A stretch of 64,000 nt of DNA from Heterotrichella gracilis (taxonomy: Eukaryota; Sar; Xanthophyceae; Tribonematales; Xanthonemataceae). The position numbers and the translations under genes are program-made. Location of the stretch: assembly GCA_032358255.1 (NCBI GenBank), contig JAULBX010017192.1, forward strand, positions 25,503 to 89,502. The letters run 5' to 3'. The first letter of the stretch is position 1. Each line of letters starts with the position of its first letter. Below, in pieces: positions 1 to 64,000 of the stretch. The notes beneath the pieces are model-generated. The model worked only from the letters and a program-made list of their open reading frames with translations. It made no database searches and was not told the DNA's origin.

Positions 1-832
1 CTGGCGCTGGTGCAGCGTCAGGCATGGCAGTGTCCGCGTCCTGGTGGGCATGGTTCGCTGCAGGCAGCGGTTCGCTGGCATCGCTCTCGGCAGGCCCCCC
101 CAACAGATGCCGCGGCATACCCAACGGCGGAATCGGCTTGCTGCTGCCCTGCTCCGGCGGTGGCATGTGTGCTGATGCTGCAACATCCCCCCGGTCCAGC
201 ACTAGGGGTGCACCTGGTGGGGGCAGCTGGCCGCTCTGCAGCACCCTGTCAAACTCGCGGTTGATGCGCTGGTACGCCCGCTCGCTGCGAGGGGACACCT
301 GGAAGATGGCGAAGTCCTCGGGCAGGCCCAGCGGCTCGATCCACTCCCTCAGGTTTTGCTGCAAGTCGGGCTGGCCAGAGGGTGATGGATCCACCTCCCC
401 TTGGGACACGGTGGGGGGGATGGGCACCTCCCGTGCCTCCGACTTGGCCCGTTTGGGGGCCTGCTGGACCACGTTTGCCTCCACGTCCTCCTCCTCCGTG
501 TCCTTGCCCGCCGGGCTGCTGGGCTGCTTGAACAGGTCCTCGTTGTTGCGGGTCTCGTGGGGCTCGTGGCATGCCTGGCTGTACTTTTGAAGGATGGCGT
601 CCATGTCCTTGCTGGAGTATTGGAACAGCTGGTTGCTGGAGTCGAACAGCACCAGCGCAATATCGCAGCCGCACAGCACGCTGAGCTCCATGGCCTTCTT
701 CATCAGCCCGTTTTTCAAGCGTTTGAAGGTCGCCTGCTGAAGCTTGGTGTCAACAATGGGCTCGAGTTTGGGCTTCTTTCGGCTGGGGCCGGCGGGCTTG
801 GTCTTTGCGGATAAATCCTTGGTTGCCCCCAT
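1..832 (-). CDS. MEF2-type MADS-box transcription factor (5' part, truncated by window edge)
   Basis: Sequence-specific DNA-binding transcription factor of the type II (MEF2-like) MADS family, acting in the nucleus. The frame opens at the ATG at 832 and stays open to base 2, about 277 codons, so the 3' end lies outside the window. Residues 18-75 form the MADS domain, with the core GLMKKAMELSVLCGCDIALV and then FDSSNQLFQYSSKDMDAIL. The following KYSQACHEPHETRNNEDL matches the MEF2-specific extension rather than the SRF type. Downstream is a low-complexity acidic and Pro/Gln-rich region, typical of activation segments. No intron is needed in the part seen. Most MADS domains start at residue 1-2; here about 17 Lys/Pro-rich residues come first. 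It is divergent from the glycyl-tRNA synthetase gene, with a 654-bp shared upstream region. The family call is secure; target genes are unknown. Confidence 0.9.
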   Translation of the reverse strand, partial: MGATKDLSAKTKPAGPSRKKPKLEPIVDTKLQQATFKRLKNGLMKKAMELSVLCGCDIALVLFDSSNQLFQYSSKDMDAILQKYSQACHEPHETRNNEDLFKQPSSPAGKDTEEEDVEANVVQQAPKRAKSEAREVPIPPTVSQGEVDPSPSGQPDLQQNLREWIEPLGLPEDFAIFQVSPRSERAYQRINREFDRVLQSGQLPPPGAPLVLDRGDVAASAHMPPPEQGSSKPIPPLGMPRHLLGGPAESDASEPLPAANHAHQDADTAMPDAAPAP

Positions 833-1486
833 ACTGATGGGTCAGGGGAACCAAGCGGGGCCGAATTGGCGCGCGTCAACCGGGGTGGAATGCCTTGTGG
901 GTAAAGACGGAATTGGGGGATGCAGGCCAGATACACAAACCGAATGGGCCGGATTCAAGGTGTCAGCAAAGGAGCGACCGGCCACGCCATTAAGCTGGGG
1001 GGTGGACTAGCAAACCTTGACATAAAACCCAAAATAGGCATGTTATGGCAGGAGCTGCATGTTGATGTTTCCTCCAGCCTCCAAACTGCTCTCTTCAAAC
1101 CAGGTGCAGCACTGACCTCCCCGTTTGAGAGAGTATACCACACACCTGTGCGCCAGGCCACACAAAAAAGGACACCCGGGCGCCATGCATGCAAAGCCTT
1201 TGTTGCCAGTATCGCCTTCTTTGGGTTCGGCGCACTGTGTGCATTTACCACAGCGCACTAGTTGAAGCCTGTGGCCAGTGGCATTGCGGCAGGCATGCGG
1301 TGATGTGCCCACCTCAGTACACGCCCACTGCAATTGCCTCTGCTGTTGGAATACGTGCTATGCTTAGTTCTGCGGTATCATAGGCAATCTACACTATCGT
1401 CATCCAACTCGCTGTACTTGCATGCACTGCTATTCAACGAGCACACCTAGTCACCCCACCAGTGCAGCCCCCCACCACCCACCACC
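833..1486. other. Divergent intergenic region, MADS / glycyl-tRNA synthetase
   Basis: This 654-bp spacer separates two start codons facing away from each other, so it should hold both promoters. I see no clear TATA box, tandem repeat or additional gene. Short open frames here lack coding features. Confidence 0.5.
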
Positions 1487-4400
1487 ATGTACCGAACCAA
1501 CGCCCTTGGGCGCAACGTGACCTGCCTGCTCACCTTGACCAGCCAGGCAACCTCCAAGCGCCTACTCACACAGCCCACCTGGCGGGGGCCCAGGCGGGTG
1601 TGCCTGGCCACCCCCCTCACCAGGCGCACCACACCACAGGGGGGGCGCACACAGCGCGCCCCACTCCTCCCCCGCTGCGCAGCCAGCGTCTCCACCACCC
1701 CTCTTACTGATGCCCCCCCTGGTGCCAGTCCCTCCCCCGCAATCCCCACCCCTCCAGCCCCCTCCCTAGCCCCCACCGCCCCTTCCTTCCAGGAGGCCAT
1801 AGCCCAGCTGCAGCAGTACTGGTCCTCAGTGGGGTGCGCGGTTGTGCTGCCACACAACACAGAGGTGGGTGGAGGGCAGCGGGGTGGGTGGGGCGACAGC
1901 GGGCGGCCACTGCCGCAGCTTCCTGTCTACATACTGCACCTGGGCTGTGCACCCGGCAGCACCCAGTACTAGGACTTCTTCGCATCCCACTCCCTCGCAT
2001 GCCTAGTCTGCGTAGTGCCCTACCTCAACGGCCATCCACTGCCCCATCCCCCCCACCCCCCAGGTTGGCGCCGGCACCATGAACCCCGCCACCTTCCTGC
2101 GCGTGCTTGGGCCCGAGCCCTGGAACGTGTGCTACCCAGAGCCCTCCATACGCCCGGATGACAGCAGATACGGCGACAACCCCAACAGGGTGCAGAGGCA
2201 TACGCAGTTCCAGGTAGGAGCTCACGCCTGGGCACGCTGCGGCACAGAGCTTGCTAGGCAGGCGTGCATATATGTTCATGTTGCAGACAGTGTGGCTGGG
2301 TCCACCCCTCTTGAGGGCCTGTGTGACCAAGCGCACGCCACACAGCCCTTATCTAACACCCTACTCCATGCGCAAGCTCCCACCTGAACCTCCCCCCGGG
2401 CACGGCTTATACCCAACCAGCAGTCCCCAATAGCTGCGCCAGTCCCAGTCACACACCTGGCGCAGCCCCCCCACTGCACCGCGCCAATGCATCTCCTGCC
2501 CGCAGGTCATCCTCAAGCCCGACCCCGGCAACCCCCAGGAGCTGTACCTGGGATCCCTGGCCGCCCTGGGGATTGACACGCGACAGCACGACGTGCGCTT
2601 TGTGGAGGACAACTGGGAGTCGCCGGTGCTGGGGGCGTGGGGGCTGGGATGGGAGGTGCGGGCGGGGCGGGGTGGGAGCGGTAATGGTGGTGGTGGGGGT
2701 CAGCGAGGGCATCGCACCTCGCACCCTGCCCACGCGCCAGCAAGCAGCAAATTACACAAAATATATGACACCCCACGGTGAACGAACGTTGATCTGACCA
2801 GCAGGAAGCAAGCCCAACTCCTGCACCCTCACACCTGCCTCACAGTTGCCATGTGTTCCACCACCAACCCTTCCCTAGGCACAGCATTAACCCCCTCTCC
2901 CCGCCCTGCAGGTGTGGCTTGACGGCATGGAGGTGACCCAGTTCACGTACTTCCAGCAGGCGGGCGGCAGGCCACTGGACAGCGCCGCTGTTGAGATCAC
3001 CTACGGGCTGGAGCGGATACTCATGGCGCTGCAGGGGGTCAAGCACTTCAAGGACATCGTGTACACCAAGGTGTGTGTGTGGGGGGTGGCAGGGGGTGGT
3101 TTGTGAGGGGTGGCGGGGGTGGCTGTGTAGCTGGCGGTGTTCCGGTTTAGCTAATGGTGATGGCGACGATGGTCAGTGGAGCAGCCTTCCGACCCCAAGA
3201 GACCTGCATGAAATGCGTTGCACAAAATCAAGGGCCGGCTGGGTGTGGTCTCAGGGGACACAGCTCATTGGCCTGGCCAGGGCATTGCTGGTGATCACTG
3301 CGTGCAGTGCGATCTCATGGCGATTCATCTGCAGCCTCATCCTCATCCCAGCGAGGCAGTGGGATACCATTAGGGTCACGGCCCCACTCGCACACATGGC
3401 GTCACCCCCACACCATCCCTGTGCCCGCCCCTTGGTGTTTAGAGCCGCATGACCGCCACATGACCCTGGTGGTGAATGCATGGCAGCTTGGTGCTTTCCC
3501 TTTTGGTGTCCTCTTCTTAACACAATTCACGCCCCCTCACAGGGCCTTACCTACGGCGAGATGTTCCTCCAAAGCGAGTACGAATGGAGTGTGTTCAACC
3601 TGGATCAGGCAAGCACACAAGACCAGAGGGAGAGGTTCAAGCTGTACGACGAGGTGAGGGGTGGGGTGGGCGCAGGAGTGGGGGTAATGAGGTGGTTGGA
3701 TGGTCACTGGGGGGCCGCTGTACATGCGCATCACATGGGAGGGTGATGGATGCGGCATGCTTGTGATGTTATGGAGGGAGGTCCTAGGCGGTCCTAGATG
3801 GCAGCGGCACTGCCCAGCCTGGTGACATGTGCGCCATGGCTGTGGGCGCCTATTGGCAAGGGTGCAAGACCAGGCGCCAGGCCCACTGCTGGCTCGGCGT
3901 GCTTCCTACCCATAGGATGCACGACATGGGCAATAGCACCACACGGGGAAGGCCTGTTGCAGGCATGCATGCCTCACACACTCTGCTCGTCCCCAGCACC
4001 ACCACCACACCGTCCCACGCCGTCCACCATCGGCTCATGCCCCCACGCAGGAGGCGCGTCGCCTGCTGTCCCACCGCCTGCCCATCCCCGCCTACGACCA
4101 CCTGCTCAAGCTGAGCCACTGCTTCAACATACTGGATGCGCGCGGGGCGGTGGGGGTGACTGAGCGGGCAAACTGCTTTGCGGTCATGCGCCAGCTGGCA
4201 AGGGAGGTGACAGGTGCGTGTGTACGTGTGGCGGGCAGAGGGTGCAGTCGGTGCATCATGTGGCAATGGTGCAGCGTGCGCTGATGGCTTTCAGATTGGG
4301 AAGCACAGGTTTGTGCTCAACTCAATTCCAGGTCCCACATGCCCTGAGCAATCTCCCACCCACCACTGCCAGGGCTGTGGCTGGAGCGGCGTGCTGAGCA

Positions 4401-7400
4401 GGAGTTCCCACTGGGGATCATACCACCACCCGTCGCCCCTACCCTAACCCCTGCCCAGGGCTTGACGGATGCGCCCTCCGCTCCCCTGGTGCTTGAGGTG
4501 GGGTGCGAGGAGCTGCCGCCGGATGACGTCATGGCAGCAGTGGAGCAGCTACGGTGAGGGGAACTGAAATGGTGGGGAACTGAAATGGAGGGGAACTGGA
4601 ATGAATGGCCCCGCTGCCCTGTATAATTGTGTGGCTGCAGTGCATGCTGTCATGTGTGTTTTGAGCGCGGCATATGGTGGAATCCAGGTGGATGGTCAGT
4701 GTGCATCCCTCGAAATATATCCTTACCCATGTGATTGGTGTACTGCGAGGTTGTAACAAACCATGGCATGCAGCTGGCATGCTCCACTGCGCCTTCCTGG
4801 CTGCAACTCCAGCTTTTGAATTAAAGCGTGTTTCCTGTTCCCACCCCCCACCCCCCACCTCCCATTCCTGCAGTGAGCGCTTCAACCCCCTGCTGGCTCG
4901 CCTGCGCCTCCCCCACGGTGCCGTGTCTGTTGCCGCCACCCCCCGCAGGCTGGTGGTGATGGTGCAGGAACTGGCGGCGGGCCAGCCGGATGCGCAGGAC
5001 AGGCGCAGAGGGCCGCCCGCAAAGGTGCGCATGCATGCACATCCTAGCACATGTCAGGGGTGCAATGTGCAACCGCAGTGCTGATGCCTGTGGGGGATGT
5101 GCAGGGCACCTGGGTTTTTTGGGCTGTGCTAGTGTGCAAGCTCAAAGCAAGATTCACATGGGCAATTGTTGGTGCACACCCCGCTGGGTATGCATGTGTA
5201 GGCCACAAGCGCCATGCATGTGGGGTGGTTGTACCTATGTGCGTGGCTAGACCATGTAGCTACATACCATGGATGTGTGGCAGCTGGGGCGCACGCACAT
5301 GGTGCAATGACAATCGCTGACACAATCCATGCTTGGTGGCACATGTGCAGGCTGCCTATGACAAGGATGGCCAGCCCACCAAAGCCCTGCTAGGGTTCTG
5401 CAACAAGAACGGTGTGGACGTGGGTGATGTGGTGTCTGAGGCTGACGGCAAGGGCACGGAGTATGTGTGGGCGGTGGTCAACAGCAAGGGGAGGAGTGCG
5501 GTGGAGGTGAGGAGGGGGTGAAAGACACTGCATGCACATGGCCCCACACCCCAATTGAGTCACATGCTGGCTCCGTCTTGGGGGTATTGCTGCACGGTTC
5601 TGTAGTCCAGTCGTAGGAGCCTACCTCTGCCTTTGCCAATTTATCAATTAGTGCTTTCATGTCCCTGCTGGATCCTTCAGAGGCTTCATCTATATCCTGC
5701 ACTCCCATTCCCTCCCTCTCAGGTCATATCTAGGAGCTCCGCGCAACTTCTCGCTTCTAACCTGTGCCCCGTGCTCCATATCTTTGTGGAACCTTTGGAG
5801 ACACCTGCCGTACCCTTCGCCTTTAACTTTTATCCCTCCTCTGTAGGTCCTGGCCGAGGAGCTCCCCGCCCTGCTGTCATCGCTGTCCTTCCCACGGTCC
5901 ATGCGCTGGAGGGGGGAGGCGGCCTTCTCGCGACCTGTGCGCTGGCTGCTGGCGCTGCATGGGCCACAGGTGGTGCCCCTGGCGTGGGCTGGGCTGGTGG
6001 CGGGCAGGGGGAGCAGGCTGCTTAGGAATGCGGACAAGGGGGAGGCGCAGGTGAGCGGTGTGTGTGGCTGGGGTGGGTGGGTGTGGCTGTAGGATAATTG
6101 CTATACCATTTGGCTACTAGCATCGTCCTTGGTGAGGGTTGGAGGGGTGATGGGGCGGTGGCTATGGTGGCTTGTGTGCAATGCCCCATCATGCCATGGT
6201 GCCACATGGCATATCTGCACACAAATGCGCCCCATGCATGGATCCACAGCAATGCGTATGCCAGGTGGTGCCTCCTACCAGAAATGCTGACAGCACGCGT
6301 GCCCACATGCTACCTGCATCGCAGGCGGAGCTGCTTGCTGCACGGTTCCCTTGCGTTTCCCCACATGCCCACATAGCAAACGTGCCCGAGGTGTGCCTGC
6401 CGGTTGCATTGCTACCATGGGTGTCTGACTGGCGCATGTCTCCCTCCCTTTGTGCTCAGATCGCCAGCGCCTCCAACTACCTGCCCACCCTGGCAGCCGC
6501 ACGCATCACCATTGACATTGACCAGCGTCGGGACGACATCTGGCGACAGGTGGTGGATGCAGCCGCAGCCAGGGGGGGCGTTGTGCCCGACAGCACGCGG
6601 GGGGACCTGCTTGCTGAGGTGTCCAACCTGGTGGAGTCGCCCACTGTGGTGGTTGGGGATTTTGACCCAGACTTCCTCAAGCTGCCACAGTGCGTCAGGG
6701 ACCCTAGGCACAAACCCTGAGTGCAACAAGCTACGAGATCCACACCCGTTGCCTGTCCATTTTCCCCCTCAATGTCAAAAGCAAATACATAATTTGCTGG
6801 TAACACCCCTCCACGGCGTGCACGATGCAGGTCGTATAATGGGGTCCGCGCCAATGTTAGTGTCGCTTGACTCATGCTGAACATCACACGACATGCCTGT
6901 CCATTTGAATCCCTTGCTGCCTGCGTACAAATCAATATGCGGGCTGCAGCTGTCAACGTGCTGCAGCTTTATGTATTTAATGTTGCGGCTTTTGGCGGGC
7001 AAATTACTACAAACCTGCTAACCTTCTTTTTTGCCTGCCCCCTGCAGGGAGATCCTTGTGATGGTGATGCGCAAGCACCAGCGGTACTTCCCCGTGGTTG
7101 ACCCCTCCACTGGAGCCCTGCTGCCTTGCTTTGTCACTGTTGCCAATGGGGAGGTGGACCAGGACACAGTGCAGGTGGGGAGAGGGGGGTAGGAGGCAGC
7201 GTACTTGTGCTGGAGTGGGTGGTCATGTTTGTAGCTTGGTGTACCATTTTTGAGAATGCTAGGAGTTGTGGGTGGCCCGGGGTCCCCAACACAACTGTAC
7301 ATGAATAGTCGCCCCAGCCGCATGGCCAGCCCAGGGTAGTCAGGACATTGGAGCGCCGGGTGTCAGTTGCCTCGGCCACTTTTGGTGAGAATTCCACAGT

Positions 7401-10373
7401 CTGCGCATGCTTCATGCCTGAGCTACCATGCCTGGCACCACATCGCGCCACCACCCACCACCAAGCGGGCAACAAGGGCATCATTGCGCGCACGTGTTTC
7501 TGTTCCCATTGCCCCTATCCTCACGCCCCACCCCCCACCCTCCGCCCCCCAGGCCGGCAACGAGGCTGTGCTCACCGCCCGCTTCAGCGACGCCTCCTTC
7601 TTCTACTCCGCTGACCTGGCCACGCCGCTGTCCAGCCTGATGCCCAAGCTTGAGGGGGCGCTGTTCCAGCAACAGCTGGGGTCAATCAGGGACAAGGCGG
7701 ACAGGGGGGCGCAGCTGGTGCCGCACCTGGCGCAGCTGGCGGGGCTGGAAGGTGGGTGCGGCGGTGCTATGGAGTGGGGTAGAGCAGCCGGCAGCAATGC
7801 CCATGTTGCACCAGGTACATGTTGCCGCAGCATGCCGCTACCTGTGTCCTCCCACACACCACTGCTCTGTCTGCCGCAGCGCCACCACCTCACACACAAA
7901 GACATCATTCCGATGGCTGTGGGCCCGATGGGCAGCATAGCACGCCCGGGTTGCCCTCCTTTGAAACCTAAATCACGCCCCCTGGCCCCTTTCCAGACGC
8001 CCTGTCTGTGGCCACCCCCGCCGCCGCGCTGCACAAGGCCGACCTTGCCAGCGCCACTGTGACTGAGATGACTGCCCTGGCTGGAGTTATGGGGCGACAC
8101 CTGGCGCTGCAGGAGGGGCAGTCGCAGGAGGTGGCGCAGGCGATTTTCGAGGCGGTGCTGCCACGCCAGGTGGGAAGTGCTGCACTGGAATCGGGGGTGG
8201 GGGTTACAAGGGAGAGCACCGCTGGCTCATGGCCTGTCGTCACTATGCTCCATGAATCATCTGGGCCATGATTACATGTTGTATGGCCCTTTTGATGCAC
8301 CACAGCTGCATAAACAATGCACACGCCATCCCAGTGCACTGCATTCCATGAGCGCAAGTGGTGCTATGCACATCATGTCAATCTCAAATTCAAACCCTTC
8401 CACACCACAACCACACACATGGACCCCTGTCACCTCCGCACCCTCTCCTCCCTTTACAGGCTGGCGACCAGCTCCCCGCCTCCCCTGCCGGCATCCTGAT
8501 TGCCTGCGCCGACCGCCTGGACAGCTTGGTGGGGCTCACGGCAGCAGGGTGCGCGCCAACGGCATCGGCGGATCCATACGGCCTCAGGCGGGCGGCATAC
8601 GGGCTGCTGCAGGTGGGTAGGGGGAGGGGGGGCGGTGGCTGATCATGGAGCGGGACTTGCAAGCATTGCATTATATGCAGATAAGACCATCGAACAACCT
8701 AGAGAATACCTAACTTGTAAATAACAAGCGGGAAATTGTACCTAAAAATAATGGATAGTCGTGTAACCTATTTATCGTGGAATCTTGCTGCTGGTGTTGA
8801 ATTTGCGGACCTATCAGGAAATTGAATGTGGCCGCCCATATGCAGCTGGGCGGGAATACTTGGTGCACACATCGTCCTCCCCCACCTCCCCTGATCCTTG
8901 CCCCCCTCTTACCTCGCAGACCCTGGTCCACAACAACGTGCGCATGAGCCTGCCCGCAGCCGTGGCAGCCGCCTCCCAGCTGCAGCCCATCCCCGTCACC
9001 CCGCAGTCCCAGGGAGCGGTGCTGGACTTTTTGTCGCGGCGCCTGGAGCAGCTGCTGGTGGACGGGGGGTGCGGCGTGGAGGCGGTGCGGGCTGCGCTGG
9101 GTGAGCGTGGGGAGGACGCCGCGCTGGGTGCAGCGACAGCACGCGAGCTACAGGTGGGCGGTGGGGAGTGGGTTTGGCACGGCTCTCTTGCTTGTGCTGA
9201 GGAGTGTGAGGTGATGCATCTTGCATTGGTGCAACCAGTGGACCTTCCGTTGGTGTGGACCTGGGTGGTGGGTGGCGGCTGCATGGGCAGGGCAGCAGCA
9301 CACAAGTGGGGAAGATCGTCCGGCGCAGTCAGGCACCAACGGTGTCCATGCAGTTGAATCCTGAGTTTCTCCTCAGTGTCGTGACGTTCTCCCCTTCCTA
9401 CCCCTTCACAGGCTGAGCTTGACGCCGGTGCTGCCAGCCCGCTTGCGGCTGTGGTGGGTGCGCTGTCCCGCCCCACACGCATCGTGCGTGGCAAGGAGGT
9501 TGCACCCGAGTGGCAGGTGGACACGGCGCTGTTCCAACAACCGGAGGAGGAGGCGCTGTATGCAGCCTACCAGGTGGGGGGGATGGCAGGTTGGGGGAGG
9601 GCATGTCGAGGGTTTACAGGGTTGCATTGCACCAGGCTTCCCACTTTCCACTTGCAAAGGACAAGGAGGTGTATGCCAATTGCAGACAATCGCACCCCAA
9701 TTGGGTCATGCAAGGTTCTGTAGATTCTTGGTGCGTAGCGTGCATCCAACCTGGCACGGTGTACTCAAATTGTGAGGTTGCGGGATCGACTTCTTCAGCT
9801 ATATTTGCTGTGCCCGCACATGCATTAACAGTCCAGGGGTGCACCATGGTGCGCACCACTGCATGTGCACTGGACAGGGTCAGCATGCAGTGCCCCCACA
9901 CCATACAACCCCCAGCGCACCAACTGCCCCTTGGCCCTCCCTGTGCAGGCTGTGTCTACGCAGCTGTCCCCGGGCATGCCTGTGCGCGCATTCCTGGATG
10001 CGGCTACCGCCCTGTCTGCTCCCCTCGACGCCTACTTTGACAAGGTGTTTGTGATGTGCGAAGAGGAGGGGGTGAGGAGGAGCAGGCTGGCGCTGCTCAG
10101 GTAGGTGGGGGAAGCGCCACAAAGCATCCATTTGTGAAAGGTGGCCCATTTTGGCCATGCATTAATTTGCAAACATACGTTGCAGCGATCCGACCAGGTT
10201 TGCATGGCCATGCATTATCCATCACCAATCCTGTGTATGCAGCATCCGGCCATGTCATGGGTGTGCAATACGTGACACACCCCTTCTAAATTTTCCCTTG
10301 TCCCCTGTGCTGCAGGGATGTTGCTGCGCTGCCCCGTGGTGTGGCGGACCTGTCGGCGCTGCCAGGATTCTGA
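1487..10373 (+). CDS. Organellar glycyl-tRNA synthetase, fused alpha and beta subunits (EDD1 type)
   Basis: Charges tRNA-Gly in plastids and probably mitochondria. Nineteen exons: 1487-1864, 2064-2213, 2506-2655, 2912-3070, 3543-3653, 4051-4213, 4373-4553, 4874-5034, 5351-5506, 5847-6050, 6460-6689, 7048-7173, 7553-7751, 7997-8169, 8460-8612, 8920-9153, 9412-9573, 9949-10100, 10316-10373. They total 3300 nt, 1099 aa, close to the plant protein. Residues 1-95 are a Ser/Thr/Arg-rich, acid-poor transit peptide. Residues 98-385 match bacterial Gly[21 protein letters not shown], and class II motif 3 TYGLER ending near residue 261. From about residue 409 the sequence matches GlyS ([26 protein letters not shown]), ending in the beta C-terminal helical domain. 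The alpha-beta fusion is the plant/algal arrangement; bacteria usually encode two chains. The ATG is in a good context (accaccATGt). All introns are GT-AG. Confidence 0.95.
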
Positions 10374-11667
10374 GGAAGGGGTGAATGGCAGTTGAATAGA
10401 AGGGATTTAGGTTTGAGAGGTTATGTACGGTGCGAGTGTGTATGCTGCTGTGGTTACTGGGTATACTGCACACCATCAGCACTGCAGTTTTCAGCTAGCT
10501 GGCCATCCTGTCCGGGCGTGCGGGCTAGTGCAGCCACGCTCACCACATGGGCGCCACAAGCGTGACACTGGTCATCCAGCAGTGTAGTACTTATCTAATG
10601 AGGATGGCCTTCACAGTGGAAGGATATACACTATGACATTAAGCGCATATATTCCTGAATGACTAGTTTAATATGGTGTTCTCCATTCAGATTAAGGCAT
10701 TGTCCGATTCTTTGGGTGCCCAAGCACGGTATTTGCCTGGCCTTGAGGCTGTTTGCATTCCAAGGAGATTGTGCCACACGTTACAGAGCCTACGCCGTTC
10801 GTGCCAATATTTTACGCAGCACGTGGGATGCCGTATGCTAATGGCATGGCGCTGCTCATGCATGCATGCAGGGTTGGTCACAGCTGCACCTTGCTTGGAA
10901 CACTTGCACGCAGGGTATTGCTACAGCTTTTCTGCCCGGGCGTGCTAGCAGCAGCATATGCCACTTTCCCAAGGGGAGTGCATTGCCTCATATCCGATGT
11001 GTCCCACTTTGCCAGTTGGCAAGAACTGTAATGGAGGGGATGGCCTTCAAAACGAGGCTGGAGCTGTTAGCGGGCCCACGGAGCGCCAACTTATACAACA
11101 GATAGAGCATGTTCTTTTCAAAAGCAAACTTCGTTAAGTCGTGCACCGTGAAAGCCACCTCAATACAGTGACTGCTGCCGACGCACACCACAGTGACTCT
11201 GGCATGCCTGCGCGCACCCTGGCCTAAACTACCAAAAGAGGCGAGCAAAACTACCAAACACCATCTGCTTGCACGCTCCCGTTTGGTTGTGGTGCGTCCT
11301 TGTTTGGGCATCCTAGTTTTGGCATCATACCTGGGTACATCCTCGGGGGAGCAGCAGGGGGCAGACCGCGTGTTTCTGTAAGTGAAGGGTCAGGATGGTT
11401 CAGTTTGAGGCACACGGCATGCGGCTAGACACCACTCCCAGCAGCAGGGGCCAACCGGCGCTGCAAGGTGTGTGTGCACCACAATTCATGCATATAGCTC
11501 ATGCGCTTGGTTTGCTGACAACGCATGCAGCTGGCGTGCGTACAGCTGTACTGCATACTGCAAACACATCGCCATATACAACAAGTAAATCACATATCAA
11601 CTCGCTTGCCTTTTATTATACCACGCATGCCATCACCATCCTCCCTCCAGCTGCACACACCATATCT
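10374..11667. other. Intergenic region after glycyl-tRNA synthetase
   Basis: About 1.3 kb between the synthetase stop and the chosen start of the OTU protease. It holds the synthetase 3' UTR and the OTU promoter or 5' UTR. Open frames here show no recognisable protein. Part of the region up to 11667 stays open in the OTU frame from 11395, so the OTU start could lie further upstream. Confidence 0.4.
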
Positions 11668-13536
11668 ATGCGGCGTCTCAGCCACATTCCAAGCAACCTC
11701 TCAAGCGTGCTGTTGAACGTACTGCACAGCAGCTCATCTGGGGCTTTTTATCGTGGGGATAGACCTGGCTTGCCCAGTGTTGTGTGTGAATCCCCCATCC
11801 TCTCCCCCGCAGGCGCTACCTTCTGCCTGCACCGCCCTGGGCCCCTCCTCCCCGCCTGCTTTGCGTCACTGTCCTCACCATGGGCCGGTACCAGGCGGCC
11901 GCCCATGCTGGTGGCGGATATTGCCAAGTGAGCACAAACCCTGCACCAACCCTAAACCCTACGTGGCGGAAGCCCTTGGCACTGGCCATTACGCACAACT
12001 AGGCCCTCTGCGTTGGTGGGAGTGTTGACTAGTGGGCAGCAAGTACCAAACCATGCCTGTGCACTTTGTATGCAAGTACCGCTGTATACCCTCGTGGTCC
12101 CATTCAGTGACACCGTCCAAAACAACGCATGACTTGAATGATTAATTGGTTAGTTGCAACGCACGATTGAACTGTGGCAGTTTGACTCTGCGATGGCAAT
12201 GAGGAGCAACGGGCGTGCATCCTTGCAGGGCTGTGACTCAGCAGAAGCAGATGCGCGTGGTGAAGATCAAGGGGGACGGGAAGTGCATGTTCAGGGCACT
12301 GGTAAGGGTGGGGAGGAGCAGGGGCCCTAGTGAAGGTGCCGTAGTTTCATGCTTTAAATGAACACACGAGAATAGATCTTGTCGCAGAAACTATGCTTGG
12401 GTGGTGCTGATGTAGCAGCCACATTACAGCTTCAATGCCATGGACCTATGGCCTACAAGCGGCACTAACGCCCTGCTATGAATGGTGCATTGACCCCAGC
12501 AATGGCTGTCTGTGCACCCTGATCCCATCCCCTCCCTTATGCAGGCGCTAGGCCTTGCCCGCAACAAGGGGGTGCTGCTGTCACCGGATCTGGAGGAGCG
12601 GGAAGCAGGTGTGGGGGGTGTGCGTGTTGGGGGAGGGTGCGTATGGTATGGGGCCTGCACCGTCATGCTGGTCGGGATCATCACACATATCATGGTGGGG
12701 GCCGGGCCGGGTGGCATCAGCTGTCAGGGCAACAGCATGGCCCCCATCCCCCATCCCCCATCTTGCACCTGCATGCAGCTATAGCTGCTGCCACCCTCTC
12801 CCCGCAATTTCAAGCCGTTCCCTTTTCCCCCTTTTGCCGCAGACGAGCTGCGCCTTGCGGTTGTTGAGGTGCTTTGCCTGAGCCACAGCAGGCATGGCCA
12901 GTTCAAGGATGCGCTGCGGGCCATTGCCACGGAGGATGCGCTGCCAAAGTGGGTGGGGGTGGGGAAGATGCGTACCGGGGATAACGCATGATCACACTCT
13001 GCCCTGCATGGCTATGCTGCGCTCTGCATGGATGTGTGGTGCGCCCTTGGGCGGTTGTGGAGCATGCGTGTGTGCCTGCGCCACAATCTTGTTCAGTGCT
13101 GCATGCGCTGCATGGCATGACGCCCGCCATGGCCGTGGACGTGGCATCCACCCCGCAAGTGTATCTATTGGCGTTGTGCGCAAATTCTGCACAGCGAATG
13201 GCCCATGGCATGTCATGTGCAGCCACATCCAATACTTACACCACTGCCATCCTGAACCCACCACTCCCTGCCCCACCCCCTGCCAGGTACTGCAAGCGCC
13301 TACAGTCGCCCACCTTCTGGGGCGGTGAGCCCGAGCTGCTGGTGCTGTCGCGCATGCTCAAGGTGCCAATCACGGTGTACCTGGCGGGGGCGGAGTGGGG
13401 CGCGGCGGGGGGGTTCAGCCCAATCGCAACGTACGGTGGGGAGTACAGCAAGGCTGGCAAGGGGTGGAAGGCCAGGCGGCCCGTGCGGCTGCTGTTCACG
13501 GGGGGGAACCACTACGACCTGCTGCTGTCAGGATAG
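11668..13536 (+). CDS. OTU-family cysteine protease (probable deubiquitinase)
   Basis: Predicted thiol protease that removes ubiquitin or ubiquitin-like chains. Exons 11668-11927, 12229-12301, 12545-12608, 12843-12948 and 13287-13536 total 753 nt, 250 aa. The OTU signature is split over exons 2-3: KIKGDGKCMFRALALGL, with Asp103 and nucleophile Cys106. The C-terminal catalytic histidine is His243 in GGNHYDLL. WGGEPELLVLSRMLKVPITV between them fits the central OTU fold. All three catalytic elements are present, so the enzyme should be active. Residues 1-86 are poorly conserved and Ser/Pro-rich; they could be an organelle presequence or partly untranslated. The start at 11668 was chosen as a local ATG in the open frame, but ATGs as far upstream as 11395 are in frame. 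A 59-bp GT-AG stretch (11754-11812) inside exon 1 could also be spliced. The substrate is unknown. Confidence 0.8.
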
Positions 13537-14194
13537 GGGGGGGCCACAGCCCCTCAGGCGCTGCGATCTGATGTAGGATAACTGTAGCTACGGGAGCCCT
13601 TGCCTTGGTGTGCAGAATGGTTGGAACTTCATGCCAGCAACTGTGGGATTGAGAGTGGCAGGCATGTGGGCGTATTGATGGAGCGCACATGAACAGCGGA
13701 TACGGGATCTTGGGTGCAGTGCCATTCCTCCCACTTGCCTCCCCTAGCATGACAGCAGCACCTTGGTGTGCAAGTGCAGGCAGTTGGCGATAGTGCCCTT
13801 GCTTTGGCCCTGATATATTTGCACTATGCCCAGCCTGCTCCTGCACTCACTGCAGTCTGCTTGCAATAGGCTGTGGCCACATGTGCAGTATTGCAATCAT
13901 AGCTAGGAACGTTCAGCTTCAACCAGGCATTTCACAATACTCAATGTCATAGAGAAGCAGCTAGTTGGCGCACTGCAATATGCAAACTGGAAAACAAGTA
14001 AAATATTGTGTCATTACGATACCCGTCAAATTGTGTTGCATTCCGCACAGTATATTGCATGGCTCGGGCCGTTCATTACTATAGTCTCGGTACAAAACAA
14101 GGGAAAATGTTGAAGCAGCCAAAAGGAACAGCGCAGAAGGGCATCCGTCACTCTGGGTAGCAAAATGCATATTGCTCAAAAAAAGGCAAAATGT
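13537..14194. other. Intergenic region, OTU gene to tRNA-Gln
   Basis: Contains the OTU 3' UTR and, at its right end, the pol III terminator of the minus-strand tRNA. No further gene seen. Confidence 0.4.
14178..14184 (-). terminator. RNA polymerase III terminator of tRNA-Gln
   Basis: Seven consecutive A on the plus strand, which is a T7 run on the tRNA sense strand. It begins about 11 nt after the tRNA 3' end, as expected for pol III termination. Confidence 0.75.
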
Positions 14195-14266
14195 AGGCAG
14201 CACCGAGAGTCGAACTCGGGTTAGCAGATTCAGAGTCTGCTGTGATAACCACTACACTATGCCGCC
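14195..14266 (-). tRNA. tRNA-Gln (anticodon CUG)
   Basis: Intronless nuclear tRNA gene that folds into a standard cloverleaf. The acceptor arm is GGCGGCA paired with TGCTGCC (one G-T pair), with discriminator T at 14195. The D arm is GTGT/TCAC-like with loop AGTGGTTA. The anticodon stem GCAGA/TCTGC closes the loop CTCTGAA, giving anticodon CTG, read as glutamine. The T arm is CCGAG/CTCGG around TTCGACT. It carries internal A and B boxes (TAGTGGTTATC, GTTCGACTC). CCA is not encoded, as expected for a eukaryotic nuclear gene. Confidence 0.95.
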
Positions 14267-15015
14267 ACTTGGATGTGCAGCAGGCATTTGTGGCCGACTA
14301 TCTTGGTCCCTTAACAGCAGCGCAAAAGAAAATAGCACCGCTCAGCAGCCCTCGCCCTTTCTATTCAGTATGCGAAAGACAAAGGGCTGATTGGCACATC
14401 CTTTCCCGCTGTGTGAACCGTTTGTTTTCAGCTGGGCATCCACCACAGCCCGAACACGCAGTCAGGCAATTGAAGGGGTGTCGTTGCAAGAGAAGTCGAA
14501 CCTTTTCACTTCGGTGCCGTTCGCCACAGAAGCAACGCTGTTGTGTGGCTCAGGCCAGTAGGGATGGGAACCTCTACTGTCGATGGCAGGGTGGTTGGCT
14601 GTTGTACGCACTGCCTGCCGGGACAGCACCGGTGAACAAGTCAACAGCCACTGTCCGCCAGTAGGTGCCAGCTGTGGTATCCGTTGGGGTGAACTCTTAG
14701 TGGCATCACCTGCAGGCATGTCCCCACAGTGTGTCACCTGGGTGTCAGGGCATGAGCCCACAGTCAGACACTGCGTCTATGGCCAGGCTGGATGGGGTGG
14801 GTACAAACAGCATAACACGATGGCACGGGCGCTGCAGTCCTAGGGAGACAAGGAGCGCCCAGTCAGCTGAGTCAAAAGCCTCACAAAATGCCAGCGTTCG
14901 GCTGAAGCATACGCCGTGTCCACTTACTTGTGCAGGCTCCCCCGGTGTGCACACCATGGACACTTGCTCCCCACTTGCCGCCAGTCCCTGTCCAGAGTAG
15001 GTACCTCAGCGCCCC
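14267..15015. other. Intergenic region, tRNA-Gln upstream to AASDH-like 3' end
   Basis: About 750 bp upstream of the tRNA and downstream of the minus-strand AASDH-like gene. A plus-strand open frame at 14242-14664 overlaps the tRNA antisense and has no family features. Nothing else supportable. Confidence 0.4.
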
Positions 15016-18000
15016 TCACAAGCTGTGCCTCATAGCATCTGCAGTCCCTAGGCTGAGGCAGTACAGGTGGTCGTCGCGACACCCCACCACCACCCGCCCA
15101 CCACCCACCACCCGGGGTGAGGAAAATACACAACCTGTGACGGGAGGGCGGATCAGTGACGGGAGGGTGGCTAAAGTGGGCGGAGCACCTGCCTATACAT
15201 ACCAACTGCACCGAAATCTGTGTGTATGCTTCACCGCCCAGCAAACCCCTCAACATGATCCCAGTGCAGCCCAATCAGGCAAGCAATACTGCTGCAGCGG
15301 GGTCTCTCCCCCCACTGCATTGCTTGCAACCCACCTGGCAGCTGCACACTCTCCAGCACCTCCCCGCCTCGCACCACACACACTGCGCCGCCGTTGCCGC
15401 ACACAACCACTGTCCCGTCAGCTCCGTCACTCGCGGTGCCTCTGCAATGTAGTGGCACAGCACCTGTGGACACCCCCTGCGGACACACCGCCGCCTCCCA
15501 TGCCACCTCCCCTGTGCCCTCCCTCAATACATACAGCGCCCCCCCTTGGCTGCCCACCAGCACCACCACCCCCTGGTCCATGCGGCACACAGTGAGGGGC
15601 CCAAATGCTGGGGAAGGCAGCTGGGTGGTCCACACCACCTCCCCTCCTGGCCCCAGCGCCTGCACCCCCCCTGTGGCAGTGGCACAAATGACGGTTCCGC
15701 AGGTTGGCAGGACCACTGGTGTGCTGAACAGGGGCCCAGGGGCGCTGTGCACCCACAGGCGGGTGAGATGAGGTGTGGCGGGGTTGTCCATGAGCATTGC
15801 TAGGCAGGTGATGGAGCCATCCAGCAGTGGGAGGTACACGGTGTTGCCAGCGCCAAACACCGGGCTAGCTGATGCCGCTGCACCCTCCCAGGTGTGGTGC
15901 AGGCGTTTGACACCTGGCAGCAGCCACAGTGAGATGGCATCAATTTTAGTGTGGGCAGTAGACAACATCATGGCCATGCGCAACACATGATGTGATTGCT
16001 TGGTGAAGAACCAGAGTGGGTGAAGTGGCTGCCAGAGTAGTAGTGCCTATCATGCGTAGACAAGTATATGGAGTTGAAGGTTGTCGCACGGCACACACAC
16101 CCATCCCTCGCACATACCTTGCTCGTCACACGCCACCATGCAGCGGCCATGTGACGCCACCCAGAACAGCCCTAGCCAGGGGTCAACCACTGGGCAGCAC
16201 CGCACCGCACCGCCCGCGTCACACCGCGCCACCTGGCGGCCTGTGGCTGCATCCAGTATGTGCAGCGCGTCGTCCGCCCCCGCCACTGCCAGGTGGCCCA
16301 AGCTGGGTGCCATGGCCAGGCCAGCATCTGTGCGGGTAGGCAGAATAGTGGTCCATAATGGGATGCCTGGAGGAGGGGAGGATAGGGGTTACAGTACTTG
16401 CATCGTGGGAGACCTGTATGTGCAATATTGCAAATGCACTGGTCCATTCAGGATGAATGTGGGGGCCGAAGTGATGGCATGTGCTGTGTTGTACTTGCAG
16501 ATGCTTGCTTGTGATTTGTGTGCCATAGCTCAAGCCATACCAGCCAGTAACAGCAGGCCACAGCCATGGCCATGCTAGCACAGCACAGCTTCATCCCCAC
16601 CTGTCACCCCATCCACACACACCACATCGCCGCCATGGGACGCGGCAAACACCCACCACCCAGCCACTGCAGCCTGCAGATCGTCACTGCAAGTGGCTGC
16701 GCTTGGCGGGGGTGCTGCCCTCCCCTCCATTTGCACCACCACCACGGGGGATGCATCCACACACTCCCGCAGCCGCACCCGCCACGCACATGTCAGCTGT
16801 GGGGGGGATGAGGGCTGGGCTGCGTCCACCTGGCACCAACAGGCAGGGAGGTATTATTTATATTTATTAAAAACAAATTTATAAATTTGGCACTGCATCA
16901 GATATTTTGTAAATCATGTTGATCACTGTGCAATCTGACAGTCTGACACTGGGCAGGATGCATTTTTGTCGCATAATGTGCCGGCATTGCATGCAGACCA
17001 TAGTCCCCACCTGGCAGCGCTGCATGAGCTCCCGTCGCGCATCAACAGCACTGCCAAACTCCCCCTGCACCGCACCACCCCCTGCCCCTGCCGCCCGACG
17101 CACCCTCCCGCACCGCTCCTGGATGAACATAGCACAGCCAGCGGGGATGAAACCAGGGAAATTGCGTGGAGTGGAATCAGGAGAAGCATCCCTGGGGGTT
17201 GTATCGACATTCGCAATGCCTTGCTGCAGAGCACCCTGCTGCGTCCCAGTAGGTGGCGGGGGCGTGTGTGTGGCCTGGACAGGAACCAACAGGCGCCGCC
17301 GTTTGGGAGCTGCTGCAGCCATGCCATCCCCATCCCTTCTTGCATCAATTCCACTCTCCCCCACTTGTGCCTCCTTGCCAGCTTGCTCCTGTTCCTGCCG
17401 CATGTGTGCCGTGAGGGCACGCACACATGGCGCCCCAGCCACCACCGCTGGCGCCACCCCCAGCCGCCCTGCTGTCTCCGCCACATGCAATGAGGTGGCA
17501 CCAAGGGAGAAGATGTCGGTGGTGGGCTCAAGCTTGGCAACCCCCAGGACTGATGCCAGCACCGCCGCCACATGCGGCTCGGAGATTGTCTGCTGTTGCG
17601 CCAATGGTGCTGGCGAACTGGATGCATTTGGTTGAGGAGGGTCAGCTGCATTGCTTGCACCAGGTGATCCATGTTCATGAATTCCTGACAGTTGAGGATG
17701 GGCTTCGGTGACAGGTGGCATGTGCTTGCCTGCCTGATGTGGCTGGGTTGGGCTGCCACCTGGCCGCAGCGCCCCGCCGTACTCTTGCACTGCAGGTGGT
17801 GGGGGGAGGCGGGAGCGGGCCAGCTTGCCTGCATCTGATCGGGGGAGGTTGTGCACCAGCATGATGACACCTGGCACTGCAGCAGCAGGCAGCATGGTCC
17901 TGCACCACCCACGCAGCATGCGCCCCACCGCCTCCTCCCCGTCACCCTGGGAACCTCCTTCCCCATGGCGGTGCACCTCGCTGGGGGGTGTGGCGAGCTG

Positions 18001-21000
18001 CACGTATGCGGCCAGCAGGGTGTTGCCACCTGGCAGTGGCCATGCCCTGGCTGCTGCTGCCTCCACTGCCTGGTGGCCTGCCAGCACCCGCTCCACCTCA
18101 AGCAGGTCAACTCGAATGCCTGCAGGGACCAAAGAGGAAGAGATTTTGGGGAGTGAGGAGGTGATCACTAAATAAAGCCATTCAATGCAGCAGCAGCATG
18201 CAGTGTATGATGCTGCGCAATGCGTATGATGAATGGCACAGTACTTGATTTCATCAACCCTCTTGCTAGTTGCTTGCTGCCGTGGCTGATGAATGGCACG
18301 GTGGTGTGCACAGCGGTACCCTTCTGCAAGGCAAGTGGTGGTGTGCCCAGCTATGCCAGTTCAGAACTCCCCCATGGCCCTGATGTACACACATGCATGC
18401 ATATAGTTTTGCAACACCGGGGCATCAATGCTGTACAATCGATTGACTGAATTTGTTCTCCCTGTCCTGCTTGCTGCCTGTCTCACCATTTACTTTTGCC
18501 TGCAAATCCTTCCTGCCCACAATGTGCAGGGCCCCTTGCCTGTCCACCCACCCCAGGTCACCGGTGAGGAAGCAGCGCATGGGCAGGCTAGGGGCGCTTG
18601 CGGTGGCATGCAGTGGTTGCTGCCCCGCATGGGTAGGCAACTGTGAAAGGACACACGAGCACATATGTCGGTGGCAAATCTCGGTGTGAACCACAGGTGC
18701 AGTGAGGGGTAGATCTTGCAAGTCTCGTTGAAGATGTGCCCATGTAGTCCACATCCAAGATGATCAGGAACAGCACAGGCAGCTGATGTGCACCTACAGC
18801 CCCAGAGGTGATGCACCAAGCACACGTTGGGTCACGGCATCGCACCTACAGCTTACGGACACTCCCCATGCAACCCCACCTCTTTGAAGCGCTGCTCTGT
18901 TGCCTGTGGGTTGTTGAGGTACCCCACCGCCAGCCCCGCACCCCCCACCATAACTTCACCCACAGCTTGCGGGGGCACGGGCGCGCCGCTGTCATCCACC
19001 ACCACGACTCTGAAACCTGGTAGCGGTGTGCCCACAGGGATCGTGACGGGGTAATCAGGGGGAAGACCGACAATCGGGTCACAGGGGAAGTCCTGCAGAT
19101 GACATCACGCTCCAGTCACGCACAACAATGCACTGCCCGGCACAGGGGACAACAGCATGGCATACATATGCTATAAAATATTAGCCAGCTATGTCTGGTT
19201 TTCTTGCCGGAATGCATGTAATTGATTGATGTATGTAAACGGAGCTCGCATGTGTGGCATTGCCAATTGGTGACCAGTATAGAAGCGGTTTCCGCCTGCA
19301 GCACCTTCAAGCCCATGGTGGACAGGCATGCATGTGGGACCCCACCTGCTCCCCCCAGGTGGTGACATCCGCTGCCGTGACGTCTGCCGCCGCCTCTGTG
19401 CACCCCCAGACGTTAAGCATGCGGGCGGTGGGGGGCAGGGCGGCACGCAGGTGGGAGAGCAGGTGGGGGGGGAGGGGCTCACCACTGCAGACCACCAGGC
19501 GCAGGGATGGGCCTGGGGTGGATGGGGGTGGTGGGCAATGAATGACACTGAGAACAATTGTTTCTGTGTGAGGCAGGCCAGGCAGACCCACACATTGAAC
19601 GCTCTGCTAGAGCACACTTATGTGGGTGTGCAAGCAGGGGCATGTGACGCCTGCGTACTGTGCTAAACCAGTAAGGGGATATACGCGCAAGGACGTGGGA
19701 GGCATACCAAGCAATCAAGCCATGATTATGCAACCGGGGGGGTTCTTCCCTATTGCATTTTACCCACCCAGTGAGTGCGGGGTTGAGTGCTCCCCCTCCT
19801 GGTGGTTAAGCAGCGCGGTGTAGAGTAGGGGCACGCCCACCAGGTGGGTGATGGAGTGGGTGGACAGGGCGCGCAGCAGCAGGGAGGGGCTGGAAACAAC
19901 CTGCAGGAGGGGAGACGTGCCAAAGTAGGGTGGACCAGCGGAGTTGCAACCAACCACTATCACACCACCTCAGCTCACTTAATCTATTGTGCATCAGGCA
20001 ACGAGGGACAGTGCCAGTTTTACATGAATCTTCTCCTTGCACCCAACTTAAGCAAGCTTGTATGCAGCTCCACACCAGCAATCCCCCCACCACCGCCTGC
20101 CCTCATCCCCTCCCACCCACCTGCCTGCTCATCACCACCAGCTGCACACCCGCCAGTAGAGGGCAAAACATTGCCGCCAAGGAGTCCACAAATGTGGGTG
20201 CGGTGGTGAGGGCGGCAACATCATGAGGGAGGAAGGGGAGGGAATCGGACTGCCAGGTGCAGCGGTTCATAATCCCTGAAGGAGGGTGGAGGAGTGCATT
20301 TCAATGATTCGTCCTGCTTTTCAGCATTGGCCCTTCCGTCTCCGTCACGTCCCTCTGGACAGGCGCTGGGCACATGGGTGTGGCTGCGGCCAGCCCCTTC
20401 CCATCCCCCTTGGGTGTGAGCGCGTAGTACCCATTTGAGACACACAGGCACTGCAACATTTTTTACACGAGAAACATGCAGGACATAGCAGGGGTCTTAG
20501 CAAGTGCGTGCATGACCTTCCTTCCTTCTAGAAGGAGCAGGGAGACCACAATCTACCTACCACCCACTCTCCACACACACATATCCAGCAAGTCCAATGG
20601 CACCAGTCAGGGGCGAGGCCAGCTGATATATTGAGGGCTCCCCGTACGAACTGGAGACTACCTTGCTCTGTCCCGCACACCCCCAGTGGCTGGCCTGTCG
20701 ACCCCGAAGTGAACATGACATAGCAGTAGGGGGGGGAGGGGGAGGAGGGCAGGGGGAGGGGCACATGGGGCCGCAAGGAGGGGACCGGGGTGATTCGGAG
20801 GGCAGGAGCGGCTTCCAGGGGGCAGGGAAGGTCCATGCCTGCATGGTTAATGGCAGTGAACTGCTGGTTTGTGGCAAAATGACACCTGGTCTGATCAAGC
20901 GGACAAATGTCATCACTGTCACAGTTACTGAAACCGTTAACGGCGTTTACAAAAATCTATCATAGTTTAGGAAGTATGCGGGAACGGTATACGGTGCTAT

Positions 21001-22018
21001 GTACATGTTGTCGCTGTCTGGTATTGTATTACAAGCCAATTGCACATGCATGACATGTGTCATGATCATGTTTACCATGGTTGACAAATGAGGGTCATGC
21101 AGCGCCGTGGAATAACACGTGGGCAGATCGTGCTTGCCATGGATGATGATTAAGGGTGATACAGTGCCATGTGCAAACCTTCGATGTTCACCATGTGTTG
21201 CCTGGGAGTGCACAGCACCTTGAGAGTGCGGCCAGCGGGCCGCACTAAGATCTCCACATGCACCCCTGGGTCCTGTGCCGCCGTGGTGTGGCTTACCTGC
21301 ATACTCCAGGGGGTTACGGCACAGCAGAAGCAGGGGCCGGGCTTCCATCACCACCTGGCGAAGGCGGGCAGGGGGCCAGGCAGGGTCCAGGGGAAGGAAG
21401 GCGCACCTGCAGGAACAAGGCGAGGAACTGGGGGCATGCCACCGTTCACCCAATACGCGCTTTAGGTGTAACTACAGGCAAAATCTTCATTTGATCTACC
21501 CCAGCCAATAAGTAGCCATGTCGGAGACCTCCTGGCAAACCTGCCAGCATTCAATCGCATGTTACCATACGACATGGACAGCAACGGCACACCGTCAACC
21601 CCCATACTTTCCGTCCAGATGTTGACCCTGCCTCCATCTTTCCCCACCTGCACCTCAGCACCGCCAGCACCCCCGCCACATACACACTGCCGCGCTCAAG
21701 TAGGAGCCCCACCAGGGGGGTAGCAACGCCTGGGGTGGGAGGAGACCAGCCGCTGTGGTTGGAGCCTTGTAGCACAGCTGATGAGGACAGAGGCTGCGTA
21801 GGGAGCGCTGGTGTGGGTGGCAGGTGCGGTTGGATGGCGGCAACACCTGCGCCCACCAGTGCCAACAACTGTGGAGCGGTCATTGGGCGAGTTGTGAGCA
21901 CCTTCTGCCCACCACTGCCGTCCACATCCACCTCCACCAGTGCCACCCTGCCCGCCCCCTCACCCCCCACCCCTGGCCCCAGCAGCGCCGCCTCCACTGC
22001 AGCGTACAGGGAAGCCAT
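15016..22018 (-). CDS. AASDH/ACSF4-like protein: adenylation + carrier + PQQ-type beta-propeller
   Basis: Resembles animal and plant AASDH (U26/ACSF4), which activates beta-alanine or a related acid as an adenylate and loads it on a phosphopantetheine arm. Exons, 5' to 3' on the minus strand: 22018-21648, 21406-21297, 20838-20662, 20275-20121, 19900-19768, 19512-19346, 19092-18880, 18640-18487, 18119-17011, 16829-16601, 16366-16118, 15913-15335, 15134-15016; 3765 nt, 1254 aa. Adenylation motifs: YVMFTSGSTGQPLGV (~200-214), NVWGCTEA, FLTGDLGWVD, GRKDLQAKVNG, and the catalytic lysine in RSDAGKLARSRLP. The carrier site is DIFSLGATSLHV (~700), with the modifiable Ser after Thr. From ~864 come PQQ-type repeats (VVVDDS-like turns, GRQVARCDAGGAV). 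The last exon gives VVVGCRDDHLYCLSLGT, a typical final blade. Human AASDH is about 1100 aa. The in-frame stop at 15231 is avoided by splicing 15335 to 15134. The substrate is not provable here. Confidence 0.88.
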
Positions 22019-23079
22019 GGCCAGTGGACAACCCTACCCTAGGGGCGCGGGTGAAATCAGAGCTACTGCCCAGTAAGCTGTTCCGCTGGCTCCAATAGTT
22101 CCCTGTTGCTGGTGGAGGTGACCTGCTGCACAGCAATGCATGCATATAGGCGCAGCCAGCAGAGGCCAGGGTAGTGGTGTGTAGTCATGCAGGCGTCGAC
22201 TGAGCACTAGCTGGTGCACCGGGCAGCCAGCTACCTGGCCAGTAGCCTGCCGGGTAGCCTGCCAGGTACGAGGGTGGACAGTCTATCGCCCATCTTGTTT
22301 ACTTGCTCGGGATAGCGCAATTGCTGAAACTGCAGCAACAACAGCTCGCAGGCAGGTTTGTAGACAAACCCGAAAAGGTCGCACACTGACGCCAGCAACC
22401 CAGCTTTTTGCATGCCAGAAGCGTCAATAAGCACAGAGGGCACGGGAGTGAATTAGAATGCATGCATCATGCATTTGCATGCATTTAGTACTACCGGTGC
22501 TTGTTACCACTAAAGTCTGCTGCATCCACAAGAGTTGGAATAAGATCGCAGCCTCCAAAGATCTTTTGGTGCAACGTGTAGTTTTGGTAGCAACCCACCA
22601 CCGTCGTATCTTTTGTTACTTGTTACATGCTACCCTTGGCACCGGCACCACACCTGTGAGTACACCAAACCACTTGATTGAAGTTGAACAAGCATTTTAC
22701 ACCCGATACCGTCACTGGCTAGCTGTACACCGCGGATCACGGGCAGCGCTTGATATGCGGGGGGGCGATTACAGGGCCGCTGCCTTTTCAAACCTCCTTG
22801 GATAACCGGTTGCTTGGGACTTACTGCGCTGGAGGCAGTCAGCATAGATATGGAGGTGGGTGGGTCCGCTGGCATGCAATTGAACGCACTGGCTTTCTTG
22901 CGAATGCGTGCATGGGTACCCATTCCTCCTGGAGTTGGCTGCAGTGTGTACTGTCGCCCACTAAACCAATCCTTGCCTTGCTTGATGGTTGATAAGCCTC
23001 ACTACTACACTCTCTTGCGCACTTGACTGCACTGCATGCCGGCACCCGCCACACCTCCACCCCCGCCCCCCTTGCCCAG
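22019..23079. other. Divergent region, AASDH-like / methyltransferase
   Basis: About 1 kb upstream of both genes. It must contain the missing first exon(s) of the methyltransferase. One candidate upstream exon ends at 22855: the frame reads ALEAVSIDME, then GT, and joins 23080 in frame, but no in-frame ATG precedes it. TAGCCTGCC occurs twice near 22241-22262. No other gene seen. Confidence 0.4.
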
Positions 23080-24692
23080 GACAGCCAGGTTTCCTCCCAC
23101 GGCCCACGCTACTCCTACACCACCCCTGGTTTCCCCGCCTTCTACGACCTGTTTGTGGGGGAGTGCAGAGCCAGGGGGGTGATACCGCCAGGGGATGACG
23201 TGGTGACCTACCACAGGCTGCTCAAGCGGGCGGCGGAGGGCAAGCAGGGCCACGCGGATGGTGGCTGCCACTTGTGTGTGCTTGACCTGGCCACCGGGAC
23301 TGGCAGGGTGGTGGTTGACCTGGTGCAGCGGATTGCCGAGGATGCTGGTGAGGCTGTGGGAGGCTTTGACAAGGGTGTGGTCATCATTTGTGCAGAGCAG
23401 GCAATGCAAGGCAGTGGGGAAACCCGAGGCAGTATGCAGCATGAGGCCAATCCCGCTTGATGCCAAAAAAGCAACAATATACATGCACCCATGACTATTT
23501 ATCGCACATGGTGAGCGACTATTTAGTGCTTGAAACTCTCAAGTTCTGTCTCTTCAATACCCTGCAGACCTGTCCTCGTGCACCTTCCAGCTGGTTGGCG
23601 TGGATCACTCCCAAGAGATGCTGGAAGCGGCCCAGGCTAAGGCGCACGCAAGGGTGGAGGAGCTTGGGGTGGGTGACAGGGTGGAGGTGACGTGGCTGTG
23701 CTGGCCAATGGGGGATGGCCAGCTGGCAGAGCAGGTCATGGAGGCCGCTCAGGCGGCGCCAAGTGGCAGGGCGGGGGCGCAGTTTGACCTGGTGGTGGTT
23801 TCAGCTGGCTCGCTGCACCACCTGTTGACAGCTTGCGAGCAGCGGGAGCTGTTTGAGAGCATAGGCTTCCTGCTGGGGGTGGGGGGTGGCGCCATGGCGG
23901 TTGTGGACACGCTGGGAGGGGACACGTTTGAGGAGCAGGAGGGGGTGGAAGGGGCGGTGCTGGAGGTACGAGAATGGGTGCGGGGCATACAGGCCCTGGC
24001 CTGATTTTGATACATAGTCTGTGTATACAACAGGCTGTGAACTGTGATAACTACATGGGGCAGCCACATCATGTGGTGCTGCAGATGCTTTCACAGCCGT
24101 TGTATCTGCATATAGCACCACTTAATGTGGCTGCCCCATGTGGTTATCACAATTTACAGACTGCTTGCAAGTTCTGTGGCCCACTGTATGGGCATCCACC
24201 CCACACATGTACCAGGCGCTGGCCTACCGCTGCTTCACCCCTGCGCAATATTCCCTGTACCCCCCCCTCCTGCAGGCGGGCCCCTACCGGCGGACCCTCA
24301 CCCGCCGCACCCTGTCCCCCGCACCCGATGACCCGCTGCGCACCATCGTCAGCGAGGCATTCACACTGGCCAGGCGTGCAGAGGATGGGGAGGAGGAGTG
24401 GTGTGTTGGGGAGGAGTGGTCCCTGCGCCAGGTGGTGCCTGGCGATGTGATAGGCGCGGCGCATGTGGCAGGGCTGACGGTGGTTGGCACGTACAGGGGG
24501 TGGGGGGAGGCGGAGCAGGATGAGGGGCTGGCGATGGCAGGTGGGGGTATGGTGGTTGTACAGGAGACACAGGGTTTGGCAGTGCGCAGTGCGCAGTGCG
24601 GCCGTGCATATGTGCCTATGCATCCTCACGACTGGTCGCACCATGATGATGTGGATCCTTGCGGCAGGGCATTGTGGGCAACGTGGTCATGA
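23080..24692 (+). CDS. SAM-dependent methyltransferase, class I fold (5' end unresolved)
   Basis: Transfers a methyl group from S-adenosylmethionine to an unknown acceptor. Supported exons: 23080-23347, 23568-23965 and about 24216-24692, all phase-consistent (at least 381 codons). The nucleotide-binding motif I is VLDLATGTGRVVVDL in exon 1. Exon 2 has the acidic strand-2 end VGVDHSQEML and motif IV-like FDLVVVSAGSLHHLL. The last exon has YRCFTPAQYSLYPPLLQAG, like the C-terminal helix-strand of small-molecule methyltransferases. The N-terminal part YSYTTPGFPAFYDLFVG suggests a free-standing enzyme. The start codon is not in the first exon listed: no in-frame ATG lies between 22993 and 23080, so an upstream exon is needed. 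The third exon's acceptor could also be at 24275. The foldback at 24033-24162 lies in intron 2. Confidence 0.7.
24033..24162. repeat. Imperfect foldback (hairpin) within a methyltransferase intron
   Basis: Arms of about 53-56 nt (24033-24088 and 24110-24162) are near-perfect reverse complements, with a loop of about 21 nt. The core is ACATGGGGCAGCCACAT on the left, and its complement ATGTGGCTGCCCCATGT on the right. Mismatches are scattered rather than clustered. It could be a small foldback/MITE element or a microRNA-like precursor; no target-site duplication is obvious. Confidence 0.75.
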
Positions 24693-26280
24693 ACACAGCG
24701 ACTATATATTATATCGCTCAATGAGGCGCACACTGTGGTTTTGGTCAGCTTTCCTATGATGCATCGTGGCCCATAATTCTGAGCAATGCAGAGCATGCAC
24801 GTGTCACGGCTTTAAACCCCCTTACTCCCCAACCCCACCCCGTAGGCATCGATGCCCTGGACGCCTCCACCAGCATATACCTCATGCAGAGGCTGTGGTG
24901 ATCTGGACCATTTTGGGTCTGAGGCGCGCCTTGAAGGAGCATGACACATGGTGCCAATTCACTCATGCTGACAGCGATGTGACTGGCTGGGTTGGAAATC
25001 TAATTGATAGGCCCAAGGATCAAGCAGACCATCATCCCAGTGGGCCGCGCGTTATGACATGAGGGCCACTGATCAGCAGCATCCGGTGGGCCCCATATAG
25101 CGCTCAAATAAGGCGTCTCTAGCTTCGCTGCCGCAGCTTATGCACAGGGGCGCAGCGCAGCTTAGCTGCGTCTTGATGCACCTTAGCTGCATGCATCTTG
25201 ACGCGCATATGCTATCTACTGGATATTGATCAGCGGATTTGAATCAATCAAACAAGGTGCAGTTGCGCAGCCTGCCCTGAGTGCTGTCGCATCTGCTCTG
25301 ACAGGGTACCCGGTACACTCAGATTCTGATAATCTGATCCCTGGTCCCCATCGTTGAACCCACAAGTTTCTGCCAGGCACTGCAACAATGATTGCATGCA
25401 TGGTACACCTGGACTAGTTTCCACGGTGCACAGCCTGAGGCCCTGCCATGACGGGCCATGACTGCCTGCAGGCCTGCCAGCGTGCTACTTGGTTCAACCC
25501 GTGCTTAGGAGTTCGCATAGTATTATAGCAGTGCTCAGACTCTGAGCCTCATGAAGTAACTTTGGTTGAAGTTGAGCAGACTTTTACTGTAACAAAGGAC
25601 AGGCTGTAACATTGCAACGCAGTCAGTGGCCGCTCATCACAGGTAAACTGTGTGACCCGGCAGTATACTTCCGGAAATGCACTCCCAGTCTCTTGTCAAA
25701 TTGAATGACTGTCAATGTCACCTGGTTGATCCGACAATTGTAACACCGTGTTACAAGCAGTCTGACAAATTAAATGCTTGCACCAGTATCCTATAGTAGT
25801 ACGCAATAACAAGCAGTGACACTGACGCCTGGCACGGGCGTTCATCTGTGTTATTACTGTAGCGCCATGGGTCGACAGCTAATCGCTTAGTAAGTACTGT
25901 AAAAGTGCTGACAGTGAGTACTGACAGTCTGCAATCTGGTACCACCGCCGCACTGGTTGCTGCCAGTATCCAGATACGGAGACCCCATGCAGCAATTGAG
26001 CGCCACCATAGCTTGAATCCTGGCCACACACGCCGGACCTGGTCCAGCGAGGCACAGCTGCGCCTTAAGACTACCTCGATGCAATACGCCCATCTCCTCA
26101 TAGCCCATACAAGGTTGCCCTCCATACCCCCTCAACGCAATGCTGCTGCATGACCAGCTGCTGCATTTGCGCGCAAGACCAAGGGCAACGCCACTCAACT
26201 GCTGCCCATCCCAGCCACCTCACTTGTCGAGGCGCCTGCAGTAGGGTTCCATACATGCCCCACTGTGGCTATCTGCCGTC
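24693..26280. other. Convergent intergenic region, methyltransferase / TAF15-like
   Basis: About 1.6 kb where two genes end facing each other. It has lower coding character. Near-direct repeats of CTTAGCTGC occur around 25160-25195. Open frames at 25751-26198 do not resemble any family I know. No RNA gene recognised. Confidence 0.4.
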
Positions 26281-28546
26281 TCAGCGGTACCTGCGGCGGT
26301 CATCTTGTGGTGGGCTGCGCTCGCGCTCCCGGCCCTTGTCCCCCTCCTCCTGCACAGCCACACCAGTGCATGCAGATCAGCGCCATGGCCACAAATCTAC
26401 AGCCCTATAATTGTAGAAGCAACACAAAACAACGCGCACAGGTGGATGCAACCGGTTCATGTGTTCCTCGCTGTACGGTAGCATGCATGGCTGGTGTACT
26501 TACGCTTGTGCGCCCCCCCTGACGGAATTTCTTCTTGAGGCGGCCGTACTCGTCATACCTGCACCGGGGGGCAGGGCGGTCACGACACTGCAACAACCAC
26601 ATGGCTGCAGCGAAGTACAGGCACTAGGCACCCTGGTAACCTATTCCTGCATCAGCACGCACTGGCCTGCGACGGTGCCAACCAAGCAGCAGTAGACCAA
26701 GAGCGCACAGCGCATCAACTCCCAAATCACCAACCAAGCACCAAGCCCCACCGCTCCCCCTTGCTTACTTTTCATTTTCATCCTCCTCCACCTGCTTGCG
26801 CCTGCGCCTTGCCTCCTCCAGCTCGCGCTCGTCAAGCTCCTTGAAGCCGCCGCCAGTGCCCTCGCGGTTGGTGTCAACGGTGCCTGGCTTGGGCGTGTTG
26901 CACATGTTGCACTTGAAGCGCCGGGCCCAGTTGGTGTTGCCGCAGCTGGGGCACGCCCAGTCTCCTTCCGTGAAGAGGGCTGCAAGGGGCGGGGGAGTGC
27001 GGGGTGAGCTGAATGCTTGCAGCTGCAGGTTCTGGCAAACATCCATGCATGCACGGCAGCAAATGCGCCCCATTTCATGTGCTGCATAGTTGCATGCGAC
27101 ACCTCCCAGTGCTATGCACCATGTAGTAACACAAGAAAACTTCAGGATAAACACACAAGTAAGGGTACACATTTTGCGCACCTGCTGGACCCTGTGGGGC
27201 TGCCACCACCCTCTCCCGCCCGCCACCACCACGGCCCCCGCCGCCGCCGCCGCCATAGCCCCCACCACCGTCACCACCGCCGCCGCCGCCACCCGATGGC
27301 TTACCCGACCCACACCTGCGCACCAGGCATAGTTAGTGGCGAGGACCTGCAAGGGCAGGGGCGCCATGCACACGCGGGCTTGGCTGCAGCTTTGTGTTCA
27401 GAAGCAGCCACTTACTTGTTGCACTTTAGCCGGAAGGAGAAGTTCACGTTGCCACAGGTGCACGCCCAGTCGCCTTCACGCATCTCCTTGGGCCCGCCGC
27501 CGCCCCTGCCCCCGCCACCCCCGCCGTAGCTCTGCCCCCCACCGTACCCCCCTGCCTGCTGCTGGTCATACCCTCCGTACCCCCCTGCTGCCGGTGCGCT
27601 GTATGCCGATGCATCATACCCATATGCTGCCTGCCCTGCGTCAGCTTGATAGGCAGCGGCAGGGGCAGGGGCAGGTGGCACTGCAGCCGCCTGGTCATAC
27701 GCGGCTGGTGCAGAGCTGCCGTAGTCATATGCCGGCTGCTGGTAGCTGCTGTCCCCCCTACCGCCACCCCTGTCGCCATATGACTCCCTGCTGCCACCCC
27801 TATCCCGGTCTTGGTAGGAGTCACGACCCCGGTCCGCTCCACCCCCACCTCCATACCCACGGTCACCGCCACCACGGTCACCACCGCCATAGCCCCTACC
27901 GCCGCCACGGTCACCACCGCCGTAGCCCCTGTCGCCCCCACCGCCATAGCCCCCGCCACCCCGGTCACCCCCACCATAGCCACCCCCACCGCGACCTCCT
28001 CCCCTGCCCCCCCGCCCACCAAAGCCCCTGCCCCCGCCCCCGCCGCCACCCCAGACCCCCTCTGGCTTCTCCGCTAGGCTCACCTTCAGTGGGGTACCTG
28101 GCACGCCCAACACAAATACATCAGCTTTACTGCCCTGATCCGCTGGCTGCTGCTGGGACAAGGGTTGCGCATGCATAAGCAGAAAATGCAGTTTGTAAAC
28201 GGACAACTTTGTGGGCGACGCCTGTATCTGGCAACTGAATACACGACGCTGCAGTAGATGCAAGTGACGCTCTACACACACCTTTCCAGTCCTTGCCATT
28301 GAACCACGAGACTGCAGAACCGGCAGAAAAGGGGTCTTCGTAGGTGACAGTGAAGTCCCCCTTCGGCTGCCCTGTCACTTTGTCCCGGTAGATCCATATC
28401 TTCTTCTTGTTTGTCTTCTTATCAAGCTTGATGATGCCGATGGAGCCAAAAAACTCCTCGATGTCCTGCTCTGCGACCCCAGAAGGCATCCCTTGCACGT
28501 ATATCATGTCCGTGTGAGGGACATCGAACTGGTTACTGAAATCCAT
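26281..28546 (-). CDS. TAF15/FUS-like RNA-binding protein: RRM, RGG repeats, two RanBP2 zinc fingers
   Basis: Nuclear RNA-binding protein of the FET/TAF15b type, linked to pol II transcription and splicing. Exons on the minus strand: 28546-28282, 28097-27416, 27315-27182, 26979-26769, 26558-26504, 26349-26281; 1416 nt, 471 aa. Residues ~14-100 form an RRM (RNP2 IYVQGMPSG, RNP1 KGDFTVTYEDP). A Gly/Tyr/Asp/Arg-rich tract with YGGGDRGG units and RGG boxes follows. A Tyr/Gln/Ala stretch (YDQQQAGGYGG) resembles prion-like FET segments. Zinc finger 1 is GDWACTCGNVNFSFRLKCNK + C, split by an intron. Zinc finger 2 is GDWACPSCGNTNWARRFKCN + MC. The tail is charged (ELEEARRRRKQVEEDE) and ends in RERERSPPQDDRRRYR. 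Finger 1 has one residue fewer between its first two cysteines than finger 2. It is divergent from the seven-module gene. The family call is strong. Confidence 0.92.
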
Positions 28547-29180
28547 ATTGTCTTGAGTTGTAACTCGGGGAACAGCCAGGCTCAGGCCAGAAAGCAGGAC
28601 TGCTTGTGAGTCTGTCAGATTCTTTCAAGTGGGCATCAGTAGATAGGAAGGGCAAGACAGGGGTGCCCTTCTGATGGAGCTTCACCGGGTGCCAACCTGC
28701 CAGCAGACAACACCAGCCATGCAAACGTGTTCCCAGCCCGCATACATATAGAGGCTTTGTGGGCGTTGTAGTCATGATGGTCCACCCATCAAGCATTGCC
28801 CAAACAACCAAAGTCTTTGATCATCGTTAATGATCGTGTTTAACGATTGTAAAGCTGATCAGCAGTCATCCAACGGGCTTGTGATCACCATTTGATGAGG
28901 TAGAGGGGTAGTAACCTGCCAACGGGGGGACAAAGCAACTGTCCCCCGGACGGCGGCTCAGGGGAAGTTGCAAAGAAAACCGGTATGAAACAAAAGGTCA
29001 CTAAAACTAAAACACAGACCAGAAGGTTGAAAGGTGGTTGTTGTAAACTAGAGAAGGGACAGCAAGTTGTTTACAACTCGAATCGGTCGCCATCGCCGCA
29101 CGCAGTGCACGTTTTGTTGAGAATCCAGGCGTGCTTCCCCCACCCGTTTGCAACGCTTGGGGGTCACTGGCCCGATGGCG
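28504..29180. promoter_or_regulatory. Bidirectional promoter between TAF15-like and seven-module genes (copy A of an inverted duplication)
   Basis: The 628 bp between the start codons at 28546 (minus) and 29175 (plus) must hold both promoters. A TATA-like CATATATAG lies near 28744-28752 on the TAF15 side, and a palindromic GATCATCGTTAATGATC near 28820. The segment 28504-29180 is repeated in inverted orientation at 35845-36502. The repeat includes 43 nt of TAF15 coding sequence at one end and 6 nt of the other gene's coding sequence at the other. Confidence 0.7.
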
Positions 29181-32100
29181 TCGCTTGAAGCCCTGCAGAC
29201 GCTCCCTCCAGAGGAGCAGCTGGCGTATTTGAACGTGAAAATAAACGAGTGTGAACTTTCTCCCCGCAGCAACGACCAGGCCCAGGCGTTCAGCCTGAAG
29301 GCCTTGCAGCTGAGGCAGGGCACCGTCAATGCCCTCGGGCCTCGACCTGACGACCCCGAACAGGCAGCAGCGTGGGACCAGCACAAGGCAGAAGCCGAGG
29401 AGGCCACGGATCGGGCCCTGCTGGAGGAAAGGTCGACCCTGAACCAAACCGGGCTCCTGGACAAGTACCAAGAAGGGCTGACTCTCAAGGCCCTGAGGGA
29501 CCAGATCCTGTCGCACCAAGCAGCACTCCCAGTGGGCCAACCAGGTAAGAGCGCCTGCAGGCGAGGCCATGACGACCACTGCACCGTGTGATGAAGAGTT
29601 ACATTCCGTCCGAGCCCCTTTTTGCGGGCTTTGCAACTCATTGGTATTCGTTGGACACCACCGTGCTGCTTGCTCATCATGTTGCCCCTGCAAATGCCCT
29701 GGCATGTTTGGGTTTGGGTACGCTTGACCACCTCTCGGCTATGTATATATGTGGCACATACCGCAGTCAAACATCCATGCCTGCACGTGCTGCTCCTCCA
29801 CCGCCGTGTTTTGGGAGGCCATTGTGAACAGCATGCCAGGCCTTTGCACCAAGGACCATCAACCCAACGACACCATCACCAGTTTTGCTGACCGATTCCG
29901 CTGTGCCTGCTAGGTGATGATGCCTCACACGCGCAAGCCCTATGGCCAATCCCGCAACCAGGAGACGGCCAAGGCCTCATGCAGCAGCAGAACTACCTGG
30001 TGCCTGGGGTTGTGCTCCCAGCAGGGTACGCCCTTGCCGAGCATCCACATGATATGCTGGCAGGGCAGTACCCAAACGTGGAAATGCCACTGGGGGTTGA
30101 TGGCTCCAAACAGTGCCGCATCTGCACGCTGAACAAGCCGCTGGCTGCGTTTCACCGGAACAAGTAAGTGGCTGCCAACGAAGCTGCAGAACAGCACTTC
30201 ATGGTTCACAGATGGTTGTGTGTGCGCCTGTACCACCTGCTGATTTAATGTCACTGGCCAGCAGGGGCAACTCTGACGGCCACGACACGCGCTGCAAGGA
30301 GTGCTGCGCAGTGTATGAGATTGAGAAGCGCAAGAAGAGGCCAAAGGTGCACGAGCCCACGGTGGGGGAGAAGCTATGTAGGCGCTGCCAACAGATGAAG
30401 CCCTCAGCAGAGTTCTACAGGTGCGTGGCTCTTGGTTCCTGCACCACTTTGTCACTAGGTTGCCACCTCCGCTCTGTAGCATGGGCAAACGAGACAATTT
30501 TGTTGCTGTAGGAACACCTGCAAGTCAGACGGGCTCTACAACCGGTGCAAGGGCTGCTTCAGCGCTGCAGCTGCAGACCGGCGCCAGAAGAAAGAGCCTG
30601 TCGTCCCCACTGTGTCTGAGAAGGTGTGCAACAAGTGCGGAGTGCTCAAGTCTGCCAACGACTTCTACCGCAACAAGCTGATGGCAGATGGGCTGTATGG
30701 CCACTGCAAGCGCTGCCACGCAGACAGTGCCACCAAGCGCTTTGTGGTGGAGCCCACAGTGGCAGAGAAGACCTGCAGGTGGGTGGAAAACGTTGCAGCA
30801 GATGTGCGCTCACTAGCCTGGCATTGGTGTTGTGGCTTTTGATAGCACTGCCTGCTTTGTATACGTGCGCAGTGTGCGACTTTCCAACGTTTGTGTTGCG
30901 CAGGAAGTGCCAGATCCTGAAGCCATCCAATGACTTCTATCGCAACAAGCTGATGGTGGACGGGCTGTACAACTTCTGCAAGGTGTGCACCAATGCTGCA
31001 GCTGAGCAGCGCTCCAAGAACACGCCTGCCAAGGTGGTCACTGTGCCAACCGTCTCCCACAAGGCTTGCAAGGTACGACGCGCTGCACAGGTCACTGGCA
31101 CTAAGATTCCAGCAGCACCGCCCGTGGCCCATACATAACCTTTGTACTGCCACCTTTCCTACTAGGCGTGTGTTGCTGGTGTAGGTGTGCCAGGAGGACA
31201 AACCTGCCACCGACTTCTACCGCAACAAGAACATGTCAGACGGGCTGTTCACATCGTGCAAGGAGTGCTGCAGCCAGAACCCCGCCAAGCGCATGTGCGT
31301 GCCAGAGCCTAAGGTTGCGGAGAAGGTGTGCAAGCGCTGCGGCTCGGAGAAGCCAGCTGACCAGTTCTCACGCAACAAGTCCAACAGCGATGGCCTCTAC
31401 TCTTGGTGCAAGGTACGCAGCAGAAGAGCATGCAGGAGTGGCGTGGCATGGGCGAGGCACTGTGTATTGTTGCTTGGTATGTTACCCTTGGTGAGGGGAT
31501 GTGTTGCTGAAGGTACCCCTGCCACCTGTCACAGGAGTGCGATGCACGCAGCGCTGCTGAGCGCAAGAAGAGCATCACGCCAGTGAACGAGCCTCGGGTG
31601 GAGACCAAGAAGTGCACCCGCTGCGGTGAGCACAAATCTGCGAAGGAGTTCTACCGCGACCGCCTCAAGTCAGATGGGCTGACCTCCTGCTGCAAGGCGT
31701 GCAAGGGGTCTGCCAAGAAGGCGGCAAAGGCTGAGGCAGCGGACATGCAGGGGGTGGAGCCACAGCATGAAGCCATACATGCGGCAGTCAGCCAGGCAGT
31801 CTCGCCGCCGGAGCCTGTCATTGGTAAGTGCACCTGGCTGACACCGCTTGATGATTTGAAGGACATGGCAAATCAGTTGTGCCACGTGCTAATATATGAA
31901 CGGCCCTTCTCCTTGTCGTGCAGGTCAGGATGAGCAATCTGTGGCAGGTATGCTCGCCTCGCTGCAGCATGGCGGCAATGACCAGATCACCATGCACATC
32001 GACCAGCACGGCCAGATTGTGATCCAGGCGGACGGCGTGCAGCTTGTGGAGGGAGACGCAGCGGCGGTTGCTGCCCAGCCTGAGCTCACCTTCCAGCAGC

Positions 32101-32513
32101 TGGTCACGGCCTCGGAGGGGGTCATACTGGCGCCAGTGCAACAGGTGAGCTGGTAGAGGAAGGGTGCGCATGGGCATGTCATGATGTGTAGGCCCCTTCT
32201 CTTGTGGGTGCTGATGAGCCATGATCGCCTGCAGCTGTGCCACCCATTGATGCTAGGCTGCTTATTGCAATCTTGTGACTGTAATATTGCCTGAAGCGCG
32301 CTTGCCTTGTGTCTGCAGGCTGCTGCTTCGCAGGGGTTCCCCGCTGGCAGTGAACCAGGAGCTGTTGGGGATGCAGCTGGCGGTGAGTTCAGCCTGCAGG
32401 AGCTGATGGCTGACGGGGCGGAGGCTGAGGAGCCAGCGGGCGACACAGGCGCAGATGGACATGGTGCACCCAGTGCGCACCCCCTGCCTGGCACAGACCA
32501 GGTGCAGGGATAA
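29175..32513 (+). CDS. Protein with seven tandem CX2CX22CX2C zinc-binding modules, function unknown
   Basis: I do not recognise this gene as a described protein. Exons 29175-29544, 29914-30163, 30265-30420, 30512-30778, 30904-31072, 31185-31412, 31535-31823, 31924-32144, 32319-32513; 2145 nt, 714 aa. Residues 1-185 are Gln/Leu/Glu-rich (TPR-less helical look). Residues 189-536 hold seven modules of consensus KxCxxCxxxKpxxdFYRNKxxsDGLYxxCKxC. The spacing CX2CX22CX2C is the same in all seven; the module starts are KQCRIC, KLCRRC, KVCNKC, KTCRKC, KACKVC, KVCKRC and KKCTRC. Linkers often contain EPTV or VPTVSEK. Residues 577-714 are acidic and Gln/Ala-rich. Single modules of this kind occur beside HNH/endonuclease-VII domains in phages and bacteria, but no nuclease domain is visible here. 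The start is the first ATG. Zinc binding is inferred from cysteine spacing. Confidence 0.85.
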
Positions 32514-34384
32514 ATGGGGTGCAAGCAAGGGCATATGCGTTTTATTTTACGATCCCAGATGAGCATAGTATAGTGCTGACTGGTAACCAATTTGCAGTGG
32601 GTTTTGGATGTGGCTACAGTGGGCCAAATGACTGGTAATACAGAACTCTTTACTTTCCGCGACTATTGACCTTAGTTACTTCCATTGTGTTTCTCAAATC
32701 GATGATGTCGTCAGTGCTCCCATTTTGCACAGCACCTTTTTGCAGCCTTGGTGGCTGCCGCAACCATGACAGCAGCTGCTGGTGGATCCTGGTGGTGCGG
32801 ATGGGCACACACAGGCTATGATAATTGGTTGCCTAAAGCTGTTTGCACACACTTTAATCTTTTTTCCATGGCCCATGGGTGCCACCATCGATTAGCTACA
32901 TCAGCTTTTCTGAATTTCAACATCCTAGACTTTCAACATGCCTGCTTTTGATTCATGTCGTACCAGCCGCTGCTTTTAATTAAAGAATGTCAATGGTGCA
33001 TCGGGGATGGGTCATGCAACATAATGACCGTCGGGTTGTTCAGGCTCCTCCACATACCTCTGTTGGCCGTTAAGTCTGTCCATGCCTTTGTAAGGTTGAT
33101 ATTATCTCATTTATCAAATGAGATTACCATGACATGCCGCACAGTGTGGTAATGTCACAATGACAATAGTCAAACCGCCGCACATTTGTGTGGGGCTGCG
33201 CGCGTTCCGTTTTAAAAGGCTTTTAGGGTGTAGGGCTTCTCCTTCTTTTTTAATAATTGACCAGAGTGACTGTCAGTGCACTGCATGCAGTGACTGCATG
33301 CATCATGACAATTGTTGACTTCAGAATCTGACGTCATGTGTCATGACGAGTCGTGGGTACTCATTTGCCATTTATTGCATATGGCGTGCATGTCATTCGC
33401 CATCTGAAATAATGTTGAACATATTACAATTGGTTTGTGAGTTACACGTTAAACGCTTACAAACAACATGATCGTAAGCTAGAACTTCTATGATAAAATT
33501 ATTCACTGAAAAACGGTTATTTAATTGTTTTACTGAGGCCTAGTTAGCCAATGCCCAAAGGCATGGCATGCAAAAGGGTTTGGCGTTTAGTGTACAGTGT
33601 AGGAGCATAGGAGCCTTGAATAGCAAGGAGTTGCAACCGAGTAGTCTCAACTGCTCATCATGCATATGGCAGCAAAAGACTCTTTTCGAAAAGAAAACAA
33701 CGCCGCGTGCAATACTATTACGCCGGGCCGTCCGCGGCGGCATAGCAGCTACTAGCATGATGCACATTCCCTGTCTCACATGTAGACTATACAGCCAGCC
33801 TGCCAGGACCTGGTGGGTTGCTAACAGGGACACCGCCATAGATCTAGAAAGCAGTATAAAATGGGTTTGCAAAGTAGTGCAGTGGGTAGCTACTATAGTG
33901 CATGCACGAAGACTTGCAGTCTATTATGCTGCTGTACGTGCACATGATACACCTGCCAAGCTAGCTTCAATAAAAAGGTCATGCGAGCAAAATGTGTCAA
34001 AGTATAGCGCCAAAATCGGGCGCGCATGCACGTGTACAAATAAATCCACAAACAAATAAATCCACAACAAAATTATTACAAGCGACCAATAGGAAATCTT
34101 GCAAACACACCGTGCCCGGGCCTGAAAAAGTCCCTGGCAGGAAATCCATTGATCTGCCAAGAATGGATTGCAACCTGGGATGGTGCAACCACTGAGACTG
34201 GCAGAATTGGTGCGTGCTTGCATGTGGCAATCGAGGCCCTGCATGGTGTTGGCATTAGGGTGCCACATCTGTGGCGAGACCATGCATGCACCACGGGATG
34301 TGCAACAGCTGCTACTCCCACCACAATGTGATAGCTGCAAAACTCTGCCCCACCATTAGGCTGCACCGGCTGCTGGACCCTGCT
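32514..34384. other. AT-richer convergent intergenic region
   Basis: About 1.9 kb between the 3' ends of the seven-module gene and the TAF1C-like gene. It is clearly less GC-rich than its surroundings, especially 32900-33560. A perfect 9-bp inverted repeat around ATC lies at 33104-33124 (ATCTCATTT/AAATGAGAT). TGCATGCA-type palindromes cluster near 33282-33305. No supportable gene. Confidence 0.45.
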
Positions 34385-37300
34385 TCAAAACCCCTCTGCC
34401 ACAGCCACTCGCCGCTTCTTGCGCACCACCACCCGCCCGCCACCCGCACCATTCGCCCCTGCTGGTGCACCCTCAACCCCCTGGCTACCAATCACACCAC
34501 CTGCATACGCGGGCTGCCTGTCACCCCCACCATCACGATCGTTTGCAGCATCCGGCAGGCCCCCTGTCTGCTGCACCTCCTCTGCTGCATGCCTGTCCTC
34601 CTCCCCCTGCAGCGCTCCCCCCTCCACCTCCACCCACTGCCGACCCAGGGTGTGCAGCTGCTCAGCCACGTCAGGGGTGACCTGTGCAAAGGGGGGGTAC
34701 ACATGGTCACATACACAGTTAGTTAGTTTTTTAGTTACATGCAATCCAGCAATACATCCAGATTAGCAGTCAGTCTTGCACATGCGGCGCCACGGAGCTC
34801 TTTCCTGGCACTGTTTGAACCACTTATTGATCCCACGCGACTTGAGGTCCTGCTGGAGTAAGTCAGCCCACGTGGCTCTTGGCTTACCTATCCCCTTTGC
34901 CCCCTCTACCCTACCAAACACCATACATTTAGGAACCCTATCGTCTGATAAACGGTCACATGCACAGCACCGTATCATATCAAACCCTACACATGCAACG
35001 ACCCACCACGCTGCTGTGCCCACCACATGGCTCTGTAACCCTGCACACCCACCCACCTCTGCACCCCGCGCCGCCCCCGCCAGCCGCACTTGCATGGCTC
35101 CACCCGCCAGGGGCGTGCCATCCCACAGCAGCGCCCTCTCCAGTGGCACACCACACGCGCCCTCAGGCCATGCCCACCCACCACCGGCTAGCACGGGCCC
35201 GAGCGCCGCCCTCCCCTCTTCCCCCTCTTGGTACTCCCCTTGGCCCAGCTGCAGCGACACCTGGCTGCCAAGCATGGCCTCCCTGTCACCATCGCCCCCT
35301 TCGCCCCCTTGTCGCGCATCACACCGGCGAGTAGCCAGCGCGTAGCTCCTGCCGCCTGCCCCAATGCAACCCAGCACTGCACCCCGCTGGCCTTGCCTCC
35401 TTGTCCCCACAGACCCCGCACCCAGCGCACCCCCTTGCATCACCCGCAGGCCCGCGGCCACCCCCGCCACCTGCGCCGCCAGGCTGTTGCCCCCATCCTG
35501 AGCCCTCACATGCAGATCGTCCAGCGCGTCCACATGCACCCCCCTGCTTGCAAGGGTCTTCCTGACGTATGGTGGGGGCACACGGCCCTGGAGCAGCGCG
35601 GTGGTGGCGGGGGAAGGGGAGGAGACTGTGGCAGCACGCAGCAGGTCATAGGCGGTGAGGGGCACCTGCAGCGATGGAAGTAGCTGGGGGGAAAGCGAGG
35701 ATGGCGCGGTGGCATAGAATGCATACCAGCACAGGCTACTGGTGTCGCTGCTTCCCTGATTGGGTGGAGATGTGTGTTGCCAACAAGGTACCAAGCAGAT
35801 GCCCTGACCACATGCATGCATGACTGTTGCTCACTTTGTGCCCACGCCATCAGGCCAGTGACCCCCAAGCGTTGCAAACGGGTGGGGGAAGCACGCCTGG
35901 AGTCTCAACAAAACGTGCACTGCGTGCGGCGATGGCGACCGATTCGAGTTGTAAACAACTTGCTGTCCCTTCTCTAGTTTACAACAACCACCTTTCAACC
36001 TTCTGGTCTGTGTTTTAGTTTTAGTGACCTTTTGTTTCATACCGGTTTTCTCTTTGCAACTTCCCCCTGAGCCGCCGTCCTGGGGACGGTGCTTTGTCCC
36101 CCCGTTGGCAGGATACTACCCCTCTACCTCATCAAATGGTGATCACAAGCCCGTTGGATGACTGCTGATCAGCTTTACAATCGTCAAACACGATCATTAA
36201 CGATGATCAAAGACTTTAATTGTTTAGGCAATGATTGATGGGTGGACCATCATGACTGGCAACGCCCACAAAGCCTCTATATGTATGCGGGCTGGTGTTG
36301 TCTGCTGGCAAGTTGGCACCCGGTGAAGCACCATCAAAAGGGCACCATTGTCTTGCCCCACCTACCCACTGATGCCCACTTAAAAGATCCTGACTGTCCA
36401 AGCTTACAGGCAGTTTCTGGCCTTATGTGGCATTTTCGTCAGTCACAACTTGGTTCAATATGGATTTTAGTAACCAGTTAGATGCCCCTCACATGGACAT
36501 GAGGGACCATTGCACACACAAACGGCAGCACATGACTGTCACTGACCTTCATTTTGGCAAGCAACTTTTGAAGATGAGGGGGTGGGAGCGGTGGGTCATG
36601 GCTGGTGGCGGTGGTGGTGGTGGGTGGTGGTGGTGGTGGGTCAAACCCCCAGCTGTCCCCACCTGCTCCCGTGTACTGGCGCTGCATGGCACGACCAGTG
36701 GGAGCACGTGAGTGGGGGGAAGGGGCAGTGTCAGGTGGTGCCACATGGTTGCTGCCGCTCACAAAAGGACACAGCTGTCATGGGGCAGCAAGTGCCAGCA
36801 TTCAACAGCAGTTTGCTTGGGCCTGCATATGCAGGGACGGGTAACAACCACCCAAGGCCAGCCTGCACGCACATTGCTATGCACATGCTTCTGCATCAGG
36901 GTTTGTTGAGACAGCCTCATCCTACCAAGCCCCTATCCCCGCCCCCTGCCCCCACCTGCTGCTCCATGACCTGCCAGAGCGCGTGCCAGTGCAGGGGCAG
37001 GCGGAGCATGCGACGGGGCTCGGGCGGTGCGCCGCGCACGGTGTTGGGTGAGGGGGGCATCCGAGGGGAAGGGGGGCGGTAGGGGGCAGCAGTGGGGGAG
37101 GAAGGTTCAGTGGGGGAGGAGGTGGACATGTGTGTGGGTGTGCCCCCCTCCAGGTATGAGCTGCTCAGCCCTGTGACCACCACATCGCCCAGTATGTTCT
37201 GCCTGCACCCAGCGCACCACACAGCTGAGTGCGTTGGGCCAGGTTCCAGGCAATGCATGCAGTCCCCATGCGCAGTGCAGATACAGATTGGTCGATCGCC

Positions 37301-40300
37301 CTTAACCCTCGATGCGCAGCTTGGCCCCACGCCTGACCTAAATGGCTAGCATGTACAGGCACAGCTGTTTGCCCACTGGTCCATGCACATGCACATGCAC
37401 ATGCACATGCACATGCACATGCACATGCACATGCACATGCACAAGCACATGCACATGCGTACATGCCCCACCTGCACAGCGTGAGGCGCATGCCACCGTC
37501 CTTGCCCCAGATCTGGCCCCCCACCACTGCCAGTGCCACCAGGTCAGGGGCGGCATGAGCGGTGTGCATGGGTGTGGGGGGCAGCCGATGGCGGTCACAT
37601 GCCGTGCTCACATAGCCCCCTTGGTGCAGTGAGGGGGGCACGCGCAGGGGTATGTGTGTGGCCACCAGGGCGGGGGAGATGGGTGGGCGCCAAGACAGCA
37701 GGGGGTCAGCAGGAGGCGCACGCTCCGACCCCCCCAGCGCGCGCACAGCTATTGTCCCCCCCTTGGCCTCAAGCACTGCCTTCTGCTCCAGTTGGCCCCA
37801 CGGGAATGCGCTGACGTGACCAGGGCCAAGGCTGGCCGCCATGACCACACCGGTGGAGGCCAGGGCTGGGTGTGGGGTGGTGGGGGCAGTGGGGGCTGCA
37901 GTTTGTTTGTGGCGTCCAGGCGTGGAGTCGGCAGCAGCTGCAGCAAGTTCAAAGTGTATAATGATGGCCATCCGCAGGCAACCATGTTTAGGGCACTTGA
38001 AATAATTGGAGCACAGTGAGCCGGGTGTGGATTTTGTGGCATGATGCGTTCACACTACATCGCAGGGAGTCATTGCAGGGATGCAGTAAAGCTGCCATGT
38101 GGGGTTATCAAGAGGCCATGCCAAATCATGCCGCTCACCTGGTGCACCCTGCCCCCCCTGGCCCCGCACTATGTGCAGCCACGTGGGTGACTCCGGCGCC
38201 ATGTGGTGGTGCCACGTCAGCACAGGCTGGCTTGGGCGGCGCAGGTCAAACAGCATCACGCGTGTGGGTGTGGAGCAGCATGCAAGGGGGGCAGCCTGCA
38301 CGAGCGGCGGTGGGGGTCAGCAGAGCCTGATAGGAGCACGGAGACAATACTAAAACCTAGATCGATTACCCAATCCGTGTAAATGGCATTGCCCAGTTTC
38401 CATATGTCCTCGTCTGCCACCGCATTGACCCATTTATATTTCCTCAAAATCCAATGCTCTTTGCAACCCCTTCCTCCCCTCTCTGCCTTGAACCATATGC
38501 GAAGCGCCGGAAACAAGCGGCACATTTACAGCACTAGGGGCCCCTCCACCCAACCCCTGCAATGCATATGTAAGTAACCAACAACCACCTCCAAGTGCGT
38601 ACTGCCACACATGGGTAGTGTCCACTGCAAGGCGAGCGTTGGATTGTCATTGGTCTACATGTATGGCCAACTCCCAGGTGCACGTGGTAAACGCGTGTGC
38701 AGCGAGTCAATGCCCCACCGACGCGCAAAGGTATGCGTGCACCTGGTAGCAAAACATAGTTAAATAAAATGTGACTGTCAAATAAAATCTTGTGAAACGT
38801 ATTCTGTATATGCGCAAATATAATTACGCACGCATTGCTCGTGAAAATATGCTCACAATACAATTTATTAAAATGAAACAAAGTCTTAGTTCCAATTTTG
38901 AACGGTGTGAGTGACCATCAGGGTAAGTGAGAAAATGATGTTTTTAGCGGTTAGTTGGGTGTGGCCTGTGCCTTCTAGGCAGTCGTATTGTAGAAAGGTG
39001 TTGTTAAAGAAAGTGACACATTATCAAGACACTTCAACACATAAATTCACGAAAGAATATAACTTTGAACGTTATTACATATTGCGTATCACAATAAATT
39101 AAATCCCTAGAACAAAATATCCCTGAATTGTTAGACATAACCTCTCCTCCCCTGCCTCCCCACCCCTTCACCTGATATTGTATGCTGGCCGCCAGCCCCA
39201 TCACCGCCTCCCCGCACTGGTGCACCATCTGGCCCAGGGCGACAGGGGGGGCGCGGCAGTCGGCCAGGCGTAGGCAGCAGGGGGCGGTGTGCAACAGCAA
39301 TCGCGGGTGGTGCGCGTAGGCGACCAGCGGGCGGGTGCGGTCCCCTTGGGGGCTGGCATGCGGCAGCTTCACCAAGCAGCCCTGGGGACAGGTGGGGCGT
39401 GGGTGGGTGGGCAACATGCAGTGGGGGACATAATGGAAGCGCAAATGTGAAAGGACAATTGCGTCAGTTGTGCCATGGTGCAGGCACACTCTTGTAGGAA
39501 TTTGTGCACTCATTCTGGTCGCCGCTCGCCTCCTATGCGGTCAAGTAATTGATAACAAGCATCCCAACAGTGCAGCCAAGTTGCATTCTTAGCATGCAGC
39601 CATGCAAAGCGGCGCAAAGCAGTTCCATTTCCCTGCTGTGTACACCACAGGGTGCAAACTGTCAGCTATCCAAGGTCCAAATGGATGAGGTTAGTGACTA
39701 TGGGCCCATCTGCCTTGCCTTCCCTGTACGGTACCAACCTCGTGCATTTTTACAGCCATGGATTGAGTCAAACTGAGGCATGCCATGTTGCATTGCAAGG
39801 ACACTTGCTACACCTGTCATCCACTACACCGCAATTGCAGCCATTTATTTACTAGTAGTCCAGTGTTTCAGCTGCAAACACCAGTCCATATCCATGTGCA
39901 ATGGCATAGTGGCCGTGTAGCCAAAGCGCATTGCCACATCCCATACCTGTAGCTCTGGCAGTGCCCCACACCCATTGGGCAGGTCCACCATTGGCCCGCA
40001 TCGCGCCATGTCAGCGGTGTACAAGGAGCCGTCTGCGCACATGAGTGCCAGCTCAGCGCTCACATGTGGGCTCCAGGCCATGTGCGCCAGGTGGCGCCGC
40101 GTGTGGAGGGTAGACAGGGGGCGGAGGCTTGCACTGCAGATGGAAGGCAAAGGGCATGGGCTGCATGTGGTGTAGGTAAGGAAGAACCAACCTGGCAGGG
40201 CAATGGGGTCCCATGACCTGTACATGGGCGTTACATTGTGTGCTGTACAATCCCCCTATCCATGAAAAGCAGTGGCAGGATATGGCCGCGTTGCCTGGTG

Positions 40301-41357
40301 CATCACCCGCCACCCCACCTGTGCCCCAGCCCTGCCTCCACCCCCACCAGCGAGAGCCAATGCGAAGTCACCACCGCAGCCGTTATGCCCCCCTGGTCCC
40401 CTTGCTGCACCTCCAACTGACTGATGGGAAGACCAGTCACTGGGCAACTGGTGCGAGCTATGCACTGCGTGCCAGACATGGAGAGTGAAGGTCAGCGCAA
40501 ATATATAAGATTTTCAAATCCCAGGAACCAAGTGAAACATCCAGATGTGCGGATGTGCCAGGCCCTGCGCTGCACAGATATGAGAGAGAACTCCTGCCCT
40601 GCCCCCTGTGTTCCACCTGTGTGCCTCCCTCCCCCATAACCGCAAGCTCCAGCTCCTGCCCTATCTCCCCGCTGCTGGACACCACCCCAACCACATCCGG
40701 CTCCAGACAGACTGCAGCCAACGCCCCGCCCAGTCCCGCGGACCCCCCATCCACCTCCTCCGCCAATAGCCCCCGCAGGTGCCCCCGCGGCACATATGCG
40801 TCGGGGAAGTGCGTGGCCCAGAAGCGCAATCCCCCCTCCGCTGTGTCCTTGGGGCTGCAGGTAAGGGCGGGGTGGGTGGTGGGGTGGCAGCGGGGCGGGA
40901 GGACGGGGCATCGCAATGCCATGAAATCAGGTCACAGTTCACCCATAACTTTCTGCGCAATATAAGCAGCAACAACACAGGAGAGAGTGGCTAGAGTTCC
41001 CCACCTGAAGTTGGTGTGCATTTGGTTGTGTCCCAGGTAGTCTGTTCTCCGCAGCCTGCTGGTGTGCAGGCAGGCCTCGGCCTCAACACGCAGAGACCAA
41101 GGGGCGCGCACGCAGCCGGGAAGGACACTGAAAACAAGAACCACAGGAGCAGTTCGGTGACCGTGGCAGTGCCTCCATGACGTGCATGCATCCAAGCTTG
41201 AATGCATGCATATGCCAAGACACATGTACATGCCGTGGTAGTGACGCTATTCGTGCAAGTCCGCTAAATACGCGACCTAAAGGACTCACGTTTTCCCCAA
41301 TGCCGGCCATCGTAGACCTCCCGAAGCGCCCCAAGTTACGAAACCATCGTCGGCCAT
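34385..41357 (-). CDS. WD/beta-propeller protein, possible TAF1C/RRN6-like pol I core-factor subunit
   Basis: Exons on the minus strand: 41357-41290, 41127-41005, 40854-40617, 40416-40319, 40133-39947, 39381-39172, 38295-38139, 37937-37472, 37202-36956, 35665-35057, 34681-34385; 2700 nt, 899 aa, all phases consistent. Propeller-like strands include HLAHMAWSPHVSAELALMCA, then DGSLYTADMA; also LVAYAHHPRLLLHTAPCCLR and TRVMLFDLRRPSQPVLTW. These follow the SPH..EL..DGSLY / HPR..L..D.R pattern I associate with the TAF1C/RRN6 propeller, which helps recruit RNA polymerase I to rDNA promoters. The C-terminus is basic and ends RVVVRKKRRVAVAEGF, also reminiscent of that family. The first ATG giving an open spliced frame is at 41357 (MADDGFVTWGASGG). 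Introns are large: intron 9 holds a duplicated promoter (35845-36502), intron 10 a retrotransposon scrap, and intron 8 a microsatellite. The gene model is good; the family name is tentative. Confidence 0.6.
34763..34990 (-). mobile_element. Fragment of a non-LTR (LINE) retrotransposon ORF2 C-terminus
   Basis: On the minus strand the translation RLSDDRVPKCMVFGRVEG, then KPRATWADLLQQDLKSRG, then WFKQCQERAPWRRMCK, has the pattern of LINE ORF2 tails: D.R.P....G...G..G.P...W.D....DL...G......A.DR..WR. It ends in a stop at 34763. Only about 75 codons remain, with no reverse transcriptase domain, so it is a dead 3' fragment. It lies in intron 10 of the TAF1C-like gene, in the same orientation, and reads on in the frame of exon 10 if the intron is not removed. 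Confidence 0.7.
35845..36502. repeat. Inverted copy B of the TAF15/seven-module promoter, in an intron
   Basis: The reverse complement of this 658-bp segment aligns end to end with 28504-29180. The length difference of 19 bp is largely one 20-bp block present only in copy A (28719-28738), which ends in CCAGCC repeats that suggest slippage or microhomology deletion. Point differences are spread throughout and are denser towards the TAF15 end. Copy B keeps both start codons: ATGGCG read leftward from 35850, and ATGGATTTTAG read rightward from 36460. Homology stops abruptly just inside each coding sequence. It sits in intron 9 of the TAF1C-like gene. Confidence 0.93.
36460..36502 (+). pseudogene. 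Orphan 5' fragment of TAF15-like exon 1
   Basis: Encodes MDFSNQLDAPHMDM, compared with MDFSNQFDVPHTDM at the start of the intact gene. After this the frame diverges (RDHCTHKR) and no RRM follows. It is part of promoter copy B, antisense to the host intron. I regard it as non-functional debris of the duplication. Confidence 0.85.
37382..37458. repeat. Hexanucleotide microsatellite (CATGCA)n
   Basis: About 12-13 units of CATGCA with one A-for-T-type interruption (ACAAGC near 37441). It lies in intron 8 of the TAF1C-like gene, next to the exon 8 donor. Confidence 0.95.
41183..41213. repeat. Near-perfect palindrome in intron 1 of the TAF1C-like gene
   Basis: TGCATGCATCCAAGCTTG followed by AATGCATGCA reads almost the same on both strands, centred on AAGCTT. 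It is the longest of many TGCATGCA-type palindromes in non-coding parts of the window. Function unknown. Confidence 0.7.
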
Positions 41358-41710
41358 CACCCATTCCGCTGCATTAGTACTAAATGAGCAAGTGCCCAAC
41401 AACTATTACTTTGTGGTCAGGGTGATCGGCTCTTGGGGCAACCTTTTTTTGGGTGCGACAAGTATAGGGTGTTGGCTACCCCCGCGTCGTCCTGAGGCTT
41501 GGGCCCCAGGCTGGGCACTGGAGGAATGCCATTATTACTCCGGTGCCAATAGAATAAACAGTTGTTGTCCTCGAGGCTGTGCATAACCTTTCAAGCCACC
41601 CACTACGTCACGTCTGTCTTATTCAACCGCGGCGAGCGTGTGTGTTCTTGTTGCAAAGCGGTAGGTTGTCTCATCCTAGGATTCGGGTCTCCTCAGCAGC
41701 TGCCCACAAG
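41358..41710. promoter_or_regulatory. Short divergent promoter region, TAF1C-like / ACBP
   Basis: 353 bp between opposed start codons. It contains TACGTCACGT at 41604-41613, an ACGT-core element of the kind bound by plant and algal bZIP factors. This is sequence resemblance only. Confidence 0.4.
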
Positions 41711-42016
41711 ATGGCTTCAGATCTGGACCTCAAGTTTCGTAAAGCAGCGTTCCTTATCCGCAATGGTCCTCCCCGGCCCAACGTGTCCAACGACGAGAAG
41801 CTCAAATTCTACGCGTACTACAAGCAGGCCACCGAGGGGGACGTGAAGGGCAACCAGCCATGGGCAGTGCAGTTTGAGAACCGGGCCAAGTGGGACGCGT
41901 GGAAGGAGATTGAGGGCATGAGCCAGGAAGAAGCCAAGAAGAAGTACATTGAACTGGTTGCTGCTGGGGACGCAGAGTGGGAGAGCCACACTGTGCTGCA
42001 AGGATTCACTGGATAG
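41711..42016 (+). CDS. Acyl-CoA-binding protein (ACBP)
   Basis: Small cytosolic carrier that binds and buffers long-chain acyl-CoA esters. A single exon of 306 nt encodes 101 aa, the usual ACBP length plus a short tail. The ACBP signature is present: SNDEKLKFYAYYKQATEGDV (binding tyrosines and lysine) and RAKWDAWKEIEGMSQEEAKK, followed by YIELV. No signal peptide or membrane segment. The start is the ATG at 41711, because homologues begin about 10 residues before FRKAAFLI; the open frame continues upstream but without family similarity. It shares a 353-bp upstream region with the TAF1C-like gene. No intron, which is unusual in this window. Confidence 0.95.
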   Translation: MASDLDLKFRKAAFLIRNGPPRPNVSNDEKLKFYAYYKQATEGDVKGNQPWAVQFENRAKWDAWKEIEGMSQEEAKKKYIELVAAGDAEWESHTVLQGFTG

Positions 42017-43273
42017 GTGGTGCCTTTGCCATGTTGGAAACTGACACACTTAGATAGACAAGTTGTTGTTAATAGTGACTGCTTTCTTGTATTGCAGTTT
42101 GGCGTTGGTGTTCATTTGAGACTGGTGCACGTGATGTGTACCCTTACATTTCCAGCGCGTGTAGCAAACGACTGCAGGTGATGGGCAGGTGCCTCAGGCA
42201 ACACTGAACGAAGTGTCCTGTTGAGCACCAAAATCTACGTTGTAACAACCCCTCCACGGAGATGTGTGGAAGCATTCACCTTGGAATTGAACTGCAGTTT
42301 GGTTGCAGCATGGCACGTTGTGAGTTCAAACAATTGAGCGGGTATCAAAGTCAGACGTTTTGGAATCACTTCACGCATGCACACTGCAGGGGCCCCCGCG
42401 CCTGGTCCCAACTCAAGCCTAGGCCAACCACAACCAGGTGCACCTGTTTGAAGTCAAGTGTACAAGTGCAGTTACTGTGCTCTTGGATATAGCCGACATG
42501 GATGCAATACACGATGGACGTGGACACAGCCCATGCAAGCTTCCCCGACAGGAAAGGGCGACACTCAAGCTTGATCTATGTATTATTTTGCTTTATTCAT
42601 TACAAGGAATTGTGGTTTCATGAAGTGAAAGTCTGCAGTGTTGTGGATCGGACGTCAAAACCCCATAGCATTCCATACCATTGAGAGTACACTGGGTAGC
42701 CACGAAGTTGAGGTCAGTCTGGCAAGGAAAAAAGCCTTGCCGAGCAATAAAACAGCAAAGTATAAGTAAGCACTCCTTGCAATGGAGAAGTGAGGTAGTC
42801 GTATAAAGAAGCCAGCCATATGTGGTAACTAGTAAAATTGAAAGGCACTGTGCTGTCAGTGTGAACATAGCGAAATCCAAGCCAGGATGCTGGAAAATGG
42901 GACTTGAAAGTCATAAAAGCACAGCCGCAAAGCCCAGAAGGAAACCTTCATGTGCAAGCAAGGTGGTAAACAAAGCAGAACCGCAAAAAACAGTGGCATA
43001 AACGGTCATCAGCAGCATCTCAGTGCCAGAGGCTTATGGCCAGAAACGGAATATTCGCTGCTGTGTTGTTGCAGCCAAACCGGTGTTTCAAGATCGAGCC
43101 AGCAACAACCACCCCTACAGTGCAGCTACTCCAAAATTTTGATATTATAGGAAATTGAAATTTGAGCTTGTGAATCTTTAGTGATGAATGAAGGGGCCAG
43201 GGGTCAAACTCTTTCAAAAAAACCAGTGGCTGGTTGCCTACACAATGCACCCTTTGCAAAATTGCACACTTTG
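42017..43273. other. Convergent intergenic region after ACBP
   Basis: About 1.26 kb with the ACBP 3' UTR and the 3' flank of the minus-strand Cys/His-rich gene. No other gene, tandem repeat or RNA recognised. Confidence 0.4.
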
Positions 43274-43871
43274 TCAGTGGCTTGGGTAGTACGCGTCCAG
43301 ATGCACCTGTGGCCCCCAAGCTGTCTTGGAGGAGCTGGGGTCGATCACAACGTGGCGGCAGTTTGGCTGAGGGTCAGGGGTGCAATGGGGTGCGGACACC
43401 CGTTTGCCCGGGCCTCCTGCCTCCAAGTCTATGTCGTCGCTGGACCGCTTCCTGCACACAACACACGCTTGTGTGTGAGGCGCAGCTCTCCATGGGGGAG
43501 TTTGCACAACCTGCAACCACAGCTAGACATATTCCTCTGGCAACACCCAGGCAGTGCAGCAATGAGGCAAACACAACGCACCTGGACATCATGTTGACAT
43601 CTTGGTTTGCAAAGACCTTGCGGCTCAAGCGGCACACTGTGTGGTGGTTGTCATAGAACATCCGCTGGTCACAGTTGCTGTCACACACGTGCATCAGGGC
43701 GCTGGTCTGGCACCTGAACAGGTTCCCAAACACGTGCTCAAAGGTGCAGAAGCGCGAGCACGAGTGGCAGGGCTGCTGTTGTGGCATGCAGGCTGTCAGC
43801 TGCTGGATGGGCTGGGTGGCATCCCACTGTAGATTCTGCGCTGCTTGCTGGAGCTGAGACCCGTACACCAT
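43274..43871 (-). CDS. Small Cys/His-rich protein, probable zinc binder
   Basis: Two exons, 43871-43582 and 43451-43274, 468 nt, 155 aa; splice AG|GTGCGT to CAG|GAAGCG with phase kept. The centre is a dense Cys/His block: CHSCSRFCTFEHVFGNLFRC, then HVCDSNCDQRMFYDNHHTVC and RLSRKVF. Cysteine pairs and the H.CD..C pattern suggest two or more zinc sites. I have a weak memory of similar H-x-C-D-x-x-C blocks in plant and NCLDV proteins but cannot name the family. The C-terminal exon has KRSSDDIDLEAGGPGKRV, which could be a nuclear localisation signal. An in-frame ATG at 44099 would add 76 residues of low-complexity sequence; I prefer 43871. Function unknown. Confidence 0.65.
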
Positions 43872-45605
43872 TGTTGTTGCTGGCAAACTGGGTGTGGCCG
43901 CGCAGGGGAATTGGCACTGCAAACTCAGCCCAGAAACCCGCCTGTGGCTGTACCTGCAGTGTTCACAGGCAAGTTGACCAAGAGCGCGTGGACACTTTCC
44001 AAACGCTTTGGGATGTTGATGGTGCAGGGTTGTGTGCTGTGGATGGCTGGCTAAATTCAGGCTGTTCTGGGTAGTTCTGGCTGTTCTGGGTTGTGGCATC
44101 TACTTTTGAAAACTGCGAGGGTTTCACGGTTTAATCAGGGATGGCCATACGCTGTCCGTACATAACAACACTAATTAACACCGCTGTGCTACAACCGATA
44201 CCTTGATACCGTCTCAACACGCAAAATCCTGATTGCACGTACATATCCAGATGAACCACCCATGGAACCACCCATTTGGAAACCACCCATGTGGAAACCA
44301 CCCATGTGGAAACCACTGGGCCTTAAGTTGCATACGAAGGCCTTTTGGCCAACCACTACGCTGGTTCCAGGTCACTTTTCGCCTCTGTAAAACGCGCAAG
44401 GAGTGGACTTCAGCTGCTGTGGTTTGGGTACCCGCTGAGTTGAACGAGCAGGACAGACGCCGGCCGAAGACCCACCTCGGTAAAGTTAAGGAGGTTGAAG
44501 GCTTCAGTGCGTGGAGGTTGAAGGGCTCAGTGCGTAGTGCTCACCCACGATCACCAGCGAGTGGAAGTTGTGGGCAGTCAATGTCGCTTGCAGGATGCCA
44601 CCGTGTTGACCCCAATTTGGAAAAGACGGGGTGCCTTGAAGAGGCTGTGCAAGAGTGGCTTTGCGAAACTGCGGATCGGAACAACGAATAGTCGTCACAA
44701 ACTCCTGCTCTTGTGCAACCAGTGACGTTTCAAGCCGCCTCCAAACTCGATCACTGATGATTGAATCAACCAAATTAAATGTTGGGTTAAATCAATTACA
44801 ATTCAGCCCGGGCCCAACCATCCAGTGCCACTCCATCCAGTCGGACTGCATGAATACTGCACTTGCACAAGGATCCTTCGAAGCGATGGTAAGCAGCAAA
44901 GGGCATGTACGCATGAAAAACCTGTTACACTTGACTGTAGAGCATCCCAAGTATTGGTCATGCCACACTGCACACGATGTGTCACATTTTGGTGTCACTA
45001 ATGCATGTACGACCTGGATGCGTTGCAGCCTGCGCGCCCGTGCGCAATTGGCACGTGTACGTATGCAGCACAACTTTATGCACAAAAATTAGTTATGAAT
45101 ACCCCTAAGGGCACATTGCAAAAGGCTTGCTCAATGACACACTGCAGTAAAAAGACCCAACAGCATTCCCTTCCCTCAGGAATTGCCCAAAGTGCTTTCG
45201 ACAACATGCCAGTTCAATGCAGATCACCACCCAACCCTCAGCAGCAATCGGGCACAAGTGTTAATATCTAATGGGCACAAGACTCACGTACTCCTGTAGT
45301 ATGCTGTGGCAGAATTAGACTATCTACCATTTATTATCCAAACATGACGCCGACAACAGTATTCTTGTATCGTGCATGCTCTGCCTGGCACCAAACAGGC
45401 TTCACACATCACCAGCATCGACTGGTCACAATCACGAGGCCGCAACTACGGATGGGGTTCAGCAGAAAAAATGTACACTGAAGCACACGTGCACTCTCCT
45501 TCTCCACACTACTCTCGTCTGCTGCACACATGTCGTGGCATAGCCCAGGCACCTACCACCCACTGCCCCGCATTTGCATGCGCCTCCACTCCCTCACGGT
45601 GCCCC
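43872..45605. other. Intergenic region, Cys/His-rich gene to VDE 3' end
   Basis: About 1.7 kb. It includes a short minisatellite at 44265-44313 (units of about 15 bp, GGAAACCACCCATGT, roughly three copies). Open frames at 44233-44691 (plus) and 44504-44773 (minus) have no recognised features. Nothing else supportable. Confidence 0.4.
44265..44313. repeat. Short minisatellite, ~15-bp unit
   Basis: Three to four tandem copies of GGAAACCACCCATGT with slight variation in the first unit (CATTT). Intergenic. Confidence 0.85.
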
Positions 45606-48600
45606 TCACAGGGGACCCATGTTGAAGAACTGGCGGAGCGCCCTGATCGGTGCTGGCAGGCGGTACTCTCGCTCCATGTCCTTGATCATGCGAGCAGCAT
45701 CCTCCATGTCGCTGTCCATCACCTCTGCAATGGGGGTGGGAGGTGAGGCACGGGTAGGTGGGCGACATGGTGCAGTGCATGGTGGCTGACATGGGAGAAC
45801 GGCAGGAAGCACCAATTTAAGGAACATACACCATATCTGCTGGCAAGGGGTGGTTTGCCATGTGATCAAACTCCTGCTGTATGGCTGTCACGCATTACGC
45901 AGTGCACCCATGCAGGACAGGGGTCTGCAGCACCATGCATTGTAATGGTAGGATCCACTTACGCATTGCCTCAGGTGCCTTTGCGTCCTCATCCTCGTAT
46001 ATCGTGAACCCCTTGCCAAATGAGCGCAGGTTGGACTCCAGCAGCTCCACCTCCCCAGCAGCGAAGGCCTTCACACGGCGCACCGCGCCGCCAGCTGCAC
46101 CCCCAACCACATCTCGCACCTAGCAGAGAGAACAGGGGCAACCCGTCAGCATGCAAACAATGATGGTCCTCATGTGGAGTGGACTTGATTGTGAAGACAG
46201 GGTTTCAAACTTTCCAAGATCGACGTGTGTGCGAATCTTTATTGGGGATCTGGGACTCCACGGCAACGTGTTGTCCTGCACATTGAGCGGAATTGCTGGC
46301 AATGTTTCAGATGTGTGGTGGCGACAAAGATTGTCTTGCCTGCTGCATGCGCTGCCTAACGCATGTGCCACCTGATGCCCCACACCTAGCCCAGGCACAG
46401 CGGGGCAGATGCCCTGCAAAGCGAAACATAGTGTACGCTGCTCAGGCCCAAACCTAAACACACACACTGAATCCCAACCCACCTGCTCAAAATCCTTTTC
46501 TATCTCGTTGGCAACCTGCCCCAGGTCCTTCTCCACTTCGCCGACAACCTGCTCCAAATCCTTTTCAAGCACACCGGCAACCTGCACTACGTCCTTCTCC
46601 AGTTCTTGTGGGAGGGAGAGCGGTGGCGGGTGTGGCGGGCAGGAGTTATCTGTCACCACAAACTGATCCCACTCCAACCCACCAGCTGCAGCGGCTGCTC
46701 GTAGCTCCGGCACGTACTCAGCGGGGAGGCTGGCGGCACTGAGAAACAGGGGGAAGAATAACGTCCAGTCATGGGGCTGCTAGAGTAGAATGTACCCACA
46801 ATCAAGAATTTCTACACCCTTTGTCAATGCCGGGCAAAGCAACTCTCAGCATGTACACAGCCCCATCAATCGGTCGCGCCCCCCACCCCCCTGCCATGCA
46901 CCTCACCGTGTATAGAGCACCGCCCCTCCGTACCCCTTCCATGCGTCGTTGTTCCCGCGGTAGTACACCAGCACATACTCATTGGGCTTGCTGGCCAGTA
47001 TGTACCAGTCGTCCTCGTAGTGCAGGTACTCATTCTCGTGATTGACCAGCAGACCAGGCTGGGAGGAGTCCTGGGGAGCAAGGGGGACAAGGGGTTTGCA
47101 GCAGAAAGGCATAGGGTCGCATTGGCGCCAGGCCAGTCACCCAAAATCTCAGCCAGCATAACATTGTCCTCCTAAATGCCATGCTTTTTGCCAGCCCCAA
47201 CTGGACCCTCCATGCCCAGTCATGCCTTTGCACACCTGTACAAAGCGCTGCATGGTGCTCCGCTCCAGGAAGTCATTGTTGGCCTTGGCAATGCGCCAGT
47301 TGATCTTTCCGTAGATGAGGCCGGGCTCTGGGTTGACAAAGTAGTGCTCCTGGGCATCAAGGTCAATGGGTGAGCAAACGCATGCGTGTGGAAACAGCAA
47401 ATTCATTTGCTTTAACCCATGCTGTGCAGGCTGGATGTCACCACCTGGTTGTGTTGCCATCATGCACCATGGCATATTGCTAAGTGTACATCCAACCTCC
47501 CCCCTCCCGCCCCCCCTCCCCCCCCCTTCTGTTGCCATCCCTACCTGGCAGTCGAAAATGTCAAACAGGGGGTTGAGCCCCGCTGTGATGTACCAGCGGC
47601 CTGTAAACTCCGACACGTCAAAAGTGCTGTCCAGGGCACAATCGGGCGGGATGGGGAACAGCCCTGAACGGGGAGGGGGGGAGGGAGGGGTGATTGGTGA
47701 CAATTTGGCGAGGTAGGAGTGTAAGAACAGATAACGTCCAGGATGTGCATGCCAACCAATTGGTCAAGGCACGCTGGCTGGTGTGCGCCAGTGGTGTTCA
47801 CGCACCCTCGTCCTGCTTCTGTGGCACACATCTCTGCTCTGAGATTGCGCATGAGTTGAAGGTGTCGATTGCGGCACTGGAGTACTTGTCGCCACACTTG
47901 ATCTGGCGGATGGGGCAAAGGAAGTGAATTAGAGGTGGGCAGGACGTGGGCAAGGCGTGGCCAACAGCTTGCTCACGCCACTGCGTTGCCCATGCCCAAG
48001 ACAACACACGTCCAGCTAGACCGAGCGCAGATATATTCCCAGTCTTGCCATTTCCCCACACACCTGGCAGGCCGTCTCATCTGGTTTCCCGTTGCACAGG
48101 TTGAGGCACACAAGGTTCTCCAGGCACTGCACGTCGCCCAGGCAACCAGCCAGCGCGCCCTGGCAGCTGCGCAGTAGGCAACCGCCCACCTTGGCGGGGT
48201 CAGCAGCAAAGGCAGGGCCTGCGAGAGCGGGTGGGGGAGTGGGTACGGTCTTGCGGCATGCCCCATGGGGTGCTTGAACAAATGGCCACTGGCACCGGCA
48301 GGCAATGGAGGGCATGTGGCGTGGTGATGGGAAGGTGGCCTGGTTTAACACAGTCTGTTGCCCTGCCATCTGTGACAAGTTTGTTTGTGAGAGCAAACAG
48401 GTATGTGGGTCCCTGGGTGTGGTACTAAGGTACTGTCTGGCCCTGCTCACGGCAGCACCACCCACCTGCAAATGCCAGCGATGCTGACAGCAGCGCTACC
48501 GCCAGGCCCTGACCCACGCGAGGTAGTAGTTGTTCGTGGGCAGCCACAGAAGGGGGTGTTCGAGGGGCGCTGCAGTGGGTGGGGAGGGCGGCTGGCCGTG

Positions 48601-48709
48601 CGGAAGGGGCAGGCTGTGGCATGGTGCGCCTGGCCCTGGCTGGGTTCCCTGGCCACTGGCGCTGGGTGGCAGGCCCAGTCTGAAAGGTGGCAGCCTTGTG
48701 TGTCAACAT
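45606..48709 (-). CDS. VDE: Violaxanthin de-epoxidase (plant type)
   Basis: Thylakoid-lumen enzyme that converts violaxanthin to antheraxanthin and zeaxanthin with ascorbate under excess light. Exons: 48709-48466, 48218-48064, 47902-47806, 47663-47545, 47349-47236, 47070-46907, 46738-46483, 46119-45963, 45724-45606; 1425 nt, 474 aa. Residues 1-~85 are a bipartite targeting sequence: a basic Ser/Pro/Ala-rich stromal part, then [18 protein letters not shown] with an AxA lumenal cleavage site. Residues ~90-165 are the Cys-rich domain ([40 protein letters not shown]). Residues ~166-300 are the lipocalin barrel ([54 protein letters not shown]). The C-terminal part is the Glu-rich coiled region ([20 protein letters not shown]). 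All elements of plant VDE are kept. It is divergent from the CX9C gene, 130 bp away. Confidence 0.97.
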
Positions 48710-48839
48710 GGTGATGGGTGAGCGCAGCTGATGGAGCGGTGATTACTGACGCGCGCAAGTGCTAACCAACTTCGGCCACAAGCAGTGCTGACTTCCCAGC
48801 CACAAAAAGCAGTTCAAGAATACGTGCGCAACACGGCGG

Positions 48840-49757
48840 ATGGACTGGCGACTAGGCTGCAATATATCGCGACAAAGACTACGCAACTTGGCGCAAGGCG
48901 CAGCACGAAGTGAGTTCAAGGGATGAAGCAGGTGTCGGTGGGTTCTTGCACATGTGCATGCATGTGCTCTAGTGCGGCATCAATGCGCAGATTGACGGTG
49001 CCTTGCAAGTCGACGATAAGAGCTTGGAAGCCAACAGCGGCTGTGAAAACCTACAGTCGCTGTTGAAAAAGTGCGCAAGTGGTGTCAAAAAGTGTTCCAA
49101 GTGGAATAGTATGATGTTCAGGGGCAACAAAATACAGGCAGCAACGGGAACGCCCTTTTTCGAAAATCTATAGATGAGGATGGATAAAGTTGGTAGCAAA
49201 CCAAGTGTTTTTTAAGAACGGGACGTCCACCCTGTTGCACAACTTCCAGACTAAACCACTCACTCTCCAGCGCTTCAAGGTTGCCAACACAGTCGATTGT
49301 GGGGTCCTTGGTCTTCCCCAGCCACTGGTGGCAAGCCTCGCGGGATGTCGTTGCAAGTCCATGGGACTGCACAGAAAGTCAGTGAAGACATCTGCTCAGT
49401 CTACCAGCGCGCCTCTTTCAAGTGTACGCAACCGCCCGTCACTGCGCATGCATGCGCCATATGCATGCATCTGCTGTCCTTGGTCTAGCCCACAACTCTG
49501 GTCCTGGGTGCAGGCCTTGAGAAGAACAAATACAACAAGGAAGCCTGCAGCAAAGAATTTGACGCATACAAGGCCTGCAAAAAGCGGGAGGTATACAAAA
49601 ACAATGCATGCACTGGGCAGGGCTTGGTTCCCTCTGCTGCTTCACCTGCTGGTCAACATAGACAGCCTTGTAGCTCCATATTGGACCCATGTTGTAGGTG
49701 GATACCCGCCTTGAGCGACGCCTGGAAGAGCGCAAGAGGAGCGGGGGCTTGTGGTGA
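48840..49757 (+). CDS. Small twin-CX9C (CHCH) mitochondrial intermembrane-space protein
   Basis: Likely imported by the Mia40 disulfide relay; COX23/CHCHD-like, possibly a cytochrome oxidase assembly factor. Exons 48840-48909, 49010-49081, 49514-49590, 49698-49757; 279 nt, 92 aa. First motif CENLQSLLKKC and second motif CSKEFDAYKAC are each exactly CX9C, separated by about 13 residues. The tail KKREVDTRLERRLEERKR, then SGGLW, is the charged helix usual in this group. The two middle exons and the last are the best supported. Exon 1 (start at 48840) is inferred from phase and gives a basic N-terminus. The exon 2 donor could also be at 49078, three bases earlier. It is too short and too split to be seen as a single open frame. 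The stop lies only 40 bp before the IF-3 start. Confidence 0.65.
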
Positions 49758-49797
49758 GGCTGCCATGCTGGGCTACTAGCAGAGCAGGGCGCACACT

Positions 49798-51316
49798 ATG
49801 CAGCACCGGGCAGCAGTGTGCACGTGGCGGCTGCAGTATGCACTCTGTATGCAGCTGGAGGGCACGGCTCAGCGACTATCTCCTTGCCTACTTTCGCGCC
49901 CTGCTGGTGCGCACCCATCCACCTGTGGGCACAGTGGCACTGGGGCGGGTTTCAGCAACATTGCCAGGCCAGTAGATGCGCTGTTGCCAGTCAGGTTGTC
50001 ACCAGCAGTCCAGCAATTAGTCACAGCAGCCCGCCATGCCACTCACATCAGCAGTGCTGTCCCCCAGCCTCGCCATTTTCATTCCACCCCCGCCCGGTGG
50101 GCGGGCCCAAGGGGGCGCCACAACCGCGGCATGTTTGAAAAGCCGGAGCCCGTAGTGAAGCAGCGCGTCAACCGCGAGATTCGCGCACCGACGGTTCGCC
50201 TGGTGCACCTCGATGGCCTGCACGAGATTATGCCCACGCCTCGTGCCCTTGACCTGGCCCGTAGCCAAGAGCTTGACCTGGTGGAGGTGAACCCAAATGC
50301 CCACCCACCTGTGTGCAAGCTCATGAGCTTCAACAAGCTTGTGTATGACGTGAAGCGGCGCGAGCGTCAGGCCGCCAAGAAGGAGGCAGCACAGCGCAAA
50401 ATGGAGGCGGCTAAGGAGGTGCGATTGTCACTGGGCATCGCGCAACACGACAGGTGCGGAGTGGGTTGGAGTGGGGAGAAATCCATGCATCCTGTAGGGT
50501 GATGTGGAGTTGTGATAATGCCTTTTTTACTCCTGCCATGCATACTGGCTGCGTCATGGACCTTTGGTTCCTGTTGTTTGTACTCACCCCACCCCACCAT
50601 ACAACACAGAATGTTCCTATAACAAACATGCAAATGTCTACAGGTTAGTAGTCATCTTGTAATTGCCATTGCTTGCCACATCCAGCTTATGCCTTATTTT
50701 AAAGTGGTCGTGCACAATTCTCAATGAACACTGCAGCCGTTGCGCCCTGGTTCCCCAACAATAGGACGGTTATTAGTGGGAAAGGTTCTTGTGGAACCTT
50801 ACCAATCCTCAATTCTCTTTGAATTTCCAACAAAACACGTGCATGATTGGATCAGATGTAATGCTGTAGCTTAGCTAGCCGTACTCCCCTGGACGAATCT
50901 AAGTGACAATAGTGTCCTCCAAGGCTGCCAGTGTGCCTGCATTTGCATGTGACTGATCCATGAGCGGCGAGATCCTGGTATCGACAGGCTTGTGTTGCAC
51001 CACAGCCGCCCCTGTTTCTGACCCTCGTGCCCGGCCCCAATTGTGCAGGGATGTGAAGCTTGCGCAGGCTGTGCGCTTCCTGCACCGTGGGTACAAGGTG
51101 CGCATGGTGCTCAGCTACGCTGGGCCATGGGTACGGGAGGAGGCCATGCTGGCGCTGGACTGGGTGGAGCAGCAGATGGAGGCGGAGGGGAAGCGCTTGG
51201 AGCGGCCGATGCGGCCTGCTCGCAACACTCTGAGTGTGATACTGGGCCCTCTCACTGATGTGGAGAGGAAGGAGAGAGGACTGGCGCCAATTGCTGAGGA
51301 GGCTTTGGAGGAGTAA
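49798..51316 (+). CDS. Organellar translation initiation factor IF-3
   Basis: Bacterial-type IF-3, which binds the small ribosomal subunit and proofreads initiator tRNA in an organelle. Exons 49798-50453 and 51049-51316, 924 nt, 307 aa. Residues 1-~110 are a presequence rich in Arg/Ser/His/Ala with no acidic stretch; RHFHSTPARWA looks like a mitochondrial cleavage region, though plastid targeting is possible. The N-domain is VNREIRAPTVRLVHLDG, then ELDLVEVNPNAHPPVCKLMS. The basic linker is VKRRERQAAKKEAAQRK. The C-domain crosses the intron: EVRLSLGIAQHDR then DVKLAQAVRFLHRGYKVRMV, ending with a Glu-rich tail. The splice AG|GTGCGG to CAG|GGATG keeps frame. The true start may be a later in-frame ATG. 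It is immediately downstream of the CX9C gene and upstream of eIF1A, all on the plus strand. Confidence 0.9.
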
Positions 51317-52079
51317 CATGGTGGAGAATGATGTTGAGCGTAAGCTAGGACTACAGAGCGTCGCTGTAGCACTCAACGAGGACTCAGACCCCGCTAGGGG
51401 ACTACATTCAACTTTGCCAGTTCGTATTGATCTGAGTGTCAGGTGCAACCACAGATGTGTCAGCTTGATTGTTGAGAACAGGGTGTTCTTGGCCAGGAAG
51501 TTGTTTGCTTCAAGCTTATGCTGTACTGCGTTGAGAGGTTGGGATGTTTGGTGTGGCAGACAAGCAATGCGTTTTTCCCCGGTAAACTCTTTCAGAAAAG
51601 GAGAAAAGGAGTATGCTGGTAGCGACTTGGAAATCATGCCCTGGGCAGCCATCCTTGCCATCCCCCTCGGGCGTTACATCAGTCCTTGCAAATATCCAAC
51701 GAAAATGGGATATCTACTTAACCAAGCAACATTATATTATTTCAATTTTATTATATATGTCCCCCCCCGCAGAAACTAATCTCACAATGAACCCCTGGGG
51801 TCAGCTGATGGCATCGAGTGGGTGCTGGTTCCTATCAAGTGACAGCCGTCTTCTTCACCTCACTTATGCAAGTGTGCAGTCAACCCTAAGCCTACGCGTT
51901 TGCCTGCACCTCCACTGGTCTGTGTGGTTCTGAGTGGCCAACTCCTCCTAGTGCTGGTGCCAGCCGTCACTGCCCACTTCGCATAGCAGAAGCTTGAGCT
52001 GACTGCAAAAGTAATACAGACAGCGGTTGCGTTGGAAACACCATCAAACCAGCGTGTGTAGTGATCGTTAGCTGCAAGA
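51317..52079. other. Intergenic region, IF-3 to eIF1A
   Basis: 763 bp containing the IF-3 3' UTR and the eIF1A promoter. A C-run (CCCCCCCC) follows AT-rich sequence near 51735-51770. No gene recognised. Confidence 0.4.
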
Positions 52080-53135
52080 ATGCCGAAGAACAAGGGTACG
52101 CCACTGCAGCTTTCTACTTGGGTCCTTCTCCTTGGCACATCGTGTTGACACCTCGGTGTGGTTACAGGAAAGGGAGGAAAAAACAGGAGAAGAGGAAAGA
52201 ATGAGAGTGAAGAAAAGCGCGAGTTGATTTTCAAGGAAGACGGACAAGGTTGGTGTTGTCATGGTCGTGCATGCATGTGCAGTTGTGTGTGCCCATCACA
52301 CCCAGTGTGTTGACAGCAGTGTGGTTCACTGACAACACCTGTGACTTTGTAAACAGAGTATGCCCAAGTGCTGCGCATGCTTGGCAACGGCCGGTTGGAG
52401 GCCATGTGCATCGATGGTATAAAGAGGTTGTGTCATATCAGAGGGAAGATGCGGAAGAAGGTTTGGGTGAACACTGGTGATATCATCTTGGTGGGCCTGA
52501 GGGACTACCAAGACGAGAAAGCAGATGTCATTCTCAAGTAAGGAGGATTTCCAGCTGTTGTCTGCCAAAGAGTGCATATGCCCTGCCATTTCCTCTGATT
52601 CAGAGTGCTTGCTGCCCAGCATTGAAGCCTGCCCATGCAATGGCGACATGCCTGTTTGAATTGGCGTACAAGCTCAGAGAGCAACTAGCACTTACACGCG
52701 TATGCTGCTTCAGTGGATTGCATCTGCTGCCAATGGCAGGTGTAGGGCAAGCTGCCCTCTTTTGCAACCATGTTTATTTTGGTCCACCTGTAACTTGCTG
52801 TTGTGCACAGGTACATGGCTGATGAAGCACGTAGCCTGAAAGCCTACGGGGAACTGCCAGAGCACAGTAAGTGGTTGTATTTTGTAGAACTTTCGCCCAT
52901 TGAACACCCAATGCTCAATCCTGCACGCCTTGACAGCAACGTCTCTGAATTTTGGGTGTCTGCCTTGCAGTTCGTGTCAACGACACTGACACCTTTGCCG
53001 AGGAAGGTGGCGAGAACGACGAGTACTTTGACTTTGAAGATATATCAGGCAAGTGCACCTTTCACAAGCACTCTTGTTTGGGTGGTATGAACCAACAAGC
53101 ACTGACGGCTATGTGTATTGGGTGCAGAGATTTGA
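52080..53135 (+). CDS. Eukaryotic translation initiation factor 1A (eIF1A)
   Basis: Cytosolic factor that binds the ribosomal A site, stabilises the scanning 43S complex and helps select the start codon. Exons 52080-52095, 52168-52248, 52357-52537, 52811-52866, 52971-53048, 53128-53135; 420 nt, 139 aa (family 140-150). The N-terminal basic tail is [16 protein letters not shown]. The OB fold is [20 protein letters not shown], then [20 protein letters not shown] and [20 protein letters not shown]. The C-terminal tail is acidic ([18 protein letters not shown]). The first exon is only 16 nt. The last intron begins with GC (TCAG|GCAAGT) and ends in AG. Using it gives the short acidic end typical of the family; reading through instead would add about 90 unrelated residues. 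Confidence 0.95.
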
Positions 53136-54720
53136 GAGCTCCCACCTGTGCAAACTCTTGGAGCAAGCTGCCGCCGCCAGCCTTTTGTGTGGCTTGCTGG
53201 TCTCACCTTTGTCTCGTCGCTCCAAACAGAGTACCTGCGTCTACTGATCGAGACAGGACTAGGCTGAGGCTGGGGTACCTGTCAGATATACACAGGACAG
53301 TGCGCGCTCCTTGAACGATGTTGCCTGCTGCCTACGCATTTGGAATTTTCTTTGCTAGCTATGGCATAAACTGTACTTTGTTTACCTGCATTGTGGTTAG
53401 GTGGATAGGGTTGTTACTTGATACGCGCTGGTTGAAACCTTGTTGGGGTATAATGTTTGTGGCACCTGGTTTCTGTATTAGAATGACCACACCAAAGGTC
53501 TCCAGCCACCTGGTGACTGTGTTCCTGGGACATCACTTGTTTTCCCCGCTGGCTGTGCCACCAGCAGTGGTCCGGTTTGCCATGGACTGGAAACTGGGAG
53601 TGCAGGCTAGCTATAATAGTGTCTTGCGCACTGCCAGGTGGCTGTGCAGGTTGTGTTGTAAGTCTTGCCAACTTGACATGTGTAAAATGGCCGTCTTTGG
53701 AAGTAGCACACGTTTTCCACTTCTGCTTTCTACTGTGCCTATATTCACCAGCACCTTTGGGCGCTAGAGCCATCGTTTATGCATTAATTGGGGCCAATTG
53801 CTTCCCTTGGGTCAACCCTGCGGGAGTGCAAGCGTGTGGAAAACTCCGAAAGGAGCCCTCTATAGAACCTGCTGAAACAGTCCATGTGCACCCTGCTTGT
53901 TGAGGACTCTATGGGGTTAAAACAAAGTGTAGCACCATGTTGGCGCCGGCTGCAGCGCAGTGCGGCATGCCATGCGCAGCGCTGCCAGCAGTGCGTACAT
54001 AACTTGTTCAACCAAGGAAATTGCATGCACAACCCTTAAGGGACTTCGAAAGTTTGCGGAGCCTCAGTGAGGCTTTATGTATGCATAATATCTGCAGATC
54101 ATGATACTGTAACAGCGCTGGCAGCCTGCTAGGGGCACCATGGCAGGCATGCCTGCAGTACTGCACGGTGCACTAGTAGACAGTGGTCAAGACGTCTCAA
54201 GCACAGCGGTATGCAATTGCTTAGTAAAAAACATTTAATAGACAGATGAGCCTGTTTTTCAAAAGAGAATGATTATTCAGAATCTGCCAATAATTGGCTA
54301 CAGTGACTGCCGGCCGTCACGGTGGCTGAGCCTAGCCAGCGCGGCACATACAATGTATTGTATGTGATGACGAATATGGATTCCAAACTGAGTCAGTCAT
54401 GCAAAGTAATAATATTACAGTGTAACACTGTGGTTACAGTAGGAGGGCAAAGGCTGTAAAAAGTGGCAAACTTTCATGATGAACAAGTGACAACTTCAAC
54501 GCTGAGCGTTCAATGCCATTGACAACTTCCATAAAAAGAGTCAACCACTTGAAGCGTGCCACAACAGCATGCAGCACTGCCATTTCCATGGGTGCACCAT
54601 CTGCAAATGCTGTCTGATTACCCTAGGTCCGCATTTGTGCGTGACGGACCCCTGTCTATCTTTCCTTTCCTTTCTTTCCAACCGCATCATGCGATGTCAC
54701 GCCGTGGGCCACAATCAAAG
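53136..54720. other. Convergent intergenic region, eIF1A / CWC22
   Basis: About 1.6 kb between two 3' ends. A 149-codon hydrophobic open frame at 53318-53767 has no family resemblance. No repeats or RNA genes recognised. Confidence 0.4.
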
Positions 54721-57700
54721 CTATCTCCCTCTATGGCTGCTTTGGGGCGACTTCCGCCTGCCTTTGGTGCCATTGGCTGCTCTCCCGGAGCCACCATGTC
54801 CGGCCCGCTTGCCATGTGTGCCATTGCGCTTGGCATGGCCGTCCGACTCAGAATCAGAATCAGACCCTGCATGCGATGCACAATAAAGGCAGCATTAATA
54901 TGGTGCGCACGTTGGCAAGGTGGGCTGGCCCTGCACCTGTCACTACCAGAGCATGCAGTGGAGGAAGTCTTTGTGCTTCATGCATGCCCTGTACCCAGCC
55001 TACGCTCACCTGAGCTGTCACTGCCCGATGAGCTGCTGTCACTATCTGAGCTGTCACTGCCACTGCCTGAGGATGAGCTGCCACTGGAGCCCGATGACCC
55101 GCTGTCGCTGTCACTGCCAGAGGAGGAGCTGTCACTGTCACTGTCACTGCTGCTGCTGTCTGTATCAGAAGAATCTGATGAGTCTGAACCAGCAGCGGCA
55201 GCGGCGGCCTCTGCCTCCGCTTGTTTCTGCAGAATGGCGTATTGAATGTGAACATATGTGGCAATTAGCTACAGCACCAGTATAGTCTCCCACAGACAAC
55301 ACCTTCCATGGCCAGGGTCCAGTGCACAACTAGCCAGAATCATTAACCACAGCCTGAGCCCAAGCTGCTGCCGCTACTGCCCCTTACCTGCAGCAGCATG
55401 AGCTTGGGCAGCTCTGCCAGCTTGCGCCGCATTGCGTCAGTGAGGGCACCCAGCCCAATGGATGTGAAAAAGTTGATGGAGAAGCGCATGGTGCGAGCGC
55501 TGTCGGAGGGGAACACGCCCTCGTACCACCCAGCACAAGCAGGGTCATTCAGGCGCTCGTTCAGCTTCACCAGACCAAGCACCTCCGACAACTCCTGCAC
55601 GTGGCGCACACCAGCTGAGACATGGCGCATGTGCAGGATGGCATCTGCGTGGTAGCGGATGGTAGCAGCACAGCTTGGACCATGTATACGTGCAATATTG
55701 CAGCCTTTTAGCCTGCATTTCCCCCATGATGGATATTAAGTTAAAGGTTTCTGTGCGGCATCATGCCCCTGGCATGCCAACTGCAGGTAGGGCTACTTCC
55801 AGCAGTGCATGGATGTGTTGTGCACCTGGAAGAGTATCTTAATGAAGATACGTGATGAGGAGGTTGTGTCCTGCTCCGTGAGGTGGACTGCCGCCAGCAC
55901 CTGCCAGCTGATTGCATCAGTAGACAGTAGGTGGCCAAACAGCTTGGCAACGTTGCGGATCTTGTTGGTCTCCAGGCGGTGGATGAGCGCGTACTGCAGC
56001 GCAGGGAGAATGGGGGGGTTAGGGAGTAGTCGACCTGCAGCACACACAGCCACACACACAGCCCACGTTCAATGCAGGTCTTTGGGTGGGCAGGCAACTT
56101 TCTCACACATCACCCCCAACGCACCTGCTTGCCAAAGCAGTCCTCAAAGAGCTCCTGGTAGGTGCGGTTGATGTAGCAGAAGCGCTGGGCAAGCAGGCCG
56201 TAGTAGCTGCACAAGGATGAACAGTGTGAGGAAGGCACAGGTACCAGCCATGTGGAGTCGGTACAAGGTTTGCGCTGGGCAGGCATGGCAGGCAGCAGCT
56301 GGCAGCAGCATGCAGCCCCAGCAGTTCCCCACATGCACCCACCGGATGAATGTCTTCTCCTGGCTGCAGCACTCTATGACCATGGTGACCAGCTCCACCT
56401 CCTGCCCCTGCGCCAGCCCTATCTTCATCAGCTTGTGGCCAGCCTCCTCAAAGTCCATGGAGGACATGATGGTGAGGTAGATGGTGCGGCGCAGGTTGAC
56501 CAGGTTGGTCTCAGTCATGTCGTGGATGGTCTGCATGGGCGGGGCACCACCGCCAGCCGCTTCATCTTCACTCTCGCTCTCTTCGTCACTGCCGCTGCCA
56601 TCCCCACCATCCTCATCGCTGCTCTCCTGGCCCAGGATCTCACGCTTGATGGCCTGCGCAACAAGGCAGGAGCAAGACCATCAGCAAATACAGCATAAAA
56701 TGGGCAGATTGATGCTGCGCAATTAGTGGTGCATGGCCTCTTCTACCGCACCCTACTCCAAGCCCTTTCAGCCACAGGGCCCCCGCCGCGCCCGCACCTG
56801 GTACTCCCGCTCATGCTGCGCGTACTCTGGGTCAACCTTGAACACATCCAGTGCCGTCTGGGGCTCAAGCTGGTCGTCCAAGGACAGCTCGTGTGTCACC
56901 TGGTCCTCCACGTCAACCAGGTCTAGCTCAGGTTTGACGGCAGGGAATCCTGCGAGGGAATGAAGGAGTTCAGCAACGATGTGGATGCTGGCAAAGAACT
57001 TGTGGTTCGCCCTGGGTATTCACATATGGAACATATAAATCGACACCTGAATTAATGCAACATAGCTGCTTTGACACCGCCTTGCTGAGATGGTATAAGG
57101 CCAGGACAGAGCTGGTTTGCGCAAGGCGATATAACCGATGCTAATGTGGATGTACTGCTTGAAGCACACGTAGGTGGAAAGGTAAGTAAAAATACCGCAC
57201 ATACATGTGTTCCATCCTGTCTGTAAACGCACACACATCAATACAATGCTTTAACCTCTCACTTGATACTAAATTGCATTGTTTGAATAAAAGTCTGCAA
57301 ATATATTCTAGTGTGTGACTGGTGCTACTAGGAGGGGTTCACACATGAGGTGTAGTGTAGGGTTCATCAGCCGGTGGGTGGGCGCAGTTTTGTTACTGTT
57401 TGTGTGACCATCCAGGTAACTCTTTGGATAGTTATCGGCAGAATGTAAAATGGCATCCTTGTGTTCAATGTATTTATAACATAGTGAATTAATAAAGCAC
57501 AGGTTTCAGGGCTTTACATGCTGCATGGCACGGATTCTAAAATGTCTAGGTGAGACCAAACCATAAGTTGGTACCACGGGATGTTCCCGCAGTCCACACA
57601 AGCGGCCGCTGCACCGAATCACTGCAAAGCACACTGGAAAGCACACATCATGCACATAAGGTAGCTAACGCACCTGATTTCTCAAACCCCACTCGCCGCA

Positions 57701-59761
57701 CATCAAAAATCTGTGTGATGATGTACTGCGTGCGCTTGGCGATCTCATCATCCCCCGAGTTCTGGGTGCGCCCTTCTTGGAGCACCACGCGGAATCGCTC
57801 AAACACCCTGCAGGGAAGCGGGCGAAAGTGGGTTAAGCAGCAGTGGCGCCAGGCAGGCGCGTCCCACCCCATGGACCACAGGTCAAGGCCTAGATAAGCA
57901 GTGCAATCGCCTGCCGCATATGTGGTGCAGCCATGCAGCCATTGCATGCAGCCATGTCAGTAAATCTTACGTGTTGAGCGCTTGTGGTGCTACGTCCTGC
58001 AGGGTGGCCCCAACCTCCTTGGTGAACTCTGTTGCCACCTCCACGCTGTCCTCTGAGGGGGTCTCAAGCAGCAGCAGCACCATCTCAAGCGCAAGCACCT
58101 CGTGGGCCACCTGCTGGTTCACCAGGTGGGCGATGAACTTGCAGGCGGCGATGCACACAGCCTTGTCGTTGCGCTTGAACGCGCGTCGAAACTGCAGCAA
58201 GGCAATGTTCAGGGTGACAGCACGTCCACAGTGCTGCAAATGGCGACTAGCACCACGTGCTCCAGACCTCCTGCCATGCACTGCCTGGATGAAGCCCGCA
58301 TCGCACATGGCGGGCTTCATGCGAGACACAGATGAACGCAAGTCCACCAGTGTGCGCACCCATACATGATTGGTGCCTACTTGTGATCCGTAGGACTGTC
58401 TGGCCACACATTACTAATGCCAACCGGTGCATCATCACCATGCTGCCTAGCCCGCACGCATGTCACGCACACCTCCTCCCACCTGCAGTATGATGCGCGT
58501 GAGCAGCAGCTCGCCAATCTCCGGGAACTTGGTGTTGAGCACCGCCACCAGCGCCGCGTACAGGGGGGTGAAGCTGGGGGAAGCCATCTGCGACTTCATG
58601 ATGGAGCGGCAGAACAAGCCGCGGCCGCGCACAAGGTTCTGCAGGCAGTGCAATGGGTGGTGAGCACACATACATCACTGCTTTTCATAACTTGGTTCAC
58701 CAAGCAACATGCAGCAGTTGCACGGTGCAGCCACCACGCTGATATCTCAGTTCCCCACTGCCCCCACTGCAGCGCAGGTTGCTCACCTCTGCAAACAGGT
58801 CCGGCAGCAGGTGCTTAAGGTTGGATGCGTTGACCTTGTTGATCAGGCCGTTCACACTCTTGCGCAGCGCATCCCACGTTAGGCGCTGGTAGTCTGCGCC
58901 CTCACGGTCAGTGGTCTCGCGCATCATCATGGCAAGCTTGAAGGGGGGGATGTACACTCCGCCAGCACGGCCTGGGGCAACCTCCTTACGCACAGGCGCA
59001 GGGGCGGGTACAGCCTGGAATGAGCAAACGTATGTTAGGCGCCAGCAAGAAAACACCGTGCGCACCAAGTGCGTGTCAGACAGCTGGTATGGGCTGGGCT
59101 GATGTGCATGTCGGTTGCAGCTTAACCAGGCCCACCTCAGGTTGGACGTCCTCTGCGTTGGGCTTGGCATCAACATTTCCAGCATCGCCATTGCCTCCAT
59201 CCCTGACTCCTCTGTGATCATCGCGCGTGGAACGCTCGCTGCGGGAACTAGGGCGGTCATCACCGCCCCTGCCCCGGTATCGTTCCCTCTCATCATCCCT
59301 GGGTCTACGCCGTTCAAGATCATCCCTGTTGCTGTCAGGACGCCTGATGCCCTTGCCATCGTCCCTATCTCTTCGCCTGTCCCTGCACCCAAAAAACCAG
59401 GGGTTTCATCAGGGTACCCCAACTGGCAACACATGCATAGCGCTGCAGGATAGGATGACCACCTGCTTGTCTGCACAAAAACAAAAGAGAAACATGCGTG
59501 CACAAGGGCGTCCCAAGAAGCCTTCACAGCCGTGGTCACCAGTCCCAGCCGGTGTTATGTGCATGGCCTGACCATTGCCAGTCTGTGGGATTGCAGCACT
59601 AAATCACCCCAAACAGCTACGCATATCTTTTCTCGCAACGCAACATGACATCAGTCGGCCTCTGTGCACCCTTACCGGTCGGGTGATGCGCTGTCCCTCC
59701 TCCTGCGTTTCCTGCGCTCATCATCCGACGAGCTCCCATCAGAGCCACGGCGGCGGCCCAT
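54721..59761 (-). CDS. CWC22: Pre-mRNA-splicing factor CWC22 homologue
   Basis: Spliceosome protein that escorts eIF4A3 and is needed for exon-junction-complex deposition. Exons: 59761-59676, 59382-59136, 59014-58787, 58638-58483, 58191-57971, 57807-57674, 56949-56798, 56653-56343, 56206-56125, 55993-55826, 55594-55388, 55226-55010, 54866-54721; 2355 nt, 784 aa. The N-terminus is Arg/Asp/Ser-rich ([19 protein letters not shown]). [13 protein letters not shown] precedes the MIF4G domain (~130-330; [48 protein letters not shown]). An acidic linker leads to the MA3 domain (~435-600; [37 protein letters not shown]). [20 protein letters not shown] is a family hallmark. The C-terminus is a long Ser/Asp/Gly tract ending in a basic RS-like tail. 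Every phase agrees. Confidence 0.96.
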
Positions 59762-61165
59762 CAGGGCAACTAGCACCAGGAAACAGGTCCTGCGATGCAC
59801 CTACCAGCACGGTTGGAGGCCCGACTAGTTTGACAGTTAAAAGATGTTCCCTGCCCCGACTAGTGACCCCATTTATGGGCTATATGCATGCATACACTCC
59901 TCTTGCACAACTTTGAAAGGCTGGTTTACACCAAACTGCAAAGAGAAACAAACTAAAGTGGTCGATATGCACACACACAGCAGTCTGCCATAGAGAAACT
60001 GTCTGTTTGGTACTTGACAAACTCGTTTCTCGTACTCGTATGCGTTTCCTTGGCTGTTGCCCGTTTTTGGTGTCTCGCACTTCTTGAATAACTTCTATGC
60101 ATGCATGCATATATTCCAAAGTGGCGCCACGGGTTTCAGTTCAACGGACTTGTTTTAGCCTTGGAGTGTAAACTTCGCTTACTAACGTTTCCTGTCTGGT
60201 TCGCGTTGCCAAGCCTCCATAGAACAAGGTGCGAGTTGCACCGCGTTGCCAAGCCGGTGAACGAGTGCGCGAGCACTTTGTTGTGTGGTAAGCTGAACCC
60301 TTGGAAGTAAACTTGCATGTTTAGTCCAATAGGTGCATCCTGAACGCTGACTTATGTGTGCCAACATAGGCGGCTGCTGTACAGGTATTTAAATGCATGC
60401 GGTGCTCATGTGCACTGCAGCTACTCCCTGTAGCACAGAGCTAGTTCCACCTGGGACAAGAGCAGAACAGTTGCATCTCCCTGTGTGACTGGCCCTTTGA
60501 CGCCAGGTGTCATGGGTGGTGCACCTAGTTGTCTTGTGAAGAAGCTGCACCCAATGGGTGTTCAGCTTCTCGAAATACCATTGCATACCCAGGCAGGGAG
60601 CTGTTCACTATCACGTGTGTATAGCAAACGGCCTGCAGCACTGTCTGGGCCATGCCCCAGAGCATACCAGCCAGTGTTCTGATATCGTGCTCTCATTGCG
60701 CTACCAGGTTGGGAAGCAAAGCTTGTGTATAAAATTCCTTTCATTGCTGTCAGCACCAAAGCAATACATGACCAGTGCGCTGAGGTGGGTTATAAGGTCC
60801 TCCACAGCCACCGTGCACCTTGTCACGTGCCTCGTGTTGTGCCACAATGCGCAGAGTCTGGTCACTGGCACTCGCAATGTTTTGTTGTTGTGTGGTGCTC
60901 AGCATCGCACATCGCTGGGAAAGCCATTGCCTTCAGCACAGCCTTGTCTTTCCCTGACTCTTGCTGCCTTGTGTACTGCAGCGCCTCTCAGCAGAGCCTG
61001 CAGACTGTGGTGTGTCCCACACACTCCATTGCTCCCCGCTGCTTTGCTCCACGCCTGCGCGCCTTGCGTGCGTCACCGGCAAGAGTGTTGTTGTCCAAGC
61101 AGCCACCACGCCACGTACACCGCTGCATCTCAAGCACAGCAGTCAGCAACGTCGGTGTGGTCATC
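59762..61165. other. Divergent region, CWC22 / P5C reductase
   Basis: About 1.4 kb between opposed starts. The P5CR frame stays open upstream to at least 60725 and reads like a possible targeting sequence near its end (CFAPRLRALRASPARVLL), but it has no in-frame ATG, so an upstream exon may exist here. GCATGCATGCATATA near 60100. No other gene seen. Confidence 0.45.
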
Positions 61166-63011
61166 ATGTCTGACAAGCGTATCGGGTTTGTTGGTGCTGG
61201 CCAGATGGCCGAGGCCATGGCACGTGGCTTTATCAGCAAGGGTGTGGGGGCAGCAGACAGGATGTGCTGCTCAGACCCACAACCAGTTCGCAAGGAGCTG
61301 TTCAACAGCTTTGGGATCAAGTCATTTGAAAGCAACACGGAGGTAAGAAGCGCTCTCTCAGGATGAACAAAGCCTTCTCATATTGCAATAGATTGTTCAC
61401 AAGAAACAGTTGATGCGTGCAGTGCCACTGCTTCTGGTGCTGCTTGCATTCCGAGGCCTGCGCTTTGCACCATCTCATTAGGCGTGTGCGCTGCCCAGGT
61501 ATTTGCGCACAGCGACGTGGTATTTCTGGCAGTAAAGCCGCAGCAGGTGGCAGCGGTGCTGGCTGATGCCAAGCGTGTGCTCACTAATGACAAGATAATT
61601 GTTTCTATCGCTGCTGGCATCACCATTCAGGCTATAAAGGTGGGTAACATTTGAAGATCTGACATATGTCATGCGCTATGGACCCTCTTGAAAAGAACAG
61701 GAAACAATCCACTTCCACTGCCTAAGCACCTGCAACGTCTAGGTATCCGCATTTGAAAGAGACCTTTGCCCAGGGATATGCATGGCAGGCTCAACAACCG
61801 CATTTGCATACATATTGGGTTTTGATTATACCCGTTGCACCTGCAATAGTCTAAGCTTCAGACACTTGCCCCTCGTTGCCCGCTGTTTTACCTCGGGGGG
61901 TCTAGCATGTGCAATCCAGCCTCTTGGCAGAAAGAGCTTGGCAGTTCAACGGGAAGCTTGGGTACTGTGCATTGCTGCTATGCCACAGTGAAGTGTGCAG
62001 GTATACCACTTGGATATTACGCCTTAAGCCTGGGGTGCAGTCCCTTTGCAATTGTCTTACATGCTTGGCAAGCTGTGGCATGCAGGACGCGGTTGGCGCA
62101 GACGCCAAGATTGTGCGAGTCATGCCCAACACCCCTTGCCTGGTAGGAGCAACAGCGGCCGCCATGTGCCTGGGAGGCAAGGCAACAGACGAGGATGGGG
62201 AGGTGGTGAAAACACTCTTTTCGGCAGTGGGAATGATTTTCAAGGTGTGGTGCGTGGGTTACCTGCGAGAAGCTCGCGTGTCTCAATGCTCGTAAACATT
62301 TTCCAGGACAGCACGGAATTCTGCATGACTGGAGTGCGCACAGTCAAGCCTGCACACGCAGTGGTTAGTGAGCACTATTCTGCAGCCTCTTCTTGTCAGA
62401 TGTGCATTGCAGTTAGCACTCGAGCTGCCCTGCCATGCGCAGGTGGACGAGAAGCTGCTGAGCGCCGTGACTGGGCTGAGTGGCAGCGGGCCGGCATACA
62501 TCTTCCTGGCAATTGAGGCCATGGCAGATGGCGGGGTGCGGTCAGGCTTGCCTCGTGACATTGCGCAACAGCTGGCGGCACAGACTGTGCTGGGTGCAGC
62601 CAAGATGGTGTTGGAATCAGGGCGTCACCCGGGGGCATTAAAAGACATGGTCACCTCACCAGCAGGTACAGCAATGCAGAACTCAAACACATTGAAGCTG
62701 CACAACTATGTGTTCCTCTAAAAAGTCCTGTAAAGAAAGAAGTGGCTGGGTGATGAATGGTGTCTGGCTTCAAACAGCTGTGTTGTGCAATTATTGGCGC
62801 GTGAAAGCAAAAATTCTACATTGGATGGCAGTTCCATGTTGACTGTGTAGCCTTTTCTGTTTATTACGCGCGGCATGCTTACCCTTCCTCGTTATTGTGT
62901 CCAGGCACAACCATTGCTGGCGTTCATGAGCTGGAAAAGGCGGGCGTCCGTGCTGCTTTCATGAATGCTGTGTATGCAGCCACCCAACGCGCAGATGAGC
63001 TGTCAAAGTGA
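61166..63011 (+). CDS. Pyrroline-5-carboxylate reductase (P5CR)
   Basis: Last step of proline synthesis: reduces 1-pyrroline-5-carboxylate to L-proline with NAD(P)H. Exons 61166-61342, 61499-61639, 62086-62244, 62443-62665, 62905-63011; 807 nt, 268 aa, the usual bacterial/plant length. The Rossmann start is [18 protein letters not shown]. Next come [11 protein letters not shown], the catalytic-site segment [13 protein letters not shown], and the substrate-binding signature [40 protein letters not shown], then [18 protein letters not shown] completes the C-terminal helical domain. The start at ATG 61166 (MSDKRIGF) fits a cytosolic enzyme. The open upstream frame leaves room for an organelle-targeted form from another first exon. 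The last gene before the telomere: its stop is about 710 bp from the first telomere repeat. Confidence 0.96.
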
Positions 63012-63721
63012 TTGAATTGTCCACTGTAGACCTTGCTCATTGGGGCAGTGCACATACTAGGTGACGCCTCCCAGCAGGCTGCTTTTAGTTACCACATGCA
63101 TGATATATGCAGATATTAAGTGGGTGGCTGTGACGGGCTGCAAATTGGTGCAATGGCATCCATTATGGCAATGCTATCATGCATCATTGCGATGTTGAAT
63201 AATGAATCCATTGTAGCAATTCGATTTGAACATGGAAATGGGGACCCAAACTGGATGGTGTCAGGGGACTCTTGGTGCGCATTGCTGTCACAGCCGGGCT
63301 GCTCAATTTTTACATTGATCGAGAGCAGGGTTTTGCCAGAGCAGCTTAGCCAGGTTTTAATGTTGTCATCCCCTTATGAATAAAAGGATTGCAAACATCT
63401 TGCAATTGCACAGCGCTGCAGCGCATGCGCATATTGAACCCCCACCCTCCCACCCTCCACGTCTCACCATGCTTGCTTGCCGAATGCTTGATGCCATCCA
63501 AAGGCGTGGCATGGGCTTGGATGAAATACATCTCTGCGCAGTGTATGCATCTTCCCAAGCTTGTGACTCGAATTATCATCATTATGCAATACTTGAAACT
63601 TAGCTAGTATCCTACATGATCAACGCTGTTTATGTATTTACTCAAATAGTGATGACATGTCATATGATGCGTAGATACTACCGTGACCTACAATGTAGGT
63701 GCTACAATGTAGGTGCTGCTG
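63012..63721. other. Very short subtelomeric region
   Basis: About 710 bp between the P5CR stop and the telomere, holding the P5CR 3' UTR. CTACAATGTAGGTG occurs twice in tandem just before the telomere (about 63687-63716). No subtelomeric satellite or transposon seen. Confidence 0.6.
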
Positions 63722-64000
63722 TTTAGGGTTTAGGGTTTAGGGTTTAGGGTTTAGGGTTTAGGGTTTAGGGTTCAGGGTTCAGGGTTTAGGGTTCAGGGTT
63801 CTGGGTTTAGGGTTTAGGGTTCAGGGTTTAGGGTTCAGGGTTCAGGGTTCAGGGTTTAGGGTTCAGGGTTTAGGGTTTAGGGTTTAGGGTTTAGGGTTTA
63901 GGGTTTTAGGGTTTAGGGTTTTAGGTTTAGGGTTTAGGGTTTAGGGTTTAGGGTTTAGGGTTTAGGGTTTAGGGTTTAGGGTTTAGGGTTTAGGGTTTAG
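63722..64000 (+). repeat. Telomere, (TTTAGGG)n
   Basis: About 279 bp of plant-type TTTAGGG repeats to the end of the window, about 40 units. The G-rich strand runs 5' to 3' towards the right, the correct orientation for a right chromosome end. Internal units between about 63767 and 63862 include many TTCAGGG variants and one TTCTGGG. A few TTTTAGGG and one unit with only two G occur near 63903-63925. The outer part is uniform TTTAGGG. Confidence 0.98.

Follow-up and report, generated by a model that had tools for sequence, protein, structure and literature searches.

The 64,000-nucleotide window analysed here encodes a 714-residue algal protein with an unusual make-up: seven Cys4 modules of the kind found with phage nucleases form a basic array between acidic ends, and no recognised nuclease accompanies them. 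We put at about one in two the probability that these phage endonuclease VII/HNH-type modules without a nuclease constitute a nucleic-acid-binding transcription or chromatin factor. Judged from its sequence, this seems to be a nucleic-acid-binding array put to another use, not a protein of a new kind. The modules would be small basic beads on a string that bind nucleic acid, most likely DNA; seven of them on linkers of 19–26 residues would bind by avidity, and the acidic, Gln/Ala/Gly-rich ends would recruit other proteins to yield a poly-zinc-module regulator with a presumed nuclear role. If the array does bind DNA, a nuclease-associated poly-zinc array joins the eukaryotic DNA-binding architectures, and does so as a modular scaffold built around a constant 22-residue core.

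Gene structure and layout of the array

The gene and its parts are as follows; bit scores are those obtained with a profile built from viral modules alone.

29175-32513, + strand: whole gene, nine exons, 714 aa, based on splice sites, open frame, GC3 and intron phases
29175-29544, 29914-30163, 30265-30420, 30512-30778, 30904-31072, + strand: exons 1-5
31185-31412, 31535-31823, 31924-32144, 32319-32513, + strand: exons 6-9
29175-30107, + strand: N-terminal region (aa 1-188), encoded by exon 1 and the larger part of exon 2
30114-30304, + strand: module 1 (aa 191-220), containing intron 2; 44.5 bits
30377-30557, + strand: module 2 (aa 245-274), containing intron 3; 40.7 bits
30627-30716, + strand: module 3 (aa 298-327), uninterrupted; 47.0 bits
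30774-30988, + strand: module 4 (aa 347-376), containing intron 4; 48.6 bits
31067-31268, + strand: module 5 (aa 403-432), containing intron 5; 44.4 bits
31329-31540, + strand: module 6 (aa 453-482), containing intron 6; 54.0 bits
31613-31702, + strand: module 7 (aa 507-536), uninterrupted; 40.1 bits
31775-32513, + strand: C-terminal tail (aa 561-714), acidic and Gln/Ala/Gly-rich

This is an algal nuclear gene. The original prediction of nine exons was reproduced when we rebuilt the gene: all eight introns are GT-AG, one reading frame stays open to a TAA stop, and GC3 of the coding sequence is 0.74. Retention of an intron would bring in an in-frame stop in six of the eight cases and a frameshift in the other two. 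The exon joins are predicted from genomic sequence, and an artefact in which the modules are parts of separate genes or pieces of a pseudogene is very hard to credit, since the eight introns hold a single frame and five of them rejoin half modules correctly.

Counting CX2C-X22-CX2C strings gave exactly seven, spanning residues 191-536 (first residues 191, 245, 298, 347, 403, 453 and 507), in agreement with the earlier description of seven units with exactly 22 residues between the cysteine pairs. Successive modules are separated by linkers of 24, 23, 19, 26, 20 and 24 residues. All 28 module cysteines are intact, the seven modules agree fully in eleven columns, and the Cys4 pattern suggests that the modules probably bind zinc. 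A P-x-V-x-x-K motif stands ahead of modules 2–7, so that the repeat unit is 49–56 residues from start to start and not 30, which fits the proposed internal duplication. Introns 2–6 enter modules 1, 2, 4, 5 and 6 at module positions 16.67, 14.67, 1.67, 2.0 and 28.0 (phases 2, 2, 2, 0 and 0); these five positions all differ, which argues against simple exon shuffling, as had been proposed.

The net charge of the array is +35, against -15 for the N-terminal region and -21 for the C-terminal tail, which contains no Lys or Arg. The flanks, neither of which has a recognised domain, are therefore acidic as described, and the Gln/Ala/Gly-rich C-terminal tail is a candidate activation or interaction region. 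A nuclease domain was found in the 714-residue protein neither by Pfam (E≤10) nor by NCBIfam (E≤1), and PHROGs (E≤1) reported no catalytic domain, its best stretches being the module part of endonuclease VII/HNH profiles. These searches agree with the claim that no known catalytic domain is present, and the protein does not show the catalytic domain that defines the endonuclease VII/HNH class. Two other matches were judged to be short-motif matches: PF08133, the T4 Stp-type anticodon-nuclease activator (24.8 bits on the array against a cut-off of 25; 18.5 bits on the whole protein), and an Engrailed signature.

Relation to viral nuclease-associated modules

With the viral-only profile all seven algal modules score 40–54 bits, whereas among 200 shuffles with fixed cysteines one was reported, at 7.7 bits overall and 9.7 bits for its best domain. 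PHROGs searches with the algal protein returned Lar-like, endonuclease VII and HNH families, the best at 6e-71, a value summed over the repeats; modules 3 and 7 taken singly match these families at 1e-8 and weaker. The PHROGs matches are free of pattern-selection bias, unlike conservation percentages among the viral modules, which are inflated because these were fetched by patterns requiring the cysteines and some conserved residues. All seven algal modules have the features of the phage endonuclease VII/HNH-associated Cys4 module, namely CX2C-X22-CX2C with conserved K, F, DG and CKxC, as read from the loci rather than from a curated definition. That phage HNH and endonuclease VII domains can have units of this type next to them is borne out by PHROGs, the viral-only profile and Pfam searches of the viral open reading frames (ORFs), which point to the same module.

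Among the closest known systems are the viral endonuclease VII/HNH proteins (PHROGs 1035, 2340, 2633 and 2255, and Lar-like 5558), most of them annotated as phage. Algal and viral proteins have in common a 30-residue module with its Lys, Phe, Arg, Asp-Gly and C-K-x-C positions, and tandem arrays with linkers of similar length; seven modules, the missing nuclease, introns and acidic ends set the algal protein apart. Viral-contig proteins carry one to six units among the matches listed. The description of the array as unfamiliar is not supported, given viral proteins with three, four and six such units and a score above the Pfam cut-off for Stc1.

A nuclease-like motif lies behind the array in 16 of 18 viral proteins with at least three modules (short regular expression, among the matches listed); of the two misses, inspection by eye shows a GHI motif in L122 and none in L035. 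When ten viral multi-module proteins were searched with Pfam, five had a nuclease over the cut-off (L166, L104, L257, L251 and L252) and five did not (L170, L253, L241, L258 and L035). More broadly, an endonuclease VII- or HNH-like motif was found by regular expression in 86 of 155 unique viral module ORFs among the matches listed. Pfam searches (E≤0.01) of 60 of the 138 complete non-redundant ORFs among those matches gave overlapping sets of 12 Endonuclease_7, 7 HNH, 4 HNH_4, 3 HNH_5 and 2 HNH_3, and one each of T5orf172, MUG113 and an I-HmuI NUMOD-like domain. Viral proteins with at least two modules and no nuclease-like motif also occur, and these weigh against the explanation favoured here; they number 20 of 50 among the matches listed, by a regular expression that overlooks such a motif in at least L173 and L177. 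Three viral two-module proteins (L038, L051 and L150) have a helix-turn-helix-looking start by eye. The end of a sigma-factor PHROG is hit by an artificial consensus unit but not by modules 3 and 7 (E≤0.001).

Solved relatives and candidate functions

The best solved relative of the modules is Stc1 (PDB 2LUY; E 0.017, or 0.064 with longer flanks), followed by residues 75-114 of Hpy99I (E 0.056, or 0.15 with longer flanks); both matches are marginal, and unrelated dioxygenases come next at 0.45. Searched by itself as one sequence, the array had no match in the PDB. Stc1 is a fungal RNAi-chromatin family with relatives reported in algae, according to Bayne et al. 2010 (PMC2875855). The whole algal protein scores 31.7 bits against the Pfam Stc1 model (PF12898; cut-off 24.8) and by score belongs to this family; its best stretch is residues 403-482, modules 5 and 6, covering model positions 2-82 of 84, and four out of four shuffles with fixed cysteines had no Pfam match at E≤1. 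The array alone reaches 35.0 bits, with a best stretch of only model positions 43-82. Both proteins have tandem Cys4 fingers, but S. pombe Stc1 has two closely packed ones with spacings of about 34 and 20 and a 9-residue linker (derived from the 2LUY alignment), compared to seven algal fingers with a spacing of 22 and linkers of 19–26 residues. The Stc1 cut-off is also passed by two of the ten viral multi-module proteins (L257, 35.9 bits; L241, 30.6 bits), and 15 of the 60 viral module ORFs match at E≤0.01. Stc1 function is hence not implied, because some phage nucleases match Stc1 too. The original reading was to fall if a search placed the protein in a characterised family; the Stc1 score does so in part, although it does not fix the function.

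The N-terminal Cys4 copy of Hpy99I (PDB 3FC3) shares an aligned Cys4 pattern and Lys with the algal modules, but it belongs to a catalytic restriction enzyme and the sequence match is marginal. Two papers between them describe an additional CXXC/CXXC copy close to the N-terminus of Hpy99I (PMC3996161) and assign DNA binding and dimerisation to residues 1-105 (PMC3765158). The matched stretch extends beyond residue 105, and DNA binding is ascribed to residues 1-105 overall. Module 3 matches Pfam His_Me_b4a2 (PF18275) at E 0.0015 and 19 bits, under the cut-off of 25. By analogy with Hpy99I and with the nucleases that accompany the module, DNA is the putative ligand of the array.

The main competing explanation is an Stc1-like scaffold, in which Argonaute or other proteins dock on the modules and chromatin-modifying enzymes on the tails, so that small RNAs are linked to silencing. 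Besides the Pfam score, the top PDB match and the reported algal relatives, it draws on the finding, also in Bayne et al. 2010 (PMC2875855), that K100A and R116A of Stc1 disrupt Ago1 association. In our own mapping through the 2LUY alignment, anchored on C83 and C93, K100 corresponds to the Lys at position 8 of the 30-residue module, which is present in each of the seven without exception, and exons for a Piwi domain exceed the cut-off on two contigs of the assembly (C388 and C3). This Lys is also invariant in the viral alignments, however, in part because of how the viral modules were chosen. The viral profile gives the algal modules 40–54 bits each and an Stc1 finger 20.8 bits, an exon-by-exon Stc1 search at E≤1 did not return the seven-module gene, and the differing spacings, the partial model coverage of the array and the phage proteins that match Stc1 likewise weigh against a scaffold of this kind, which we regard as rather unlikely. 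Stc1, the best solved relative, needs its finger region for binding Argonaute, a protein, an observation that counts against the favoured reading.

The basic beads might instead bind RNA, as the RNA-binding-type domains of a divergent neighbour (628 bp between the ATGs) would suggest. Neighbourhood by itself is weak, and viral nucleases bearing the module belong, by their family names, to families with DNA as their substrate, leaving RNA binding improbable. Alternatively, the protein could be a captured phage-type or viral nuclease minus its catalytic domain, kept or being lost with no defined role: viral arrays of up to six modules, among the matches listed, precede a nuclease-like region and the algal array shows none. 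We give this little credence, as none of the 28 cysteines or eleven invariant columns is damaged, and reading frame and GC3 hold up across nine exons. For the nucleic-acid-binding factor that we favour, descent from a domesticated phage-type nuclease appears plausible. In a bolder version, which we consider doubtful, algae captured the targeting module of a phage nuclease, multiplied it to seven, lost the nuclease and gained acidic effector tails, producing lineage-specific poly-zinc DNA-binding regulators, and the fungal Stc1 adaptor of RNAi-heterochromatin came from the same phage-type module. Were both capture and Stc1 descent true, the algal arrays would link phage DNA targeting with eukaryotic chromatin targeting.

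Other copies and the divergent neighbour

No second algal gene of this kind was found in the 68.5 Mb assembly. A whole-protein search matched only the gene's own exons, and a phrog_5558 search hit six places, five in the gene and one on contig C145, where 91500-99892 has 36.7% GC and closely packed frames and resembles contamination from a phage or bacterium. An Stc1-model match on C824 is below the cut-off (20.5 bits) and lacks the module, and C301 (E 0.11) has no module on inspection. Endonuclease VII/HNH matches on C111, C318, C296, C889 and C156 coincide with the nuclease portion of the models; C111, C318 and C889 were inspected. On prokaryote contigs a three-unit cysteine pattern gave 40 stretches, none with the module by profile, a weak absence because the pattern demands TGCAAGNNNTGC at the start and fixed spacing and misses most codon choices. 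In the open-licence PMC literature, no title or abstract start describing such an algal array was found.

The divergent neighbour comprises two frames:

26765-28624, - strand: RRM frame at 28127-28624, RanBP2-type zinc-ribbon frame at 26765-27397

Their domains would fit a TAF15/FUS-like protein if both frames belong to one gene. The likely ATG of the RRM frame is at 28546, 628 bp from that of the seven-module gene, and a promoter common to the two is possible.

A nine-exon gene with seven cysteine modules

Rebuilding the array gene from the raw sequence (29175-32513, forward strand) gave nine exons, eight GT-AG introns and a single open frame that runs for 714 codons and closes with TAA, with a coding GC3 of 0.74. 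If retained, six of the eight introns introduce an in-frame stop and the remaining two shift the frame. A scan of the whole 714-residue protein recovered seven C..C-X22-C..C strings only, and the array of seven CX2C-X22-CX2C modules originally predicted for this algal protein is real:

Module 1, residues 191-220
Module 2, residues 245-274
Module 3, residues 298-327
Module 4, residues 347-376
Module 5, residues 403-432
Module 6, residues 453-482
Module 7, residues 507-536

Eleven columns are identical across all seven modules: the four cysteines, a lysine four residues after the second cysteine, a phenylalanine, an arginine, an Asp-Gly pair, the lysine of C-K-x-C and a lysine two before the first cysteine. 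P-x-V-x-x-K stands before each of modules 2-7, and the duplicated unit therefore takes in the linker. As also anticipated, introns cut the modules at differing points: five modules (1, 2, 4, 5 and 6) are each split at a different position, so that the modules are not exons. Net charge is +35 over the array (residues 189-560), -15 over the N-terminal region and -21 over the tail, which has no Lys or Arg. The array (window positions 30114-31702) also falls just short of the cut-off for PF08133 (24.8 against 25 bits), the model of the T4 Stp-type anticodon-nuclease activator peptide; this is probably a chance similarity in a short motif, FYRN..DGLY.

The module in viral proteins

The array had been considered unfamiliar, which was not borne out: viral proteins are known to contain the module and to carry it in tandem. 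Among PHROGs phage families, the whole protein matches Lar-like (E = 6.4e-71), endonuclease VII (3.3e-51 and 1.2e-36), endonuclease (4.4e-37) and HNH (1.5e-35) families, values that sum repeats, with six or seven matched stretches per family; module 3 or module 7 alone matches those families too (best 1.1e-8 and 1.2e-8, respectively). Against a viral-only profile built from 157 viral modules, modules 1-7 score 44.5, 40.7, 47.0, 48.6, 44.4, 54.0 and 40.1 bits, and 1 of 200 Cys-fixed shuffles was reported (7.7 bits overall, best domain 9.7). Mean identity is 53% within the seven algal modules and 42% versus 181 viral modules; module 7 is nearest to a viral module (L031, 70%), its best algal sister reaching 53%.

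A module ORF is present in 176 of the 179 IMG/VR loci examined, and the 177 unique viral ORFs carry one (127), two (32), three (13), four (4) or six (1) modules. By regex, a nuclease-like His motif lies behind the array in 16 of 18 viral ORFs with at least three modules, and 5 of 10 viral multi-module proteins tested have a Pfam nuclease over cut-off. The regex motif is absent in 20 of 50 ORFs with at least two modules, although at least two of these (L173, L177) are regex misses showing a DHxxPL-type motif. The six-module protein, on a 147 kb contig, adjoins apparent tail genes identified by reading; no nuclease is visible in the cut locus, and the full frame, again by reading, runs on into an HNH-like end. 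A Pfam scan of 60 of the 138 complete viral module ORFs (E<=0.01) found Endonuclease_7 in 12, HNH in 7 and other HNH models in 4, 3 and 2 (overlapping sets); T5orf172, MUG113 and an I-HmuI NUMOD-like domain each occurred in a single ORF. Annotated phage records matching the array number 23, including 16 Gordonia phages; several are named HNH or endonuclease VII, others hypothetical. Three two-module viral proteins without a nuclease-like motif (L038, L051, L150) have a helix-turn-helix-looking start by reading, and could be viral regulators similar in build to the algal protein.

A seven-fold array that has acidic tails and lacks a recognised nuclease is a new form as far as the collections searched show, namely one eukaryotic genome (this assembly), viral collections and a weak prokaryote scan.

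Stc1 relationship and possible role

Stc1 (PF12898), a fungal RNAi-chromatin family, is the sole Pfam match over cut-off for the algal protein, and none of four Cys-fixed shuffles of the array had any Pfam match at E<=1. Among solved structures, the module profile matched S. pombe Stc1 (2LUY, E 0.017) and the restriction enzyme Hpy99I (3FC3, E 0.056), followed by unrelated dioxygenases (0.45); with longer flanks the values were 0.064 and 0.15, and the array searched as one sequence gave no match. For Stc1, Bayne et al. (PMC2875855) describe a protein that links Argonaute to the CLRC complex, a LIM-like region required for Ago1 association (K100A and R116A mutants), and relatives in Ostreococcus, Micromonas, Emiliania, Aureococcus and Phaeodactylum; a related Pfam family is known in algae. 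In our own mapping (anchors C83 and C93), K100 aligns to the invariant module lysine. Two of ten phage proteins tested also pass the Stc1 cut-off (L257, an endonuclease VII, 35.9 bits; L241, 30.6 bits), suggesting that the fungal RNAi-heterochromatin domain and phage nuclease modules may share ancestry.

The protein is best explained as a nucleic-acid-binding regulator (probability about 0.5), because the module accompanies DNA nucleases, there is no recognised catalysis, the array is basic and the ends are acidic and Gln/Ala/Gly-rich. Such a protein would be nuclear, bind DNA through putative zinc-binding modules and act in gene regulation. The argument from module portability, which depends on one or two cases of the GIY-YIG type, is weakened because endonuclease VII and HNH have a common fold, according to part of PMC6083498. 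A Stc1-like role, in favour of which Piwi exons over cut-off occur in the same assembly (contigs C388 and C3), seems unlikely: the Pfam label takes in modules of this type generally and does not demonstrate Stc1 function, since phage L257 and L241 match too, the match obtained with the array alone falls largely in the model's second half, and the array gene was not among the matches of an exon-by-exon Stc1 search of the assembly. The Piwi domain pieces are consecutive and sit close to contig ends on two contigs, a layout that would fit a single Argonaute gene interrupted by a gap in the assembly:

G000:C388:145-2014, Piwi domain piece
G000:C3:440-1406, Piwi domain piece

Assembly and neighbourhood

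The window lies on contig C173. The assembly comprises 903 contigs (68.5 Mb), and its 43 chlorophyll a/b-binding family matches indicate a photosynthetic eukaryote. No second algal module gene was found in the assembly by exon-by-exon search, in which only the best candidates were scored. The strand divergent from the array gene carries one frame for an RRM and another for a RanBP2-type zinc ribbon. Other features of the window are:

16879-18360, reverse strand, a single frame with an AMP-binding C-terminal domain and a phosphopantetheine-attachment domain, which suggests an NRPS-like or reductase-type enzyme
47149-47763, reverse strand, violaxanthin de-epoxidase lipocalin domain
49780-50502, forward strand, translation initiation factor IF-3 N-terminal domain

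Contaminant contigs seem to be present, such as C145 (99.9 kb; L018), in which the stretch read (91500-99892; 36.7% GC, compact frames) is apparently bacterial or phage and includes a small ORF with a cysteine knuckle matching the Lar-like phrog_5558. An endonuclease VII-like stretch (G000:C889:6714-6839, L232; 23.7 bits, cut-off 23.6) lies in a 1167-residue open frame of 40.5% GC, which may be part of a mobile element or of a contaminant.
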